This document shows positions 1 to 64,000 of a stretch of 64,000 bases of DNA, piece by piece. Position numbers and translations under genes: made by a program. This DNA is from Nitrospira lenta. GTDB taxonomy: Bacteria > Nitrospirota > Nitrospiria > Nitrospirales > Nitrospiraceae. The stretch is taken from assembly GCF_900403705.1 (NCBI RefSeq), contig NZ_OUNR01000012.1:62001-126000 (forward strand), read 5' to 3'. Under the pieces are notes generated by a model. It was not told the DNA's origin, did not search any database, and worked only from the letters and a program-made list of their open reading frames with translations. The number at the start of each line of letters is the position of its first letter. Position 1 is the first letter of the stretch.

Positions 1-272
1 GCGGCATCGGCGGAGGCGGACTCTTCATTGAAAGCGGCACCCCGCTCGCTCCCGGAACGGAAGTATCTGTGGAATTTGCCTTGCCGGATCGGCCCTGGGA
101 GAAGGTCAAAGCCAAAGGCAAGGTCGCCTGGACAAGGAATCGACCAGAGCGCCATCTTCTCTTTCCAGGAATGGGCGTGCAGTTTACGGATATCGATGAG
201 AAGGCGCAGGCACAGCTGGTGGAATTGGTTGAGGCCTTGAACCGGAATCGCGTGCTCCCCGAAACCCCTTAA
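1..272 (+). CDS. PilZ-type domain protein, 3' end only
   Basis: The gene enters from the left edge and is read in the frame that begins at base 3, so only about 89 C-terminal residues are seen. They show the second half of a PilZ-like beta barrel: GGGLFIE, a PLAPGTEV turn, a VAW strand and the GMGVQF(T)DI ending followed by a helix. In this family the domain binds cyclic di-GMP, but the N-terminal RxxxR motif that would prove it lies outside the window. The 3' end overlaps the convergent HEAT-repeat gene by 89 bases (184-272). Confidence 0.6.
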   Translation, partial: GIGGGGLFIESGTPLAPGTEVSVEFALPDRPWEKVKAKGKVAWTRNRPERHLLFPGMGVQFTDIDEKAQAQLVELVEALNRNRVLPETP

Positions 273-1047
273 GCGTGTGATCGGCCCAGCGCCGCACTTG
301 TACGCTTTCGTCGTGGCTCGCGACGAATCGCAGCCCCTCTCCAAACTCATCCACTGAAAAGAATTGCAATCGATAGGCTATCTCACCCCGGACGGTTGCC
401 GAGGACTCTGTCTTCAGTCGCTCCTGGAACAATTCCACCACTCTGGAATTCCCCGACTCACCAAGCACCGCCACCGCAGTTTGGCGAACTTGTGAATCGG
501 GATCGTGAAGACTGTTCACGAGCGCCTGCATAACCTCTGGAGAGTCACTGCCCTCAAAAGCCTGAATCACGGTACGACGCACCTCTGGATCGGCATGCGC
601 CAACTGTGACAGTGCCAGCGGCCAGATCTCCTTCGAGGGATCCAGAGACCCCAGAGTCTGTGCGGCAGCCGCGCGCACTGATTGGACCGAGTCGACAAGT
701 AACCCGGCTATGTGCGCCCTGGTCCCCGAATCAAGAGGGCCCACGCCTCCTAAACTCCGTACCGCCGCCTCACGCACAATGGGTGACTGGTCACCTAACG
801 CCACCACGAGCCTGGGAACCGCCTGCGGATTGCCGATCTTGCCCAAAGCTTCGGCAGCGGTTCGCCGTGTCACGGCATCACGATCATCCAACAGTCTTAA
901 TAGTGCTTCTACAGTACGTTGCGGAGCAACCGTCGCTGGCGGTTGATAACATCCGAGGAGTGAGGCCAAACAGAAGCTGAGTAGGACAAACAGGCTACAC
1001 GAGGGCATCGTACCAATACTGGATGGATAACAGCCGTAGCGCTTCAC
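184..1047 (-). CDS. HEAT-repeat lipoprotein
   Basis: A 287-aa protein made of about six HEAT/PBS-lyase-type helical repeats, with recurring VRRxAAxALGxIG and [16 protein letters not shown] signatures. A hydrophobic stretch ending in a lipobox (LASLLGC, about residues 27-33) marks it as an exported lipoprotein; the mature part would start at this Cys. A GTG start at 1047 overlaps the TGA of the upstream TatA-like gene (GTGA), which argues for translational coupling. An ATG at 1008 gives a more standard signal peptide but has no visible ribosome binding site. HEAT solenoids are protein-binding scaffolds; no partner is evident beyond the Tat-like neighbour. Confidence 0.75.
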
Positions 1048-1847
1048 GCCTGTTTGGGAGGTTCCTCATCCACCGCCGGCAGTTCTCTGGCGGCCTCCAG
1101 AGATTGCTGAAACTCTTTCTGCGCAGAATCCATCTCAAATTGAATGGTCCTCACTTGGGGGTCCACGGTATTCCGAACATCGGCAACCGTCTGCCGGAAT
1201 GTTCGTAACGCATCACCCAGCCCTTCGCCAAGACCCTGCATATCATTTGGAGATAACCCCGCCGGCGCTTGGGCTGCTTTCGCCTTCAATGCGGCTTGTT
1301 GCGCCTGTACGCGAGCCACCGCATCTTTGTTCACAATTGCAGAAGGACGCTTCGCCGCCGGCTTTGCCTGAGCTCCCGGCGGAAGAGGCGGATACTGCGC
1401 GCGGGACATGGGGGCCGGAGCGGCAGCCCGCTCCTCCATCGACAGAGCCTGCTGCCCGCCACTCGCCTGAGTCGGTGGAGCACCGGCTGGACGAGCAGCT
1501 TGCGGAGATTGTGGGCCCATGTTGTACATCATCGAGGCTGTCGTTCCTGGCGTCAGCTCAGGACCAGGCACATAGGGAACATTCGTCGCCTTCGGTGTGC
1601 CTTGAACCGGTGCAACCGGCTGAAGATCAGACGCTCTCTCAACGTGAGCAGCCTCTACCGTAGCCGTCATGTCAGGTTGAGCCTGAGCGACCTCTTGCGG
1701 AGGCGGGATCTCATTAACTTCCTTTTTGAACCCTTTCAGAGCCTTGCCAACGCCTTCTCCGATTTGCGGCAAGCGGCCCGCTCCAAAAATAATCAATACG
1801 ATCACCAGGATGATGATCAGCTCTGAAATCCCCATTGTCCCGAACAT
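1044..1847 (-). CDS. tatA: TatA/TatB-like protein with long C-terminal extension
   Basis: The first 45 residues are a standard TatA module: a short N-terminal transmembrane helix ([18 protein letters not shown]), the FGxxxLP hinge and an amphipathic helix ([12 protein letters not shown]). TatA oligomers form the channel of the twin-arginine translocase for folded proteins. The protein is 267 aa, far longer than typical TatA (60-90 aa). The rest is a Pro/Ala/Gln-rich linker (about 50-190) and a C-terminal predicted helix (about 200-255) with several Glu and Gln. No tatC is in the window. It is the first gene of a two-gene unit with the HEAT lipoprotein. TatB is an alternative name. Confidence 0.8.
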
Positions 1848-1912
1848 GGTCGCACCCTTCCTGCTCGCAGGTGGTCAAAACCGCACTCGCTCAACTCTCA
1901 TACAATGAAAGA

Positions 1913-1941
1913 ATTTAGCCGCCACAACAAGACACTGTCAA
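1913..1941 (-). promoter_or_regulatory. sigma70-type promoter for the tatA-like gene
   Basis: On the minus strand a perfect TTGACA (-35, 1936-1941) is followed after 17 bases by CTAAAT (-10, 1913-1918). The tatA-like start codon lies about 65 bases downstream. Confidence 0.5.
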
Positions 1942-1954
1942 GAAACGGGCGGGG

Positions 1955-3157
1955 CTAGCTGATCGCGATGATTTCCGTCTGTAAGGGCTGTCCGTAGGCG
2001 ACTGCGGCGCGCTCCGAAACATACACATCAAGCTCGCTCCGAATCCCGAATTCATCCGGGAGATAGATCCCCGGCTCGATCGAGAAACAGGTCTTGGGCA
2101 TCAACCGCCGGCTCTCTTGCGTTTCGAGATTGTCGATATTGGCACCATTCCCATGCACCTCTTCACCGATCGAATGCCCGGTCCGATGCACAAACCACTC
2201 TCCATACCCGGCCCGGCTAATCACCTGACGACACGCGTCATCGACCTCCCAGCCATAGGGAAATTGTCCGGCTGCCACCCGTTGCTGTACAAATGACAAC
2301 GCCGCATCACGACCCTGTCGCACATAGTCAAAGATCTCTCGATGGCGTGAGGGAACCTCGCGGGCCGTAAATCCGGTCCAGGTGATGTCACCATAGACAG
2401 CGCCTGCTTCTCTACGCTTCGCCCATAGGTCGATCAGCACCAGGCTGTCACGCAACACGGGTGACGACGCAGCCACCGTCGGGCCGTAATGGGGATCGGC
2501 ACTGTGCGCATTGACGGCCGCAATCGGAGGGCTTGAGGTCACCATCCCGGCATCATGTATCCGTCCGAGAATAAACTGCTGGAGATCGTATTCGGTAAGC
2601 GATCGGCCGCCCTGGAGCGATGAGCCGACGTGAGTGAACGCCTCATCGACAATTCGGCGTAACGCAGTCACCGCGTATTGATGCGATTCGAGTTGCGCAT
2701 CCGTCCAGACCGCCTCAAAACGTTGAATCAGATCGGCGGCGCTGACAACATCCACCCCGAGACTGCGGATCAATTCAATCGTGCCGGCATCGACACGCGA
2801 GACATACGGCACCGCATTGAGCGGAGAATATTGCATCGCGATCCGCCGCGCGCCTTTGAGAGTCGAGGCCAGCAGCGCCCGCTGTTGCTCCCATGAGACA
2901 TACAGCCGATCCTGCCCGGGCAACTCCTCCAACACATGCGGCTCAATGCGGTGGAGCAATTTGACGGGAGTCCCTTCTGCGGGAATCCAGTAATACCACC
3001 GGCGCGTGACATGGCGTGACGGATCAAGCAACAGCACGCGATAGGCCAGCGGATCGCTCCCTCGAAAATCATAAAACAGCCAGCCGTCGGCTGATCCGCT
3101 TTCTCGAATCGCGTCCTGGATCGCGGCTATTCGTTCATGGCACCGTGCCAGCATCAT
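1955..3157 (-). CDS. M24-family Xaa-Pro aminopeptidase-like metallopeptidase
   Basis: A 400-aa creatinase/prolidase-fold protein. The N-terminal half is the non-catalytic creatinase_N-type domain. The C-terminal pita-bread domain holds the five expected metal ligands: Asp in LIDLWAK, Asp in YGDITWTGF, His in HRTGHSIGEEVHG, Glu in FSIEPGIY and Glu in GIRSELDVYV. Such enzymes cleave X-Pro bonds with two Mn or Co ions, usually in the cytoplasm. I chose the ATG at 3157 because it matches the family's N-terminus and leaves room for the divergent gene; an in-frame ATG at 3211 would add 18 residues. Neither start has a clear ribosome binding site. Confidence 0.85.
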   Translation of the reverse strand: MMLARCHERIAAIQDAIRESGSADGWLFYDFRGSDPLAYRVLLLDPSRHVTRRWYYWIPAEGTPVKLLHRIEPHVLEELPGQDRLYVSWEQQRALLASTLKGARRIAMQYSPLNAVPYVSRVDAGTIELIRSLGVDVVSAADLIQRFEAVWTDAQLESHQYAVTALRRIVDEAFTHVGSSLQGGRSLTEYDLQQFILGRIHDAGMVTSSPPIAAVNAHSADPHYGPTVAASSPVLRDSLVLIDLWAKRREAGAVYGDITWTGFTAREVPSRHREIFDYVRQGRDAALSFVQQRVAAGQFPYGWEVDDACRQVISRAGYGEWFVHRTGHSIGEEVHGNGANIDNLETQESRRLMPKTCFSIEPGIYLPDEFGIRSELDVYVSERAAVAYGQPLQTEIIAIS

Positions 3158-3224
3158 CGTGAGGGCATCATATTCGCCGAAGTGGGAAGCCGTCAAATCA
3201 AGACACAGCATAGCGTGCGCTGCG

Positions 3225-3233
3225 TGTTACAAT
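3225..3233 (+). promoter_or_regulatory. extended -10 promoter element
   Basis: TGtTACAAT lies 8 bases before the ATG at 3242, which would place transcription initiation at or next to the start codon. No good -35 is visible, as expected for extended -10 promoters. Confidence 0.35.
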
Positions 3234-3241
3234 ACGCCTTC

Positions 3242-3688
3242 ATGGCGCTTGACACTCCACCAGACGCAACACCTTATCGGGTCACGCTCTTCTTTGGCCC
3301 GGAACCGGCCGACAGCGATTCCCTCACACAAACCTGCGTCTTCAACGTGAAGAAACGCAGTTGGAAGGCCGGCATCCAAGTATCGGTCGACATCGGGACA
3401 GACCAGCTTGCGGCAATTCAAGAAACTATTCGACAGGCGGCCCCGATCGCCGACGCCCTCAAACCGCTATCTGAAGAGGATCGCACCGAGGCGGCCGCGC
3501 GCATTCCAGATCTCGCCGCCCAAGCGATTGCCTGGTGCAAACTCGATCTCCGCCTGGCCGCTGGATTGCCGCAGGAGAACCAACGGATTCCAGGTGATGA
3601 GTTCGTCACAGAATTGAATCACGTTATTCCAACTCGGCAGGAGTATGTCGTCACCTACATTCTCACCGAACTCGACCTGGTGCCATGA
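3242..3688 (+). CDS. conserved hypothetical protein, soluble
   Basis: A 148-aa protein with no signal peptide or membrane segment. It opens with a beta-rich part (YRVTLFFGPEP, TCVFNVKKRSWKAGIQVSVDI) and continues with helices. I do not recognise the family. It is divergent from the M24 peptidase. The ATG at 3242 follows an extended -10 element (TGtTACAAT, 3225-3233) by only 8 bases, so the mRNA would have almost no leader; the longer in-frame ORF from 3137 would overlap the peptidase gene and is unlikely. Confidence 0.6.
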   Translation: MALDTPPDATPYRVTLFFGPEPADSDSLTQTCVFNVKKRSWKAGIQVSVDIGTDQLAAIQETIRQAAPIADALKPLSEEDRTEAAARIPDLAAQAIAWCKLDLRLAAGLPQENQRIPGDEFVTELNHVIPTRQEYVVTYILTELDLVP

Positions 3689-3731
3689 AAGAATTTCTCG
3701 CCATTCACTCAGTTTCAACAGGGCAGGGGGT

Positions 3732-3759
3732 TTGCAAGCCCCGGTGAATTTGTTATAAC
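3732..3759 (+). promoter_or_regulatory. sigma70-type promoter
   Basis: TTGCAA (3732-3737), a 16-base spacer and TATAAC (3754-3759) lie upstream of the GTG at 3840. The expected start site near 3766 gives a leader of about 75 bases. Confidence 0.5.
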
Positions 3760-3839
3760 GCCATGACAGTCTCATTATTTTTTCATCAGACCGCAGACAT
3801 GATCCTAGAATCCTGTCTTTGAGAGGAAGGAGGGTCTCC

Positions 3840-4253
3840 GTGACACACACTGGATTAATTCGCACGCTCCCACTGATTGCACTGGTGGTGCTCATGACAT
3901 TCACCTCGTTGGTCGCCACGCCGGCCTGGAGCCAAACGTCCACCGCAGACACCCAGCAGGGCACGCCGTCCGGCGCGGGCATGCAAGCAGGCGCCGCCGT
4001 CTCAACAATATTGTATTTCCCCTTCAAAGCCGCCTTTGCGATCGGCGGTGGCATCGTCGGAGGACTCGCCTATTTGTTCTCCGGCTTGAACGAACAAACC
4101 GCGAAGAGCATCTGGGTCCCCAGCATGTATGGCACCTATGTGATCACGCCCGAACACCTGACCGGTGATCGCTCCGTCCGATTCCTCGGAGTTGCGACGG
4201 ACGATACCGCCACAGGTATCTCCAACACCTCCACCATGGAACCAGCCCGGTGA
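3840..4253 (+). CDS. small exported/membrane protein of unknown function
   Basis: A 137-aa protein with an N-terminal signal peptide (hydrophobic core PLIALVVLMTFTSLVA, likely cleavage after PAWSQ) and a Gly/Ala-rich hydrophobic segment in the middle (FPFKAAFAIGGGIVGGLAYLF). The GTG at 3840 is chosen because a strong AGGAGG lies 7-9 bases upstream; a TTG at 3819 is the upstream alternative. It ends one base before the ATG of the next gene, so the two are probably co-transcribed. I do not recognise a family and propose no function. Confidence 0.65.
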   Translation: MTHTGLIRTLPLIALVVLMTFTSLVATPAWSQTSTADTQQGTPSGAGMQAGAAVSTILYFPFKAAFAIGGGIVGGLAYLFSGLNEQTAKSIWVPSMYGTYVITPEHLTGDRSVRFLGVATDDTATGISNTSTMEPAR

Positions 4254-4254
4254 C

Positions 4255-4995
4255 ATGAAGCCCGTCATCGGCGTGACCCCAGACTTCAATGCCGGTGACC
4301 GCAAGGAATGGGGTGGGCGCGAGCCCACCTATTTCCTCCGTGCCCGCTACGTCCGCGCCATCGAAGAACTCGGCGGTATCCCTCTTATTCTTCCCTTAGT
4401 CGCCGATGCGGCCGGGCGGCGGCGACTGCTTGAACGGGTCGACGGGCTCCTGCTGACCGGTAGCGGTCCCGACCTTCCGCCACGCCTATACGGGGAACGT
4501 CAACGCTACAAATTTCCCCTCGTCAGCGAGCGCCGCGCGAATTTCGAATTGGATCTGGTTCATCTCGCTCAGACACGCGACCTCCCTGTCCTCGGCATCT
4601 GCGGCGGGATGCAGACCATCAATGTCGCCTGCGGGGGTAGCCTCTTTCAGGATCTCACAGCACAAATGCCGCATGTGCTGCAGCACCGCCAAACGACCAA
4701 GGCCATCCATCTGGCACACTCCGTCGACATCACCGCCGGAAGCCTTCTCAGAAAGATCGTCACCAAGGCTACCTTGCGGGTCAACAGCTCACATCATCAG
4801 TCCGTAAAAACCGTCGCCCCGTCGCTGATCGCCAGCGCCATCGCTCCGGATGGCGTCATCGAAGCGATCGAATCCCCCCGCCACCGATTCTTCCTCGGCA
4901 TCCAGTGGCACCCTGAATTTCTCTTTGAACGACACATCGCCCATCGTCGATTGTTTCAAGCGCTGCTGCGCGCTGCCGGCCGCACGCGCGCCTGA
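4255..4995 (+). CDS. class I glutamine amidotransferase / gamma-glutamyl-GABA hydrolase family (peptidase C26)
   Basis: A 246-aa PuuD-like protein. The nucleophile Cys is in GICGGMQ and the catalytic His-Glu pair in QWHPEF; the oxyanion region LLLTGSGPDLPP is present. In this family free-standing enzymes hydrolyse gamma-glutamyl bonds, for example in gamma-glutamyl-GABA during putrescine breakdown; the exact substrate cannot be told here. The ATG at 4255 begins MKPVIGVTPDF, the usual family start. An amino-acid permease follows 69 bases downstream, which fits a link to amine or amino-acid use, though the permease has its own promoter-like element. Confidence 0.85.
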   Translation: MKPVIGVTPDFNAGDRKEWGGREPTYFLRARYVRAIEELGGIPLILPLVADAAGRRRLLERVDGLLLTGSGPDLPPRLYGERQRYKFPLVSERRANFELDLVHLAQTRDLPVLGICGGMQTINVACGGSLFQDLTAQMPHVLQHRQTTKAIHLAHSVDITAGSLLRKIVTKATLRVNSSHHQSVKTVAPSLIASAIAPDGVIEAIESPRHRFFLGIQWHPEFLFERHIAHRRLFQALLRAAGRTRA

Positions 4996-5046
4996 CGCCG
5001 AAGACGCGACGGCTTTTACGATTCGCACAGCTTTTTTCACCCCGAC

Positions 5047-5055
5047 TGCTATACT
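5047..5055 (+). promoter_or_regulatory. extended -10 promoter element
   Basis: TGcTATACT lies 9 bases before the permease ATG at 5065. Initiation 6-7 bases downstream would leave a leader of about 3 bases or none. Confidence 0.4.
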
Positions 5056-5064
5056 ACGCGCCAT

Positions 5065-6576
5065 ATGGCTCTTACTCCTCCCGATGCCGACACCCACTCG
5101 ACCGCTCCGACGACCGCGACCTCAGTAACACGTCATCTGTTTCGCACTAAATCCATCGAACGTATTCTGGCCGATGCCGATCATCCCCGCTATCGACTCA
5201 AACGGACATTGAGCGCCTGGGATCTCACCGCCTTGGGTATTGGCGCCATCATCGGAACCGGTATCTTTGTGCTGATCGGAACGGCGATCGTCGGAGACGC
5301 AGGCCGCCCAGGGGCCGGTCCAGGCATTGTCCTCTCCTTCATCCTCTCCGGTTTGACCTGCGTCCTCGCCGCCCTGTGCTATGCGGAATTCGCCGCGATG
5401 ATTCCCGTGGCGGGATCGGCCTATACCTATTCATATGCCACCCTGGGAGAATTTCTTGCCTGGATCACCGGCTGGAATCTCATCTTGGAATACGGCGTCG
5501 CCTGTGTCGCCGTGGCCATCGGTTGGTCCGGCTACTTCAATAACCTGCTGAAGCTGGCGGGCCTCGATCTGCCGGACTGGGCCACGCACGCGCCCGGAGG
5601 GCCCGAGGGCGGCATCGCGAATTTCCCGGCCGCCATTATCGTGCTGCTCGTCACCGTCATTCTCGTGATCGGCATCAAGGAAAGCGCGCGGGCCACCGGC
5701 ATCATCGTCTGCCTGAAGCTAGCGATAATCTTGTTTTTCATCGCCGTGGGAGCCCCGGCCGTCAGCCCGGAGAATTGGTCTCCGTTCATGCCCAACGGCT
5801 TCACCGGAGTCACCGCTGCCGCCGCAACCGTCTTCTTCGCCTATATCGGGTTTGACGCCGTGACCACGACGGCGGAAGAGGCACGCAATCCACAACGCGA
5901 TCTGCCGATCGGCATCATGACCTCGCTCGGAATCTGTACGATTCTCTATGTCACCGTCGCCGCCGTCCTGACAGGGTTGGTTCCCTACAGTCAGATCGAC
6001 ATTCACGCTCCCGTGGCGGAAGCCTTGCGACTGGCAGGCTACAAATGGGGGGCGGCCGTCGTGGCCATGGGAGCCGTCGCCGGCATCACCAGCGTGCTGG
6101 TGGTCATGATGCTGGGGCAGATCCGGGTGTTCTTTGCGATCTCACGGGACGGGCTCCTGGGACCATGGTTGTCCGTGGTACATCCCCGCTTCGGCACGCC
6201 GCACCATGCGACGATCCTCACCGGCATCGCCGTCGCGATCATGGCCGCCTTCGTCCCCATCGGCACCGCGGCTGACATGACCAACATCGGAACGTTCTTC
6301 GCCTTCACACTCGTGTGCATCGGGCTCATCGTCCTGCGCCACACCCACCCTCACCTGGCACGTCCGTTTAAAACTCCGCTGATGCCATGGATCCCGCTGT
6401 TAGGCGTGCTCTCTTGCCTCGGCCTGATGTGGCAACTCCCCGCCCTCACCTGGCAGCGGTTCGTCTGGTGGACTATCGCCGGAATTATTATCTATGGGCT
6501 TTACGGGATTCGGCACAGCAAATTAGCCGAGGCGCAGACAACTGAAACCGGCACCTCCTCGTCTACGAATCACTAA
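5065..6576 (+). CDS. APC-superfamily amino-acid permease
   Basis: A 503-aa inner-membrane transporter with about 12 hydrophobic segments. The TM1 motif GIGAIIGTGIFVLIG and the SGLTCVLAALCYAEFAAMIPVAGSAYTYSYATLGE region are hallmarks of the cationic amino acid transporter (CAT) branch of the APC superfamily. A soluble N-terminal stretch of about 45 residues (RTKSIERILADAD) is also typical. It probably imports amino acids with protons; specificity is unknown. It follows the glutamine amidotransferase and converges on the minus-strand gene at 6601. No Shine-Dalgarno is seen before the ATG, consistent with the near-leaderless promoter. Confidence 0.9.
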   Translation: MALTPPDADTHSTAPTTATSVTRHLFRTKSIERILADADHPRYRLKRTLSAWDLTALGIGAIIGTGIFVLIGTAIVGDAGRPGAGPGIVLSFILSGLTCVLAALCYAEFAAMIPVAGSAYTYSYATLGEFLAWITGWNLILEYGVACVAVAIGWSGYFNNLLKLAGLDLPDWATHAPGGPEGGIANFPAAIIVLLVTVILVIGIKESARATGIIVCLKLAIILFFIAVGAPAVSPENWSPFMPNGFTGVTAAAATVFFAYIGFDAVTTTAEEARNPQRDLPIGIMTSLGICTILYVTVAAVLTGLVPYSQIDIHAPVAEALRLAGYKWGAAVVAMGAVAGITSVLVVMMLGQIRVFFAISRDGLLGPWLSVVHPRFGTPHHATILTGIAVAIMAAFVPIGTAADMTNIGTFFAFTLVCIGLIVLRHTHPHLARPFKTPLMPWIPLLGVLSCLGLMWQLPALTWQRFVWWTIAGIIIYGLYGIRHSKLAEAQTTETGTSSSTNH

Positions 6577-6600
6577 CCGTGTAGGCGGTGCGGGGAAAGA

Positions 6601-7044
6601 CTATGCTGTTTCGGCGGCGGAGTCAGAAGAAGCAGCCGGAGCTGCGGTCGGTGGTGGAGTTGGCGCAGCGACGGTTGGAGCAACCGTTCCAACGGACGCG
6701 GCTGGTTGAGCAGCAGGAGCGGTCGCCGCTGCAGCCGGTGCGGCTGCCGGCTTGGGAGGAGCGGCGGGCTTGGGCGGCGCAGGCTTCTCTGGCTTGATCC
6801 CGCCTTCCCAGGAAGGCCCGGAATACATCTCCGCCGCAAGCCCCTTGGTCTTCCACTTATCTTCGAAATCAGCGGCGGCTTTGTTCGGCGTCTCGCCCAC
6901 ACCCATCACATCGTTCCAGGGATAGGCTTTCGGGCTGATCTGACAAGAAGATTCGGTCCGATTCAAATACAAGGCAATCGGATTGCCTCGATAGGGACCG
7001 AGGTAGATATGCACATAGCCGACGTATTCAAGCAGATTTGCCAT
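6601..7044 (-). CDS. hypothetical protein with Pro/Ala-rich tail
   Basis: A 147-aa protein. The first 70 residues form a small folded-looking part (YVGYVHIYLGPYRGNPIALYL, two Cys absent except one in SSCQISPKAYPW) and the remaining half is a low-complexity PKPAAPPKPAAAPAAA tail, which is likely disordered. The ATG at 7044 has a GGAG upstream; 7074 is a longer alternative. It is the last gene of the minus-strand string 13372-6601. No family recognised. Long Pro/Ala tails often span the envelope or act as linkers, but nothing here proves that. Confidence 0.5.
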   Translation of the reverse strand: MANLLEYVGYVHIYLGPYRGNPIALYLNRTESSCQISPKAYPWNDVMGVGETPNKAAADFEDKWKTKGLAAEMYSGPSWEGGIKPEKPAPPKPAAPPKPAAAPAAAATAPAAQPAASVGTVAPTVAAPTPPPTAAPAASSDSAAETA

Positions 7045-7106
7045 GCCGGTCTCCAGGAGGGCGCATGATGCCATAACTCCCTGGAAACAGGCAAGTCGAG
7101 AACGCG

Positions 7107-7634
7107 TTACCGGCTTGCCGGCGCCGAAGCGGTAACCGGGAGCGGTTTCTGCTCGGGCCGTTTTCGAATCATGATTATGGCGCCGATCAACGCCATAATC
7201 ACGGTGACGTTCAGCCCTACATCCATGAGGTATTGATAGAACTGCGTATCCGTCATGTGCTGCTGGTGTGACAGCTCTGCGCTCGCCGTCAAGATCTTCC
7301 TGGTGCAGGCAATCACCCCGACGGACAGATACGGCTCCAATTCCATCACTTCCGTCTGTAAAAATCGCACCACGGTCCGGAACAGCTCCAAGAGAATAAT
7401 GACCAGGAGAATGTCATTCAACAATCGGAGACCGGCCGGAAGAATCAACACCTGTCCCTTCGGATCGAACTGCCCGGCGAGAAACACATACCAGGCATGG
7501 ATAAACACCAACATGCCGAGGATCAACAAACTAAATCCGGCAGTGGCGTAGCCAAGACGGTCCAGCCACTCCATGTACTGGCACCACCGCCGCATCAACT
7601 CATTCCGATGCGCGCGCGGCTCATCAGTCCCCAT
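7107..7634 (-). CDS. PsiE-like membrane protein
   Basis: A 175-aa protein with four hydrophobic segments (GFSLLILGMLVFIHAWYVF, LLNDILLVIILLELFRTVV, a weaker one and VTVIMALIGAIIMI). The LLLVIILLELFRTVVRFLQ...EPYLSVGVIACTRKIL region matches the phosphate-starvation-inducible PsiE domain. PsiE proteins are widespread but their function is unknown. The ATG at 7634 is supported by an almost perfect ribosome binding site (GGAGGTGA) 5 bases upstream. It starts 19 bases after the stop of the Cys-repeat protein, in the same operon. Confidence 0.7.
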   Translation of the reverse strand: MGTDEPRAHRNELMRRWCQYMEWLDRLGYATAGFSLLILGMLVFIHAWYVFLAGQFDPKGQVLILPAGLRLLNDILLVIILLELFRTVVRFLQTEVMELEPYLSVGVIACTRKILTASAELSHQQHMTDTQFYQYLMDVGLNVTVIMALIGAIIMIRKRPEQKPLPVTASAPASR

Positions 7635-7653
7635 ACCCTCACCTCCGTCCAAT

Positions 7654-8040
7654 CTAGGCCGTCCCGGCCTGCCCAGTCTGCTCCGGTTCAGGGGCACGCA
7701 TCTGACCGAACTTTAATTCACGCATCGAACTGATCGTCAAGGAGTGACCGCAGCAACGAATTTCTTTGAAACCCGCGCCGCCATCCATAATCATCACTCG
7801 CAATCCGCAAGAATCCGGATACAACTTCTTCTCATCCAGGACCACCGCCGACGGCAAAGCGCCTCGTTTCCGGCCGGCCGGTGAACCCATCTCCGCCACA
7901 ACATCCTGCTCGGTCAAATCATGATCGCAGCAGACGATCTTCTCAAACCCCTCACCGCCGCCCATGACTTTCACAATCAACCCGCAGGCATGCGGATGGC
8001 GTGCCTGCTCATCGATAAAATCGCCTTTTTTCAGCGCCAT
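7654..8040 (-). CDS. tandem desulforedoxin-like Cys-repeat protein, unknown function
   Basis: A 128-aa soluble protein built from two copies of a roughly 29-residue unit (about 15-43 and 74-102) joined by a charged linker. Each unit reads xCGLxVxxMxGGxGFxxIxCCxHxLT, with Cys 19, 37, 38 and His 40 in the first and Cys 78, 96, 97 and His 99 in the second. The CG...GGG...CC pattern resembles desulforedoxin and the N-domain of desulfoferrodoxin, which bind iron with four Cys, but the first Cys of the CxxC pair is absent (Pro in its place). It may bind a metal through three Cys and a His, or may not bind metal. It lies between an MFS gene and a PsiE gene. Confidence 0.6.
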   Translation of the reverse strand: MALKKGDFIDEQARHPHACGLIVKVMGGGEGFEKIVCCDHDLTEQDVVAEMGSPAGRKRGALPSAVVLDEKKLYPDSCGLRVMIMDGGAGFKEIRCCGHSLTISSMRELKFGQMRAPEPEQTGQAGTA

Positions 8041-8049
8041 CTTGTGACC

Positions 8050-9336
8050 TCACTCCTGCGCGGCAGCCATGCCGCGCCGTTCATCCACCCCGACAAACAC
8101 CGCCAATCCGACGAGAAAAAACAGCGTCATCGAAAGCACGGCCCAGCGCTGGCTACCGGTCCAGGCCGTCACTTCTCCGTAGACGATCGGCCCCAGAATC
8201 GCGGCGAATTTCCCCGCCACCGAAAAGAAACCGAAAAATTCCCCCTGATGCCCCAACGGCGTAAACCGTCCAAGCAGCGTGCGGCTGACCGATTGATTGG
8301 CGCCGAGCGCCGCGCCGGCCACCAGCCCAAGTAGATAAAATTGTCCGTGCGTCTGGACCGCCGCCGCACCAATCACCACACCGATCCAGAGCACCAAGGT
8401 CACCGTGATCGACCGGACGGCTCCCATTCGATCCGCCACAAATCCGAATCCGACGGAACCCAGCCCGGCCGTGATCTGCGTCACGAGGAAATAGATAATC
8501 AGATCGCCCGGCGTGAAGTCCAGGACTTTGTTTGCAAAGATGCCCGACGCCACGATGACCGTATTGATCGCATCCGAATAGAGCAGATAGGCGATGAAAT
8601 AGCGCCGGAGATCTCGATAGGCCGACAGACGGCGGGCCGTGTCGCGCAGCTGCCGCATCACCGCACGCCACACCGTCAGGCCGTCAGGAAGAGCGCGAGG
8701 CTGAGCCCGTTCGTGCAAATACAGAAACGTCGGCAGGGTCGCACTCAGAAAGAATACCGCCGTCACGACAAAACTCAACCGATACGACGCGAGATTGGTG
8801 TCGGCAAAACCACCGGCGAGAAACGGGTAGGCCAGCGCCAGAGACAGCAGCCCCCCGGCGTAGCCGAATCCCCAGCCATAGCCGGACAGGCGGCCCATCC
8901 GCTGCGGCGGAACCAGCTCCACCAGAAATGCGCTACAGAAGACAAACCCCACGTCGAATCCGATATTGGCAATCCCGAAGATGAGCAATCCCAGCATCAC
9001 GTCGCCGCGATGCACGAACCATAAGAGCGCGGTGCTGAACACGCAAAGAAGGGTCGAGACGATGAGTACCCGCCGCTTGATCGCACGAATATCCGCCAGC
9101 GCACCTAGGACAGGGGACACCAGCGCCACGACCAGCATCGACAGCGCATACCCCCAAAACCAAAGTCGTTCGGCCATACCTGGCGGGGACACATCGGCAG
9201 CCACCACCTGGACGAAATAGACACTGTACGCTACTGTCACGATCAGGGTCGAAAAGGAGGAGTTCGCAAAATCGTAGAAGCACCAGGCCCAGAGCTCTCG
9301 ACGACCGGCTGGGAAGGGAGGAGGCGGGGGATTCAC
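8050..9336 (-). CDS. MFS transporter, UMF1/Atg22-like
   Basis: A 428-aa inner-membrane protein with about 12 transmembrane segments. The start (ELWAWCFYDFANSSFSTLIVTVAYSVYF) is the signature of the UMF1 family, related to the yeast vacuolar exporter Atg22. The second half carries the family's GLxxGxxxGANQSVSRTLLGRFTP motif. Bacterial substrates are unknown; amino acids are a guess from Atg22. Its ATG overlaps the nagZ stop by four bases (ATGA), so the two are translationally coupled and transport of a cell-wall recycling product is conceivable. Confidence 0.85.
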   Translation of the reverse strand: MNPPPPPFPAGRRELWAWCFYDFANSSFSTLIVTVAYSVYFVQVVAADVSPPGMAERLWFWGYALSMLVVALVSPVLGALADIRAIKRRVLIVSTLLCVFSTALLWFVHRGDVMLGLLIFGIANIGFDVGFVFCSAFLVELVPPQRMGRLSGYGWGFGYAGGLLSLALAYPFLAGGFADTNLASYRLSFVVTAVFFLSATLPTFLYLHERAQPRALPDGLTVWRAVMRQLRDTARRLSAYRDLRRYFIAYLLYSDAINTVIVASGIFANKVLDFTPGDLIIYFLVTQITAGLGSVGFGFVADRMGAVRSITVTLVLWIGVVIGAAAVQTHGQFYLLGLVAGAALGANQSVSRTLLGRFTPLGHQGEFFGFFSVAGKFAAILGPIVYGEVTAWTGSQRWAVLSMTLFFLVGLAVFVGVDERRGMAAAQE

Positions 9337-10436
9337 ACCGTGGCTTTCGCCAGTCGTTCACGGGCCTGATGGATGGAACGAAGCAACACGTGATGACTCC
9401 GGCACCCAACAATCAGCTTGGCATCGGAGATCACAACCGGTTTGTACGGAGCCAGGAACCGCCGCTTCAATCCGGCAATCCTGACCAGGGACTGCTCCAG
9501 CCGTTCGATACTGATCGACCCGTCAGCGACGGCGCTGTCTACCGCGGTGATCGCCGCAATTTCCCGATTGCGATCCTTACAGATCAACGGCATATCACAA
9601 CCGGCTTGGATGGCGCGCACCGTCGCTTCTTCAATTCCATAGTGATCGATAATCGCGTGCATCTCCAGATCGTCAGTCAGCACCACGCCGTCATACCGCA
9701 GCTCGCCCCGCAGAAATTCCGTGATGATGGTCGGAGAGAGCGTCGCCGGCTTTTGATCGTCCAGCGCGCGATAGAGCACATGGGCCGTCATCAGCGTTGC
9801 CACTCCGTGAGCCGTGGCATGCCGGAACGGTGGGAATTCGATCTGCTCCAACCGCTCCTTCGATGCCTCCACCACCGGCAATTCTTTGTGTGAGTCCACC
9901 GTCGTATCGCCGTGCCCGGGGAAATGCTTTCCGCAGGCGACCACACGATTGTCCTGCAATCCGCCCACCGTCGCCAAACCCAACTCGCAGACCGGACCGG
10001 GCGTCGACCCGAAAGCCCGATCGCCGATCACGGGGTTGGCAGGATTGCTGTTCACATCCAGCACCGGCGACATGTTCATGTTGATCCCGACAGCCCTAAG
10101 CTCCTTCGCAATCGTCGCCGCCGCCGCATAGGCCAGCTCCGACGAATTGCATTTCCCCAACACCTCGCAGGGAGGGAATATCGTGAAACTCTTCGGCAGC
10201 CGCGAGACCCGTCCGCCTTCTTGATCGATCGAAATCAACAAGGGCGAATGAGGGCTGCAGGCCTGCAAGGCGTTGGTCAACTCGACGATCTGCTCGATCG
10301 ATTCAAGATTGCGCGAGAAGAGAATCACCCCGCCCGGTTTATACTCCTTGATGAATGCCGCCAGATCGGGCGTCACCGAGGTCCCCTCGAACCCCACCAT
10401 GAACAACTGGCCGATTTTTTCGCGCGACATGAGCAT
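9333..10436 (-). CDS. nagZ: beta-N-acetylhexosaminidase (GH3)
   Basis: A 367-aa GH3 enzyme of the NagZ type. The KHFPGHGDTTVDSHKELP signature includes the His-Asp pair that acts as general acid/base in NagZ, and VLTDDLEM contains the catalytic nucleophile Asp. NagZ removes N-acetylglucosamine from GlcNAc-anhydroMurNAc peptides during peptidoglycan recycling, in the cytoplasm; no signal peptide is seen here. An ATG at 10436 has GAGGG upstream, and 10430 is the alternative. The gene sits between pepA and the MFS gene, sharing four bases with the latter. Confidence 0.92.
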   Translation of the reverse strand: MLMSREKIGQLFMVGFEGTSVTPDLAAFIKEYKPGGVILFSRNLESIEQIVELTNALQACSPHSPLLISIDQEGGRVSRLPKSFTIFPPCEVLGKCNSSELAYAAAATIAKELRAVGINMNMSPVLDVNSNPANPVIGDRAFGSTPGPVCELGLATVGGLQDNRVVACGKHFPGHGDTTVDSHKELPVVEASKERLEQIEFPPFRHATAHGVATLMTAHVLYRALDDQKPATLSPTIITEFLRGELRYDGVVLTDDLEMHAIIDHYGIEEATVRAIQAGCDMPLICKDRNREIAAITAVDSAVADGSISIERLEQSLVRIAGLKRRFLAPYKPVVISDAKLIVGCRSHHVLLRSIHQARERLAKATV

Positions 10437-10457
10437 GAGCCGTATCCCTCAGCCGGA

Positions 10458-11966
10458 TTAGAGTGTCCGATCGATCAAATACTGAATCAGCAATCTGGTA
10501 CCAATCCCAGAAGGTCCTTTGGGAACATAGGCCCGCTCCCGTTCGCTCCAGTCCGTGCTGGCGATATCCAGATGGACCCAGGGACAGTCGCCGACAAACT
10601 TGCTCAAAAATAGTGCAGCCGTGATCATCCCGCCCCCACGGCCCCCGATGTTGCGCATATCCGCCACATCGCTGCGCAGCTGCTCGAAGTATTCATCCCA
10701 AAGCGGCATTTCCCACACCCGCTCGCCCGCGCGCAAGCCGGCCTTCCGCACCGACTCCTTCACGCTGGCATCGGTCCCGAACATCCCGATGGCAAATTGT
10801 CCGAGCGCCACCACACAGGCGCCCGTGAGCGTCGCAATATCGATCAACGCCGCCGGCTTGTAGCGGGTCGCATAGGCCAGCGCATCAGCCAGAATCAGAC
10901 GGCCTTCCGCATCGGTATTCTGCACTTCGACCGTCTTTCCGGAGAGTGTCGTGACGACGTCGCCCGGCTTCATCGCCCGGCCGCCCGGCATATTCTCCGC
11001 CACCGGCAGAATGCTGATCAGATGCAGCGGCAGCTTCAACCGCGCGGCCGCGCGGATCGAGGCCAGCACCTCGGCGCCGCCGGTCATGTCCGCCTTCATA
11101 TGCTCCATGTTCTCCGCCGGCTTGAGGGAAATACCGCCGGTATCGAACGTGATCGTCTTCCCCACCAGCACCACCGGACGCTCATCCTTCTTTTTTGATC
11201 CCTTGTATTCGAGGATGATGAACTTCGGCGGCTCGTGGCTGCCTTGCGCCACGCCCAGCAACGCCCCCATACCCAGTTTTTCAATATCTTTCCGCTCCAG
11301 GATCTTCAACGTCAGCGACTGCTCTTTGGCAATCGCTTTCGCCTCATTCGCAATCCTGGTCGGCGTCATGACATTCGACGGATGGTTGCACAGATCCCGC
11401 ACCAGCACTGCAGCTTCCGCCGTTGCCACACCGCGCCGGATGCCTTCGGCAATCGCCTTGAGCTCACTCGTTTGCGCCGCCAGGAACGAGAGCCCGTTCA
11501 CCTCTTTTCCCGATACGCCTTCGCTCCGATAGGCCGTGAATTGATAGCTACCCAAAATGGCCCCCTCCGCCATCGCCTGCGCGACCTCAACGGGAGATGC
11601 ACCCGGCGGAGTCACAGACGGAACAGCCACCGTGAAGAAGCCGGCCTTCGCCTGGCGCACGCGCTTCACCGCATGCCCCATGGCCTGCCGCAGCTGATCC
11701 ACCGTCACATCCTTCTCTTTCCCCAACCCCACCAGCAGAATCCGCTTGGCGGGCACTTTGCCCTGCGTATGCACCAGCACAAGCTCATTGGCCTTGCCTT
11801 CAAATTCTTTCGACCGCACCAACTCCTGCAACGCCCCGTTCATCGATTTATCGATTACCGTCGCCTGTTTCGAAAATATGCCACCCTCGCAATGGGTCAA
11901 GACCAACACTTCCGTCGATTCCGTCTCCACACGCCCGGCCCGTGCATCTACCCGCATGATCTTCAT
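10458..11966 (-). CDS. pepA: leucyl aminopeptidase (M17)
   Basis: A 502-aa cytosol aminopeptidase. The C-terminal catalytic domain has VGKTITFDTGGISLKP and the diagnostic NTDAEGRL, which hold the Lys, Asp and Glu residues binding two metal ions. It releases N-terminal residues from peptides; family members can also bind DNA in some bacteria. The ATG at 11966 lies 7 bases after GAAGGAG; the upstream ATG at 11972 has no spacing from this site, so it is less likely. It is upstream of nagZ by 21 bases. Confidence 0.95.
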   Translation of the reverse strand: MKIMRVDARAGRVETESTEVLVLTHCEGGIFSKQATVIDKSMNGALQELVRSKEFEGKANELVLVHTQGKVPAKRILLVGLGKEKDVTVDQLRQAMGHAVKRVRQAKAGFFTVAVPSVTPPGASPVEVAQAMAEGAILGSYQFTAYRSEGVSGKEVNGLSFLAAQTSELKAIAEGIRRGVATAEAAVLVRDLCNHPSNVMTPTRIANEAKAIAKEQSLTLKILERKDIEKLGMGALLGVAQGSHEPPKFIILEYKGSKKKDERPVVLVGKTITFDTGGISLKPAENMEHMKADMTGGAEVLASIRAAARLKLPLHLISILPVAENMPGGRAMKPGDVVTTLSGKTVEVQNTDAEGRLILADALAYATRYKPAALIDIATLTGACVVALGQFAIGMFGTDASVKESVRKAGLRAGERVWEMPLWDEYFEQLRSDVADMRNIGGRGGGMITAALFLSKFVGDCPWVHLDIASTDWSERERAYVPKGPSGIGTRLLIQYLIDRTL

Positions 11967-12017
11967 TCCCATCTCCTTCTATAGTCGTCGTGCGCGATAC
12001 GCTGAACGACACATTCG

Positions 12018-12686
12018 TCACACGCCCCGCATATCCGGGGCCCAGATATATTTATGCATTTGCAATTGAAACCTGACTGAGAGCCGATCCGCCAGTATCC
12101 ACTCCGCAAGAGCGCGAAGATCCAGCGACCCGAAGACCGGACTGAACAACACGGGACAGCGATCCGCGAGACGATATTGCGCCACCATACCGCGCGCCCA
12201 CTCATAATCCTCGCGCGACGCCAGGACAAACTTCGCCTCGTCCTTTGCGGTCAGATAGTCGAGATTCGGCCAATGCATCCGATCCGTCATCCCGCTCCCC
12301 GGACATTTGACGTCCAGAATGAGTTTCGCCCGTCGATCGACCGGCTGCACGTCGATCGCACCGCTGGTTTCGATCAAGACGGTATAGCCGGCATCGCACA
12401 GACGAGCAATCAGCGGAAGCGCCGCCGGCTGCGCGAGTGGCTCACCGCCGGTGACTTCAACCAGCTGGCAGCCATACGCTCGAATGGTGCTTAGGATCTC
12501 GTCAATGGAGAACGTCGTCCCGCCATAGAAACTATACTCGGTATCGCACCAGGTACAACGGAGCGGACAACCCGTGAGCCGAACGAAGACGCAGGGCTGC
12601 CCCGCATACGTCGACTCGCCTTGGATGCTATGAAAAATTTCCGTCACCCGGAGCGGCTGTTCCTGGGTTTGGAGGGGAGCAGTCAT
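12018..12686 (-). CDS. queE: 7-carboxy-7-deazaguanine synthase (radical SAM)
   Basis: A 222-aa radical SAM enzyme of queuosine/7-deazapurine synthesis. It converts carboxy-tetrahydropterin to 7-carboxy-7-deazaguanine. The 4Fe-4S motif CPLRCTWC and the QGEST start are visible, followed by VEVTGGEPLAQ, the SAM-binding GGE motif. Its ATG overlaps the stop of the HAD phosphatase gene (ATGA). No queC, queD or queF is in the window, so the rest of the pathway lies elsewhere. Confidence 0.93.
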   Translation of the reverse strand: MTAPLQTQEQPLRVTEIFHSIQGESTYAGQPCVFVRLTGCPLRCTWCDTEYSFYGGTTFSIDEILSTIRAYGCQLVEVTGGEPLAQPAALPLIARLCDAGYTVLIETSGAIDVQPVDRRAKLILDVKCPGSGMTDRMHWPNLDYLTAKDEAKFVLASREDYEWARGMVAQYRLADRCPVLFSPVFGSLDLRALAEWILADRLSVRFQLQMHKYIWAPDMRGV

Positions 12687-13372
12687 CGCCAGGACACCAC
12701 CGGCCAGCCGTGGCGGCGAGCCACGCGGTCCATGCCGCGAATCGGGTTCACCACAGTCGGATGCCCCACGGCACCCAAGACAGCCTGATCTCCCGGACTA
12801 TCGCCGTAGGCAAAGCAGGCCGCGAGATCCAATTCCAATTCCCGCACAAGCCGGTGCACATGGGTGAGCTTCCCATCGCCGTACGGCAGCGGAGGAACCA
12901 CCTGTCCCGTATAGACGCCCTCCATCTGTTCCAACTGACTGGCAATACACCGATCGACTTGCAGGGATTCGGCGATGGGCTCCATCAGAAAATCGAGCGA
13001 CCCCGTCAGGAGAATCACCAGATGCCCCGCACTCCGATGTCGCTCAATCGCCGTCATGGCTGCGGGACACACCCGCGGGCAGAGGGCTTCACGGCAAAAT
13101 TCTTCACCAAGCGACTCAATGACTTGCGCCGGCTTTCCCGCCAGATACAACTTGCGTTCACGCAGCGGTTGCAGCGACAGCGACGGAAGATGCCGCAACC
13201 ACCAGGCCACGCTTGCACGGGCTTCCGGCCAACCGACCACTCCACGCTGCCGGAGCCAACGAAAAAATCCCACCTCGCTGGCTTCGCCGGGCAAAAGCGT
13301 ATTGTCGACGTCGAAAAATGCGGCGATCGGCGTGGCCACACGACGTTGGGAGGCGGAGGAAGTGACCGACAT
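12683..13372 (-). CDS. HAD-superfamily IB phosphatase
   Basis: A 229-aa SerB-like hydrolase. The motifs are FFDVDNTLLPG (nucleophile Asp and acid/base Asp), LLTGS (motif II Thr/Ser) and AYGDSPGD (motif IV acids binding Mg). The cap is inserted after motif I, as in HAD-IB. Family members dephosphorylate phosphoserine, phospholipid-type or other small substrates; the substrate cannot be assigned. It is the first gene of the minus-strand string and overlaps queE by four bases. Confidence 0.85.
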   Translation of the reverse strand: MSVTSSASQRRVATPIAAFFDVDNTLLPGEASEVGFFRWLRQRGVVGWPEARASVAWWLRHLPSLSLQPLRERKLYLAGKPAQVIESLGEEFCREALCPRVCPAAMTAIERHRSAGHLVILLTGSLDFLMEPIAESLQVDRCIASQLEQMEGVYTGQVVPPLPYGDGKLTHVHRLVRELELDLAACFAYGDSPGDQAVLGAVGHPTVVNPIRGMDRVARRHGWPVVSWR

Positions 13373-13453
13373 GGTGCAGGCGATCTCCTCGACGGAAGGA
13401 AACAGGGGAACATCAGCGTGAAAGTGGGGCGATTCTACCGGACGTCTCCTTTA

Positions 13454-13483
13454 TTGACAAGAATTTTGCCCTACTTCTATAAT
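13454..13483 (+). promoter_or_regulatory. consensus sigma70 promoter upstream of tRNA-Leu
   Basis: TTGACA (13454-13459) and TATAAT (13478-13483) are both perfect, with an 18-base spacer. The only gene downstream on this strand before 14208 is tRNA-Leu(GAG), about 165 bases away, so the element at 13525-13648 would be part of the tRNA precursor's leader. Confidence 0.75.
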
Positions 13484-13524
13484 GCGCCTCCCTCAGGCCT
13501 TCCTCGTTGTTCGATGGCCGAGCT

Positions 13525-13648
13525 GCAGGATGCTCAAAAAGCTTTCCAGCAAGGCCGCAACGAGTGAGGAGACGACGCGTACTGGATGCGTACGTGGAGT
13601 CTCCGAACGATGTGAGAACGAAGCTGGAAGGCTTTTTCAGCATCCTAC
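13525..13648 (+). repeat. palindromic interspersed element (REP/MITE-like)
   Basis: Two 23-base arms (13528-13550 and 13623-13645) are inverted copies that match at 21 of 23 positions. The arms read GGATGCTCAAAAAG... and ...GCTTTTTCAGCATCC; the 72 bases between hold AAGGCCGCAACGAG and a smaller palindromic core around GCGTACTGGATGCGTACG. There is no ORF. I recall very similar hairpin elements scattered in Nitrospira genomes, but only one copy is in this window, so the repeat status rests on memory. Strand is nominal. Confidence 0.6.
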
Positions 13649-13654
13649 CCGGTA

Positions 13655-13738
13655 GCCGAAGTGGTGAAATGGCAGACACGCACGTTTGAGGGGCGTGTGG
13701 CGCAAGCCGTGCGGGTTCAAGTCCCGCCTTCGGCACCA
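13655..13738 (+). tRNA. tRNA-Leu(GAG)
   Basis: A class II tRNA with a 7-bp acceptor stem (GCCGAAG/CTTCGGC), anticodon loop TTGAGGG with anticodon GAG, a variable arm, the GGTTCAAGTCC T-arm and an encoded CCA (13736-13738). It reads CUC/CUU leucine codons. Confidence 0.93.
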
Positions 13739-14207
13739 AATTTATATTCCCTCCTTAATACTCCTCCGCTGTGAGTACTCGAAAGCCACGCTCCCAATTC
13801 ACACAACAGCGCGACCGATGGATGTGCGCCTCAGCCTCAGTCATGTTCATCCATCCGGCCAACGGAATCCTGATTCGCTCAATACGGTCTGAGCCACGCC
13901 CGGTCATGCTTTGCCCGACCCATTTGGATCTAGACATTTAGAGGCGGTCCATAGGACACTACCGGAGGATGCTACCGGCTTCGGCCTCCTGATTCAGAAT
14001 CACCATGTGGGAGTGTGCGATGCGGTTTCCGCAATCCGATCTGCACCCACCGCTCTGGATATCTCGTTGCTCCCCCTCCAATTGGGACAGGCCCCCGATG
14101 AACCGTGGATTTACTCCATTGATTCACAACGGGGCACATGAGAAAACTCCCCTAGGCCAATCGCAGCACACACGTTCCATCCGCATCACCTGGCAAGGAG
14201 CCGCGCT
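13739..14207. other. intergenic region, 469 bases, no convincing gene
   Basis: No RNA gene or strong promoter is seen. A minus-strand ORF of 60 codons (13755-13937; ends RGFRVLTAEEY) looks protein-like in composition but has no ribosome binding site. A plus-strand ORF (13911-14141) also lacks one. The last bases hold a good Shine-Dalgarno (AAGGAG) for the kinase gene at 14208. Confidence 0.4.
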
Positions 14208-17200
14208 ATGAGTGGGACCGGACACCTTCCCGAGCTGGAATCGTTGCGCTCACAGGTCGCCGACCTCGCGCGAGAATTGGCCGAGCGGGATCAGGCCACG
14301 CAGACCAGGCAGCAGGGACTCGACAGCGAGTTGCAGGGCCTCCGTCAACAAGCAGACCTCCTACAAGCCATTATGGAAGGGACCGCCGCCGACACGGGCG
14401 ATGATTTCTTTGCCTCCCTCGCCATGCAGCTCACGTCCACGCTGCGCATGCAATACACGATCATTGGGGAGGTGCTCGAACGCACCCCCGCACGCATCCG
14501 CACCCTCGCAGTCTCCTCAGGAGGAACCCTTCTTGATAATTTCGAGTACGACCTCGCGCCGGCTCCATGTGGAACCGGACTGACCGAATCATTCTGGTGT
14601 TTCGAGCAAGGCGTCCAAGCGCTGTTCCCGAACTTTCCCCCGCTGGCGGCGATGGGAGTGGAAAGCCACTCAGGGGTGTCCATACGAGACAAACAAGGGA
14701 AGGTCGTGGGCCTCATCGTGGTCATGGACACCAAACCCATCGCCCATCGGGAGCGGCTGCAGACGCTGCTCCGGGTGTTTGCCCCGCGTGTGGCAGCGGA
14801 ACTCCAGCGCACGCAGGCCGAAGCAGCGCGGGATGAAGCTGAGCACCGGCTCCGTTTCACGCAGTTTGCGGTCGATCACGCCGTGGACGGCGTCTTGTGG
14901 GCCGATGAATCGAGACGATTTATCTATGCCAACGATGCCGTATGCCGGTCGCTGGGCTATTCACGGGACGAACTCCTGAGCCTCCGCATCGCCGATATTG
15001 CCCCGTACCATGATCCCGAATGTTTTCAGCGCCGGCTCGATGAAATCAAGCAGGGCGGAGCGGCCATCTACGAGTCCGTTCACCGCCGCAAGGACGGGAC
15101 GGTATTTCCCGTTGAAACCTCAGTGACCTATCTTGAACATGAAGGGAACGGCTATACGTGCGGGATCATCCGGGATATCACGGCGCGACAGCGCATCGAA
15201 CACGAACGGTCGCTGGCCCTCGCCGATCTCCAAAATATCACGGAGACCGTTCCCGACATTATGTTTACCCTCGATACCGGCGGCAACCTGATCCGCTGGA
15301 ATGGTCGCCTCATCGCCGTCACGGGATACCGACCGGAGGAACTCCTCAACAAACCTGCGCTGGCGTTTGTCCCCGTTGAAGAACGGGCGCAGACCGCCGA
15401 GGCAATTCAGCAGGCGTTCATGGAGGGACATGCTGAACTCGACGGGCATCTTCTGACACGCACCGGACACACCATTCCGTATCATTGGACCGGCGCGGTA
15501 CTCAGGGATTCGTCCGGCCAGATCATCGGCATCACCGGAATCGGACGGGATGTCTCGGAACGCACAGAAGCAGCCGAGTCCTTACACCATCAGCGCCAAC
15601 ATCTCCTGGAGGCCCAGGCACTGGCTCATTTAGGCAGTTGGGAATGGGATATAGAGAGCGGGGAGACCAATTGGTCGGAGGAGCAATTCCGCATTTTCGG
15701 GCATGAGCCGGGCGCTATCGCCGTCACCTACGACACGTTTTTGGCCGCGCTGCTGCCTGACGATCACGACCGCGTGCTGGCGGCTGTCAATGACGCCTTG
15801 CTCGGGAAATCCCCGCTCGATCTGGAATGCCGAATCGTCAGACCGAACGGGGACATTCGCGTCATTCACATGCGCGCAGACGTCCAGCGCGATGCCACCG
15901 CACATCCGATCGGCATGGCAGGAACCGCCCTCGACATCACCGCGCGCACGCACACAGAAGAAGCGCTCCGGACCAGCGAAGAACGCTGGCACCTGGCGGT
16001 GCAAGGGAGCAATGACGGGATCTGGGACTGGAACATCCACGCCGGAGAGATCTTCTTTTCAGCCCGATGGAAAGCCATGCGCGGCTTCGCAGACCATGAA
16101 GTGCGCAACCACATCGACGAGTGGCGCAGCCGTATCCATCCCGACGATCTGGACCATGTGCTCCAGAGCATCGACCGCTATTTGACCAAACAGACCTCCG
16201 CCTTTTGCGAAGAGTACCGGGTCCAGCGCAAAGACGGATCCTACATGTGGATCCTGGATCGCGGCGTGGCCCTCTGGGCAGAGGACGGTACCCCGGTCCG
16301 TATGACTGGCTCGGAATCGGATGTGACCGATCGCAAATTGATGGAACAAGCCCTGTGTGCAAGCGAAACGCGCTTTGCGTCATTTATGACGCATCTGCCG
16401 GGCGCCGCGTTTATCAAAGATGCCGCCGGACGCCACATATTTGCAAACCAGGGCTTCGAACAGGTCCTCGGCTTGAAACGCAACGACTGGTACCTCAAGA
16501 CCAATGAGGAGCTGTTCCCTCCCCCCATCGCCGCGGTACTCAGCCAGCACGATCAGGCGCTCAGAATGCAGGAGCACCCCCTGGAAATCGTCGAAACGAC
16601 GCTCCACAAAAACGAGACTCGCCACTGGCTGGTCAAGAAATACAAAATCCCAAGCGAATCGACGAGTCCAGGATTCATCGGTGGAATCGCGATCGACATT
16701 ACCGAACGCAAACAGGCCGAAGCGGCACTCGTGGCGAGCGAAGAACAGCTGCGCTTGGCGATAGAGGGCTCCACCGATGCCCTCTGGGACGCCCGCGTAG
16801 GTACCGACCATCACTGGACCGATCCCGCTGTCCACTTGTGGTGGTCGCCCCGGATCCGCCAGTGGTTACAGCTCTCCGACGCAGAACGCTTTACCACCGT
16901 AGGCGAGTGGGCGGCCCGATTGCATCCCGATGACACCGCGCCGGTCATGGCCGCGCTTGCCGCGCACGTTGAAGGCCACCACGCTCCCTATGATATCGAG
17001 TATCGCCTACGGACAAACGACGACACGTACCTCTGGGTCCGCGGCCGTGGCCAGGCTCAGTGGGACGAGCAGGGCCGCCCCTTCCGCATGTCCGGCTCCT
17101 GTCAGGACATTACCGCCCGCAAGCAAGCCGACATGGCGCTTCGGGAAAATGAAGCGCGGACCCGTGCTATTCTTGAAACCGCGTTGGATGCCGTCATCTC

Positions 17201-20200
17201 CATCGATGAACACAGCCGCATCATTGGCTGGAACCCCCAAGCGGAGACCATGTTCGGCTATTCCGCTCAAGACGCACTGGGGCTGCCCTTACAACAAACC
17301 ATTATCCCCGCTCGATACCGCCAGGCCCATACCCAGGGGATGGAGCGCCTGCTGCAAGGCGGCAAGAGTTCGACGATACGCCGCCGCTTTGAATTCTTCG
17401 CGCTTCATCGAAGCGGGCACGAATTTCCTGTCGAATTCGCCATTGCCGCATCGTACGTCGACGGCCAGCCGATGTTCACCGCCTTCATCCGCGACATCAC
17501 CGAACGCAAGCAGGCGGAGCACCGATTACGACTCACACAATTCACGATCGATCACGCCGTGGAGGCAATTTATTGGATCGATCCGCAGGCGAACATTGTG
17601 GATGTGAACGAGGCGGCCAGCGAGATGCTGGGATACTCGAAAGAGGATCTCTGCACGATGACCATCCATGATCTCAATCCTGATTTCCAGGCCGACATGT
17701 GGCCGGACTTTTGGACAGAGACGCAACAACGGGGCACCATGGTTTTCGAAACGTCCCATCGAACCCGCGACGGCCACCTGCTCCCGGTCGAAATACAGGT
17801 CAACTATCTTTCCTACGAAGGGCAGGAATTCCACTGTGCCTTCGTGCGCGACATCACCGAGCGCAAAAGAGACCAAGAAGAGCTTCGCCGGTCGAAAACG
17901 AGGCTGACCTTCATCCTGGAAAACAATCCGGCCGTGGTCTATACCCGGCAGGTGGGACACGGCTGGCCCATTACCTTCATTACGCCCAACGTCTACGAGC
18001 TGCTCGGCTACACCAGCACCGATATCCTGACCAATCCCGATCGCCTCGACCAGTCGATTCATCCCGACGATGATCCGGACATCATGACGACGGGGATGCC
18101 GCAACTGCTCAGTAATGGAGCCCAGACGTTTGTGTATCGTCTCCGCCGCCACGATGGCAGCTACTGCTGGATCGAGAACCGCGCCCGTTTGAACGACGAT
18201 GGACAAGGCACCCTGCAGATCGTCGGGACGATGCTCGATATCACGCAACGCAAACAGGCTGAGGAGGCCCTGACCACGAGCGAGCGCCAGCTCCGTACCG
18301 TGCTCGATTCATTGCCGATCGGCGTCTGGTTTACCGATCGCACCGGCAGGACCCTCCTCGCCAATCCAGCCGCCAAGCAGATCTGGTCGAACATCAAGCA
18401 AGTCGGGTTGCAATCCCAGGAAAACCCGTCCGGCTGGTGGGAGACACTGGAGCCCGCCAGTGAACCCCACCGCTGGGCCTTGAGCCACGCGCTCACCACA
18501 GGAGCGGCCTCGCTCAACGAGACCTTGGACCTGGAGGATCTCGATGGCAGAAGGAAAACGATTCGCAATACGACAGTCCCGGTGAAGGATGAGTCCGGGA
18601 CCACGATCGGCGCCGTGATTCTAAACGAAGATCTGACCGACCTTCGGCGCATCCAAGAAGCGCTGAAACTCACGCAATTCTCCGTGGATCATGCCGTCGA
18701 GGCATTTTTCTGGATCGGCCAGAACGCCAACATTCTACACGTGAATGAGGCGGCTTGCCGCATGCTCGAATACACCAGCGATGAACTCACGCACATGACC
18801 GTGCACGACATCGACCCGAACTTTACTCTGGAAGCGTGGGCAGCCCATTGGGAAGAGTTGAAGAAGAACGGCGCCTTGACGTTTGAATCGAAGCACTGGT
18901 CGAGAACCGGCCGCGTGCTGGACACGGAAGTCACCATCAGCTATCTGCAGTACGAAGGCAGCGAATACACCTGTGCCATCATTCGGGATATCGGGGAGCG
19001 CAAGCAGGCCGAAGAAGCCTTGCGTCAAAGCGAAGAACGGTTCCGGCTGCTGGTCGAAGGCGCGCCGCTAGGGATCGCGCTGCTCGACGAACATTTTTGC
19101 TATGTGAAGGTGAACCAAGCCTTTTGCAACTTGGTGGGATACCGCGAGGAAGAAATTCTCGGACAGACCTCGGCCCTCTTCATCCATTCGGACGATCGCG
19201 GCTCCAACTTGGCCCTGGCCGCTGAAGCCCATCGAGAGCGGACCAGCCATCGGCTGGAAAAACGGTATATTCGGAAAAACCAACAGCCCATCTGGGTCAC
19301 GGTGAATGCCACCAGCCTTCCCCTTCGCGGGAACACGGGTCATCACATGGTCGCCATCATCGAAGACATCACCGAACGGAAGCAGCTCGCCGAGCGGGAA
19401 GCCTCCCGCGTCAGACAACTGAAGAAACTCTCTGAGCTCAGCATGACACTGTCGGGCGATCCGGCCGTGGTGTTCGATCAAGTCGTCCGTATCATCGGCG
19501 AACTTTTCGACGTTCAGGTTGTCTGCTTATCAGAAATCGTCGGCGCAGAACTGCATTTTAAATCGATCTATATCGACGGCCAGATTGTGAGGAGCGAGGA
19601 GCGCTCCTCCTTGGACATTACCCCCTGCGCCACCGTTGTGCACGCCAAAGATAGACAGATGTATGACCGCGTCATGGAGCGCTTTCCTCACGCGACGCTG
19701 CTCAAAGACCACGACGCGTACATGTACTATGGGTTCCCGGCGTTGGACAATCACGGCACCGTCGTCGCCGTCACCTGCCTCCTCGACAGCACCCTGCGCG
19801 AGTTCGCCGACGAGGAGCACGAACTCTTGCGGATCATCGGCCAGCGAATCGCCGTCGAGATCGAACGCAGCCGTCACATCAGCGAAAAACAACAGGCCGA
19901 GGATGCGCTTCGGCAAAATCATGCCTTGCTCTCGGCCATCATGGACGCCACAATGGACGTCGTCTTTGTCAAAGATCTGGGAGGGCGATATCTCCATATG
20001 AATCCCGCCGGTGCCCGTGTCGTCGGGCTGTCCCCTCAGGAGATCGTCGGGAAGCACGACACCGCTATTTGGCCGGCCGACCTCGCCGCCTGCTGCCAAG
20101 ACACCGACCGGCTGACCATCGCGACCGGATGCATACAGACCAGAGAAGAGAGTACGCTCGCCAATGGGAAGCGCATCACGTATCTCACTTCCAAGGCCCC

Positions 20201-21338
20201 CTACCGCGATGCCGCCGGCCACATGATCGGCATCATCGGCGTCGCCCATGACATCTCACAGATCAAGCAGTCTGAAGAAGACCTGCGGCGCTCCCATGCA
20301 TTCATCCGGCAAATCATCGACACCGACCCCAATTTCATCTATGCGAAAGACCGTGACGGACGCTTTACGCTCGTCAACAAGGCCGTGGCCGACTCCTATG
20401 GCACCACGGTAGACCAGCTGACCGGCAAAACCGATGCGGACTTCCATTCCAATGCACAGGGACTCGCACGCTTCAGAAACATCGACCTTGAAGTATTGGA
20501 CTCTCTTCGCGAACAGTTTGTTCCTGAAGAAATGATCACCGACGCGGCGGGACGCACCCGCTGGCTTCAAACCGTCAGACGACCCATCATTGATGAATCG
20601 GGCCGGGCGACCATGGTGCTCGGCGCCTGCACCGATATCACCGAACGCAAACGGATGGAAGAAACGCTTCGGCAACGGGAGCGCGACCTCCGCTCCGCGC
20701 TCGATGAGCGGGAACGCATCAGCCAGGATCTTCACGACGGCATTCTTCAATCCCTCTACGCGGTCGGGCTCGGACTGGAAGCCTGCAAGCCCCTCATGAC
20801 TCAACGGTCGTATAAAAAAGCCGCCGCGTCGATGGACCGGGCGATCGGACACTTGAATCGCGTCATGAGCGAGGTGCGAAATTTCATTGCCGGGCTGGAG
20901 TCTCAAATTCTCCAGGGCAGCACGTTTCCAATGGCGCTGCGGACCATGGTGCTGACACTCACCGCAGACCATCCGATTCCCTGCGCCCTCACGATCGATG
21001 AGAGTCTGATCAACACCTTTTCCACCGAACAGGCGCTGCATCTACTTCATATCGTCCGCGAAGCCCTGAGCAATGGCCTCCGCCACGCCGGCGCCACGAA
21101 AACGACGGTCTCCTTGAAATCGCTGTCTCAATCCATCCGCCTCACCATCGCCGACAACGGAAGAGGGTTCGACCCCGCCAGCCTGCGCGGGGCGGGGCAC
21201 GGCCTGACGAACATGGAGGCCCGAGCCCGGAAAATCGGCGGACGGTTCGCAATCAAATCCGTTCTGCAACACGGTACCCGCATCACCATCGATTTACCGA
21301 AGCGATCCACCGAAGGAGACCCGCCATGCCGAAAGTGA
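14208..21338 (+). CDS. giant PAS/GAF multidomain sensor histidine kinase (HisKA_3 type)
   Basis: A 2376-aa soluble sensor kinase. In order: a short coiled coil (1-50), a GAF domain (about 55-205), twelve PAS/PAC units (about 217-1730), a second GAF (about 1740-1895), two more PAS units (about 1900-2150), a NarX/DesK-type HisKA_3 dimerisation domain with phospho-acceptor His2176 (DLHDGILQSL) and a HATPase_c domain (NGRGFD, GHGLTNM). Most PAS units end in DITERKQAE, the PAC-to-helix linker. There is no membrane segment, so it is cytoplasmic. Three PAS units (near 217, 1111 and 1488) share TQFxxDHAV and look like internal duplicates. It overlaps the following NarL-type regulator by 13 bases, its likely partner. 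Ligands are unknown. Confidence 0.92.
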   Translation: MSGTGHLPELESLRSQVADLARELAERDQATQTRQQGLDSELQGLRQQADLLQAIMEGTAADTGDDFFASLAMQLTSTLRMQYTIIGEVLERTPARIRTLAVSSGGTLLDNFEYDLAPAPCGTGLTESFWCFEQGVQALFPNFPPLAAMGVESHSGVSIRDKQGKVVGLIVVMDTKPIAHRERLQTLLRVFAPRVAAELQRTQAEAARDEAEHRLRFTQFAVDHAVDGVLWADESRRFIYANDAVCRSLGYSRDELLSLRIADIAPYHDPECFQRRLDEIKQGGAAIYESVHRRKDGTVFPVETSVTYLEHEGNGYTCGIIRDITARQRIEHERSLALADLQNITETVPDIMFTLDTGGNLIRWNGRLIAVTGYRPEELLNKPALAFVPVEERAQTAEAIQQAFMEGHAELDGHLLTRTGHTIPYHWTGAVLRDSSGQIIGITGIGRDVSERTEAAESLHHQRQHLLEAQALAHLGSWEWDIESGETNWSEEQFRIFGHEPGAIAVTYDTFLAALLPDDHDRVLAAVNDALLGKSPLDLECRIVRPNGDIRVIHMRADVQRDATAHPIGMAGTALDITARTHTEEALRTSEERWHLAVQGSNDGIWDWNIHAGEIFFSARWKAMRGFADHEVRNHIDEWRSRIHPDDLDHVLQSIDRYLTKQTSAFCEEYRVQRKDGSYMWILDRGVALWAEDGTPVRMTGSESDVTDRKLMEQALCASETRFASFMTHLPGAAFIKDAAGRHIFANQGFEQVLGLKRNDWYLKTNEELFPPPIAAVLSQHDQALRMQEHPLEIVETTLHKNETRHWLVKKYKIPSESTSPGFIGGIAIDITERKQAEAALVASEEQLRLAIEGSTDALWDARVGTDHHWTDPAVHLWWSPRIRQWLQLSDAERFTTVGEWAARLHPDDTAPVMAALAAHVEGHHAPYDIEYRLRTNDDTYLWVRGRGQAQWDEQGRPFRMSGSCQDITARKQADMALRENEARTRAILETALDAVISIDEHSRIIGWNPQAETMFGYSAQDALGLPLQQTIIPARYRQAHTQGMERLLQGGKSSTIRRRFEFFALHRSGHEFPVEFAIAASYVDGQPMFTAFIRDITERKQAEHRLRLTQFTIDHAVEAIYWIDPQANIVDVNEAASEMLGYSKEDLCTMTIHDLNPDFQADMWPDFWTETQQRGTMVFETSHRTRDGHLLPVEIQVNYLSYEGQEFHCAFVRDITERKRDQEELRRSKTRLTFILENNPAVVYTRQVGHGWPITFITPNVYELLGYTSTDILTNPDRLDQSIHPDDDPDIMTTGMPQLLSNGAQTFVYRLRRHDGSYCWIENRARLNDDGQGTLQIVGTMLDITQRKQAEEALTTSERQLRTVLDSLPIGVWFTDRTGRTLLANPAAKQIWSNIKQVGLQSQENPSGWWETLEPASEPHRWALSHALTTGAASLNETLDLEDLDGRRKTIRNTTVPVKDESGTTIGAVILNEDLTDLRRIQEALKLTQFSVDHAVEAFFWIGQNANILHVNEAACRMLEYTSDELTHMTVHDIDPNFTLEAWAAHWEELKKNGALTFESKHWSRTGRVLDTEVTISYLQYEGSEYTCAIIRDIGERKQAEEALRQSEERFRLLVEGAPLGIALLDEHFCYVKVNQAFCNLVGYREEEILGQTSALFIHSDDRGSNLALAAEAHRERTSHRLEKRYIRKNQQPIWVTVNATSLPLRGNTGHHMVAIIEDITERKQLAEREASRVRQLKKLSELSMTLSGDPAVVFDQVVRIIGELFDVQVVCLSEIVGAELHFKSIYIDGQIVRSEERSSLDITPCATVVHAKDRQMYDRVMERFPHATLLKDHDAYMYYGFPALDNHGTVVAVTCLLDSTLREFADEEHELLRIIGQRIAVEIERSRHISEKQQAEDALRQNHALLSAIMDATMDVVFVKDLGGRYLHMNPAGARVVGLSPQEIVGKHDTAIWPADLAACCQDTDRLTIATGCIQTREESTLANGKRITYLTSKAPYRDAAGHMIGIIGVAHDISQIKQSEEDLRRSHAFIRQIIDTDPNFIYAKDRDGRFTLVNKAVADSYGTTVDQLTGKTDADFHSNAQGLARFRNIDLEVLDSLREQFVPEEMITDAAGRTRWLQTVRRPIIDESGRATMVLGACTDITERKRMEETLRQRERDLRSALDERERISQDLHDGILQSLYAVGLGLEACKPLMTQRSYKKAAASMDRAIGHLNRVMSEVRNFIAGLESQILQGSTFPMALRTMVLTLTADHPIPCALTIDESLINTFSTEQALHLLHIVREALSNGLRHAGATKTTVSLKSLSQSIRLTIADNGRGFDPASLRGAGHGLTNMEARARKIGGRFAIKSVLQHGTRITIDLPKRSTEGDPPCRK

Positions 21339-21982
21339 AAACGATTGCGGTCCGCCTGCTGCTTGTCGATGATCATGAGGTCGTCCGGGTCGGGCTTCGC
21401 ACCGTCCTCACCCAACACGAGCACGTCACGGTCGTCGGAGAATCCTCGACCGTCACCGATGCGGTGCGGGATGCGGCACAGCTGCATCCGGACGTCATTC
21501 TCATGGACGTGCGGCTCCCGGACGGATCCGGCGTGGATGCCTGCCGGGAAATTCTCGCGGCCCATCCCCACATGCGTGTCATTTTTCTGACCTCCTATGC
21601 CGATGACGATTCGGTCCTCGCCGCAGTACTGGCCGGCGCACACGGCTATGTGCTGAAAGAGATCGATTCGGCCGCGCTGCTCCGCGCGGTGCATGCGGTG
21701 GCAGAAGGACACTCCATTCTCGATCCCTCTGTCACGGAACGGGCGCTCAAATGGCTGCGCGGCATCGGCAAAGGCTCAGTCCCTCCGGGAACCGAGCCCT
21801 TGTCTCCCCAAGAGGAGCGAGTGCTGGCCCTGGTCGCAGAAGGTCAAACCAACAAGGAAATCGCCACAGCCCTCAACCTCAGTGATAAAACAGTCAAAAA
21901 TTATCTCGCCAATGTCTTCCAGAAACTTCGCGTCACACGGCGGGCCCAAGCCGCTGCATTCTTCGCCAAGAGGAAGCAATAG
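21326..21982 (+). CDS. NarL/FixJ-family response regulator
   Basis: A 218-aa regulator: receiver domain (LLLVDDHEVVR start, phospho-acceptor Asp in ILMDVRLPDG, Lys in YVLKEID) and a C-terminal LuxR-type HTH (LSPQEERVLALVAEGQTNKEIATALNLSDKTVKNYLANVFQKL). On phosphorylation such proteins dimerise and bind promoters. The ATG lies inside the last codons of the giant kinase gene, so translation is coupled and it is the obvious partner. No target site can be named. Confidence 0.93.
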   Translation: MPKVKTIAVRLLLVDDHEVVRVGLRTVLTQHEHVTVVGESSTVTDAVRDAAQLHPDVILMDVRLPDGSGVDACREILAAHPHMRVIFLTSYADDDSVLAAVLAGAHGYVLKEIDSAALLRAVHAVAEGHSILDPSVTERALKWLRGIGKGSVPPGTEPLSPQEERVLALVAEGQTNKEIATALNLSDKTVKNYLANVFQKLRVTRRAQAAAFFAKRKQ

Positions 21983-22271
21983 CTGGAGTCGGACGGCTCT
22001 ACTTCGGTAGGTCCTATTTTTCTTTGCAGATCACGCGTCTACCTCTAGGCTATTCGCAGGATTTTCTTTATACTTATCCATATTCTATGGTTTGTTTTGC
22101 ACTTATCCCTCGTTGCTCTTCCCCGGCGATGCTGTTTGGCCCTTCTGCGTATCAATTGGCGCGCCTCTTTTTTATGGAACCGTCGCGCCTGAGTATCGGG
22201 CCTCGATCAAACCGCGAACGCCTGATCACGAAGCCCCACATGCCACACCTGGCGACGTATTGGAGCCTGGC

Positions 22272-25200
22272 ATGGATGTAACCGGAAACCTCTTGTTCGG
22301 CAGCGCCCTGCTCTCCGGGGCGGCTCTCTGGGGCTTTGTTCGTGAACGGCGGCACTCGCTGCTTCAAACGAGGGTGATTGCCGCCACAAGCGCCAGCGTG
22401 CTGGTCACCGATGCCTCCGTCCCCCGCCATCCGATCATCCAGGCGAATCCGGCATTCCGGCTCCTGACCGGCTACGCAGAGAGCGAGATCTTGGGACAAT
22501 CGACACATTTTCTGAACGGCTCTCACACCGATCGCACGGCGATGGAGAAAATCGGGCTGGCCCTTCAGGACAGCCGGGCCTGTCGCGTCACCGTCCGCCA
22601 CTACCGGAAGAACGGCACGCCATTCTGGAACGAAATCACGCTCTCCCCCGTCAAGAATCGGGCGGGAACCGTGATCCGGTTTATCTGGGTGATGAATGAT
22701 GTCACCCAGCGGCAGCAGGCAGAAGACGCGCTCAAACACACGCACGACCCCTCGCACCTATTGGCTGAGTTCATGGCCGAAGCCATTCTGGTGATCGGCG
22801 AAGACAACCGCATTGTGTACGTCAATGCCGCCGGGATTGAACTACTCGGAGCGACTTCTCCGGAACAGCTCGTTGGAAATCCCCTAGCGGCGATCCTGCC
22901 CCCTGACCGGCAAGAGGCCGCTCGGCACCGCCTGCAGCGCCTGCGCGGCTCAGAAGAGCCGCGCACCTCATACGAAGAGCGAGTCGTCTGCTTGGATTCG
23001 CACACACTGCACAAAGTCATCCCGGTCATGGTCTCCGCCTCCCTCGTGCTCTGGAAAGGCAAGGCTTCCGTTCTCCTACGCCTTTCCAACACACCTCTGC
23101 ACAATCCGGTCGACGCCACCCCCGAAGACGATAAAGCCCATCTGCAATCCGCTCAGGCGATCGCCCATCTCGGCAGTTGGGAATGGAACATTCTCGATCA
23201 GACAGAACTCTGGTCCGATGAACAATGCCGGATCTTCGGCTACGAGCCGGGGTCCCTGACACCTACGTACGAAATCTTTAAGTCCGCCCTCCATCCGGAC
23301 GATCGTGACCGCGTGCTCACCGCCGTCGAGAACGCGCTTCAGTTTGATACTCCATACGATGTGGACTGCCGCATCATCCGGCCGAGTAAAGACATCCGTT
23401 TCGTTCGATGCCGAGGCATCGTCATACGTAATGAGACCCATCAGCCCATTCGCATGTCGGGAACGGTGCAAGACTTAACCGACTACAGGCTGATTGAGGA
23501 AATCGCGAAGGAACGAGATCTTCAGTTCCAACTGGTGGTGGAATCCGCCCCCAACGGCATTCTCCTGACTTCGGAGGATGGCACCATCACGCTGGCGAAT
23601 GCGACGCTCGAAAAGATCTTCGGCTACGGGCACGGCGAACTCATCGGCCACTCGGTCGATATTCTGGTGCCGAGTGAATTCAAGTCCACCCACGCCGATC
23701 ATCGCCGAAGCTTCTTCTCCTCACCCGTCTCTCGCCCGATGGGCGCAGGCCGCGAGTTTCTCGCGCGACGGAAAGATGGGACGGAGATCTCCGTTGAAAT
23801 CGGACTCGCCCCGCTGCGCACGTCGACCGGAGTTCATGTCCTCGCCACTATCGTGGATATCTCCGCTCGCAAAGCTCTGGACGAGCTGCTGCGTGAAAAA
23901 GACGCCTTGAACCAAGCCGTGCTCGATTCACTGACGGCTGAAGTCGCCGTGCTCGACCAGGCCGGCCAGATCACGGCCGTCAACACCGCGTGGCGGCAAT
24001 TCGGACCGAACGCGTCCGGCGAATCCGCTTCGATCTCACCGGGGCAAAATTATCTTGTCAGCCTCAAGAATGCGGCCCAAGGGGGCGATGCCACGGCGCA
24101 GAACGCGCTGGAAGGGATCGAGGCCGTCCGGGCAGGGACTCGCGACCGCTTCTCTCTGGAATATCCCAGCCAGACATCCACTGACGCTCGGTGGTTTGCC
24201 ATGACCGTCATGCCGCTTCACGGCCCCTGGGACGGATTGGTCGTCACGCACGAAGACATCTCGGCCCGCAAGCAGGCGGAACAAGAACGAGAACACCTCA
24301 TTACGCAAACGCAACACCTCCAAAAAATGCAGGCGATCGGGACCTTGGCCGGCGGAATTGCGCATGAGTTCAACAATAGTCTGACCGCCGTCCTTGGGTT
24401 CAGTGAACTGGCCCTCAAAGCCATCTCCAAAGATCACAAGGTCCGGCGACACCTCGATCAGATCATTGCCGCAGGACGGAAGTCCCGCGACCTGGTCCAT
24501 CAACTCCTCACGTTCAGTCAACAAGGACGCCATCTCAAACGTCCGCTCTCGTTGCACATCCTCATCAAAGAATCACTGAAACTGCTCCGGCCGCTGGTCC
24601 CCTCCTGGGTCCATCTGAACGAGCGCATCCATGTGCCGACGCCGCCGGTGTCCGCCGATTCGTCTCAGATGCATCAGATGCTGCTCAATCTTGTGGAGAA
24701 CGCGTTGCGCGCGATGCAGAAAACTGGCGGAACCCTTACCGTCGCGCTGGAGGAAATCCAGGTCGCACAACTGCGAGTCGGCCCTCAGGCGCGACTAGAA
24801 CCCGGCACCTATGCTCGGCTGATGGTCCAGGATACGGGGGAAGGTATGCTGCCTGAGATTCAGGAACGCATCTTCGATCCCTTCTTTACCACGAAGGATC
24901 TTGGCACAGGGTGCGGCATGGGCCTCGCGGTCGTGCACGGCATCATCACGGCCCATGGGGGAACCATTTTCGTGGACAGCGCCCCGGGAACCGGCACGAC
25001 CGTGGAAGTCTACCTGCCGATTATCCCTGCCCAGAACGCCCCTGCCGTCTCCCCCGGCACCGAAGAGCCGCTTCCGCAAGGGCATGAATGCGTTCTCTTT
25101 GTCGACGATGAGGAATCCCTTGCCCGTTTTGGAGGGGAGATGCTAGAGTCGCTGGGATACTATGCCGTGGTGCGCATGAGTGCATCGGAAGCGTTACAGG

Positions 25201-25538
25201 CGTTTCGCATGGCCCCCCAGCGGTTCGACCTTCTGATCACCGACGTCACGATGCCGAACATGAGCGGCGTGGCCCTGGCGAAAGACTGTCGCCTATTGCG
25301 TCCAGATCTTCCCATCATTCTCTGTTCAGGATCGGAGCACACGCTGTCCGCAGAAGCCAAGCAAGTCCAAGGCTTGACCAAGTACGTTCTAAAACCGCTG
25401 CTGCTGCAGGATGTGGCACGCACTATCAGACAAGTGCTGGACCAAGCAGCCTCGGAGACTCCGTCAGCCCATCAGCGATACCGTGAACTCGCCCGCGAAC
25501 TTGTTGAGGAACACGATGCCATCAGTCCTAGTCGTTGA
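22272..25538 (+). CDS. PAS-rich hybrid histidine kinase with LOV-like first domain
   Basis: A 1088-aa kinase. It has an N-terminal hydrophobic segment (LLFGSALLSGAALWGFV) that may anchor it, five PAS units, HisKA with His698 (GGIAHEFNN), HATPase_c (DTGEGM, GCGMGLAVVHG) and a C-terminal receiver (LFVDDEES, Asp in LITDVTMPNM). The first PAS (about 35-150) is LOV-like (LTGYAESEILG, YRKNGTPFWNEITLSPV) but has GQSTHFLN where LOV photoreceptors have GxNCRFLQ, so Thr78 replaces the Cys. The ATG at 22272 is chosen for a GGAG 6 bases upstream; the frame stays open to a TTG at 22092. It overlaps the CheY-like gene by 23 bases. Confidence 0.9.
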   Translation: MDVTGNLLFGSALLSGAALWGFVRERRHSLLQTRVIAATSASVLVTDASVPRHPIIQANPAFRLLTGYAESEILGQSTHFLNGSHTDRTAMEKIGLALQDSRACRVTVRHYRKNGTPFWNEITLSPVKNRAGTVIRFIWVMNDVTQRQQAEDALKHTHDPSHLLAEFMAEAILVIGEDNRIVYVNAAGIELLGATSPEQLVGNPLAAILPPDRQEAARHRLQRLRGSEEPRTSYEERVVCLDSHTLHKVIPVMVSASLVLWKGKASVLLRLSNTPLHNPVDATPEDDKAHLQSAQAIAHLGSWEWNILDQTELWSDEQCRIFGYEPGSLTPTYEIFKSALHPDDRDRVLTAVENALQFDTPYDVDCRIIRPSKDIRFVRCRGIVIRNETHQPIRMSGTVQDLTDYRLIEEIAKERDLQFQLVVESAPNGILLTSEDGTITLANATLEKIFGYGHGELIGHSVDILVPSEFKSTHADHRRSFFSSPVSRPMGAGREFLARRKDGTEISVEIGLAPLRTSTGVHVLATIVDISARKALDELLREKDALNQAVLDSLTAEVAVLDQAGQITAVNTAWRQFGPNASGESASISPGQNYLVSLKNAAQGGDATAQNALEGIEAVRAGTRDRFSLEYPSQTSTDARWFAMTVMPLHGPWDGLVVTHEDISARKQAEQEREHLITQTQHLQKMQAIGTLAGGIAHEFNNSLTAVLGFSELALKAISKDHKVRRHLDQIIAAGRKSRDLVHQLLTFSQQGRHLKRPLSLHILIKESLKLLRPLVPSWVHLNERIHVPTPPVSADSSQMHQMLLNLVENALRAMQKTGGTLTVALEEIQVAQLRVGPQARLEPGTYARLMVQDTGEGMLPEIQERIFDPFFTTKDLGTGCGMGLAVVHGIITAHGGTIFVDSAPGTGTTVEVYLPIIPAQNAPAVSPGTEEPLPQGHECVLFVDDEESLARFGGEMLESLGYYAVVRMSASEALQAFRMAPQRFDLLITDVTMPNMSGVALAKDCRLLRPDLPIILCSGSEHTLSAEAKQVQGLTKYVLKPLLLQDVARTIRQVLDQAASETPSAHQRYRELARELVEEHDAISPSR

Positions 25539-25887
25539 CGACGAAGATCAAATCCGCCAACTGATCCGAGAGACCTTGGAGCAAGCGGGATACGATGTAC
25601 AGGAAGCCAGCAACGGGAAGCAGGGCCTGGAGCGGTATCGAACCAAACCCACAGATCTCGTGATCATGGACATTCTCATGCCCGATCAAGACGGGCTTGA
25701 AAGCATCATGACGCTGCGCCGCGAGTTCCCGGCTTCGCGTGTCATCGCCATTACCGGTGGTAGCGACATGATCGGCATCTTGAATTTCCTCGATGTGGCT
25801 AAAATGCTGGGAGCCCGACGCACCCTTCAGAAGCCCTTCGATATGCAGACGCTGCTGGATGCGGCGCAATCTGAACTCAGTCACTAG
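25516..25887 (+). CDS. single-domain response regulator (CheY-like)
   Basis: A 123-aa receiver alone: acidic pair in VVDDED, phospho-acceptor Asp in VIMDILMPDQDG, Thr in AITGG and Lys in LQKPF. It has no output domain, so it must act by protein contact or as a phosphate relay, most likely with the hybrid kinase it overlaps by 23 bases. GAGGA precedes the ATG at 25516. Confidence 0.9.
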   Translation: MPSVLVVDDEDQIRQLIRETLEQAGYDVQEASNGKQGLERYRTKPTDLVIMDILMPDQDGLESIMTLRREFPASRVIAITGGSDMIGILNFLDVAKMLGARRTLQKPFDMQTLLDAAQSELSH

Positions 25888-25952
25888 TTCGCGCGCGCAT
25901 CCCTCGGTCCACGTTGACATCACGGCATCCTGCCCTGCACACTGCCGCCTCC

Positions 25953-26390
25953 ATGCCTCCAGCCACTCACAAACTCATGGTGCTGAATACCGGCCTCGGC
26001 ACGCTCGTCGTGGCCATAGGATTCTGGCTGCTCTGGGGCACCCTGGCGCCGGAAGCGATCGCCCTGTGGGTCGCACTGGTCGGGGCGTTTTTATATTGGA
26101 AGTGCCGCACCATCACGGAGATTTGGGCCTGGTCGACACTCCTGCTCGGGCTGGAAAGTTTTGCGTGGCCACTGCAACTGATGGTACAGCTCAAATCCGC
26201 CGCAGCCGGCCCCTCCGATGAAGAGATGGGGACGATCCTCTCCGCCGTGGTCCTGGGTCTGTTCTCTTCGGTCTTTTGGATGTCTTTTTCCTACGGCCTG
26301 TTCAAACGCAAGCCAGAAACACCGGCCTCTCTAACCGATCCCACCACATCGGAACCCACCAAACGGCCATCGCGCCAGAAAAAGCGATAG
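25953..26390 (+). CDS. small membrane protein of unknown function
   Basis: About 145 aa with three hydrophobic segments (LGTLVVAIGFWLLWGTL, EAIALWVALVGAFLYW plus following, and TILSAVVLGLFSSVFWMSFSYGLF) and a basic, hydrophilic tail ending KRPSRQKKR. The start is uncertain: ATG at 25953 or 25977, neither with a clear ribosome binding site. It follows the signalling block on the same strand, 65 bases after the CheY-like gene, and converges on priA. I do not recognise a family. Confidence 0.6.
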   Translation: MPPATHKLMVLNTGLGTLVVAIGFWLLWGTLAPEAIALWVALVGAFLYWKCRTITEIWAWSTLLLGLESFAWPLQLMVQLKSAAAGPSDEEMGTILSAVVLGLFSSVFWMSFSYGLFKRKPETPASLTDPTTSEPTKRPSRQKKR

Positions 26391-26394
26391 TCTC

Positions 26395-28704
26395 TTACCC
26401 CATATCGACCGGATCGACATCCACGCTAAACTTGCAAGTCCGACTCGGATACGCTCGCTCCATCGCTTCGAGCGAACAGCGGACTCCGTTGCGCATCACC
26501 GTGCGGTCTCCACCTTTCACCATGATGTGCCACCCCAATGTCCCTCCGGAACCCACCCCTGTCGCCGCCACCGGTCCAAGAACGACAATCCCCTGGCTCT
26601 GTGGATCAGCCGAGAAACTCAGCTTCGCCGATCCAGATCCAGATGGTGTCGCAGATAGACGACCCGTTAGCATCTTCTGTAACTCACTCACCCATCGCTG
26701 CGCGGCCAACTCGGTCAGCCGCCGCTCTTTCCCCGACACCGTCAGATAGATGAGATGCTGAACCGGCGGGTACCCCAACGAACGACGCGCCTGAATTTCC
26801 TCATCGTAAAATCTCGCCGGATCGTGAGCCGCCACCGCTTGCATGACGTGATGCATCGGCAGCGAGGTTTGCAGAATGACACGCCCGCCAGCGGGAGCCG
26901 GCCGCGCCACGTTCACCGCATCAACCAACAGCTGGTGGGTCCGTTCAGCCGCTCGAAAATCAGGCAGGTGCAGACCGGAATCGGCATGGACAATTCCAAC
27001 GAGACCGACCGGCAGGATAGGCTCCCGTTGAAACAAGGCCTGTGTCCCGATCAGGATATCCCAGGTGCGGGCATGAACTTGTTGCCACAGCTGACGCGTG
27101 GGCGCCACTCCACGAGTCGTATCGCGATCGATTCGGAGGATCCGTGCCCCGGGAAAGAGCCGGCGGACTTCTTGCTCGATTCGTTCCGTTCCTTCCCCAA
27201 TCGGGCTTAAGCGCGACGCTCCGCAGGCTCCACAGATCTCAGGCAATGACTCCTTACGCCCACAATACCGACAGGCGAGGCGTGCAGACTCCCGGTAATA
27301 CACGAAGGCAACGGCACACGAAGGGCAGCGTGGCACCCATCCGCAATCGCGACAGACGAGAGCCCCGGCGTATCCCCGGCGGTTGAGAAAGAGAATCGCG
27401 CGATCTTGTTGAGCGACTGTGGCACGCAGAGCAGCCACGAGGGTCGCGCTGAATGGCACTCCGCCATACTCCCGGCTCATATCGACCACGTCGACAGACG
27501 GGAAACTGTTGGCCTCTCTTTTTTGCGAAAACCGTTCGATCTCGCCCGCGTTGACCACTTCCAAAGACGGATGCGCCGACCCATATACCAGAAGTGCAGC
27601 CCCCTGCTGCGCCCGCATCCATGCCACCTCTCGCGCATGATAGTGCGGCTCCTGAGGCTCTTTGAGAGCGGAGCTGTCTTCCCCATCAACCCAGATCAAT
27701 CCGATCGATCGAAGGGGGTAAAAAATCGCGGAGCGGGTGCCAACGATAATGTGCGGGACGCCCTTCCTATCCAGCTCCACATCGGCTCCAGAAACACGGT
27801 GCGGGTGCAGCGCCACAGGACAGTTCGTAATTTCCCGCAGCGCCTGTGCCAGCCACTGCGCCCGAACGACTTCACCGACAATTATGAGAGCAGACCGACC
27901 TTGCTCCACAGCAATTTGGGCCGCTCGTGCCATGAGACCGAGTCGATAGTCCAACATCCCATCGATCAGAACCCTTGCCGCCTGTGCCGCCTGTATCAAT
28001 GCCTGGATCCGTCGGACCACGTCAGAATCCGGACTAAGATAAGAGAACCCTTCGCAGCTGGGAAGCTCACGCTCGTGCATATCCTCGCGGGCGCGAGAGG
28101 CTCGTTTGGAGACCGCGGCTTCACTCCTGACAATCCATTGTTGAGCTTCAAGAAACGTGAGGGCTTGCCGGTCAGAGCCACGACGAGACAGCTGAATGGT
28201 CGAAGCGGAGAGCCCGCTCTTCCTGCGCGCAATGCGTTTGAAAAGCGGGAGGTGAGCTTCTGGACACTTGCCTTGAGCCAAAGCCAGGCGCCCTTCTTCT
28301 GTCGCCATGTAGCAGTACTTCGGTCGGTCGACCTTGGAGGCAGGCGAGCTGACCAATCGTAAACATTGCCCCCAGGGAGCGATATATTCTTCGGCCACTT
28401 GCCGCGAAAGCTCGAACATCCCGGGAGGGAACCCGGACAGATCGTCGCTATCTGACACCGATGCAATGGCTTTCAGTTGGGAGACATTCACCCCACCGGG
28501 CAAATCGCCAGTCAGGCCTATAACAGCCCCCTCCAACGTTGTTCGTCCAAACGGCACGACAACCCGCTGGCCCACGACAACCCGGTTTACAAGCGCTGGC
28601 GGAACCAGATAGGTGAACGTCTTGGTTAAATGCCGCGGGACAATCACATTGGCAAAAACAGGTACATTCGGACGATTGATAGCGTGATGAAATTCAGTAG
28701 GCAT
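26395..28704 (-). CDS. priA: primosomal protein N' (PriA), helicase motifs degenerate
   Basis: A 769-aa PriA by architecture: 3'-DNA-end binding domain (1-110, VIVPRHLTKTFTYLVP), winged-helix region, helicase lobes, eight zinc Cys all present (451, 454, 460, 463, 478, 481, 491, 494) and the C-terminal domain. PriA restarts stalled replication forks. The ATPase motifs are lost: GVTGSGKT is replaced by GMLDYRLG (249-256), DEEH by DGED (340-343), and the AGRAGR region by AVNVARP. The surrounding scaffold (GTRSAIF, LNRRGYA, LPDFRAAERT) is kept, so this is a stable, probably ATPase-dead PriA, not a pseudogene. Helicase-motif-deficient PriA is known in actinobacteria. Confidence 0.9.
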   Translation of the reverse strand: MPTEFHHAINRPNVPVFANVIVPRHLTKTFTYLVPPALVNRVVVGQRVVVPFGRTTLEGAVIGLTGDLPGGVNVSQLKAIASVSDSDDLSGFPPGMFELSRQVAEEYIAPWGQCLRLVSSPASKVDRPKYCYMATEEGRLALAQGKCPEAHLPLFKRIARRKSGLSASTIQLSRRGSDRQALTFLEAQQWIVRSEAAVSKRASRAREDMHERELPSCEGFSYLSPDSDVVRRIQALIQAAQAARVLIDGMLDYRLGLMARAAQIAVEQGRSALIIVGEVVRAQWLAQALREITNCPVALHPHRVSGADVELDRKGVPHIIVGTRSAIFYPLRSIGLIWVDGEDSSALKEPQEPHYHAREVAWMRAQQGAALLVYGSAHPSLEVVNAGEIERFSQKREANSFPSVDVVDMSREYGGVPFSATLVAALRATVAQQDRAILFLNRRGYAGALVCRDCGWVPRCPSCAVAFVYYRESARLACRYCGRKESLPEICGACGASRLSPIGEGTERIEQEVRRLFPGARILRIDRDTTRGVAPTRQLWQQVHARTWDILIGTQALFQREPILPVGLVGIVHADSGLHLPDFRAAERTHQLLVDAVNVARPAPAGGRVILQTSLPMHHVMQAVAAHDPARFYDEEIQARRSLGYPPVQHLIYLTVSGKERRLTELAAQRWVSELQKMLTGRLSATPSGSGSAKLSFSADPQSQGIVVLGPVAATGVGSGGTLGWHIMVKGGDRTVMRNGVRCSLEAMERAYPSRTCKFSVDVDPVDMG

Positions 28705-28783
28705 GACGCATTCTAGCAGTGCGCCGAAAGACAGAACAATGAAGGGGAAGAGGAGGGGACGGGATGATCGCCGAGAAACCGTT

Positions 28784-28820
28784 CAAGGAGTGGGCGCATG
28801 AGACCTGCGCCCACTCCTTG
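28784..28820 (-). terminator. hairpin terminator-like structure
   Basis: A perfect 15-bp stem (28784-28798 with 28806-28820) and a 7-base loop lie 11 bases after the stop of the OmpA-family gene. On the minus strand it is followed by AACGGTTTCT, only a weak T-run, so it may be an RNA-stabilising or Rho-assisted end. Confidence 0.6.
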
Positions 28821-28831
28821 AAATAAGAAAC

Positions 28832-30406
28832 TTACTCGAGAGGCCGACCGGCGGGTGCAGCTAGATCCTGCGCGGCCGGATCCGAGACACTCGTCTTCCC
28901 TGTAGAATCGGGAAGGCTGAGCGTTCCCGGGCTATCGGTTGCCAGAAGTGCGTCCTGCCCACTTGCACGAGATACGGAAGGATCTACGGCACCATCCTGT
29001 GTCAGCGGGGCAAATGCCGCAGGATCACCTTCGCCCTTTGCGCTCAAGCTGGTCGGATCACTAGGTTGTTTGTCTACCGTTTTGGGCATAACCGACTGCG
29101 GAGAATTCGCCTCCGTAGACGTTGGGGCGTAGAGCAGAACTTCCACGCGCCGATTGCTGGTCCGTCCCTCTTCGGTCGCGTTCGTCTCAGCTGGACGGCC
29201 ATCCCCATACCCGACGGAAGCCAGACGAGCCGAGTCCAATCCACCTTTTTCGACAAGATAGCGCAGCACGCCGTTCGCACGGGCCTTGGACAGCTCCCAA
29301 TTGCTCGGATACCGCGATTTCAGCGCCGGGCCAATTTCGACATTGTCCGCATGCCCCTCGACTCGGATCATTCGCACATCCCCGCTGGTATGCAGATACT
29401 CGATCAATTGATCCAGAACTTTATATCCTTCCGGCCTGATTGAAGCTTCGCCTGAATCATACCGAAGTGAATTCGTGATTTCGCCAAGATTTAATCGGCT
29501 TTCTCCGGCAGCATTATGCACCTTCAGCTTCTTCGCAACGAGATCCAACGGAATCGCTGCCACCGTCTTCTCCATCTGCAGAGCCTTGGGCTGAGACAGT
29601 GGCTGAACAGGGCTCTCGACGGGTACCAACGCCGGCACAGAATGTCCGGCTAGCTTAAATCTATCTCCCTTCATGACTCTTGTCGTCGCACTCTGGATCA
29701 TCGCTGTCGCCGTCCGGCCCTCCGTCGCAATCACTTTCAATTGTCCGATCTTCCGCGGCGGGAGTCCCTGGCTGTGGCGCTGCACCTCCAGCAGATCTCC
29801 GTTCTTCAGACCGTCTCCCTTTCCACGGTCGAGATAGACCACATCGAACTGGGATACCAGCGTCATGGGCTTATCGGCCTGGAGCTCAACGATCATTCCC
29901 CGAAGTTCAGCCATATCACTCACTTGGGCGGGCTCTTCTGAAGAAACCGGCGGCGCAAAACGCATCACGGGATCGCCAGGAGCAATCACCCCGTAGCTCC
30001 GCACGACTTCAACGGTCGTCAGCGCATGATCCACTTGCGTCACCTGCACCACCGCCAGCCGGATTACGACAAACCCCAGATACTCGCCCGTGGCCGGGTG
30101 AAAGACTTTTCGGACTCGACGATAGACGGTGTACAGATCCCCCGGCGCGACGTCATGGGAATGATCGAGCTTGAGATACAACACATCATGTTGTCCAAGA
30201 ATCATTCGATCGCCGGTCGACTGATTGTCACCGGTAATGAGATTCACGATGCCATCGCGAGGCGTCGTTTTTTGAATCGCCCCCTCAGCAAATGCCAAGG
30301 CGCCTTCCCCAAATCGTATGGTGCTCGTATCAACCGACTGGGCTCCAGCCGGCGCCGTGACCACAGACAATGCCAGGGCCAAGAAAAGAGAAGTCGTCGT
30401 TTTCAT
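28832..30406 (-). CDS. OmpA-family peptidoglycan-binding envelope protein
   Basis: A 524-aa exported protein. A signal peptide (LFLALALSVVTAPAGAQS) is followed by two LysM-like or LpoB-unlike beta-rich segments with DLYTVYRRVRKV and DLLEVQR repeats that look like S1/FlgT-type modules (about 55-250). An OmpA/MotB domain follows at about 315-430 (RVEGHADN, NWELSKARANGVLRYL, GYGDGRP, NRRVEVLL), which in this fold binds peptidoglycan diaminopimelate through the Asp and Arg of these motifs. The tail is acidic and Pro/Ser-rich. The ATG at 30406 has AAGGA upstream and a good promoter 40 bases before. Confidence 0.8.
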   Translation of the reverse strand: MKTTTSLFLALALSVVTAPAGAQSVDTSTIRFGEGALAFAEGAIQKTTPRDGIVNLITGDNQSTGDRMILGQHDVLYLKLDHSHDVAPGDLYTVYRRVRKVFHPATGEYLGFVVIRLAVVQVTQVDHALTTVEVVRSYGVIAPGDPVMRFAPPVSSEEPAQVSDMAELRGMIVELQADKPMTLVSQFDVVYLDRGKGDGLKNGDLLEVQRHSQGLPPRKIGQLKVIATEGRTATAMIQSATTRVMKGDRFKLAGHSVPALVPVESPVQPLSQPKALQMEKTVAAIPLDLVAKKLKVHNAAGESRLNLGEITNSLRYDSGEASIRPEGYKVLDQLIEYLHTSGDVRMIRVEGHADNVEIGPALKSRYPSNWELSKARANGVLRYLVEKGGLDSARLASVGYGDGRPAETNATEEGRTSNRRVEVLLYAPTSTEANSPQSVMPKTVDKQPSDPTSLSAKGEGDPAAFAPLTQDGAVDPSVSRASGQDALLATDSPGTLSLPDSTGKTSVSDPAAQDLAAPAGRPLE

Positions 30407-30444
30407 AAATGTTGTCCTTGGTTGAGGCGAGTGGATCCTCGCAA

Positions 30445-30472
30445 ACCATAGCAAATAGTAGGGTATTGTCAA
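30445..30472 (-). promoter_or_regulatory. sigma70-type promoter for the OmpA-family gene
   Basis: On the minus strand a perfect TTGACA (30467-30472), a 16-base spacer and TATGGT (30445-30450) lie about 39 bases before the ATG at 30406. Confidence 0.65.
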
Positions 30473-30577
30473 GAATTTCTCCTGGTTGTACAGGAGTTTG
30501 ACTGAGCTTTTTGCGAGGTGCTATCGTACAGAAATCGCATCAAGACTCTTCCTCCAAGAGAATTGGCATCAGTGGAT

Positions 30578-30763
30578 ATGACACTCTCTAAATCGCCGGC
30601 TGATCCCGATCCGAAGAAGCAACCACGGATCGAAACCCAAATCCATCGACGCCGGAAGGCGAAGGCGTTCTCCCCATTGGAAGCAGAATGGGACGTTTCT
30701 CAAGGAAGTCCCCCAACTCAACTTCGGACAGTCCGCACGCCCAACCCAAAGAAGCCATCGTAA
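30578..30763 (+). CDS. possible small basic protein
   Basis: A 61-codon ORF from ATG 30578 encoding a Pro-, Lys- and Arg-rich peptide (ETQIHRRRKAKAFSP, ending NPKKPS). No ribosome binding site is clear, and an overlapping minus-strand ORF (30588-30881) is about equally plausible. The rest of 30473-30994 holds only an inverted repeat CTCCTG/CAGGAG (30479-30496) and no strong promoter for the nuo genes. Confidence 0.25.
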   Translation: MTLSKSPADPDPKKQPRIETQIHRRRKAKAFSPLEAEWDVSQGSPPTQLRTVRTPNPKKPS

Positions 30764-30994
30764 GCTCATCCCCACGGAACATTGAGGCAGCGCTTACCCC
30801 ACTGGCGAGGGCTTGGATCTCACACGGAATAACCACGTAATATATCGGACGTTTCCGTTTTTCACATTGAACAGATTTCAATAGGGTCGCCTAGGGCTTT
30901 CGGGTCCATTTTTGTAGGTCCTTTGTCCGCTTGCTATCCCCCAGACCTCAGAACTAAGATCTCGACTCTTCTTTCCAGTTCAACATCTTGCGAG

Positions 30995-31387
30995 ATGGGA
31001 ACGATGACCGGCTTTGACCTTCTGCTCGAGTATCTCACCAGGTATTTCCCGATACTCCTATTTATATTTATTGCCCTGGCCTTTGGGGTGGTCACGCTGG
31101 TGCTCAGTTATTTTGTGCAACCGAAATATCCTGAGCCGGAAAAGCTCTCGACCTATGAGTGCGGATCTGAACCATTTTCAGACGCTCGCATGCCGTTTCC
31201 CGTCCGATATTACGTCTTTGCGATGCTGTTCGTGATCTTCGACATTGAAGTGATCTTTCTCTATCCCTGGGCCATCGTGTTCGAAAAGCTCGGGATCATT
31301 GGGCTCGTTGAAATGCTGTTGTTTATTGCGTTGTTCCTGGTCGCATATGTCTACGCCTGGCGAAAGGGAGCACTTGAATGGGACTGA
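30995..31387 (+). CDS. nuoA: NADH-quinone oxidoreductase subunit A
   Basis: A 130-aa membrane subunit with three helices. The conserved loop [40 protein letters not shown] is the family signature (read here in parts: [14 protein letters not shown]). NuoA helps form the quinone-site/membrane-arm junction. First gene of the cluster; its end overlaps nuoB by 10 bases. ATG at 30995 or 31004 are both possible. Confidence 0.95.
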
Positions 31388-31905
31388 TCCAACTGGGGCG
31401 TCCAGACAAAGACGGCTCTCCTGACGTCATTACCACGACCGTCGAAAAAGCCGTGAACTGGGCGCGTAAAGGCTCGCTCTGGCCCATGACCTTCGGCCTG
31501 GCCTGCTGCGCCATTGAAATGATTGCGGCCGTGTCGTCCCGCTATGACATGGATCGTTACGGAGCCGGTGTCTTCCGTGCCTCTCCAAGACAGTCCGACT
31601 TGATGATTGTTGCCGGAACCGTCTGTCGGCGCATGGCTCCCGTGATCCGAAAGATTTACGATCAAATGCCGGAGCCTAAGTATGTTATCGCCATGGGATC
31701 TTGCGCTACCTCCGGAAATATCTATGACAGCTATAGCGTCGTCCAAGGTGTCGACCGGTTCGTCCCCGTCGATATCTATGTCCCTGGCTGCCCTCCCACG
31801 CCGGAGGCACTGTTTGACGGCATCCTGAAGCTGCAAGAGCGCATTATGCAAAAGCGGGTGTTTGTCACGCAACCAGACCAGGTCAAAGCCAGCTTGAAAG
31901 TCTAG
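31378..31905 (+). CDS. nuoB: NADH-quinone oxidoreductase subunit B
   Basis: A 175-aa subunit carrying the terminal 4Fe-4S cluster N2. Its four ligands are present: the adjacent pair Cys43-Cys44 (LACCAIEM), Cys109 (GSCATSG) and Cys138 (PGCPPTPE). N2 passes electrons to quinone at the NuoB/NuoD interface. It overlaps nuoA by 10 bases and is followed by nuoC after 10 bases. Confidence 0.97.
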
Positions 31906-31915
31906 GAACGGCCCG

Positions 31916-32413
31916 ATGCATCAACTAGCTCAACGAGTTCAAGACACCTTTCCTGTGGGCTTTGTGTCATCCACCGAATGGCGCGGCGATATCTCTGTGA
32001 CCGTCACGCGAGAAAAGGTTCACGAAATCGCTCAGTTTCTGCACGACGATCCAGGGATGGACTTCGACTACATCGTTCATGTCAGTTCTGTAGACTGGCC
32101 CGATGACGAAGAACGTTTTGAAGTGGTCTGGGAGTTCTATGCGATCCGAAAGCGCCAGCGCATCAGACTCAAGACCCGGGTCCCGGAATCTGATTGCATC
32201 GTCGACTCTCTGACCGACATCTGGAAGGGCGCCGATTTCATGGAGCGCGAAGTGTACGACATGATGGGGATCCGCTTCCGCAATCATCCGGACCTGCGCC
32301 GCATCCTCATGCCCGACGATTACACTGAAGGCTATCCGCTGCGGAAGGATTTTCCGCTCCGCGGCAAAGGCTGGCGAGACACGTTCGATTTTCTCGACGA
32401 AGTGCCGCGATAG
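31916..32413 (+). CDS. nuoC: NADH-quinone oxidoreductase subunit C
   Basis: A 165-aa 30-kDa-type subunit of the peripheral arm. The signature RExYDMMGIRFxNHPDLRRILMPDDYTEGYPLRKDFPLRG is visible in order (EREVYDMMGI, NHPDLRRILMPDD, YPLRKDFP). It is structural, packing against NuoD. Unlike E. coli, nuoC and nuoD are separate genes, 15 bases apart. Confidence 0.96.
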   Translation: MHQLAQRVQDTFPVGFVSSTEWRGDISVTVTREKVHEIAQFLHDDPGMDFDYIVHVSSVDWPDDEERFEVVWEFYAIRKRQRIRLKTRVPESDCIVDSLTDIWKGADFMEREVYDMMGIRFRNHPDLRRILMPDDYTEGYPLRKDFPLRGKGWRDTFDFLDEVPR

Positions 32414-32428
32414 GAACGAGATTGGCCC

Positions 32429-33673
32429 ATGGCATTTGAAGATCAGAGAACCACCGTCTATAAAGTCGACCCGGAACATCCGGAGAGCGAATCGCTCCCG
32501 ACGCTCCGGACCGAGGAGCTGCTGCTCAACATGGGGCCGCAGCATCCGAGCACCCATGGTGTCCTCAAAGTGATCTTGGAATTAGAAGGGGAACGGCTCG
32601 TCAAATCGACGCCCGTCCTGGGGTTTCTCCACCGCGGTGTCGAGAAGCTCGCCGAGGATGGCACCTATCATCAGTTCATTCCCCATACGGACCGGCTCGA
32701 TTATGTCTGTGCGATGTACAACAATTTCGCCTATTGCCGCGCCGTCGAGAAACTCCTGAACCTCCAGGTCCCCGATCGGGCAGAGTACCTCCGCACGATT
32801 GTCGCGGAAGTGCAGCGTATCATCGGCCATCAGTTCTGGCTGGGAACCCAAGCGCTCGACATCGGCGCCATGACTGTCTTCTTCTACTGTTTCCGTGACC
32901 GGGAAATCCTGTTGGACTGGTTCGATGAACTCTGCGGTGCCCGATTGACCACTAGCTGGTACCGGATCGGCGGAGTCGAACGCGATTTCACACCGTCCCT
33001 ACTCGACAAGCTCAAGAAATTTCTCGACTATTTTCCACCCAAGATCGACGAATACATCGTCTTCCTGGAAACGAATCGTATCTGGGTTGCCCGCACCAAA
33101 GGGGTTGCCGTCGTCTCGGCAGAAGATGCCGTCAGCTTCGGCCTCAGCGGCCCGACCTTGCGGGGATCAGGAGTCGATTACGATCTGCGCAAATACGAGC
33201 CGTATTCGGCTTACCCCAAATGCGAGTTCAGTGTTCCCGTGGGGAAAAACGGCGACACCTATGATCGTTATTGGATCCGGGTCATGGAACTTTACGAGAG
33301 CGTGAAGATCATTCGGCAATGTCTCGAACAGATGCAGGATGGCCCGATCATGGCGGATGTCCCCAGCGTCACCCTGCCACCGAAAGAACGCGTCTTCACC
33401 AATCTCGAAGCCATGATCCAACAGTTCAAACTCTTCTCGCAGGGCTTCAACGCCCCTCCGGGAGAGATCTACTGCGGAACAGAAGCGCACAAGGGTGAAC
33501 TGGGATTCCACATTGTCAGTACGGGCGGAGGGAAACCCTATCGCCTGAAAATCCGCGCCCCTTCCTTCATCCACATGGGCGCATTTGATTATATGTCACG
33601 CGGGTATATGATCGCCGACGCCATTACGCTGTTCGGCACGTACGATATCGTCATGGGCGAATGCGACCGGTAG
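32429..33673 (+). CDS. nuoD: NADH-quinone oxidoreductase subunit D
   Basis: A 414-aa 49-kDa-type subunit that forms the quinone pocket with NuoB. Family landmarks are NMGPQHPSTHGVLK (the loop with the quinone-binding His), GFLHRGVEKLAE, the GARxTTSWYRIGGV segment and the C-terminal GECDR. Length and motifs are normal, so quinone chemistry should be intact. Confidence 0.97.
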   Translation: MAFEDQRTTVYKVDPEHPESESLPTLRTEELLLNMGPQHPSTHGVLKVILELEGERLVKSTPVLGFLHRGVEKLAEDGTYHQFIPHTDRLDYVCAMYNNFAYCRAVEKLLNLQVPDRAEYLRTIVAEVQRIIGHQFWLGTQALDIGAMTVFFYCFRDREILLDWFDELCGARLTTSWYRIGGVERDFTPSLLDKLKKFLDYFPPKIDEYIVFLETNRIWVARTKGVAVVSAEDAVSFGLSGPTLRGSGVDYDLRKYEPYSAYPKCEFSVPVGKNGDTYDRYWIRVMELYESVKIIRQCLEQMQDGPIMADVPSVTLPPKERVFTNLEAMIQQFKLFSQGFNAPPGEIYCGTEAHKGELGFHIVSTGGGKPYRLKIRAPSFIHMGAFDYMSRGYMIADAITLFGTYDIVMGECDR

Positions 33674-33698
33674 CCTGAGAGAGGCAAGGATCCGAACT

Positions 33699-36392
33699 AT
33701 GGGCTTGAAGCCAGCCACCAACCCGGACGTCGAAGCGACAACCATCGAGCTCAGCATCGATGGAAAGGCCGTCTCCGCCAAAGACGGGGTCTCGCTATAC
33801 GACGTCATCTCCAGCACGGGCAAGATCATCCCGGCTATGTGCTATCACTATACCTTCGACCCATTCGGCTCCTGCGGGATGTGTCTCGTCATGCAGGAAG
33901 GGAAGAAAGCCCCGGTTCGCTCTTGCACCGCCAAAGCTACCGCCGGCATGGTAATCCGTACGGAAGGAGAGGATCTCTTCCTTGCGCGAAAGAAAGCCGT
34001 CGAAAAACATCTCTCAGTCCATCCCTTGGATTGTCCGGTCTGTGATGCGGATGGTCACTGCGAACTCCAGGACATGGCGTTTCAGCACGGTGTGACCAAC
34101 CTGGCCAGCGCCAAGCAGAAATTCATTCCGGAAGATACTCGCAGCCTGGTGCTCGACTTCAATATGAATCGCTGCATCGCTTGCGCTGAATGCATCAACG
34201 TCTGCAAAGATGTGCTGATGATCGACGCCCTGCAATTCATGAAAAAGGGCGGCTTCAACCAAGTCGTGGCGAAGGGCGACCTCCCGCTGTCCTGCGAATT
34301 CTGCGGCGACTGTCTCGCCGTGTGCCCCGTCGGCGCGATCACGAACAAATATTCGAAGTACCTCTACAAGCCCTGGCAGATGAAGAAGACCGCCACGACG
34401 TGTAACTATTGCGGTGATGGCTGCCAGCTGTATCTTGAGACGAAAGACTCCGAAGTCATCCGGGTGACCTCTCCCTTGTCCTGGAAAAACAAGTGGGGCG
34501 ATCGCGAGGAAACCGCCAAAGGACACGGCGGACTCTGTGTACGAGGGCGGTTCGGATTCGAGTATCTCGACAGTAAAGCCAGGCTCACTCAGCCACTTGT
34601 GCGCGAGGGGAACCAACTCGTGCCCAAACCCTGGCTCGAAGCAATGCACCAGGTTGTCGACCGTTTCACTGAAGTGAAACAGAAACACGGTGCGGATGCG
34701 ATTGCCGGGTTGATTACCGCCCGTTGCACAAACGAAGAGCTCTATCTGTTCCAAAAGCTCATGCGGACCGTGTTCGGCAGCAACCATCTCGACAGCAGTG
34801 CCCGCTACGGCCATATGAATTTCGTGCATGCCTCTCGCCATGCTCTGGGCTTCGGCCGGACTCCCAATGACTGGGAAGATCTCACTAAAGCCAAGGCCAT
34901 TCTGTTAATCGGCTCCAACATCACCGAAACCAACCCCCTGACCGCTGTCCGGATCAAGGAAGCCATCCGGGTGTACAAAGCACAGGTCGTCGCTCTCGAT
35001 TCGACCATCACGAATCTCGGGAAATTGGCGTCCCATCCGTTCCTCATCAAGCCAGGTACAGAGGGGTGGGTCATCGATGGCCTCGTCAAAGCCACCATCG
35101 ATCAGGATCTCGTCGACGAACAAACCGTCAACAAGCACCCGAAAGCCTACGAAGCATTGAAAGCCGCGTTGGCCGGCCTCTCTCTCGAGCAGATTGCCAC
35201 GTACACCGGAGTCACCGCCGACACCTATCGGGACATCGCCGCTATCCTGGCCGAGGCGCCTCGTTCGATTTTCCTCTGCGCCGAAGGTATCGTACGGCGT
35301 CCTGACGGCTATCAGAACGTCCTCAAGCTAATCGATTTGGCCTGGATCACCGGGAAACTCGGCCAGCTCGGCTGTGGCGTCAACACCGTGACCGAAGAAC
35401 CGAACGAGCAGGGCGCCGTCGACATGGGCGTCGCGCCAGAATTCTTACCGGGTCAGGGCCGATACAGCGATGCGGCGGCACGCGATCGATTCAGTAAGGC
35501 ATGGGAGACCGCGATACCCGCCACCGCAACCGGCGCCAACCTGATGGAAATTTTGAAGCGCTGCAAAAGCGGTCAGATCAAGGCCCTCTACGTTATCGGA
35601 GAAAACCCCTTGGCCACACTCCCGGCTTCGGTTGAAGTCCGCAGCGCGCTCGAACGGCTCGAACTGCTGGTGGTGCAAGATCCCTTCTTAACCGACACCG
35701 GTCGGCAAGCCCATTTCGTCCTGCCTGCCTGCACCTACGCGGAAAAAGAAGGAACGTTTACCAATCTCGAAGGGCGCGTCCTGCGCGTACGCCAGGCCAT
35801 GGATCCCGTGGGGGAAAGCTTGCCCGACTGGCACATTATGACCGCGCTGGCCAATGCCCTGGGAGCGCAGTGGGAATATGAATCGGCCAACGACATTCAA
35901 GCCGAGATCATGAAACTCTTGCCCGGGTACTACAACCTTGGCCAGCCGCGCAAAGTCACACCGGCTCCCGATCAGTATCTGACAAACGGGTATGCCGCAG
36001 AAGTAAAGACTCGCTATCGTGCCGCGGCACCAGTCACCGATTCCAAACGGCCCTTCGCCCTGGCGATGGGACAATTGCTCGCCCATTCAGGCAAGATGTC
36101 GACAGAGGCGCCAGGACTCATCAACATTGCCCCGAACACCGGGAAGCTTCGGATGAACGCAGGCGACATGGAACGATTGGGTCTCCAAGAAGGCACAAAG
36201 GTTCGCGTGACCTCGGAACGGGGTTCGCTCCAGCTGGGTGTGCAGCCTGATATTGCACAGGCGCCGAACACCTGCTTCTTCCCGGAGCATTTCAATGAAC
36301 CCCCGGTCAAAGACTTGATGGCCGTACATGTAGATGCCGTCACCGGCGTGCCGGCCTTTAAGCAAACCTGGGTCAGTATTGAAAAGGCCTAA
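33699..36392 (+). CDS. nuoG: NADH-quinone oxidoreductase subunit G (Fe-S/molybdopterin fold)
   Basis: An 897-aa peripheral-arm subunit. The N-terminus has a 2Fe-2S ferredoxin domain (CYHY, SCGMC, RSC), the His-Cys3 cluster motif (HPLDCPVCDADGHC) and two 4Fe-4S motifs (CIACAECINVC and CEFCGDCLAVC). A further CNYCGDGC...C motif marks the extra cluster N7, followed by a molybdopterin-oxidoreductase-like domain to the end. All wires are intact. In canonical complex I it receives electrons from NuoF/NuoE, but neither gene is here; it is followed directly by nuoI. Confidence 0.95.
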   Translation: MGLKPATNPDVEATTIELSIDGKAVSAKDGVSLYDVISSTGKIIPAMCYHYTFDPFGSCGMCLVMQEGKKAPVRSCTAKATAGMVIRTEGEDLFLARKKAVEKHLSVHPLDCPVCDADGHCELQDMAFQHGVTNLASAKQKFIPEDTRSLVLDFNMNRCIACAECINVCKDVLMIDALQFMKKGGFNQVVAKGDLPLSCEFCGDCLAVCPVGAITNKYSKYLYKPWQMKKTATTCNYCGDGCQLYLETKDSEVIRVTSPLSWKNKWGDREETAKGHGGLCVRGRFGFEYLDSKARLTQPLVREGNQLVPKPWLEAMHQVVDRFTEVKQKHGADAIAGLITARCTNEELYLFQKLMRTVFGSNHLDSSARYGHMNFVHASRHALGFGRTPNDWEDLTKAKAILLIGSNITETNPLTAVRIKEAIRVYKAQVVALDSTITNLGKLASHPFLIKPGTEGWVIDGLVKATIDQDLVDEQTVNKHPKAYEALKAALAGLSLEQIATYTGVTADTYRDIAAILAEAPRSIFLCAEGIVRRPDGYQNVLKLIDLAWITGKLGQLGCGVNTVTEEPNEQGAVDMGVAPEFLPGQGRYSDAAARDRFSKAWETAIPATATGANLMEILKRCKSGQIKALYVIGENPLATLPASVEVRSALERLELLVVQDPFLTDTGRQAHFVLPACTYAEKEGTFTNLEGRVLRVRQAMDPVGESLPDWHIMTALANALGAQWEYESANDIQAEIMKLLPGYYNLGQPRKVTPAPDQYLTNGYAAEVKTRYRAAAPVTDSKRPFALAMGQLLAHSGKMSTEAPGLINIAPNTGKLRMNAGDMERLGLQEGTKVRVTSERGSLQLGVQPDIAQAPNTCFFPEHFNEPPVKDLMAVHVDAVTGVPAFKQTWVSIEKA

Positions 36393-36431
36393 GAACGTGA
36401 CAGATCGTCGTATCACGGGCGGGAGCCGACC

Positions 36432-37019
36432 ATGAGCGTTGCCACACTGACAAAAAAAATTCTGCATGCAGCCCTGTTCTATGAGATTTGGGATGCCATG
36501 AAGGTGACGTTTCGCCATATGTTCCATCGCCCGATCACATTTCAGTACCCGCGCGAACAGCGGACCCTTCCCGACACTCATCGCGGCGCATTATCGCTGC
36601 TGCGCTACGACGACGGCCGCGAACGCTGCGTGGGATGCGATCTTTGTGAGGCCGCCTGCCCATCCCGTTGCATCAAGGTGATCAGCGCGGAAGACCCGAC
36701 CCGCCCCTTGCAGCGGTACGCGACTGAGTTTTACATCGACATCACGAAGTGCGTGTTCTGCGGCTACTGTGTGGAAGCCTGCCCCGTCAATGCACTGGCC
36801 ATGACCAAGATGTACGAATTTTCCACGCATGATAAGCGTACCCTCCTCTTCGACAAGAAGCGGCTCTACGACATTGGTGAGCGTCATCTCAGTGACGCGA
36901 AAAAATATCTTTACGCCCATAACCAGGAGAAAAATGTCGAGGAGAGTCGTGAGTACCGATACTATTTCCCCCAGTCGGTCCTCAAAGCCACACAATCGAC
37001 TCCCAAACATTTGAGCTGA
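36432..37019 (+). CDS. nuoI: NADH-quinone oxidoreductase subunit I
   Basis: A 195-aa 8Fe ferredoxin-like subunit with two 4Fe-4S motifs (CVGCDLCEAACPSRC and CVFCGYCVEACP), clusters N6a and N6b, linking NuoG to NuoB. An N-terminal amphipathic stretch places it on the membrane surface. A GGGAG site precedes the ATG. In standard clusters nuoH lies between nuoG and nuoI; here only 39 bases separate them. Confidence 0.96.
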   Translation: MSVATLTKKILHAALFYEIWDAMKVTFRHMFHRPITFQYPREQRTLPDTHRGALSLLRYDDGRERCVGCDLCEAACPSRCIKVISAEDPTRPLQRYATEFYIDITKCVFCGYCVEACPVNALAMTKMYEFSTHDKRTLLFDKKRLYDIGERHLSDAKKYLYAHNQEKNVEESREYRYYFPQSVLKATQSTPKHLS

Positions 37020-37028
37020 GACACCCCG

Positions 37029-37550
37029 ATGATTGCTGTCTTCTTTTCATATTTTGCCTTTATGAGTATTGCGGCCGCGGTCATGACGGTCGCGCTCAAG
37101 AATCCCGTCCACTGCGGACTGGCCTTGCTCGCGCTCCTGCTGCATGTCTCGGGATTTTTCGTCCTGCTCAATGCGGAGTTTCTCTGGGCCGTCCAAGTCA
37201 TCGTGTATGCCGGAGCCATCCTCGTGCTCTATCTCTTCGTTCTGATGCTCTTGAATCTCAAAACGGACGAACGGTATTTTCACTCCACCTATCTGTATTT
37301 TTTGACCCCGGCCGTTCTGGGATCCCTCTACGTGATATATCTCTTGCTCCATTCGCCTTTTGCCGGCGCCAAAGGCGGTGCACCGGCTGTTGCCGTCTTA
37401 CAAGACGGGGACACGGCGGCGATCGGGATCAAGATGTTCAGCGACTATCTCCTGCAATTTGAAATCGTGGGAGTCTTCTTGTTGGGTGCCATCATCGGAG
37501 CCATCGTGCTGGCGAAAACACCCAAGCCGCTCAACTTGAGGAAAGACTGA
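37029..37550 (+). CDS. nuoJ: NADH-quinone oxidoreductase subunit J
   Basis: A 173-aa membrane subunit with five helices. FVLLNAEFLWAVQVIVYAGAILVLYLFVLMLLNL is the conserved TM3 region including the pi-bulge Tyr-Ala-Gly-Ala that gates coupling. It starts 9 bases after nuoI and ends 3 bases before nuoK. Confidence 0.95.
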   Translation: MIAVFFSYFAFMSIAAAVMTVALKNPVHCGLALLALLLHVSGFFVLLNAEFLWAVQVIVYAGAILVLYLFVLMLLNLKTDERYFHSTYLYFLTPAVLGSLYVIYLLLHSPFAGAKGGAPAVAVLQDGDTAAIGIKMFSDYLLQFEIVGVFLLGAIIGAIVLAKTPKPLNLRKD

Positions 37551-37553
37551 CGC

Positions 37554-37856
37554 ATGCTTCCGTTATCGGCCTATGTGGCAGTCAGCGCCATCCTCTTCGT
37601 CATCGGACTGCTCGGCGTCCTCATCAGACGTAATTTCATTATCGTCTTGATGTCCGTCGAGATTATGCTCAACGCCGCCAATATCAATCTGGTCGCCTTC
37701 TCTTACTATCTTGAATCCATGGCCGGGCAATTGGTGGCCCTGTTCATCATTGCGATCGCCGCAGGAGAAGCGGCCATCGGCTTAGCCATTATCATTGTGG
37801 TGTTCCGCGGGAAACTCTCAACCAACGTCGACGAAATGAACCTCTTGAAGTGGTAA
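37554..37856 (+). CDS. nuoK: NADH-quinone oxidoreductase subunit K
   Basis: A 100-aa, three-helix membrane subunit of normal length. The two membrane glutamates needed for proton transfer, Glu36 (MSVEIMLNA) and Glu72 (AAGEAAIGL), are both present. It ends one base before the GTG of nuoL. Confidence 0.96.
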   Translation: MLPLSAYVAVSAILFVIGLLGVLIRRNFIIVLMSVEIMLNAANINLVAFSYYLESMAGQLVALFIIAIAAGEAAIGLAIIIVVFRGKLSTNVDEMNLLKW

Positions 37857-37857
37857 C

Positions 37858-39834
37858 GTGTTCGATTTAACTGATCTGCTCATTAAACTGATTCCGGTCT
37901 TCCCCTTGCTGGCCGCCATTGCCAACGGTCTCCTTGGCAGCCGGTATTCTCATGAGGTCGCTCACCGCCTCGCCTGGGGATCCGTCGGCCTCTCGTTCCT
38001 CTGTGTCATCGGCGTCTTCGCGGATGTCCTGCGCACCGGCGCCACTCACGAAGTGATCGCCTATCAATGGATCTTCGGCGGCGACCTCACCATCAATCTG
38101 GCCTACCTGGTAGACCCCCTGACCTGCGTCTGGCTCTTGGTCGTCACCGGCGTCGGATTCCTGATTCACGTCTATTCCGTCGGCTACATGCACGGTGAAG
38201 CGGGCTTCACCCGGTTCTTCACCTATATGAACCTGTTCATGCTCTCGATGTTGTTGCTCGTCATGGGCAACAATTACGCGGTCTTGTTCATCGGGTGGGA
38301 AGGAGTCGGACTCTGCTCCTATCTGCTCATCGGCTACTACTACGATAAAGTCTCTGCCGCCAAAGCTGCCACCAAAGCGTTCGTCGTCAACCGCATCGGC
38401 GACGCCGGGTTCCTATTGGCCATCTTCCTGGTCTTTATTAACTTCAAGACACTCGACTACACCAAGGTGTTTGCCCAGCTGGGTCAACTCTCGCCCGACA
38501 TGGCTACCGCCATCGCCCTCTGCCTGTTAGTCGGCGCGGTCGGAAAATCCGCTCAGCTCCCTCTGTACACCTGGTTACCGGATGCCATGGAAGGCCCCAC
38601 GCCGGTCAGCGCGCTGATCCATGCCGCCACCATGGTGACGGCCGGCGTCTATATGATCGTACGGAACCATGCCATTTTCGATCTCTCTCCCATTGCCATG
38701 CAGACCGTCGCCATCGTCGGAGGCTGCACCGCCTTATTTGCGGCAACCATCGGTCTGGTGCAAACCGACATTAAACGGGTGCTCGCGTACTCGACCGTCA
38801 GTCAACTCGGCTACATGTTTCTCGCGTGCGGAATCGGCGCTTATACCGCCGCCGTCTTCCACGTCATGACCCATGCCTTCTTCAAAGCCCTCTTGTTCTT
38901 ATCAGCCGGCTCCGTGATCCATGCCCTGTCAGGGGAGCAGGACATTCGGAAAATGGGCGGCTTGAGCAAAAAGATACCCTGGACCTATCGACTCTTCCTC
39001 ATCGGCACCATTGCCATCGCGGGCATCCCCCCCTTGGCCGGGTTCTGGAGCAAAGACGAGATCATGGGCCACGCCTTCGTGAATCACCAATTCCTCTTCT
39101 ATGGACTGGCGGCGATCGGTGCGTTCCTCACGTCGTTTTATATGTTCAGACTGACGTACCTGACCTTTTACGGTCCTTCTCGCATGGACCATCACACAGA
39201 AGAGCATGTCCATGAATCGCCCATGGTCATGGTCGGGCCTTTGATGGCGCTCGGAGTCTTATCAGTATTCGGCGGACTCATCTTGGGCTTCCCACCGGAA
39301 CATGGTTGGCTCCATGGATTCCTCGCCCCCGTTGCCGGAGTCGCCGGCGGACATGAAACCAGCGTGGCCACCACCCTGCTCCTGATGGGAACAGCGACCG
39401 GCATTGCCGTCGTCGGATGGGGTCTGGCGCATTTTCTCTATAGTTTAAGTCCGTCAACTGCCGACACCTGGGCCGCCAAATTCTCGGGCATCTACACAAC
39501 GCTCTTGAACAAATACTACGTCGATGAGCTCTACGACTTCTTGTTCGTCGAGCCGACCAAGCGCCTGGGTGAATTCCTGGATTGGTTTGATCGAACCGTG
39601 ATCGATGGCCTCGTGAACGGTGTCGCACAGATGGCGGAATGGGGGTCAGCCGGATCAACCTGGCTTGAAAAGTACGTCGTCTATGCCGGCCTCAACGTGA
39701 TCGGGCTCAGCAATCATCTGGCTGCTCGCCAAGGACGCAAGCTCCAAAGCGGCATGGTCCACCACTACGCGGCGATCATTATCGCCGGCATTTTCTTGCT
39801 GGCGTTAGTTGTACAGCTGATCCTGCAAAAGTAA
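37858..39834 (+). CDS. nuoL: NADH-quinone oxidoreductase subunit L
   Basis: A 658-aa antiporter-like distal pump subunit with a GTG start. The TM5 Glu (FIGWEGVGLCSYLLIG), the TM7 Lys (VGKSAQLPLYTWLPDAMEGPTPVSALIHAATMV, read as GKSAQLP then HTAATMV-type TM8) and the C-terminal lateral helix with its anchoring TM are present. It is longer than E. coli NuoL (613 aa), most of the surplus lying after TM14, which fits a lateral helix long enough to span an additional pump module. Confidence 0.95.
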   Translation: MFDLTDLLIKLIPVFPLLAAIANGLLGSRYSHEVAHRLAWGSVGLSFLCVIGVFADVLRTGATHEVIAYQWIFGGDLTINLAYLVDPLTCVWLLVVTGVGFLIHVYSVGYMHGEAGFTRFFTYMNLFMLSMLLLVMGNNYAVLFIGWEGVGLCSYLLIGYYYDKVSAAKAATKAFVVNRIGDAGFLLAIFLVFINFKTLDYTKVFAQLGQLSPDMATAIALCLLVGAVGKSAQLPLYTWLPDAMEGPTPVSALIHAATMVTAGVYMIVRNHAIFDLSPIAMQTVAIVGGCTALFAATIGLVQTDIKRVLAYSTVSQLGYMFLACGIGAYTAAVFHVMTHAFFKALLFLSAGSVIHALSGEQDIRKMGGLSKKIPWTYRLFLIGTIAIAGIPPLAGFWSKDEIMGHAFVNHQFLFYGLAAIGAFLTSFYMFRLTYLTFYGPSRMDHHTEEHVHESPMVMVGPLMALGVLSVFGGLILGFPPEHGWLHGFLAPVAGVAGGHETSVATTLLLMGTATGIAVVGWGLAHFLYSLSPSTADTWAAKFSGIYTTLLNKYYVDELYDFLFVEPTKRLGEFLDWFDRTVIDGLVNGVAQMAEWGSAGSTWLEKYVVYAGLNVIGLSNHLAARQGRKLQSGMVHHYAAIIIAGIFLLALVVQLILQK

Positions 39835-39870
39835 GTCACGTCGAGGGAACGTCGGAGTCGCGCAACGATT

Positions 39871-41430
39871 ATGTTAGAAGAACTCGCAGCTGGTTTTCCC
39901 ATCTTGTCCTGTCTCCTCTTCCTCCCTTTTGTCGGAGCCGCCGTGCTCTGGCTCGTCGATGATGAGGATATGGTTCGGACTTCCGCCCTGACGATCAGTC
40001 TGGTCGAACTCGCCTTGGCGATCTTCGTCCTCCTTCGCTTCGTCCCTGATTCCGCCGCGATGCAATTCGCCGAACATGTCCGTTGGATTCCCGCCTTGGG
40101 CATCAGCTACCACCTGGCAGTCGATGGCATCAGCGTGCTCTTTGTCGGGCTGACGGCTTTCCTGACCGTTCTGGTGATCGTGTATTCCTGGGACACCATT
40201 CGTCACCAGGTGAAACTGTACATGATGTGCCTCCTGGCCCTCGAAACGACGACCATGGGCGTCTTCGTCTCACTGGACCTCATTCTCTTCTTCGTCTTCT
40301 GGGAATTGATGCTCATCCCCAGTTATTTCCTGATCAAGCTCTGGGGTGGCGGGGCAGAACGGCATCACGCCGCGTTGAAGTATGTGCTTTATACACTCTT
40401 AGGTAGCGTCTTTATGCTCGTGGGCATTGCGCTGCTGGATTTGAACTTTCATCATTGGGCAGTCCTTCGTCATACCGATCAGCTCTACTCCTTTGACCTC
40501 CTTGATCTGTTGACGGTCCCTATTCCAGTCGATCAGCAAATTCTCATTTTCTGGCTCATGTTCATGGGCTTTGCCTTCAAAGCCCCGGTGTTTCCATTCC
40601 ACACGTGGCTGCCTGACGCCTTGCTCGAAGGACCGATCGGCATGGCCGTGGTCCTTGCCGGACTCAAGCTTGGAACCTTCGGTTTTATTCGCTTCAGCAT
40701 TCCCTTGCTGCCGGAAGCATCTAAGAGCCACACCGTAGTGACCGTGATCATGTGCCTGGGCATTGCCGCGATTACGTATGGCGCCGTCATGGCCCTGATC
40801 CAGCCAGATTTCCGCAGACTTCTGGCCTTCAGCAGTATCAGTCACTTGGGCTTTGTGATGATGGGGCTCTTTGCGCTGAACTATCAGGGACTCCAGGGTA
40901 GCCTCCTGACGATGATTAATCTTGGATTCAGTACGGCAGGTCTCTTCTTTATCGCCGGGTTCCTCTATTCGAGACAGCAAACTACCCAGCTGTCGGCATT
41001 CGGCGGGTTAGCGCAACAGGTCCCGCTCCTCGCTTCGTTCTTCTTACTGATCGGACTGGCCTCCATCGGCCTACCCGGCACCAATGGTTTTGTCGGAGAG
41101 TTTTTGATTCTCCTCGGTACGTTTAAAGCCAATTGGGTGTTCGGCGCCCTCGCCGTCACCGGAGTCGTGTTCGGCGCCGCCTATTTTCTGTGGTACTACG
41201 AACGCGCGATCCTGGGCCCTCTCGGAAAAGCCGTGAAGAATACGATGGTCGATTTACAGTTACGGGAAATGGTCATTGCCGTGTCGCTGGCCGTCATGAT
41301 TCTCTGGATCGGGCTCTATCCATCGCCGTTCCTCCACATCATAAACGGTTCGATCCAAGCCCTGGTAGACCGCCTCGATCATGGAACCGTCGCCGTCTTG
41401 ACTGAACCCGTTCAACGATTGGATCGCTAA
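39871..41430 (+). CDS. nuoM: NADH-quinone oxidoreductase subunit M, first copy
   Basis: A 519-aa antiporter-like pump subunit with about 14 helices. All key charged residues are seen: TM5 Glu (FFVFWELMLIPSYF), TM7 Lys (GFAFKAPVFPFHTWLPDA), TM8 Lys (LAGLKLGTFGFIRF) and TM12 Glu (GLPGTNGFVGEFLIL). It is a conventional NuoM. It lies 36 bases after nuoL and 5 bases before a second nuoM. Confidence 0.95.
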   Translation: MLEELAAGFPILSCLLFLPFVGAAVLWLVDDEDMVRTSALTISLVELALAIFVLLRFVPDSAAMQFAEHVRWIPALGISYHLAVDGISVLFVGLTAFLTVLVIVYSWDTIRHQVKLYMMCLLALETTTMGVFVSLDLILFFVFWELMLIPSYFLIKLWGGGAERHHAALKYVLYTLLGSVFMLVGIALLDLNFHHWAVLRHTDQLYSFDLLDLLTVPIPVDQQILIFWLMFMGFAFKAPVFPFHTWLPDALLEGPIGMAVVLAGLKLGTFGFIRFSIPLLPEASKSHTVVTVIMCLGIAAITYGAVMALIQPDFRRLLAFSSISHLGFVMMGLFALNYQGLQGSLLTMINLGFSTAGLFFIAGFLYSRQQTTQLSAFGGLAQQVPLLASFFLLIGLASIGLPGTNGFVGEFLILLGTFKANWVFGALAVTGVVFGAAYFLWYYERAILGPLGKAVKNTMVDLQLREMVIAVSLAVMILWIGLYPSPFLHIINGSIQALVDRLDHGTVAVLTEPVQRLDR

Positions 41431-41435
41431 GACCC

Positions 41436-43112
41436 ATGGGTGATTACGCCTTACTCTACATTCTCTTCGCGCCGTTCTTCGGCGCCTTCGCGTTGATCTT
41501 CATCTCCAACCGCCAGGCGCTGCTCGTGCGCGGGATTGCCGCCGGATCAGCCTTTATTTCACTCATTGCGTCTCTGTACCTCTTCTATGCGTACGATCCG
41601 GTCAGAGGTGGATTCCAATTCATCCAACGATTTGATTGGTCACATCAACTGGGCATCTCGCTGTACCTTGGCGTCGACGGCATCGGCACACCCCTGGTCC
41701 TGGCCTCGTCGATCTTGTTGTTCGCGGGTATCTTCGTCTCCTGGCACATCAAAGATCGCGCCAAAGAGTTTTACATCTGGATTCTGATCCTCGCGGCAGC
41801 CACCATCGGCGTCTTTATGTCGCTGGACCTCTTCTTTCTCTTCTTCTTCTACGAAATGTCGGTCATTCCGATGTACCTCCTGCTCGGGATGTGGGGCAGC
41901 CATACCAAGAAGTATTTGGAAATGACCGATCCGGAAGGCGTCAAACAACGCGACTCCGTCGGCTTCATCTTCAATTTCGGCTCGAACAGCAAAGAGTATG
42001 CGGCCATGAAGCTGGTGCTGTTCCTCTCCGCTTTTGCCGTCGCCGCCCTCATGGGCATTCTCCTGATCTACAAATATTCAGGCTTGAACACGTTTGACAT
42101 TCTCGTGCTTCGCGAACATGCCAATCTCATGAACATTCCCGTGCTGGGCACGACACTGGACAAAATCATCTGGGTCCTCATTTTCTTCGGATTCGCTTCT
42201 ATCGCGCCCCTTTGGCCGCTGCATTCCTGGTCGCCCGTGGGACACGCCGCCGCGCCCGCTGCCACCAGCATGTTGCACGCCGGCGTCCTCATGAAGCTCG
42301 GACATTTCTCAATTATCCGCGTGGCCTTCGAGATTCTCCCGGAAACAACGCGGGAGCTCATGCCCATGGCAGCCGTGCTCTGCATGTTCAGTATCGTCTA
42401 CGGCGGGTTCGTCGCGTACTACGCGAAAGACACCAAGTATGTCATCGGCTATTCCAGCTCCAGCCACATGGGTTATGTGTTTCTTGGCATGGCCGCCCTG
42501 GATTACATCAGCCTCAGCGGCGCGGTGATCTACATGTTCGCCCACGCGATGGCCACGGGCATGCTCTTCTCCATGGCCGGTTGGGTCTACGATCAAACTC
42601 ACACGCGCGATATTCCCTCACTCGGGGGGCTGTCCAATAAGATGCCCTTTATCTCCGCCTGCTTCGTGGTGGGATGCATGGCCTCCATCGGCATGCCAGG
42701 CACGATCAATTTCATCGCGGAAGTGATGATCATCGTGGGCAGCTGGAACAAGTATCCGCTACAGGTCATTGTCGCCGTGCTCGGAATCGTGTTGACGATG
42801 GCCTATCTCTTTAAGATGATGCGAAGCCTGTTCTATGGCCCGATGGACCAGAAATACAGTCACTCGCATGATGCGGTGGCGTTCGTGGACCGTCTCCCGC
42901 TTTTAATCATGATTTCCGTCAGTGTGGGATTCGGACTCTTCCCCATGCACCTGTACAACGTGGTTCGCTCAGGGGTCGATCCGCTCATTGCCAGAATTAC
43001 TCACGTCGTGCCCGTGGCCGAACTGCAGGCTCCGGAGACATCGGCAACCTCACTGCCTGAACAGTTGGCGGCCCGTGGCGCACAGCTACCTGACTCGCGC
43101 GTGGCTCAATAG
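41436..43112 (+). CDS. nuoM: NADH-quinone oxidoreductase subunit M, second divergent copy
   Basis: A 558-aa second NuoM-like pump subunit. The TM5 Glu (FFFYEMSVIPMYLLLGMWG), the TM8 Lys (LMKLGHFSIIRV) and the TM12 Glu (FIAEVMIIVGSW) are kept. The TM7 lysine is not: the motif normally read FAxKxPxxPxHxW is FASIAPLWPLHSW, with Ile256 at the Lys position, and the next PDAH is PVGH. A loop of about 25 extra residues follows TM5 (EMTDPEGVKQRDSVGF). Two-NuoM complexes are described in Nitrospira and proposed to pump extra protons; the lysine loss is what I see here. Confidence 0.93.
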   Translation: MGDYALLYILFAPFFGAFALIFISNRQALLVRGIAAGSAFISLIASLYLFYAYDPVRGGFQFIQRFDWSHQLGISLYLGVDGIGTPLVLASSILLFAGIFVSWHIKDRAKEFYIWILILAAATIGVFMSLDLFFLFFFYEMSVIPMYLLLGMWGSHTKKYLEMTDPEGVKQRDSVGFIFNFGSNSKEYAAMKLVLFLSAFAVAALMGILLIYKYSGLNTFDILVLREHANLMNIPVLGTTLDKIIWVLIFFGFASIAPLWPLHSWSPVGHAAAPAATSMLHAGVLMKLGHFSIIRVAFEILPETTRELMPMAAVLCMFSIVYGGFVAYYAKDTKYVIGYSSSSHMGYVFLGMAALDYISLSGAVIYMFAHAMATGMLFSMAGWVYDQTHTRDIPSLGGLSNKMPFISACFVVGCMASIGMPGTINFIAEVMIIVGSWNKYPLQVIVAVLGIVLTMAYLFKMMRSLFYGPMDQKYSHSHDAVAFVDRLPLLIMISVSVGFGLFPMHLYNVVRSGVDPLIARITHVVPVAELQAPETSATSLPEQLAARGAQLPDSRVAQ

Positions 43113-43128
43113 GGTACCAGTCGACACT

Positions 43129-44628
43129 ATGAACTTTGAACTCAATATGACGATAGCCGATCTCCTCCTGCTGTTGCCGGAGATCTTCCTGATCCTGTGG
43201 CTTTGCCTGGTCTTGATTGTCGACTTTTCCTTTCCCCGGCTCCCGAAGGAACAAATCGGCTACTTGAGCGTCGTGGGGCTCGTCGTCACCCTGGGCTGCC
43301 TCGCCTGGTTCGACTTGACGCATATCTCCGGGGCCCTCTTCGGCAACATGTTTGTGCTCGATCGCATGGCCATCTTCTTTAAGATGTTTATCCTTGGCGC
43401 GAGCATTCTCGTCATCCTTGCCTCCATTGAATACGTCAACCGCTTTGCCTTTTTTCGTGGGGAGTACTATTTCCTCATCGTCATGTCCGCCCTCGGCATG
43501 ATGTTTATGGCCTCCGCCAACGATTTACTGTCTCTCTTCGTCACGCTGGAGTTTTCCACCTTCGGATTCTATGTGCTCGTGGCCTACCTGCGCGAAGACC
43601 TCGCCTCGAATGAAGCTGGTCTCAAGTTCTTTATTCTTGGTGTTTTTGCCGCCGGTCTCCTGGCCTACGGAATCAGCCTGGTCTACGGGGAAACCGGCAA
43701 GTTGGTCTTTTCAGATATGGCCTCGGCACCGGCCACGCCAGGCTTGATCGTCGGCTTCCTGTTGATCTTCGCGGCTCTCGGTTTCAAAATCGGGGCCGTT
43801 CCATTCCATACCTGGGTTCCCGACACCTATCATGGCGCGCCCACGCCCGTAACAGCATTCCTCTCCATCGCGCCGAAGGGCGCCGCCATCGCCATCCTGC
43901 TCCGGTTGTTCTTCGTGGCCCTGTTCACCTTTAAGCCGATGTGGGTGCTCTTGCTCGCGGCCGTCTCCGTCCTGTCGATGACCTATGCGAACATCGTGGC
44001 TATAGCCCAAACGAATATTAAGCGCCTCCTGGCCTATTCAGGCATTGCCCAAATCGGAAACGTCCTCATCGGGATGGCAGCGGGCACCAAGATGGGCAAC
44101 GATGCGATCCTGTTTTATCTGCTGACCTATTTGTTTGCGAACATCGGCGCCTTCGCGGTCGTGATCGCCATGAGTCAGGCCATCGGCAGTGAAGAAATCA
44201 ACGATTACAGCGGCCTCAATCGCCGATCGCCGTTTTTGGCCTTCTCCATGCTGCTCTTTCTCCTGTCACTGGCCGGCGTGCCACCCTTAGCCGGGTTTAT
44301 CGGCAAGATCTATATCTTTGTAGCCGCCATCAAAGAAGGGCTCTATACCCTCATTACCGTCGGGCTCGTGAATATCGTCATTTCCATGTACTACTACCTG
44401 ATTGTCGTAAAGAAGATGTACATCGCCGAGCCGATTGACCCGTCACCCATTCGGATTTCTGGTCCGATGAAGGCCGTGGTGTATGTCGGCCTTGCCGGAA
44501 CGCTGTTGATCGGAATCTATCCTCAACCCTTCATCGACTGGGTGGTCTCTGCCACGATGATGTTCTCCCATCTCCCACCGACACCAGCCGCGACCGCGCT
44601 CCCTCCGATTCCCCCTCTCGGGGGCTAA
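43129..44628 (+). CDS. nuoN: NADH-quinone oxidoreductase subunit N
   Basis: A 499-aa antiporter-like pump subunit proximal to the J/K part of the membrane arm. TM5 Glu (FVTLEFSTFGFYVLVAY), TM7 Lys (LGFKIGAVPFHTWVPDTYHGAPTPVTAFLS, in the FKIGAVPFH part) and TM8 Lys (IAPKGAAIA) are present. The ATG at 43129 lies 16 bases after nuoM2. It is the last gene of the cluster. Confidence 0.95.
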   Translation: MNFELNMTIADLLLLLPEIFLILWLCLVLIVDFSFPRLPKEQIGYLSVVGLVVTLGCLAWFDLTHISGALFGNMFVLDRMAIFFKMFILGASILVILASIEYVNRFAFFRGEYYFLIVMSALGMMFMASANDLLSLFVTLEFSTFGFYVLVAYLREDLASNEAGLKFFILGVFAAGLLAYGISLVYGETGKLVFSDMASAPATPGLIVGFLLIFAALGFKIGAVPFHTWVPDTYHGAPTPVTAFLSIAPKGAAIAILLRLFFVALFTFKPMWVLLLAAVSVLSMTYANIVAIAQTNIKRLLAYSGIAQIGNVLIGMAAGTKMGNDAILFYLLTYLFANIGAFAVVIAMSQAIGSEEINDYSGLNRRSPFLAFSMLLFLLSLAGVPPLAGFIGKIYIFVAAIKEGLYTLITVGLVNIVISMYYYLIVVKKMYIAEPIDPSPIRISGPMKAVVYVGLAGTLLIGIYPQPFIDWVVSATMMFSHLPPTPAATALPPIPPLGG

Positions 44629-44736
44629 CCGTCGGGCATCCCTTACAGATCTGCTAAAATAGATCTTGCGGCCTGTGAACGGCCGAGAGTAGAGTGCCCG
44701 GAGTTTTCCCTACACCTTTCAACGCGGTTTCTTTTC

Positions 44737-46233
44737 ATGGACACAGTGCCGAGCGATCGACCGCCGCTGCCTCCGATCGCCGGAGATCCCCCCCAGGACA
44801 CAGGCCCAACCCAGGCCCCCAACCAGCCACATCCGGCCAAGCAGACCTTGGTCATGCGGTTTCGCGAACTCACCATTGAACGACGAATTCTGGCAGGATT
44901 CAGCCTCGTCTTTATCGGCATTCTTATTATCGGGGCCGTGTCCTATCGCAATACGACCGTCCTGGTCGAGAACAGCCGGTTGGACACGAACAGCCACGAT
45001 CTCCTCCAACTGTTGAATAACGTCGATGTGGCGATGGATGAGGCAGAAAACAATCATCGCCGTTATCTTGTCACCGGAGAAGTCATCTACCTAAAGAGCT
45101 TTCGCACGCTCACGGAGCAGAAACCGGCCTATGTGAAGTATCTGAAAGAGCTTACCGCCGGGCTCCCACTGCAAGAGGGACGAGTTGAAACACTGCAGAA
45201 ACTGATCGAGCAGCAAATCAATGCGGAAACGGGAGCGATCGCCAAACGGGATAAGGGAGGCTTCGAAGCCGTCCGTCGCATCGCACTAGAAGGCGCCGCG
45301 AAACGCGAGCTCACAGCCATTCACCGCATTATCGGGGAAATGGAAGTCGACGAACGTCAGAGTGTACGCCGCCGTCTCAGTGAATCGACACTCAGCACCA
45401 CCAATACGATTGTGCTGCTCGCCTTAGGGGCGCTCCTTCAACTGGTGCTCCTCGCCTCTGTGTATTACCTCATCCGGCACGACATTACTGCGCGCCGAAA
45501 GGTGGCCGCGGAACTCCAGCTGCGTGGTGAACTCCTTGAAGCGGCCAATAAAGAGCTTGAGGCCTTCAGTTACTCGGTCTCGCACGACCTCCGTGCGCCG
45601 CTTCGCCACATCGATGGCTATGCCTCGCTGCTCCGTAAATCGGTCGGCGACACCTTGAATGAGAAGGCTGCGCGCTACCTCCAAACCATTTCCGACTCCG
45701 CCAAACAAATGGGCCAACTCATTGACGACCTGCTCGTATTTTCCCGCATGGGGCGCCAAGAAATGCTCCACACGACGGTCAATCTCGACCAGCTGATCAA
45801 AACCATCCTTTACGATTTACGTCTTGACTTGCAAGGACGAGAAATATCCTGGACAATCGACACACTGCCGGAGGTACCGGGCGATCCCGCCATGCTTCGT
45901 CAGGTATTTGTGAATCTGATTTCTAATGCGATCAAGTTTACCAACACCCGACCTCTCGCGAAGATCGCCATCGGCCTTGAGCGGAAGAGCGCAGGGGAAA
46001 TCACCGTCTTTGTCCGGGACAATGGAGTAGGGTTCGATATGCAATATCTCGGCAAACTCTTCGGCGTCTTCCAGCGGCTGCACCGGGCAGACGAATTTGA
46101 AGGAACCGGCATCGGCCTCGCCAATGTGCGTCGCATCGTCCATCGCCACGGAGGGCGGGTGTGGGCTGAAGGCATCCCCGATCAAGGCGCGACGTTCTTT
46201 GTCACCCTCCCAACTAGGAGACCTCGAACATGA
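44737..46233 (+). CDS. CHASE3 sensor histidine kinase
   Basis: A 498-aa membrane kinase. After a Pro-rich start, TM1 (ILAGFSLVFIGILIIGAVSY), a CHASE3 extracytoplasmic domain (about 70-215; LLNNVDVAMDEAENNHRRYLVTGE is its signature) and TM2 (TIVLLALGALLQLVLLASVYYL), a HisKA with His283 (SYSVSHDLRAPL) and a HATPase_c (DNGVGFDMQY, GTGIGLANVRRIV) follow. The kinase core is of the phytochrome-like type. An extended -10 (TGcTAAAAT, 44652-44660) lies upstream. Its stop overlaps the ATG of the next regulator (ATGA). Confidence 0.92.
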   Translation: MDTVPSDRPPLPPIAGDPPQDTGPTQAPNQPHPAKQTLVMRFRELTIERRILAGFSLVFIGILIIGAVSYRNTTVLVENSRLDTNSHDLLQLLNNVDVAMDEAENNHRRYLVTGEVIYLKSFRTLTEQKPAYVKYLKELTAGLPLQEGRVETLQKLIEQQINAETGAIAKRDKGGFEAVRRIALEGAAKRELTAIHRIIGEMEVDERQSVRRRLSESTLSTTNTIVLLALGALLQLVLLASVYYLIRHDITARRKVAAELQLRGELLEAANKELEAFSYSVSHDLRAPLRHIDGYASLLRKSVGDTLNEKAARYLQTISDSAKQMGQLIDDLLVFSRMGRQEMLHTTVNLDQLIKTILYDLRLDLQGREISWTIDTLPEVPGDPAMLRQVFVNLISNAIKFTNTRPLAKIAIGLERKSAGEITVFVRDNGVGFDMQYLGKLFGVFQRLHRADEFEGTGIGLANVRRIVHRHGGRVWAEGIPDQGATFFVTLPTRRPRT

Positions 46234-46685
46234 CGGCTGCAAAACCCATCTTATTGGCCGAAGATAACCCCCGGGATGCGGAACTCGCACTCGCGGCCAT
46301 GGAAGAAGAGCATATCTCCGATAAGGTCGTCCTCTGTCACGACGGCGCCGAGGTCTTGGACTATCTCTATTGCCGCGGACAATTCAAGTCGCGCCTCAAA
46401 GGCAATCCGGCCGTGGTCTTTCTTGACCTCAAAATGCCCAAGGTCAACGGACTCGAAGTCCTCCGCACGATCAAGTCGGACCTCAGCCTGCGTCCGATTC
46501 CCGTCGTCATGTTGACCTCCTCGAGGGAAGAAAAAGACCTCGCAGAAAGCTACGCCTTGGGCGCCAATGCCTATGTCGTAAAGCCCGTCGAATTTCACCA
46601 GTTTCTCACGGCCGTGAGAGAACTGGGCACATTCTGGGGCGTGATCAATGAGCCACCCCCCGAAGGGTCAGCATCCACGAACTAA
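46230..46685 (+). CDS. Rcp1-like single-domain response regulator
   Basis: A 151-aa receiver of the type that partners phytochrome-like kinases: LLAEDNPRDAELAL, phospho-acceptor Asp in VVFLDLKMPKVNG, Thr-Ser in MLTSSREEKDL and Lys in YVVKPVEFHQF. It has no output domain. Overlap of four bases with the CHASE3 kinase makes that kinase the likely donor. Confidence 0.93.
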   Translation: MTAAKPILLAEDNPRDAELALAAMEEEHISDKVVLCHDGAEVLDYLYCRGQFKSRLKGNPAVVFLDLKMPKVNGLEVLRTIKSDLSLRPIPVVMLTSSREEKDLAESYALGANAYVVKPVEFHQFLTAVRELGTFWGVINEPPPEGSASTN

Positions 46686-46706
46686 TATGACGCACCCCGA
46701 GGTTCT

Positions 46707-48323
46707 GTGACGACCCCGCTGAGACTCCTCCAACTTGAGGACAACCCCGCCGACGCCGAATTGATCCTGGCGACCCTCAACGAGGGCGGCATTCCGTGTG
46801 AGACCATCCGGGTTGATCGGCGGGACACGTTTGTCGACACGTTGAAAGCAGGAAAGATCGACCTGATCCTGGCGGATTACTCACTGCCCGGATTCGATGG
46901 GATCACCGCCCTTGCTCTCGCGCAACAACTCAGGCCCGATATCCCATTCATCTTCGTCTCCGGAACCCTCGGCGAGGAATTGGCCATCGACGCCATGCAT
47001 CGAGGCGCCACCGACTACATTTTAAAGCAGCGCCTCGGACGGCTCGTGCCGTCACTCCAACGTGCCATCAGGGAATTGCAGGAACGGCAGGAGCGCGCCC
47101 GCGTTGAAGAAGCTCTGCGACAAAGCGAGAAGCAACTCCGGCAAGCACAAAAGATGGAAGCCGTCGGCCGCCTGGCCGGAGGGCTCGCGCACGATTTTAA
47201 CAATCTCCTCACCGTCATCATGGGCCATGCCCAGGTCCTGCTCAACGACATGACGACGGAACACCCCTTCCGAAACAAGATCGAAGAAATGCAAAAGGCG
47301 GGCGACCGGGCCGCGACGCTGATCCGCCAACTCCTCACATTCAGCCGCAAACAACCATCGACTCCCAAAGTACTGAGCGTGAATCCGCTGATCACCAATT
47401 TTGAAACAATGATGCGCCGGCTGATCGGTGAAGATCTTGAACTCACCCTCGCCCTGGCGCCTCAGGATCTCCGCATCAGCGCCGATCCAGCCCAGATTGA
47501 GCAAGTCCTCATGAACCTCGTTGTGAATGCGCGGGATGCCATGCCCAAGGGAGGCAGGCTGAGAATCGAAACTTCGCAGGTCGAGTTGACACGGACGCCG
47601 ATGTATCATGCCCAGCTTCCTGCGCTCGGAACATTCGTCAAACTCAGCGTGTCAGATACCGGAGTCGGGATGCTGCCCGATACCCTCACCCATATCTTCG
47701 AACCGTTTTTCACCACCAAAGAGGAAGGGAAAGGCACCGGCCTGGGGCTGTCGACCGTGTTTGGTATTGTCACCCAGAGTGGCGGGGGCCTCGATGTGAC
47801 CAGCCTGATCGGGCAAGGCAGTCGCTTCGACGTGTATTTCCCCGCGGTCCGATCACATCCCGATCCAACTGCGCCCGACCAAGCCCCTCGTTCATCAAAC
47901 CGGGGACGTGAAACTATCCTCCTCGTCGAAGACGACGCCTCCGTCCGCGACCTCGTCCGGGACGAACTCAAAAAGCTCGGCTATCGCGTATTGGAATCCA
48001 AAAACGGACTGGAAGCCTGCCTGGCCGCCACACAGCAGGTCGGCAATTATCAGCTGCTCCTCACCGATGTGGTCATGCCCGGCATGAGCGGGACAGAACT
48101 GGCCCAACATCTGCGCATCCTCAAGCCAGACCTCAGAATTCTCTTCATATCGGGTTATGCCGATGACGTCGGCATCGGGGCGACCGATCAGCTGAGCGAC
48201 TACCTCCAGAAACCGTTTACGCCAGAAGCCCTGAGCCAACGGATTCGCCAGCTCCTCGATCTGACGCCGCTCCCACAGAACGGTTCGCCGCGGAAGGAAG
48301 CCTCCACTTCTCACGCATCGTAA
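46707..48323 (+). CDS. REC-HisKA-HATPase-REC hybrid kinase
   Basis: A 538-aa soluble hybrid kinase: N-terminal receiver (QLEDNPADAELIL, Asp in LADYSLPGFDG, Lys in ILKQRL), a short coiled coil, HisKA (GGLAHDFNNLLTVI), HATPase_c (DTGVGM, GTGLGLSTVFGIV) and a C-terminal receiver (LVEDDASVR, Asp in LLTDVVMPGMSG, Lys in LQKPF). The GTG at 46707 has CGAGG just upstream. It probably relays phosphate in the same pathway as the two preceding genes, for a three-protein relay with four phospho-acceptor sites besides the first His. Confidence 0.92.
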   Translation: MTTPLRLLQLEDNPADAELILATLNEGGIPCETIRVDRRDTFVDTLKAGKIDLILADYSLPGFDGITALALAQQLRPDIPFIFVSGTLGEELAIDAMHRGATDYILKQRLGRLVPSLQRAIRELQERQERARVEEALRQSEKQLRQAQKMEAVGRLAGGLAHDFNNLLTVIMGHAQVLLNDMTTEHPFRNKIEEMQKAGDRAATLIRQLLTFSRKQPSTPKVLSVNPLITNFETMMRRLIGEDLELTLALAPQDLRISADPAQIEQVLMNLVVNARDAMPKGGRLRIETSQVELTRTPMYHAQLPALGTFVKLSVSDTGVGMLPDTLTHIFEPFFTTKEEGKGTGLGLSTVFGIVTQSGGGLDVTSLIGQGSRFDVYFPAVRSHPDPTAPDQAPRSSNRGRETILLVEDDASVRDLVRDELKKLGYRVLESKNGLEACLAATQQVGNYQLLLTDVVMPGMSGTELAQHLRILKPDLRILFISGYADDVGIGATDQLSDYLQKPFTPEALSQRIRQLLDLTPLPQNGSPRKEASTSHAS

Positions 48324-48408
48324 TCGCACAGAACGCCGCAGCGCGGCGCCACCACGGATGGGCCTCATGGACCTTCAGACGACGCAACCGCCGCACCCTT
48401 CCTGTCGC

Positions 48409-49266
48409 ATGCTGCGCCTGTTCTTCGTCTCGCTTCTGCTCTGGGCACCGACACCGGCACTTGCGCAAGAACCACAGTGGGAACGCCTGGCCCCTGGTCT
48501 GACCGCCTCGGTCTGGCAGCCGGACGAGCGATGTCCCGACATCGACCGCTTCCTAGTCATCAAGGTCAATCCGGCTCTCTATCGTTTTTCGGTGCACTAC
48601 TTTGCGCAGGAAGGCCTGCTGCATCCCCCCACTATCGAAGAATGGCAGAAACGAAGCGGTCACGAGATTGTGTTCAACGCCGGACTGTTCAGAGAGAACT
48701 TCGCGTACCTCGGCCTGCTCTTTAAAGACGGGAAGTCGCTCGGCAGTCGACGCCACAGCATTTGGCAAGGACTGTTCGTCGCAGAACCCCAACCTCCGCG
48801 CTCAGCCCCCAAAGCGGGGATACTGGATCTGGCCGGCGATGTCTTTCATGAAGACCCTCCCGACTTTCTGGAAGCCGCTCAGTCGTTGATGCTGCTTGAT
48901 CGGAAGGGAGCCATTCGCGTGCGGCAGACAGGCAAGCGGGCCTACCAAACCGTCGTGACCGAAGATAAAGACGGGCACATTCTGATTCTGAAAAGTTTGG
49001 GGCTCGTCAGCTTACACGGGATCGGCCAATGCCTGCGGGATACATTCCCGTCGATTACACTCGCCATGGCCATGGACGGCGGATCTTCGTCCGACCTCTT
49101 CGTCGCTGAATCACTGTGGAAAAGCGGAGAGGCCTCAGACTTTCCCGTGAATTGGAAAGACCTGTTCGCCGGCCGATCGACTGCACATATTCCGCTGCCC
49201 ACGATCATCGGCCTCAGTCCGCGAGAGCGCGCTCCCGGCGCCGCGAAGCCCGCACCAAAGCCCTAA
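48409..49266 (+). CDS. exported phosphodiester glycosidase (NAGPA/DUF2233) family protein
   Basis: About 285 aa with a signal peptide (LRLFFVSLLLWAPTPALAQ). The rest matches the phosphodiester-glycosidase domain found in the mammalian uncovering enzyme NAGPA and many bacterial exported proteins; FNAGLF, the ILILKSLG stretch and AMAMDGGSSSDLFV are the family landmarks. Bacterial members may trim envelope polysaccharides, but the substrate is unknown. I chose the ATG at 48409 for the signal peptide; the frame is open to an ATG at 48358. It overlaps the convergent rhodanese gene by four bases. Confidence 0.75.
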   Translation: MLRLFFVSLLLWAPTPALAQEPQWERLAPGLTASVWQPDERCPDIDRFLVIKVNPALYRFSVHYFAQEGLLHPPTIEEWQKRSGHEIVFNAGLFRENFAYLGLLFKDGKSLGSRRHSIWQGLFVAEPQPPRSAPKAGILDLAGDVFHEDPPDFLEAAQSLMLLDRKGAIRVRQTGKRAYQTVVTEDKDGHILILKSLGLVSLHGIGQCLRDTFPSITLAMAMDGGSSSDLFVAESLWKSGEASDFPVNWKDLFAGRSTAHIPLPTIIGLSPRERAPGAAKPAPKP

Positions 49267-49688
49267 CGTCCCGGCTGCACGACCTGATATCCCGCCTCCA
49301 TCCAGGCATTCATGCTTCCCGACACATTGTAGACATGCCGATAGCCCAGATCGGCCAGCGTTTCTGCCGCAATGTTACTGCGATGACCGGACTGGCAATA
49401 CACGACAATGTGCTCATCTAACTGAGCACCGAGCTCTTGATGTCTGGCTTTCATCTCACGGAAATCAATATTCAAGTCGGTACCGGGAATCATCCCGGCT
49501 CGGTGCTCCTCCGGACTCCTCACATCCACCAACACAAATCCCTTCTTGTCTGGGGTTGAAGCTTTGGTCAGTCCCGCTTGCAGCTGCTGGACGGTCAGCA
49601 GGTAAGAATGGTATGACCACACCTGACCGGTCACCGCGAGACTACTCAGCAGAAGCGCGCCCATGAGTATCCATTTCCATCGTTGCAT
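49263..49688 (-). CDS. exported rhodanese-domain protein
   Basis: A 141-aa protein with an N-terminal signal anchor or peptide (WILMGALLLSSLAVTGQVWS) and one rhodanese domain. The active-site loop is VVYCQSGHRS with the sulfur-carrying Cys, preceded by LVDVRSPEEHRAGMIPG. It would transfer sulfane sulfur in the periplasm; the acceptor is unknown. GAGGAGGTG precedes the ATG. It is divergent from the small lipoprotein gene, 41 bases away. Confidence 0.88.
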   Translation of the reverse strand: MQRWKWILMGALLLSSLAVTGQVWSYHSYLLTVQQLQAGLTKASTPDKKGFVLVDVRSPEEHRAGMIPGTDLNIDFREMKARHQELGAQLDEHIVVYCQSGHRSNIAAETLADLGYRHVYNVSGSMNAWMEAGYQVVQPGR

Positions 49689-49729
49689 AACACCTCCTCA
49701 GGATTCGCGTCACGACTCGTGAGCCGAAC

Positions 49730-50068
49730 ATGCTACTGCCTGATCATAAAAAGAAGTCAAAAGACGGGTCAAGGGTGTTGCTGTCTCTGCTGCTCCTTGC
49801 CCTGGCGGGCTGTGCCGATGGCGCCACCTTGCTTCAAGAATCCGACCGCGGCGGGGTCGTCGTCTATCCGTTCAAAGGCGAGCAGGGAGCGCTCCTGGCC
49901 TCGTTCAGAAAAGATGCGCTGGCCATCATGAAAGAGAAATGCGGCGGGGCCTACTCGATCATCCGGGAAGGAGAAACCAAAGGCCGAGTCCGGGTAGCAG
50001 GCCCCGTCGAAGGGGCGCAAGAGATCGTCCAAGAACGCCGCTGGGGCATTCACTTTCAGTGCAAGTAG
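49730..50068 (+). CDS. small lipoprotein, unknown function
   Basis: A 112-aa protein with a lipobox (LLLLALAGC, Cys about residue 28) after a very basic N-terminus (DHKKKSKDGSR). The mature part is about 84 residues with VVVYPFKGEQGALLASFRKDALAIMKEKCGG, a pattern seen in small envelope proteins of unknown role. It is divergent from the rhodanese gene and converges on pyrE, ending 7 bases before it. Confidence 0.65.
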   Translation: MLLPDHKKKSKDGSRVLLSLLLLALAGCADGATLLQESDRGGVVVYPFKGEQGALLASFRKDALAIMKEKCGGAYSIIREGETKGRVRVAGPVEGAQEIVQERRWGIHFQCK

Positions 50069-50075
50069 GAAGGCG

Positions 50076-50654
50076 TCAGCCTTTACGCTGAGCTCCGTGG
50101 GCCCTGGTCAGATCGTCGATCGTCAGAAGACTGACCACCGTGAGTCCTTCGACTTCAACTTTCTTACATCCGTCCTGCTCCTGCCGGTCAACAATCACCA
50201 GAGCATGAGTGACGGTCAACCCAGCCCCTCGTGCCGCCGCAACCGCCTTTAAGAGCGACCCACCGCTGGTCAACACATCATCCACAATGAGCGCTCGCTC
50301 GCCAGGCTTGTAGGCCCCTTCGATCAGCTTCCCCAACCCGTGGTCCTTGGCCTGTTTGCGAACCACGAAGGTCCGCCAATCGCGAGCCGGTTGAGCCGTA
50401 AAGGCATAGTCGGAAATGGTCGTGGCAATGGAGATCGCCCCGATCTCCAACCCGCCCAGACAATCCAGCGAAATGTCTCTGAGCGCGTCATAGGCCAGTT
50501 GTCCAACCAGACGGCGTGCGTCCGGGTGCGCCATGAGCGCACGACAATCGACATAGAAAGGACTCATAAGCCCCGACGCCAGCTTGAACCCGCTCTGGGG
50601 ATCCCACTTAAAGGAGTGCGTCTCGTGAAACGCTTTGGCTAGTTGCTCCCGCAC
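50076..50654 (-). CDS. pyrE: orotate phosphoribosyltransferase
   Basis: A 192-aa enzyme joining orotate and PRPP to make OMP in pyrimidine synthesis. The PRPP-binding motif ALIVDDVLTSGGSLLKA and the FKLASGLMSPFYVDCR start region are clear. I chose the GTG at 50654 because GGAGG lies 4 bases upstream and the length then matches the family; the frame extends to 50726. No other pyr gene is in the window. Confidence 0.93.
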   Translation of the reverse strand: MREQLAKAFHETHSFKWDPQSGFKLASGLMSPFYVDCRALMAHPDARRLVGQLAYDALRDISLDCLGGLEIGAISIATTISDYAFTAQPARDWRTFVVRKQAKDHGLGKLIEGAYKPGERALIVDDVLTSGGSLLKAVAAARGAGLTVTHALVIVDRQEQDGCKKVEVEGLTVVSLLTIDDLTRAHGAQRKG

Positions 50655-50804
50655 GGAACCTCCATTGGCCGAGGTGAATGAAGAGTGCCGGGGCATTCTA
50701 CACGGTTGCGCGACGGAAGGCAGCACCCGGCCTGACGAAACGGAACCGCACTGCGCTCAGCCCCATCACCTTCACAACAACCAGTGAGCGCCGTCCCGCG
50801 TCGC

Positions 50805-51314
50805 TCATGAAAAGCGTTTCACCTGCTCCGCCAAGGTATTCGCGACCAGCTGAAGATCGAACGGCCAAGCGTAACGCAGTTCGACTCCTGGATACTGGGG
50901 CCGCAAATGATCGAGGATTTCAGGAATCTCCACTTCTGAATGGGAGCCACCCGGCGTAAACATTGTGGTGGCGACGGTAATGTGAGTCGCGCCCTGCTTA
51001 ACAAGTTCCGCTACCGACACTTCCAATGTCGGTGCACAGAACTCGTTGTAGGCCACAGCAAATAAGACATCCCCTAAATTGGCGCGTAACTGCGCCGCCA
51101 CCGCTTCAAGTCCCGCTTGATAGGGATCCGTCTCCGGCGTTCTCGGCCACTGGCGGATCTTGGCATCCAGCTCCAATTCTTCCGTCGACGGCGGTTGCTT
51201 GGCCGTGCGCCGCTGACCTTCCAACCGCTTGAGCTTCGTCACCAATTCCTGCGGACAGCCCTTGGGAATGCCGCCGTGGCCAACGAGAATGACACCCCTC
51301 ACCGAATTCGACAT
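50805..51314 (-). CDS. CbiX-like sirohydrochlorin chelatase family protein
   Basis: A 169-aa single-domain chelatase-like protein. Two histidines expected to bind the metal are in LVGHGG and GGSHSEVEIPE. Family members insert Co or Fe into sirohydrochlorin on the way to cobalamin, siroheme or heme d1; the metal cannot be told. An insertion of about 40 charged residues after the first His (KRLEGQRRTAKQPPSTEEL) is longer than in minimal CbiX. AAAGGA precedes the ATG. Confidence 0.8.
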   Translation of the reverse strand: MSNSVRGVILVGHGGIPKGCPQELVTKLKRLEGQRRTAKQPPSTEELELDAKIRQWPRTPETDPYQAGLEAVAAQLRANLGDVLFAVAYNEFCAPTLEVSVAELVKQGATHITVATTMFTPGGSHSEVEIPEILDHLRPQYPGVELRYAWPFDLQLVANTLAEQVKRFS

Positions 51315-51342
51315 ACGCGATTCCTTTCTGGTTCACCTCTGC

Positions 51343-52296
51343 CTACACATGATTGCGCAACAGGAGTTCCTTCGGATGCGGATTGAGATAGACCTGCTCA
51401 CGGATATAGCCGACGTCGAAGAGGCCCACATAATGTTTGATCAGCGTGATCGGCACGATCAATGGCGTCAGACCCTGATGGTAATCACTGATCACGCCCA
51501 ACAACTCTGCTTTTTGCGAAACCCCCAACGTTGTCTTGAAGTAGCCCAGAATGTGTTGCAGCACATTGACATGCTTGCGGACCGTCGCCTTCACAGCTAG
51601 CGCCTCCATAAACAGTTCCCCATACTTGAAGGCCAGCTCCTTGGGTCGATAGTGCTCCGCTTGGCCGACCAGGCGACCGAGAGCGTGATAGTGCTGTGTA
51701 CTATGGGCCAGCAACAGATACTTGTGGATCGTGTGAAATCGAACCAACGCCTGCCTCGTGACTCCGTTGTGGAGCAGATCCTGATAGCGGCGATAGCAAA
51801 AGACTCGTTCGATAAAATTCTCTCTCAACGACGCATCACCGAGCCGCCCTTCCTCCTCGACCGGAATCAGCGGAAAGTGCTCGGTAAAGGCCCGCGCAAA
51901 TATCCCGAGGCCATGGTGGCTCGGCCTCGCCTGGTCCGTATAGACGCGAACCCGCTCGACCCCGCAGCTTGGCGAACCGCTCTTAAAGACGTACCCGGAT
52001 AAATCCAGATTCCCTAGTTCCGCTAGGCGGCCCGTAGTCATTTTTTCCAACACCCGCGTATGGTCTCGCCCGCTCTTGATGGTCAGAAGGCGGGGATGCG
52101 CCGGATCGCCCACCAACCGCATCGCCTCGCGAGGCGTCCCCAGTCCTGCTTCAACCTCCGGACAGACCGGAACCCATTCCACGTAAGGACCGAGCACATC
52201 GGTCAGAAAGTTATCGCGCTTATGCCCTCCGTCGAACCGGACTTCGTCTCCGAGCAGACAGCGGCTGATCCCGAGGCGAAGCGGCGCCGTCGTCAT
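51343..52296 (-). CDS. DUF523-DUF1722 fusion protein (YbgA-like)
   Basis: A 317-aa protein. The first half is DUF523 (ISRCLLGDEVRFDGGHKRD, VCPEVEAGLGTPREAMRL, SGSPSCGVERV with conserved Cys) and the second is DUF1722, the YbgA domain (LLAHSTQHYHALGRLV, KYGELFMEAL, HVNVLQHILGYFK). Function is unknown; the Cys residues suggest a metal or redox role. Its ATG overlaps the photolyase stop (ATGA). YbgA and photolyase genes are neighbours in many bacteria, which points to a link to light or DNA repair. Confidence 0.85.
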   Translation of the reverse strand: MTTAPLRLGISRCLLGDEVRFDGGHKRDNFLTDVLGPYVEWVPVCPEVEAGLGTPREAMRLVGDPAHPRLLTIKSGRDHTRVLEKMTTGRLAELGNLDLSGYVFKSGSPSCGVERVRVYTDQARPSHHGLGIFARAFTEHFPLIPVEEEGRLGDASLRENFIERVFCYRRYQDLLHNGVTRQALVRFHTIHKYLLLAHSTQHYHALGRLVGQAEHYRPKELAFKYGELFMEALAVKATVRKHVNVLQHILGYFKTTLGVSQKAELLGVISDYHQGLTPLIVPITLIKHYVGLFDVGYIREQVYLNPHPKELLLRNHV

Positions 52297-53738
52297 CTCA
52301 TCACCTGTTGCTTGCCGAGATCCAAATATTCTCGGCGGGCCTGCGCATGATCCACCAGCGGCGCGGGATAGTCGACACCGATCCGGCATCCGGCCCGGTC
52401 CTGTTCATCGGGCGTCATCAGGTGCGGCTCATGAATCCATTTGCCCGTCACCTTCGCCAGTTCCGGTACATACGCACGGATGTAGAGGCCCTCCCGATCG
52501 AACTTCTTGCTTTGCAGTGCCGGATTGAAAATGCGATACCCGGGCATCGCATCCGTGCCGGTCCCGGCGCACCATTGCCAATTGCCGTTGTTGGCGCCCA
52601 CATCGGCATCCAGCAACTGCTGCATAAAATACCGCTCGCCGCTCTGCCAGTCGATCCGCAGATCTTTGATCAGGAACGAGGCCACAATCATCCGCACTCG
52701 ATTATGCATCCATCCCGTCTGATGCAGCTGCCGCATGCCCGCATCCACGATCGGAAACCCGGTTCGTCCCTGACACCAGGCCTGAAACAACCGGTCCCGT
52801 TCAAGCCCCGGTTCGCGGACAGGGGGAACCGCCACGGCGCGGAACGGACCCGCCACCACCCAGGGAAAAGCTGCGAGCACCTGCTGAAAGAATTCTCTCC
52901 AGACCAGTTCATCAATCCAGATGAGCACGTCCGCCCTCGACACCCGCCCGCCTTGCGCGAGAGCGGCCAGAGCTTCATGAACAGCGGTGCGGACCGACAG
53001 TGTGCCGAAACGGAAATGCGGAGAGAGACGCGAACTCCCATCTACACCGGGACGGTTTCTCCCATCACCATACGTGTGGATAGCGTTGCCGAGAAACTCC
53101 TGTAGCCGCCTCTGCGCCTCTCGCTCGCCCGGATCAATCCATGGGACAACCCGGTCATACCCCAGCTCTACCGGAGAAGGAAAAGGACGCGGGGCGGATC
53201 GCGATGGAACCACGGTCGATGCCTTGGGCTTGGGGCTCGCCAGCGGTGACGGTTTCGCAGCCTGCCACTTGGCCCACCAGCGCGCACGATAGGCACTGTA
53301 CCGCTGCAACGGGTCTCCTGTGGCGCCTCGGATTTCCTCCGTCTCAAAGACCACATGATCGGTGAATGTCTGAGTACGGATGCCCTGCTCAGCAAGCGCG
53401 AGTTGCACCCGGCGGTCACGTTCAATCGCAGCAGGCTCATAGTCGCGATTCCAATAGACGACCTCGGCCTTCGATTCCCGCGCGGCCTGCACCACTGCTT
53501 CTACAGGTTCACCCCGTCGCCACTGCAACACGAGTCCTCGCCCGGCCAGTGATGTCGAAAGTTCATGGAGACAGCCCAGCATGAAGTTCACACAGGCGGA
53601 TCCGAACTCACGGGACTGGAGCAGCGGTTCATCAAACACAAAAAGCGGCAGGACCTCATCGCACTCCTGACAGGCCGCCGTCAGCGCCGGTTGATCGTGC
53701 AGTCGAAGATCTCGCCTGAACCAGACCAGACCACGCAT
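52293..53738 (-). CDS. phrB: deoxyribodipyrimidine (CPD) photolyase
   Basis: A 481-aa class I photolyase. N-terminal antenna-binding alpha/beta domain (LVWFRRDLRLHDQPAL), then the FAD domain with SSRLSPHFRFGTLS, WREFFQQVLAAFPW, GFPIVDAGMRQLHQTGWMHNRVRMIVASFL and LDADVGANNGNWQWCAGTGTDA. It repairs UV cyclobutane dimers using blue light. The Trp residues of the electron chain lie in these motifs. A Lys/Pro/Ser-rich linker of about 35 residues (near 165-195) joins the domains. It starts at the base where the upstream membrane-protein stop ends (TAATG). Confidence 0.95.
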   Translation of the reverse strand: MRGLVWFRRDLRLHDQPALTAACQECDEVLPLFVFDEPLLQSREFGSACVNFMLGCLHELSTSLAGRGLVLQWRRGEPVEAVVQAARESKAEVVYWNRDYEPAAIERDRRVQLALAEQGIRTQTFTDHVVFETEEIRGATGDPLQRYSAYRARWWAKWQAAKPSPLASPKPKASTVVPSRSAPRPFPSPVELGYDRVVPWIDPGEREAQRRLQEFLGNAIHTYGDGRNRPGVDGSSRLSPHFRFGTLSVRTAVHEALAALAQGGRVSRADVLIWIDELVWREFFQQVLAAFPWVVAGPFRAVAVPPVREPGLERDRLFQAWCQGRTGFPIVDAGMRQLHQTGWMHNRVRMIVASFLIKDLRIDWQSGERYFMQQLLDADVGANNGNWQWCAGTGTDAMPGYRIFNPALQSKKFDREGLYIRAYVPELAKVTGKWIHEPHLMTPDEQDRAGCRIGVDYPAPLVDHAQARREYLDLGKQQVMR

Positions 53739-54163
53739 TACAACAATTCCTGTGAGGCCCGTTTCGATTTACTGTCGGACATCGGCTCATCGACAAAGAC
53801 CGCCCGCCGCCAGATGAGATACAGGGAAAACAGAAGGGTCGTAGCGATGAACCCCGAACGGACGACATGAAATCCGAAGGCGAGTTGATTCATCGTCTCG
53901 CTCACCATGCCGAACCCGGCATAGGCCAGACTCAACCCCCAGGCCCACGGGCGCAGCCAAAGAAACCCATACCCGATCAACAGATACACGGCAGGGGAGT
54001 GGAGTTTGATCAGGAACGAAGCCGGTCCCGTCACCGTGGCCCCGAACAGGTTGAGCGCAGCGGCGGGAAACCACGCCATGACGATCAGATCTATCGTGCC
54101 GACGATTAGGAAGAGCCCGCCCCATATTTTAATATCTACCCCGACCGGCGGTGCGTGACGCAT
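53738..54163 (-). CDS. four-helix membrane protein of unknown function
   Basis: A 141-aa protein with four predicted transmembrane helices (IWGGLFLIVGTIDLIVMAWF, AVYLLIGYGFLWL, PWAWGLSLAYAGFGMVSE, SGFIATTLLFSLYLIWR). A strong GGAGGGAGAG precedes the ATG. Its TAA overlaps the photolyase ATG by one base, so it is co-translated with it. The family is not recognised. Confidence 0.7.
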   Translation of the reverse strand: MRHAPPVGVDIKIWGGLFLIVGTIDLIVMAWFPAAALNLFGATVTGPASFLIKLHSPAVYLLIGYGFLWLRPWAWGLSLAYAGFGMVSETMNQLAFGFHVVRSGFIATTLLFSLYLIWRRAVFVDEPMSDSKSKRASQELL

Positions 54164-54172
54164 CTCTCCCTC

Positions 54173-54706
54173 CTACCGCATCCAGGCGGCCGGCATCCCC
54201 TGCCACCAGGTCTTCGGATTCGCGGCCCGCCACTGCGTCTGTTCCACCCAGAGACGATCCGACTCGGCCTTATCCAGCCGATTGGCCATCGCCGCACTGA
54301 CGTCGGACTGTTGCCGCACACCGGCCTGCATCATTTCCTTGGCCATGCGGGCCAGTCCTCCCGGAGGATCAACCAGGTCTTCGGTGGCGCGATAGGCCAG
54401 ATTCAGATAGAGATGCTCGACCGCTATCCACCGTTCTTCTTGAGACAGATATTCCACATAGGCATCAATCGCGTGATACACGTACGTGAGGTGGATGTAG
54501 TGGGCTGCCGACGGTGCCTCATCGATGGCTCGCTGACAGGCTTCGAGCGCACGGCGATAATCGCCGGCGGCCATGAAGAGATTTGACCTGGCTAAGGCAG
54601 GGTGAGTCGTGACGGCATTCACCTGTCCTGATTCAGCGGACGCCGTCCCGTGACCCAAGAAAAGCAGCAACGCAAACAGCGCCATGATCGTCCTGCGACA
54701 GCCCAT
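54173..54706 (-). CDS. exported TPR-like protein
   Basis: A 177-aa protein with a signal peptide (TIMALFALLLFLGHGTASAES). One TPR-like hairpin is visible (ARSNLFMAAGDYRRALEACQRAIDEAP), followed by helices. AGGAG lies 7 bases before the ATG at 54706. It sits in the run from the PDZ protein to the photolyase. Function unknown. Confidence 0.65.
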   Translation of the reverse strand: MGCRRTIMALFALLLFLGHGTASAESGQVNAVTTHPALARSNLFMAAGDYRRALEACQRAIDEAPSAAHYIHLTYVYHAIDAYVEYLSQEERWIAVEHLYLNLAYRATEDLVDPPGGLARMAKEMMQAGVRQQSDVSAAMANRLDKAESDRLWVEQTQWRAANPKTWWQGMPAAWMR

Positions 54707-54715
54707 GATCGACTC

Positions 54716-55168
54716 CTATTTTGATGGACCGCCGTGCGATCCGACCGGGCCCTTCGGCAGTTTGTCACCGGCGACGCGGGTAATCGACAACTCCCGCAGG
54801 CCTCCCTCGCTCTTCACGCCCAGCTTGACCGCGGTCCCGACGGTGCCACGAATCATCTTCACGACCTGCTCATAGCTTTTGCCCGCCGTGGCCGTGCCAT
54901 CCACCGTCACAATCTCGTCTCCATGCGCCAGCCCCGCCTGATGGGCCGGACCTTCCGGATGCACCATCCCGACATAGAGCACCGCCGGATCGCCGATCCG
55001 CTCAGCCCCGACCTGCAACGAAACGCCGATAACACCGTTCGGCAATGCCGCTTCGTCGCCATGGGCATACGGAGATGGCGGCGCCGGGCTGTCCGCCGCG
55101 CGCACCTCCATGCTGCACAACACCCCCAGCATCACACAACCAGCCAAATAGGCAGCTCTCATGTTCAT
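54716..55168 (-). CDS. exported PDZ-domain protein
   Basis: A 150-aa protein with a signal peptide (LAGCVMLGVLCSMEVRA) and a single PDZ domain (GVIGVSLQVG, VHPEGPAHQAGLAHGDEIVTVDGTATAGKSYEQVVKMIRG). It has no protease domain, so it is likely an adaptor in the envelope. A possible Cys in LAGC is followed by a further hydrophobic stretch, so a lipoprotein is unlikely. GGAGGG precedes the ATG at 55168. It is the first gene of the minus-strand run that ends at pyrE. Confidence 0.75.
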   Translation of the reverse strand: MNMRAAYLAGCVMLGVLCSMEVRAADSPAPPSPYAHGDEAALPNGVIGVSLQVGAERIGDPAVLYVGMVHPEGPAHQAGLAHGDEIVTVDGTATAGKSYEQVVKMIRGTVGTAVKLGVKSEGGLRELSITRVAGDKLPKGPVGSHGGPSK

Positions 55169-55367
55169 GTTGTCCCTCCTTCGCCTGACGACGACTCTTT
55201 CGGCACAGGATCTTGCCGCTCGCTCCTCGTCAAGATACTAACCGATTTCACGTTCATGTTGATCTTCAGCAATCGCGACGTGACAGGCAAATAGGAAACA
55301 CCACTCATCCGAGTGAGCGAGTGAGCAGATGAGCAATTCAGCTGATGCGTAATCTGAAGTGAAGATA

Positions 55368-55453
55368 TGGTGCCGAAGGCGGGAGTTGAACCCGCATGAC
55401 CTTGCGATCGCTGGTACCTGAAACCAGTGTGTCTGCCATTCCACCACTTCGGC
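55368..55453 (-). tRNA. tRNA-Leu(CAG)
   Basis: Read on the minus strand: acceptor GCCGAAG/CTTCGGC, anticodon stem CTGGT/ACCAG around loop TTCAGGT (anticodon CAG), a long variable arm, GGTTCAACTCC T-arm and encoded CCA (55368-55370). It reads CUG leucine codons. Its acceptor stem is identical to that of tRNA-Leu(GAG). Confidence 0.93.
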
Positions 55454-55472
55454 AAGAAGGGTCGAGGGGGGG

Positions 55473-55502
55473 ATTATCCTGAATTCACGCTACCGGCGTC
55501 AA
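55473..55502 (-). promoter_or_regulatory. sigma70-type promoter for tRNA-Leu(CAG)
   Basis: On the minus strand TTGACG (55497-55502), an 18-base spacer and GATAAT (55473-55478) lie about 20 bases before the tRNA. Confidence 0.6.
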
Positions 55503-55520
55503 GCAACTATATGCGCCGCC

Positions 55521-56981
55521 TTAAAAGACCGCCGGGGATTCGATCCCGGGGATGGCCCAGCCTTCTCGTGCGGCAAGATCGCGAGGATCCCCACTGAGCA
55601 CAATGCGCTCGCGCACCAACCCTGCGGCCGCCAGCAGCATCGTGGAATCGATGTGCGGCGCGTCTTCGACGATGAGGACATCGAACCGCACACGCGCAAA
55701 CAACGGGTCACTGGCAATCCGCGCGGGCGTTGAGATCACCAGGCGGCGATTCTGGATAAAGGCTTGTCGGTTGGTATTTTCTTCCGCCGCCAAGAGTTCG
55801 CGAATTTTCTTCGTCCCGCCCAATTTCGTGATGGCCTCTTTGAGGTCGTCAAATTCCGGTCGCAAATCTTTCGGGACTGCCGCCTCAGGAACCAATTCGT
55901 CGATACGCACCTTGGCGATCTCCAGCTCCTTGGTCAGTTCACCGATCTGCTGTTCGTAGAGCACTCGATATTGCTGAAGCGATTCGACATTCTTCCCGAC
56001 AGTCTGCATGCCGATCCGACGCCAGAGGGGGAGATTTTCATACTCCGTCAGAATCGCCGTGACATCCTTGATCTTCGCCTGTAGCTCGCTCAACTGAGTC
56101 AGCAGCCTCCACTCCAGCAAACGGACTTCATCCAGATCCTTCTGTTTCTGCCCTTTGTAGGCCAGCAGGGGAGTCAATTCGCGAAACCGGTCATACTTTC
56201 GCCGAAGCGAGGCTTTATCTGCCCTGGACTTGGCATAAAACTGATGCATCTGCGCTTCAAATCCGAGTTCATGGATGGAAATTCCGCTCGTGTGAGAGAC
56301 GATACTCATCTCGTAGCGACTGATCCACGTCTTGTAGGTCAATCCGCTGGCTTTCATGGCTTTCGCGATCACCCCGGCCATCTCATCCGATGAGCGATGA
56401 TCCGGACCAATGAGTAAAATCCGTTTGTTCGCGCGAATCAGTTCAAGCACGAGTGTGGCGATCTTCTGACGACGCGACGTCTGATCGTCGAGCCACACCG
56501 TGGTCAAGATCGTTGAGGAACCGAGGGCGGCTTGGCTGGGATCACCTGACGACATCAAGAGCGGCACTAGGCGCTCCGACGGACCAAGATTGTACGCATC
56601 CGCCTGGCTGACCATGTCTCGCAGCCGCGTCGCGATGGTCCCAAGATGCCCGGCGCGGTCAGGAATGAGCGTCGCGGAAGGAACGGAGACTCCGATAGCA
56701 TCCACCGCTTGCACCAACGCCACTTGGCCTTGGCAGCTCAGCACCACCCCCTCAGTCGCTTCAATTTCGTCTCCAGGAACGATCGACAGGGGAAGATCGA
56801 TCGGCAGAAGACATCCCGCCGGGAGAGTGAATTCATACACGTGGAGGCCTCCCACGGTATGAACCAGCCGTCCCTTGGTCACCACTATAGGAATGTCTAG
56901 CCCGGCGTCGTTCGCTTGCAGGACCTCTCGATCCAGGCTGGCAGCACACATTTCCAAACAGGCTCTGGCAGTTACCTGCAT
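55521..56981 (-). CDS. degenerate SF1-helicase-like (AAA_11-type) protein
   Basis: A 486-aa protein. The first 110 residues are a beta-rich N-domain. Residues about 155-205 align with the start of an SF1 UPF1-like ATPase (IATLVLELIRANKRILLIGPDHRSSDEM), but the Walker A (GPPGTGKT) position reads VWLDDQTSRRQ. A long coiled coil (about 245-370) follows, as in the insert of AAA_11 proteins, and then FDVLIVEDAPHID...IVLSGDPRDL (434-467), where DEAS-type Walker B has become EDAP. The second helicase lobe is missing. It looks like a pseudo-ATPase kept for binding. The ATG at 56981 has AGAGGAG upstream. Confidence 0.65.
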   Translation of the reverse strand: MQVTARACLEMCAASLDREVLQANDAGLDIPIVVTKGRLVHTVGGLHVYEFTLPAGCLLPIDLPLSIVPGDEIEATEGVVLSCQGQVALVQAVDAIGVSVPSATLIPDRAGHLGTIATRLRDMVSQADAYNLGPSERLVPLLMSSGDPSQAALGSSTILTTVWLDDQTSRRQKIATLVLELIRANKRILLIGPDHRSSDEMAGVIAKAMKASGLTYKTWISRYEMSIVSHTSGISIHELGFEAQMHQFYAKSRADKASLRRKYDRFRELTPLLAYKGQKQKDLDEVRLLEWRLLTQLSELQAKIKDVTAILTEYENLPLWRRIGMQTVGKNVESLQQYRVLYEQQIGELTKELEIAKVRIDELVPEAAVPKDLRPEFDDLKEAITKLGGTKKIRELLAAEENTNRQAFIQNRRLVISTPARIASDPLFARVRFDVLIVEDAPHIDSTMLLAAAGLVRERIVLSGDPRDLAAREGWAIPGIESPAVF

Positions 56982-57078
56982 CTCGCTCCTCTCATCCTCA
57001 TCGATCGGTGGGCCATGATATAGGGGCTCGTCGGCGCCTGTCCAGGCCGCCAACACGACCCGAAAAATGATGAGAGAA

Positions 57079-57108
57079 TTGACTTTTCAACCTGATCCCT
57101 CGTATTCT
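57079..57108 (+). promoter_or_regulatory. sigma70-type promoter for rplI
   Basis: TTGACT (57079-57084), 18 bases, TATTCT (57103-57108), about 31 bases before the rplI ATG. It probably drives rplI, glyA and nrdR together. Confidence 0.5.
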
Positions 57109-57139
57109 CACTTCCTTTCCAACAGAAGGAGTTAGGGGC

Positions 57140-57610
57140 ATGAAAGTCATTTTGCAAGAAACGATGGATGGGGTCGGCCATCTCGGCGATCTGCTCGATG
57201 TTCGAGACGGGTTTGCCAGAAATTTCCTGTTGCCTCGCAAGAAAGCTGTATTGGCCAACAGCCGCAGCATCAAGGCATTCGAGCATGTGAAGCGGGTCGC
57301 GGCGGAGAAGGCGAAGAAAGAGAAGCTCGAAATTGAAGTGCACGCCAAGAACGTGTCTGCCGTCACCCTCACCATTGAGGCACAAGTCGGAAAAGACGAC
57401 AAGATGTTCGGATCTGTGACATCCAAAGACTTAGCCGAAGCCTTGGCCGTACAAGGGTTTACCATTGATCGGCGCAAGATCCAGCTGGCGCAACCGATTA
57501 AGGAACTGGGCACGATCACAGTCCCGATCAAGATGCCGCGTGAGGTGACCGCCACCGTGACCGTCCGTGTGGTCAAGAAACAAGAACCGGAAGCTGCTGC
57601 TGAAGCATAA
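57140..57610 (+). CDS. rplI: 50S ribosomal protein L9
   Basis: A 156-aa protein matching L9: the N-terminal rRNA-binding domain ([35 protein letters not shown], read in order), a long connecting helix ([15 protein letters not shown]) and the C-terminal domain ([19 protein letters not shown]). AAGGAG precedes the ATG. The usual rpsF-rpsR partners are not upstream. Confidence 0.97.
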
Positions 57611-57633
57611 CGGGAATACACCGTGGAGGGGTG

Positions 57634-58896
57634 ATGCGCGACGCGATCGGGTCACTAGACGCTCTCAAATCAACTGATCTGGATGTCTATGCCGCGATTG
57701 AAGCGGAAGAGACCCGCCAACGTGACAAACTCTTGTTGATCGCGTCGGAGAACTTTGCCAGCCCCGCAGTCTTGGCTGCCCAAGGCAGCTTGATGACCAA
57801 CAAGTACGCCGAGGGTTATCCCGGCAAGCGCTACTACGGCGGATGCGAGCATGTCGACACCGTCGAAGCACTGGCGATTCAGCGGGCCAAAGAGCTCTTC
57901 GGTGCGGACCATGTCAACGTTCAGCCGCACTCCGGCTCATCGGCGAACATGGCCGCCTACCTGGCGGTACTCAAGCCCGGCGACACCATCCTGGGGATGG
58001 ACCTTGCCCATGGCGGCCACCTGACGCACGGCAGTAAGGTGAGCTTCTCGGGAATGATATTCAAGGCCTTCGCCTACGGAGTGGATCGCCAGACCGAGAC
58101 GATTGACTATGACGCCGTACAAAAACTGGCGGACGAATGTCGGCCGCGAATGCTCGTCGTCGGTGCGAGTGCGTATGCCCGCATCCTCGACTTTCCTCGC
58201 TTCCAACAGATCGCCAAATCGGTCGGCGCCTATCTCATGGTGGATATCGCCCATATCGCCGGACTGATCGCAGCCGGACTCCATCCCAGCCCGGTCCCCT
58301 TCGCCGACTTCGTCACGACGACCACCCACAAGACCCTCCGCGGTCCTCGTGCCGGTATCGTGATGTGCAAAGCCGAGCACGCCAAGGCCGTCGACAAGAT
58401 TATCTTCCCGGGACTTCAGGGTGGACCGTTGATGCATGTGATCGCGGCGAAAGCCGTGGCCTTCAAAGAAGCCTTGTCGCCCTCCTTTAAGCGCTATCAA
58501 CAGCAGGTGATTGCGAATGCTCGTGCGCTCGCACAAGGGCTCGTCGACCGCGGCTACAAGATTGTCTCCGGTGGAACCGACACCCATCTGTTCCTGGTGA
58601 ACCTCACCAACAAGGGCATTACGGGGAAAGAGGCCGATGCCGCGCTCGACGCCGCAGGCATCATCGTCAATAAAAATGCCGTTCCCTATGACGAAAAGCC
58701 CCCGTCCGTGGCCAGCGGCATTCGGCTCGGCACGCCGATCGTCTCCACGCGCGGCATGCGAGAGGCGGACATGAAGGAAATCGTGGCTCTCATCGACCGC
58801 GTCCTGCAGCACCGCCACGATGCCGCCGTCCTGGAAGAGGTCCGCGCCCAAGCGAAGGCGCTGTGCAACCGCTTCCCTATTTTCCACTCCTACTAG
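57634..58896 (+). CDS. glyA: serine hydroxymethyltransferase
   Basis: A 420-aa PLP enzyme that interconverts serine and glycine with tetrahydrofolate, supplying one-carbon units. The PLP lysine is in [39 protein letters not shown] and [13 protein letters not shown] are family motifs. The ATG at 57634 is 4 bases after GGAGG; GTG at 57631 is less likely. It follows rplI by 23 bases. Confidence 0.97.
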
Positions 58897-58926
58897 CCCA
58901 CAGGCATAAGGGCAGGGTCGCCACCA

Positions 58927-59391
58927 GTGAAATGTCCGTTCTGCGACGAACTCGAAGACAAGGTGGTGGACTCGCGTATGGCCAAGGAAGGCGAGGTCAT
59001 TCGCCGGCGCCGCGAATGCCTTGGCTGTAAACGGCGCTATACCACCTACGAGCGGGTTGAAGAAATTCTCCCGGTGGTCGTGAAGAAAGACGGGCGGCGC
59101 GAATCGTTCGACCGCGCGAAAATCTTGTCCGGCCTTAAAAAAGCCTGCGAGAAGAGACCCATCAGCACGGCGACGATCGAGGACGTCACGGATCGCATCG
59201 AGAAACGGATCCAGGAGATGGGCGAAAGTGAAATTGAAAGTCGGGTCGTCGGCGAAGAAGTCATGAAGGAGTTACACCAACTCGACCAGGTTGCCTATGT
59301 CCGGTTCGCGTCGGTCTATCGCGAATTCAAGGACATTGATCAGTTCATGGACGAACTCAAATCCCTGGCTCAGCAGCGTCGGGAGCGGTGA
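58927..59391 (+). CDS. nrdR: transcriptional repressor NrdR
   Basis: A 154-aa regulator of ribonucleotide reductase genes. The N-terminal zinc ribbon has CPFC...CLGC, followed by [11 protein letters not shown], and the ATP-cone domain ([26 protein letters not shown]) follows. It senses ATP/dATP and binds NrdR boxes. It starts with GTG (58927), 30 bases after glyA, a common arrangement. Confidence 0.97.
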
Positions 59392-59502
59392 CGGCAGACT
59401 CCTCATCCCCTCGCTCTGTTTCTTCTCCTTCATCTCTCTTCCTTCGATTTTTCAGCTCAGCCATCAATTGCACCCCGGCAACCAACACTGGTTCATAGAG
59501 CC

Positions 59503-60612
59503 ATGGCACCGACGAAACATCGCTCCACCAAAGTCCGCAGTAAGTCGCCGAAGGTCGGCGCCACCAATGTCGCTATTATCGGCGCCGGGCGTGGCGGAAC
59601 CGCGCTCATGGAGATTTTCGCCAACGATCCGCTCGTCCAGATCGTGGGAATAGCCGAAGTCAACACGCAGGCACCCGGTGTCACCCTCGCAAAACAACTC
59701 CAAATCCCCGTGACGCGTAACTATCGTAAGCTCTTAGCGATGGAGCGGGTAGACCTTATTATTGATGTATCCGGCGATGCTGAGGTCTGGCAATTCCTCC
59801 AGGACTTTCACCGGATGGGCGTCACCATCATCGGCGGAGCCAGTGCCAAGTTCATGTGGGAGCTCATCGGCGCGCGCATCCGTGCCACTGCAGAAATTGA
59901 GAACACGCTCAATAAGTATCAGTCTCTCTACCGGCTGTATGTCAAAGAAACCGGCGCGGCGGTCACTGAAGAACGAACACGCATCGCTTGCGAGATCCAT
60001 GATGGCCTTGTCCAGAGCCTCGCCGGCGTCAATTTCAAGCTCGATTTATGCCAGGAACTGGTACGCAAGAACCCGAAAGCAAGTCTCGCCACGATCAAGG
60101 AAAGCAAGGCCCAGCTGAAACTCGCCATCCAAGAAGCCCGGCAAGTCATTTTCAATTTGCGGCCCCTCCATTATGACAAAATGGAGCTGATTCCCGCGCT
60201 GACCAATTACCTCAAGTCTTACGAAACGCAAGCTCGCATCAAAGCGCAGTTCACCGTGACCGGGGATGAACAAATCCTGTTTCCCCGGACGAAGATCTTC
60301 CTGTTCCGGATTATTCAGGAAGCCTTAAGCAATGTCCAAAAACACGCGAAGGCCGATCGTGTCTCCATCAAATTGGAGATCAACCTCGAGATGCTGCGCG
60401 TGACCATTTCAGACAATGGCATCGGCTTTGATATGGACGCCGTGCTGCGCGACCCGGATAAATGGGACCACTTTGGCATTCGAGGCATCATTGAGCGTGC
60501 CAAACTCGTCGGCGGAGAGGGACACATCGATTCCAAGCAGGGGCGAGGCACGACGATCACCGTCGAAGTCCCCCTCATGAATAAGGAGACTAGTGAACAT
60601 GGACAAAATTAA
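59503..60612 (+). CDS. Rossmann-fold sensor histidine kinase (HisKA_3)
   Basis: A 369-aa soluble kinase. Residues about 20-130 are a dinucleotide-binding Rossmann domain: NVAIIGAGRGGTALMEIF with GxGxxG at 27-32, acidic Glu52 at the end of the second strand (VGIAEVN), which favours NAD over NADP, then VDLIIDVSG and VTIIGGASAKFMWEL. A coiled helix leads to HisKA_3 with phospho-acceptor His166 (CEIHDGLVQSLAGV) and a HATPase_c (EALSNVQKHAKA, DNGIGFDM, GIRGIIERA). There is no PAS, GAF or membrane part. It overlaps the next regulator gene. A Rossmann domain as the only sensor suggests it reads the NAD(H) state or a nucleotide, which is inference. Confidence 0.88.
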   Translation: MAPTKHRSTKVRSKSPKVGATNVAIIGAGRGGTALMEIFANDPLVQIVGIAEVNTQAPGVTLAKQLQIPVTRNYRKLLAMERVDLIIDVSGDAEVWQFLQDFHRMGVTIIGGASAKFMWELIGARIRATAEIENTLNKYQSLYRLYVKETGAAVTEERTRIACEIHDGLVQSLAGVNFKLDLCQELVRKNPKASLATIKESKAQLKLAIQEARQVIFNLRPLHYDKMELIPALTNYLKSYETQARIKAQFTVTGDEQILFPRTKIFLFRIIQEALSNVQKHAKADRVSIKLEINLEMLRVTISDNGIGFDMDAVLRDPDKWDHFGIRGIIERAKLVGGEGHIDSKQGRGTTITVEVPLMNKETSEHGQN

Positions 60613-61270
60613 AGTCCTCATTGCCGATGACCATCGCGTTGTTCGAGAAGGACTGGCCGCCATTCTCAAAACCAAAGAAGATCTCCATATCGTAGGAGAA
60701 GCCCAGGATGGAATGGAAGCCGTCGAAAAGGCCAAGGCTCTGGTTCCCGATGTCATTCTTATGGACGTCAGCATGCCTCGTATGGGGGGCGTCGAAGCCA
60801 CGAGGCAAATCAAACGCGAGTTCCCTCATATCGGAATCGTCGCGCTGACGATGTATGAAGAACAGCAGTACATCTTCGATCTCGTTCGGGCCGGTGCCAC
60901 CGGTTACTTGCTGAAAGATTCCGAATCTTCCCAAATCGTCGCGGCAATTCGCGCAATTTATCGAGGCGAATCGTTGATTCACCCGTCAGTCGCCAGCAAG
61001 ATTCTTGCTGAATTTTCCCTCATGGCTCAGAAGAAAGGGAAAAAGCCGGGGTGGGTGGAACATGACCTCACCGAACGTGAAATCACGGTTCTCCGGTTAG
61101 TGGCTGACGGAAAAACCAACAAAGAGATCGCAAACGCATTGGACCTCAGCGAAAAAACCGTAAAAAATCACGTGCGCAACATTTTCCACAAACTACAGGT
61201 CTATGACCGAACCCAGGCGGCCATCCTCGCAATCCGGAAAGGGCTAATTGAACTGGACCCACGACCCTGA
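60599..61270 (+). CDS. NarL/FixJ-family response regulator
   Basis: A 223-aa regulator: receiver (VLIADDHRVVREGL, phospho-acceptor Asp in VILMDVSMPRMGG, Lys in YLLKDSES) and LuxR-type HTH (LTEREITVLRLVADGKTNKEIANALDLSEKTVKNHVRNIFHKL). It is the partner of the Rossmann-fold kinase, whose gene it overlaps by 14 bases. Starts are ATG 60599 (10 bases after AGGAG) or GTG 60593. Confidence 0.93.
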   Translation: MDKIKVLIADDHRVVREGLAAILKTKEDLHIVGEAQDGMEAVEKAKALVPDVILMDVSMPRMGGVEATRQIKREFPHIGIVALTMYEEQQYIFDLVRAGATGYLLKDSESSQIVAAIRAIYRGESLIHPSVASKILAEFSLMAQKKGKKPGWVEHDLTEREITVLRLVADGKTNKEIANALDLSEKTVKNHVRNIFHKLQVYDRTQAAILAIRKGLIELDPRP

Positions 61271-61416
61271 ACAAGCGCAAGGCGACCGTTACAGATGTAT
61301 TTTTGAAAATCCACAGTTGTATTTTTTTTACAACACATTGCAAACAGCCCAAAGTCAAATTTAAATAAACATATCAATATTTTACAATATATTCGTCATG
61401 GCAAGCCTCTTGCTAA
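61271..61416. other. AT-rich intergenic region with inverted repeat
   Basis: This region is much richer in A+T than its neighbours. TTGTA and TACAA flank a T-run near 61316-61332, which could act as a weak bidirectional terminator. TACAAT at 61383-61388 is a candidate -10 for lpxC. Confidence 0.4.
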
Positions 61417-62379
61417 ATGACAACTCGTCATTTGAATTTGGAGGCCATCGTGAGGAATCAGCAAACTCTAGCCGCTCCGATTACCTGCTCTGGCATTGGA
61501 CTTCACTCAGGCCAGCCAGTAACTATTACGCTCAGACCAGCGCCTACAAATACGGGTGTCGTCTTCGTGAATCGGAATGGAAAGTCAGGAGCCTCCCTCC
61601 CAGCATCTATCGAACATTTGGTGCCGACCGAACTATGCACCGCGATTAACGGCAATGGCTTTCAGGTTAAGACCATTGAGCATGTACTAGCCGCCCTCTC
61701 AGGACTGGGAGTCGATAACGTATACATTGATGTCACGGCTGGCGAAATTCCCGTCATGGACGGCAGCGCCGTGCCGTTTGTCAGACTGATCAATTCCGTA
61801 GGCCTGACTTTACAATCGCGCCGCCAGCCCTACTTAAAAATCATGGCCCCGATTGAAGTCTGCGACGGCCAAAAGCGTGTGCGCATCGAACCGTCATCGA
61901 CGCCCAAAATCACGTACACCATTCACTACAATCATCCGATGATTAAGACGCAGGTCTATACGCACGACTGCTCTGCGGCCACCTTCGAACATGACATTGC
62001 AGAAGCCCGCACATTCGGATTCATGCACGAAGTACAAGCCCTCTGGGCACGTGGCCTCGGACAAGGCGGAAGCCTCGAGAATACCGTGGTCCTCTCAGAG
62101 AACGGAATCATGAATGAGTCCGGCCTTCGCTTCTCAAACGAATTCGTTCGCCACAAGGTCCTGGATCTTATTGGAGATTTCTCGCTTCTTGGCATGCCTT
62201 TCATCGGCCACCTCATTGCCGAACGGTCAGGGCATGCGCTCCACACTCGTCTTGTCGAGCAAATCTTGGAACAGCCTGAAAAATGGATTCTGCTCAATAC
62301 AGAGTCCGCTTCCGCTGAATCCAGGAAGTCGCTTCCGATCAGCCGGTCACAGCCAGCCGTCGCGCTTCAGGCCTCGTAA
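61417..62379 (+). CDS. lpxC: UDP-3-O-acyl-N-acetylglucosamine deacetylase
   Basis: A 320-aa zinc enzyme that commits to lipid A synthesis by deacetylating UDP-3-O-acyl-GlcNAc. The zinc ligands lie in KTIEHVLAAL (His) and EFVRHKVLDLIGDFSLLG (His and Asp); DGSAVPFV and ITCSGIGLHSG are also family motifs. It shows that the organism makes LPS. No strong ribosome binding site is visible before the ATG at 61417. Confidence 0.96.
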   Translation: MTTRHLNLEAIVRNQQTLAAPITCSGIGLHSGQPVTITLRPAPTNTGVVFVNRNGKSGASLPASIEHLVPTELCTAINGNGFQVKTIEHVLAALSGLGVDNVYIDVTAGEIPVMDGSAVPFVRLINSVGLTLQSRRQPYLKIMAPIEVCDGQKRVRIEPSSTPKITYTIHYNHPMIKTQVYTHDCSAATFEHDIAEARTFGFMHEVQALWARGLGQGGSLENTVVLSENGIMNESGLRFSNEFVRHKVLDLIGDFSLLGMPFIGHLIAERSGHALHTRLVEQILEQPEKWILLNTESASAESRKSLPISRSQPAVALQAS

Positions 62380-62459
62380 CTATTCGTCAAGATTTGAAAT
62401 TGATTGCGTAGGAAGTGGATGGGCTTGCTGCGCCTTCACAAGGCGTAATCATGAGTAAA

Positions 62460-62489
62460 CGCCGAGAGTGAGTGGCCTCACCCCCGGCG
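62460..62489 (-). terminator. hairpin, terminator-like
   Basis: 13-base arms (62460-62472 and 62477-62489) pair at 11 of 13 positions around a TGGC loop. It lies 16 bases beyond the stop of the Lys-rich minigene on the minus strand and is followed there by TTTACTC, so a weak intrinsic terminator is likely. Confidence 0.5.
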
Positions 62490-62505
62490 AGTCGTACTCG
62501 GCAGG

Positions 62506-62547
62506 TTACTTCTTCTTCTTCTTTGCTGCTGCTTTCTTCGTTGCCAA
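62506..62547 (-). CDS. possible Lys-rich minigene (13 aa)
   Basis: Read on the minus strand from a TTG at 62547: MATKKAAAKKKKK then TAA. A strong purine-rich GGGAGG site lies about 10 bases upstream (a GTG at 62556 is closer). It sits between the HARE-HTH gene, 37 bases upstream, and a terminator-like hairpin. The peptide looks like a truncated H1-type tail. It may instead be the decayed end of a longer gene or a simple codon repeat. Confidence 0.3.
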   Translation of the reverse strand: MATKKAAAKKKKK

Positions 62548-62584
62548 GAGTCTCACCCCCCTCCCTTTGAAGAAATACGATGCC

Positions 62585-63097
62585 CTACACCGCTTGAACC
62601 AACACATCATCAAGTGCTTCAAACGTATTTGGACCGACTTTCCTAAATCGCTTATCCCGCTTCAGTGACGTCGCCACAGAGGTCAACGGCGTTTTCCCTT
62701 TGATCTGTAGCCCACCTTCCGCAAGCCGTTGCAGCAATTCCTTCGCATGCATGGCACGGTTGGACTCGCGCAAGATTTCATACGTCGCTTCGGGAACACT
62801 CTTTCCGACATACTTGCTGCGGCCTAAGAGAATCTCGCGCGACTGATCCGTCACATCCATGACCGGAAGAGTCCGCACGCCCTTATTGTCATCGGTAATA
62901 ATTTGACTGGAGAGACTGGCAAGCTTCGCTTTATCTGCTTCTACTCGGTAGAGTGTCTCAGCAAGTTCGAGATATTTCTTGATTGTCGCAATCTCGTCGT
63001 CGAGTCGACGCTTCTTTTTCTCAAGCTCCTGAAACCTATTCTTGTAGGCATGGATCCGCTGCTCAAGCCCTACAAGAATATCTGTTAGTTCTTCCAC
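62585..63097 (-). CDS. coiled-coil protein with HARE-HTH domain
   Basis: A 170-aa protein. Residues 1-60 are a strongly charged coiled coil (ELEKKKRRLDDEIATIKKYLELAETLYR). The C-terminal 70 residues match the HARE-HTH winged helix seen in the RNA polymerase delta subunit and ASXL (SVPEATYEILRESNRAMHAKELLQRLAEGGLQI then TPLTSVATSLKRDKRFRKVGPNTFEA). Such domains bind DNA or chromatin-like complexes. Its partner and target are unknown. It is followed by the Lys-rich minigene. Confidence 0.75.
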   Translation of the reverse strand: MEELTDILVGLEQRIHAYKNRFQELEKKKRRLDDEIATIKKYLELAETLYRVEADKAKLASLSSQIITDDNKGVRTLPVMDVTDQSREILLGRSKYVGKSVPEATYEILRESNRAMHAKELLQRLAEGGLQIKGKTPLTSVATSLKRDKRFRKVGPNTFEALDDVLVQAV

Positions 63098-63410
63098 AGC
63101 ACCCCCAACAGAAGCATGCTTGCTTTATAGCATTGCATACAAGAACAGTCAAGCGCTCACAACATACTAAAATACTATGACCATAAAGTAGCTTTCTCTA
63201 AAGAAGCTAAAGCTGTGACAAGTACATGGACAAGGCTTGCCTAGAACAGAATGGAAATTACTATCCTCATAGTTATATATAGTTACGATGCATTATTCTT
63301 ATGCTTTGAATTGATTGCACATGTCTCTGCACCATTTTTTCAACCATCGCTGGATAGGAAGCTTAAAAATAGACAGGTAGCCACCATGAGGCCCTGTGCT
63401 ATGATTTGCC
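63098..63410. other. AT-rich intergenic region, 313 bases
   Basis: Divergent promoter region between the HARE-HTH gene and the inositol monophosphatase-family gene. It contains an inverted repeat TAGCTT/AAGCTA with a 9-base spacer near 63189-63209, and no convincing ORF. Confidence 0.4.
63397..63405 (+). promoter_or_regulatory. extended -10 promoter element
   Basis: TGcTATGAT ends 5 bases before the ATG at 63411, so transcription would begin at about the start codon. Confidence 0.4.
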
Positions 63411-64000
63411 ATGCTTGACTCATCACCCCTCCATGAAACACCTGTCACCTTGCTCTTGGACACAGCCATTCATGCAGCAAGACAAGCAGGCAAGGTCCTC
63501 TCGCATTACGCGCACACCGGTTTCCGCGTCGAGAACAAGAGCGCGATCGATCTCGTCACAGAGGCAGATCTTGCCGCCGAGCAATGCGTGATCGATGTGA
63601 TTCTGGCTAGCTATCCCAAACACGCCTTCCTCGCGGAAGAACGAGGACGCATTGGAGAAAGTCAGTCTCCCTACCTCTGGATTATCGATCCGCTCGACGG
63701 CACCACAAACTTTGCACATGGCTTTCCTACATATTGCGTATCCATTGGCCTTGAGTACAAGAAGCAGTGTGTACTTGGCGTTGTATACGATCCCAGTCGT
63801 GATGAACTCTTCAGCGCCATGCGTGGTGGAGGAGCGCGCGTCAATGATCAGCCACTCCACGTCTCTCAAACAGCACAGTTAGATCAAGCCCTCCTGGTAA
63901 CCGGCTTTGCTTACAATATTCGAGAAACTCCGAACAACAACCTCGATCACTTTGCTCGGTTTGCACTTCGGGTCCAAGGGCTCCGCCGCACAGGATCGGC
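63411..64000 (+). CDS. suhB: inositol monophosphatase family protein, 5' part
   Basis: The gene runs off the right edge; about 196 residues are seen. The Mg-dependent phosphatase motifs are in order: LVTEADLAAE, FLAEERG (metal Glu) and WIIDPLDGTTNFAHGFP (metal Asp pair and Thr). Family members dephosphorylate inositol phosphate or related sugar or adenosine phosphates, and SuhB also acts in rRNA antitermination in E. coli; the exact role is not decided. It is preceded by an extended -10 five bases from the ATG, without a Shine-Dalgarno. Confidence 0.88.
   Translation, partial: MLDSSPLHETPVTLLLDTAIHAARQAGKVLSHYAHTGFRVENKSAIDLVTEADLAAEQCVIDVILASYPKHAFLAEERGRIGESQSPYLWIIDPLDGTTNFAHGFPTYCVSIGLEYKKQCVLGVVYDPSRDELFSAMRGGGARVNDQPLHVSQTAQLDQALLVTGFAYNIRETPNNNLDHFARFALRVQGLRRTGS

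What the first reader, a model, noticed from the sequence alone, without database searches (positions are those of the whole stretch)
41436..43112. Second NuoM lacks the TM7 pumping lysine
In every standard antiporter-like subunit the TM7 motif has Lys before the Pro (FAxKxPxxPxHxW). The first NuoM keeps it (FAFKAPVFPFHTW). The second reads FASIAPLWPLHSW with Ile256 there, and the following PDAH becomes PVGH, while the TM5 Glu, TM8 Lys and TM12 Glu are kept. A loop of about 25 residues is also inserted. This suggests a pump module with a changed proton pathway, or a structural spacer, so an added module may not mean one extra pumped proton.
Basis: partly seen in the sequence, partly recalled or inferred. 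Interest (0 to 1): 0.75.

Follow-up and report, generated by a model that had tools for sequence, protein, structure and literature searches.

The report
NuoM clade without its switch lysine
The extra pump module of a Nitrospira respiratory complex lacks a lysine thought essential for pumping, belongs to a wider family that also lacks it, and carries a histidine nearby that may do the job instead, so an added module need not mean one more pumped proton.

Summary
NuoM2 (41436-43112) of this Nitrospira 2M-type complex I has Ile256 at the NuoM TM7 Lys position (E. coli K234); TM5 Glu140, TM8 Lys287 and TM12 Glu429 are kept and TM5-TM6 carries an insert. The loss is not private: of 124 distinct M2-type sequences 123 have Ile and one Leu, while 162 of 162 M1-type sequences keep Lys. 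Nor is it confined to second copies: the only NuoM of three Bacteroidales clusters and of one Nitrospirota 3-module cluster has Leu there. These join M2 in a group of 25 against 41 Lys-bearing NuoM, support 100/100. In that group a TM8 His at the register of NuoL H254 is present in 25 of 25, and absent in 41 of 41. M2 is the most conserved of the four antiporter-like subunits, which speaks against an inert spacer. Best reading: a working module whose Glu switch partner moved from TM7 Lys to TM8 His; pairing and pumping are inferred. No cluster read here has more than three Lys-bearing modules. The founding 2M paper could not be read.

The parts
41436..43112 (+). nuoM2, second NuoM of the 2M complex I (558 aa), TM7-Lys-less type
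   Evidence: (TIGR01972 404.2 bits, cut-off 263.8)
42201..42203 (+). codon 256, ATC (Ile) at the NuoM TM7 Lys position (E. coli K234)
42276..42278 (+). codon 281, CAC (His) on TM8, 25 residues after position 256, register of NuoL H254; proposed substitute partner of Glu140
41853..41855 (+). codon 140, TM5 Glu (kept)
42294..42296 (+). codon 287, TM8 Lys (kept)
42720..42722 (+). codon 429, TM12 Glu (kept)
41895..41990 (+). TM5-TM6 insert region, residues 154-185, low model confidence; seen in M2 of multi-module complexes, absent in the G226 contig-16 and Bacteroidales NuoM
39871..41430 (+). nuoM1, keeps TM7 Lys237; TM8 Lys266 lies 29, not 31, residues after it
37858..39834 (+). nuoL; 26-residue insert in the lateral-helix region at residues 592-617 (39631-39708)
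43129..44628 (+). nuoN (start 43129 or 43147); keeps TM7 Lys214 and TM12 Lys387
30995..37856 (+). nuoA, B, C, D, G, I, J, K of the same cluster (no nuoE, nuoF or nuoH seen in it)
   Evidence: gene names by my reading of the ORFs, not by a family search

Best explanation
NuoM2 is a functional antiporter-like module that belongs to a NuoM clade in which the TM5 Glu / TM7 Lys switch has been rebuilt. The TM7 Lys is replaced by Ile or Leu, and a His on TM8 (His281), at the place where NuoL carries H254, is the proposed new partner of Glu140. In the 2M complex the module probably sits between NuoN and NuoM1, receives the charge signal through Glu140/His281, and still moves a proton along Lys287, His344, His370 and Glu429. 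A His would make a weaker, more pH-dependent switch than a Lys, so the cost or direction of pumping by this module may differ. Shown by computation: the residues, the clade, the exact co-occurrence and the strong conservation. Inferred: the Glu-His pairing, the position in the arm, and the pumping.
For: 25 Lys-less NuoM against 41 Lys-bearing NuoM are one side of a branch, support 99/95 with NuoN in the tree and 100/100 without. TM7 Lys goes with TM8 Leu in 41 of 41, TM7 Ile/Leu with TM8 His in 25 of 25. Among nine columns whose titratable content differs between the groups, only 256 (Lys lost) and 281 (His gained) are complete in both groups; fixed non-titratable switches lie beside them (139 Tyr/Trp next to Glu140, 266, 269, 279) and at 197. 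Glu140, His281, Lys287 and Glu429 are invariant among 31 aligned members, two of them Bacteroidales. NuoL helix VIII, which holds H254, is described as adjacent to E144 of helix V (PMC4938563, passages). M2 is the most conserved antiporter-like subunit: mean identity 0.845 against 0.783 (M1), 0.790 (L) and 0.789 (N) over 74 loci. The AF2 model (mean pLDDT 81.9) superposes on NuoM/NdhD chains at Z above 50. A Lys-less NuoM is the only NuoM of the cluster in L171 and in three Bacteroidales clusters.
Against: All 25 Lys-less NuoM hang on one branch, so the Lys/His swap counts once and may be coincidence of descent; the Bacteroidales rows sit on a long branch (1.61) and the tree tool warned of long-branch joins. 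NuoL and MrpD1-type subunits have both the TM7 Lys and the TM8 His, and MrpD2 (Asn) and HycC (Leu) lack the Lys without the His, so the His is neither specific nor generally required. No coordinates were at hand to measure a Glu140-His281 distance. Seven M2 sequences have Asp for His370. I found no measured pumping for a Lys-less NuoM; B. fragilis NUO showed no NADH activity (PMC7002350, passages). The TM7 Lys of Paracoccus ND4 (K232) is reported essential for catalysis (PMC9802314, passages).
Confidence: 0.45

Rival explanations
1. M2 is a switchless relay or spacer: it passes the charge wave and fills the lengthened arm but does not pump a proton of its own, so 2M enzymes move the same number of protons as canonical ones.
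For: No cluster read has more than three TM7-Lys modules: 78 loci read L:K M1:K M2:I N:K, four read K,N,K,I,K and three read K,N,K,K (loci, some from the same species), and two rhizobial plasmid clusters read K,N,K,K. Mutation of the TM7 Lys in ordinary NuoM causes loss of function (PMC3046159, PMC9802314, passages).
Against: A Lys-less NuoM is the only NuoM of the Bacteroidales and L171 3-module clusters, which then have only two Lys modules. M2 keeps Glu140, Lys287, His344 and Glu429 and is the most conserved subunit.
Confidence: 0.25
2. The positive charge is supplied in trans: NuoN Lys387 (TM12) pairs directly with M2 Glu140 at the N-M2 interface, so the own Lys became redundant.
For: Gene order L-M1-M2-N puts M2 next to N if order mirrors assembly. 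NuoN TM12 Lys is kept in 156 of 156 sequences that cover it, also beside the Lys-less NuoM of L171 and Bacteroidales.
Against: The same NuoN Lys stands beside ordinary NuoM that keep their own Lys, so it does not explain the loss. It could not serve for MrpD2 if that subunit follows NuoM, whose TM12 residue is Glu. Subunit order was not tested.
Confidence: 0.12
3. The loss is a neutral or lineage trait: the TM7 Lys is dispensable in several natural antiporter-like subunits and its absence changes little.
For: At least three subunit types lack it: the NuoM clade, MrpD2 (Asn) and HycC (Leu). None of 18 HycC substitutions affected the FHL complex in one study (PMC5061711, passage).
Against: Ile is kept through silent codon changes, neighbours of the site changed with it, and the Lys is invariant in 162 of 162 M1-type and 160 of 160 NuoN-type sequences. 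Another passage reports 45% less hydrogen for HycC E391A and D354A (PMC9474812).
Confidence: 0.15

Closest known systems
2M complex I (Chadwick et al. 2018, ISME J 12:2668; known here only through citing papers PMC6606698, PMC9040806, PMC7117926, PMC12342949)
   Same: Two NuoM, lengthened NuoL lateral helix, separate nuoC and nuoD, cluster without nuoE/F/H as reported for N. moscoviensis.
   Different: The citing passages read link the extra NuoM with more pumped protons and do not mention the missing Lys; the original paper was not available.
Bacteroidales NuoM (B. finegoldii, Prevotella nigrescens, Phocaeicola massiliensis; plasmid records)
   Same: Same group in the tree, TM7 Leu, TM8 His and Lys, TM5 and TM12 Glu, WSPDGH in place of WLPDAH.
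   Different: Only NuoM of a 3-module cluster, no TM5-TM6 insert, 34-38% identity to M2.
E. coli HycC of formate hydrogenlyase
   Same: Leu208 at the TM7 Lys position with TM5 Glu and TM8 Lys kept (PMC5061711, PMC9474812 passages).
   Different: Only antiporter-like subunit of its complex, C-terminal ND3-like extension, the pair lies at the membrane-exposed end, no TM8 His at that register.
MrpD2 of green-type complex I (rhizobia, Nitrospirota, Manganitrophaceae-like)
   Same: A module of a four- or five-module complex without the TM7 Lys.
   Different: Asn instead of Ile, no TM8 His at that register, TM12 Lys; bears the lateral helix according to PMC9040806 (passage).
NuoL / MrpA
   Same: TM8 His at the same register; MrpD1-type subunits and MrpA (PMC7419157, passage) carry His plus TM8 Lys as M2 does.
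   Different: TM7 Lys kept, TM12 Lys, lateral helix in NuoL; M2 matches the NuoM profile.

Membership tests
NuoM (NDH-1 subunit M) | Score above the curated cut-off of TIGR01972 | tested here: met
   404.2 bits, cut-off 263.8
NuoM (NDH-1 subunit M) | Antiporter-like fold | tested here: met
   AF2 model, Z 53.3, rmsd 1.6, 490 aligned to 8e9g_M
NuoM (NDH-1 subunit M) | TM5 Glu, TM8 Lys, TM12 Glu | tested here: met
   Glu140, Lys287, Glu429
NuoM (NDH-1 subunit M) | TM7 Lys (usual; I do not hold it to be defining, because NuoM annotated as such and alone in their cluster lack it) | tested here: not met
   Ile256; Bacteroidales NuoM Leu
2M complex I | Two NuoM genes in one nuo cluster | tested here: met
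   39871-41430 and 41436-43112
2M complex I | Lengthened NuoL lateral helix | tested here: met
   26-residue insert at NuoL 592-617, absent in the canonical NuoL of the same genome, E. coli, Prevotella, L171 and L179, present in L155
2M complex I | One extra proton pumped per cycle | not testable with these tools
   Needs biochemistry; a hypothesis in the citing papers read
HycC-type subunit | TM7 Lys replaced by an aliphatic residue with TM5 Glu kept | tested here: met
   Ile256/Glu140 against Leu/Glu in HycC
HycC-type subunit | Part of a [NiFe] hydrogenase complex with ND3-like extension | tested here: not met
   nuo cluster around it; model has no long helix after 504-522
NuoL/MrpA | TM8 His at +25 from the TM7 site | tested here: met
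   His281
NuoL/MrpA | TM12 Lys and C-terminal lateral helix | tested here: not met
   Glu429; 558 aa, last long predicted helix 504-522

The most novel reading that the evidence does not exclude
Complex I tolerates at most three Glu-Lys switches however many modules it has. Extra modules are recruited from, or turned into, Lys-less types (Ile in NuoM2, Asn in MrpD2), so four- and five-module enzymes are three-switch engines with added relay modules, and the extra modules change force or reversibility rather than the count of pumped protons.
Probability: 0.18. Interest if true: 0.85.

Novelty: new variant of a known kind. Interest (0 to 1): 0.6.

Why it matters
The TM5 Glu / TM7 Lys pair is treated as the switch of the proton-pumping modules of complex I, and its loss by mutation is reported to abolish function in E. 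coli and Paracoccus. A natural clade of NuoM without it, with one exact candidate substitution, makes the switch model directly testable by a two-residue swap. It also bears on the proposal that 2M and Manganitrophaceae complexes move five or six protons, which enters energy budgets of nitrite- and manganese-oxidising bacteria.

Tried and rejected
Nearby lysine filling the site: rejected. The nearest basic residue upstream on TM7, Lys243, is 13 residues away and not conserved in the deep alignment; in Manganitrophaceae-like M2 an extra Lys (position 286) stands on TM8 beside Lys287, not at 256.

Sequencing error or pseudogene: rejected by 123 of 124 sequences with Ile and silent codon changes.

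M2 as a copy of M1 that lost its Lys: not supported by the trees, where M2 joins the L171 and Bacteroidales NuoM, not M1. The tool warned of long branches in the first tree, so it was rebuilt without NuoN; for the second tree only the clade test was printed.

A wider family of the G226 contig-16 NuoM within the phylum: none seen. In the listed part the next matches are 37-48% identical; the six fetched from near the top (L198-L203) keep the Lys.

Second-copy NuoM of Chloroflexi and other 2M lineages could not be reached, so the claim holds only for Nitrospirota plus the named Bacteroidales. The original 2M paper is not held. No paper listed holds both '2M complex' and 'lysine'; 25 papers matched at least three of the five terms and 15 were listed.

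Rows dropped: the conservation test used 74 loci with all four subunits at over 85% coverage and over 45% identity, and left out pairs with NuoL identity over 99.5%. L187 has broken reading frames and was not counted. L072 and L093 showed L, M2 and N but no M1 match and were not followed; loci with only part of a cluster are listed and not used in the count of modules.

Full report
What was checked. The ORF at 41436-43112 encodes a 558-residue NuoM-type protein. It lies in a cluster that I read as nuoA-B-C-D-G-I-J-K-L-M1-M2-N (L, M1, M2 and N confirmed by family search, the others by eye). The window is from a Nitrospira genome: the nearest named records are Nitrospira MAGs at 96-97% identity over NuoM2. 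Residue 256 is Ile at the position of E. coli NuoM K234; Glu140, Lys287 and Glu429 are the kept TM5, TM8 and TM12 residues. The genome also has an ordinary complex I with Lys in L, M and N (L170). The cluster fits the 2M complex I described in citing papers (PMC6606698, PMC9040806, PMC7117926, PMC12342949; passages only), and its NuoL has the expected 26-residue insert in the lateral-helix region.

How general the loss is. In the first 118 loci, 113 M2 orthologs were found and 113 have Ile256. Among all loci held there were 124 distinct sequences whose best match is M2: 123 Ile, 1 Leu. In that set TM5 Glu is kept in 122 of 122 that cover it, TM8 His281 in 124 of 124, TM8 Lys287 in 124 of 124 and TM12 Glu in 122 of 122 that cover it. 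Controls from the same loci: M1-type 162 of 162 Lys, NuoN-type 160 of 160 Lys, NuoL-type 105 Lys, 10 Asn and 5 not covered out of 120. The ten Asn are MrpD2-type subunits. M2 orthologs occur through the window's class in the phylum search of 395 genomes, but G181, G228, G300 and G381 of that class, and G007, G017, G038 and G403 of the window's own order, showed only matches at the level of ordinary NuoM, and the match list was cut. The M2 members read, including those of five-module clusters that I call Manganitrophaceae-like after PMC9040806, all lack the Lys.

Where the Lys-less type comes from. The single Leu sequence is the only NuoM of a 3-module cluster on another contig of genome G226 (L171). 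The plasmid search for M2 relatives listed a Bacteroides NuoM first. Three Bacteroidales clusters, each with one NuoM, have Leu at the TM7 site and His plus Lys on TM8. In a tree of 67 rows the 21 M2, the G226 NuoM and the three Bacteroidales NuoM form one group of 25 (support 99/95); without the long NuoN row the split against 41 Lys-bearing NuoM has 100/100. So M2 does not look like a copy of M1 that lost its Lys; it belongs to a broader Lys-less NuoM clade. The Bacteroidales rows are on a long branch, so a false join is not fully excluded. The TM5-TM6 insert is a separate feature: it is absent in the G226 contig-16 and Bacteroidales members.

The candidate substitute. Across the 66 NuoM rows, Lys at 256 goes with Leu at 281 in 41 of 41, and Ile or Leu at 256 goes with His at 281 in 25 of 25. 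A scan of all columns (titratable in at least 90% of one group and at most 20% of the other) gave nine: 256 and 281, complete in both groups, and 268, 335, 387, 460, 464, 484 and 486, each incomplete in at least one group; 268 and 335 lie in TM7b and at the start of TM10 (by my count of helices) and may matter too. Non-titratable switches fixed in at least 92% of both groups are 139 (Tyr for Trp, beside Glu140), 197, 266, 269 and 279. Position 281 is 25 residues after the TM7 site, the spacing of K229 to H254 in E. coli NuoL. NuoL helix VIII is described as adjacent to the conserved TM5 Glu (PMC4938563, passage), and Mrp work places this His in the TM8 pi-bulge (PMC7419157, passage). From this I infer that Glu140 and His281 form the switch pair. 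The swap is one event on the tree, so this is not independent evidence many times over, and NuoL and MrpD1 have both residues.

Spacer or module. M2 is the most conserved of the four antiporter-like subunits over 74 loci: mean identity 0.845 against 0.783 (M1), 0.790 (L) and 0.789 (N); M2 exceeds M1 in 2563 and N in 2630 of 2698 pairs. Ile256 is kept through silent changes. The predicted model (mean pLDDT 81.9, pTM 0.85) has TM5 at 132-153, TM7a at 240-254 followed by a break, and TM8 at 275-300, with the insert 154-185 at low confidence. It superposes on NuoM-type chains at Z above 50. This argues for a module under selection. It does not show that it pumps.

The count of switches. Reading clusters as a whole: 78 loci L:K M1:K M2:I N:K; four loci K,N,K,I,K; three loci K,N,K,K; four ordinary loci K,K,K (loci, some from the same species); two rhizobial plasmid clusters K,N,K,K. 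Thus no cluster read has more than three Lys-bearing modules, whether it has three, four or five modules. Bacteroidales and L171 have two of three, and a haloarchaeal Mrp-like cluster has two of three. E. coli Hyf has three of three and HycC none of one. Only two origins of extra modules underlie this (M2 and MrpD2), so it is a lead, not a law.

Published background. Mutating the TM7 Lys is reported to cause loss of function in E. coli NuoM, and the Lys is reported essential for catalysis in Paracoccus ND4 (PMC3046159 and PMC9802314, passages); the functional ND4 variants in Paracoccus still pump four protons. HycC is the printed precedent for a missing Lys with the Glu kept (PMC5061711, PMC9474812, passages). 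B. fragilis NUO had no measurable NADH activity and lacks nuoEFG (PMC7002350, passages), so function of a Lys-less sole NuoM is unproven. I saw no held paper that mentions the loss in 2M complexes (listings, and the passages), but the original 2M paper could not be read.

Verdict. The most likely mechanism is a rebuilt switch with His281 in place of the TM7 Lys in a working module (0.45). A switchless relay (0.25), a neutral trait (0.15) and a Lys in trans from NuoN (0.12) remain open.

Noticed in passing
window 39871-41430 (NuoM1), Lys266 at 40666-40668: NuoM1 is unusual too: two residues are missing in TM8 just before its Lys (Lys at +29 instead of +31 from the TM7 Lys) in 139 of 162 distinct M1-type sequences, and in the ones aligned the TM11 His and the PDAH His are lost with it. 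Manganitrophaceae-like M1 and ordinary NuoM keep the usual form.
   Followed up: partly
L171:3646-5262 (genome G226, contig 16): A genome with a five-module cluster carries a further, 3-module complex I whose only NuoM is the Lys-less type without the insert; no close relative in the listed matches of 395 genomes of the phylum.
   Followed up: partly
L145, L146, L147, L174 and L183, L175, L182, L185, L186: The MrpD2-type subunit of green-type and five-module complexes has Asn at the TM7 Lys position.
   Followed up: partly
L145, L146, L147, L174 M2 proteins: Manganitrophaceae-like M2 have Asp for the TM11 His, Tyr for the PDAH His and a second Lys next to TM8 Lys287.
   Followed up: no
window 30995-44628: The cluster holds no nuoH, nuoE or nuoF that I could see, so the quinone-site subunit and any NADH module must come from elsewhere or be replaced.
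   Followed up: no
L168 (own genome C12:180000-190000) and L169 (C5:1-9000): NuoL-like proteins of about 590-600 aa, found by the Proton_antipo_M search, keep the TM7 Lys but appear to lack the TM5 Glu and the TM12 Lys or Glu.
   Followed up: no
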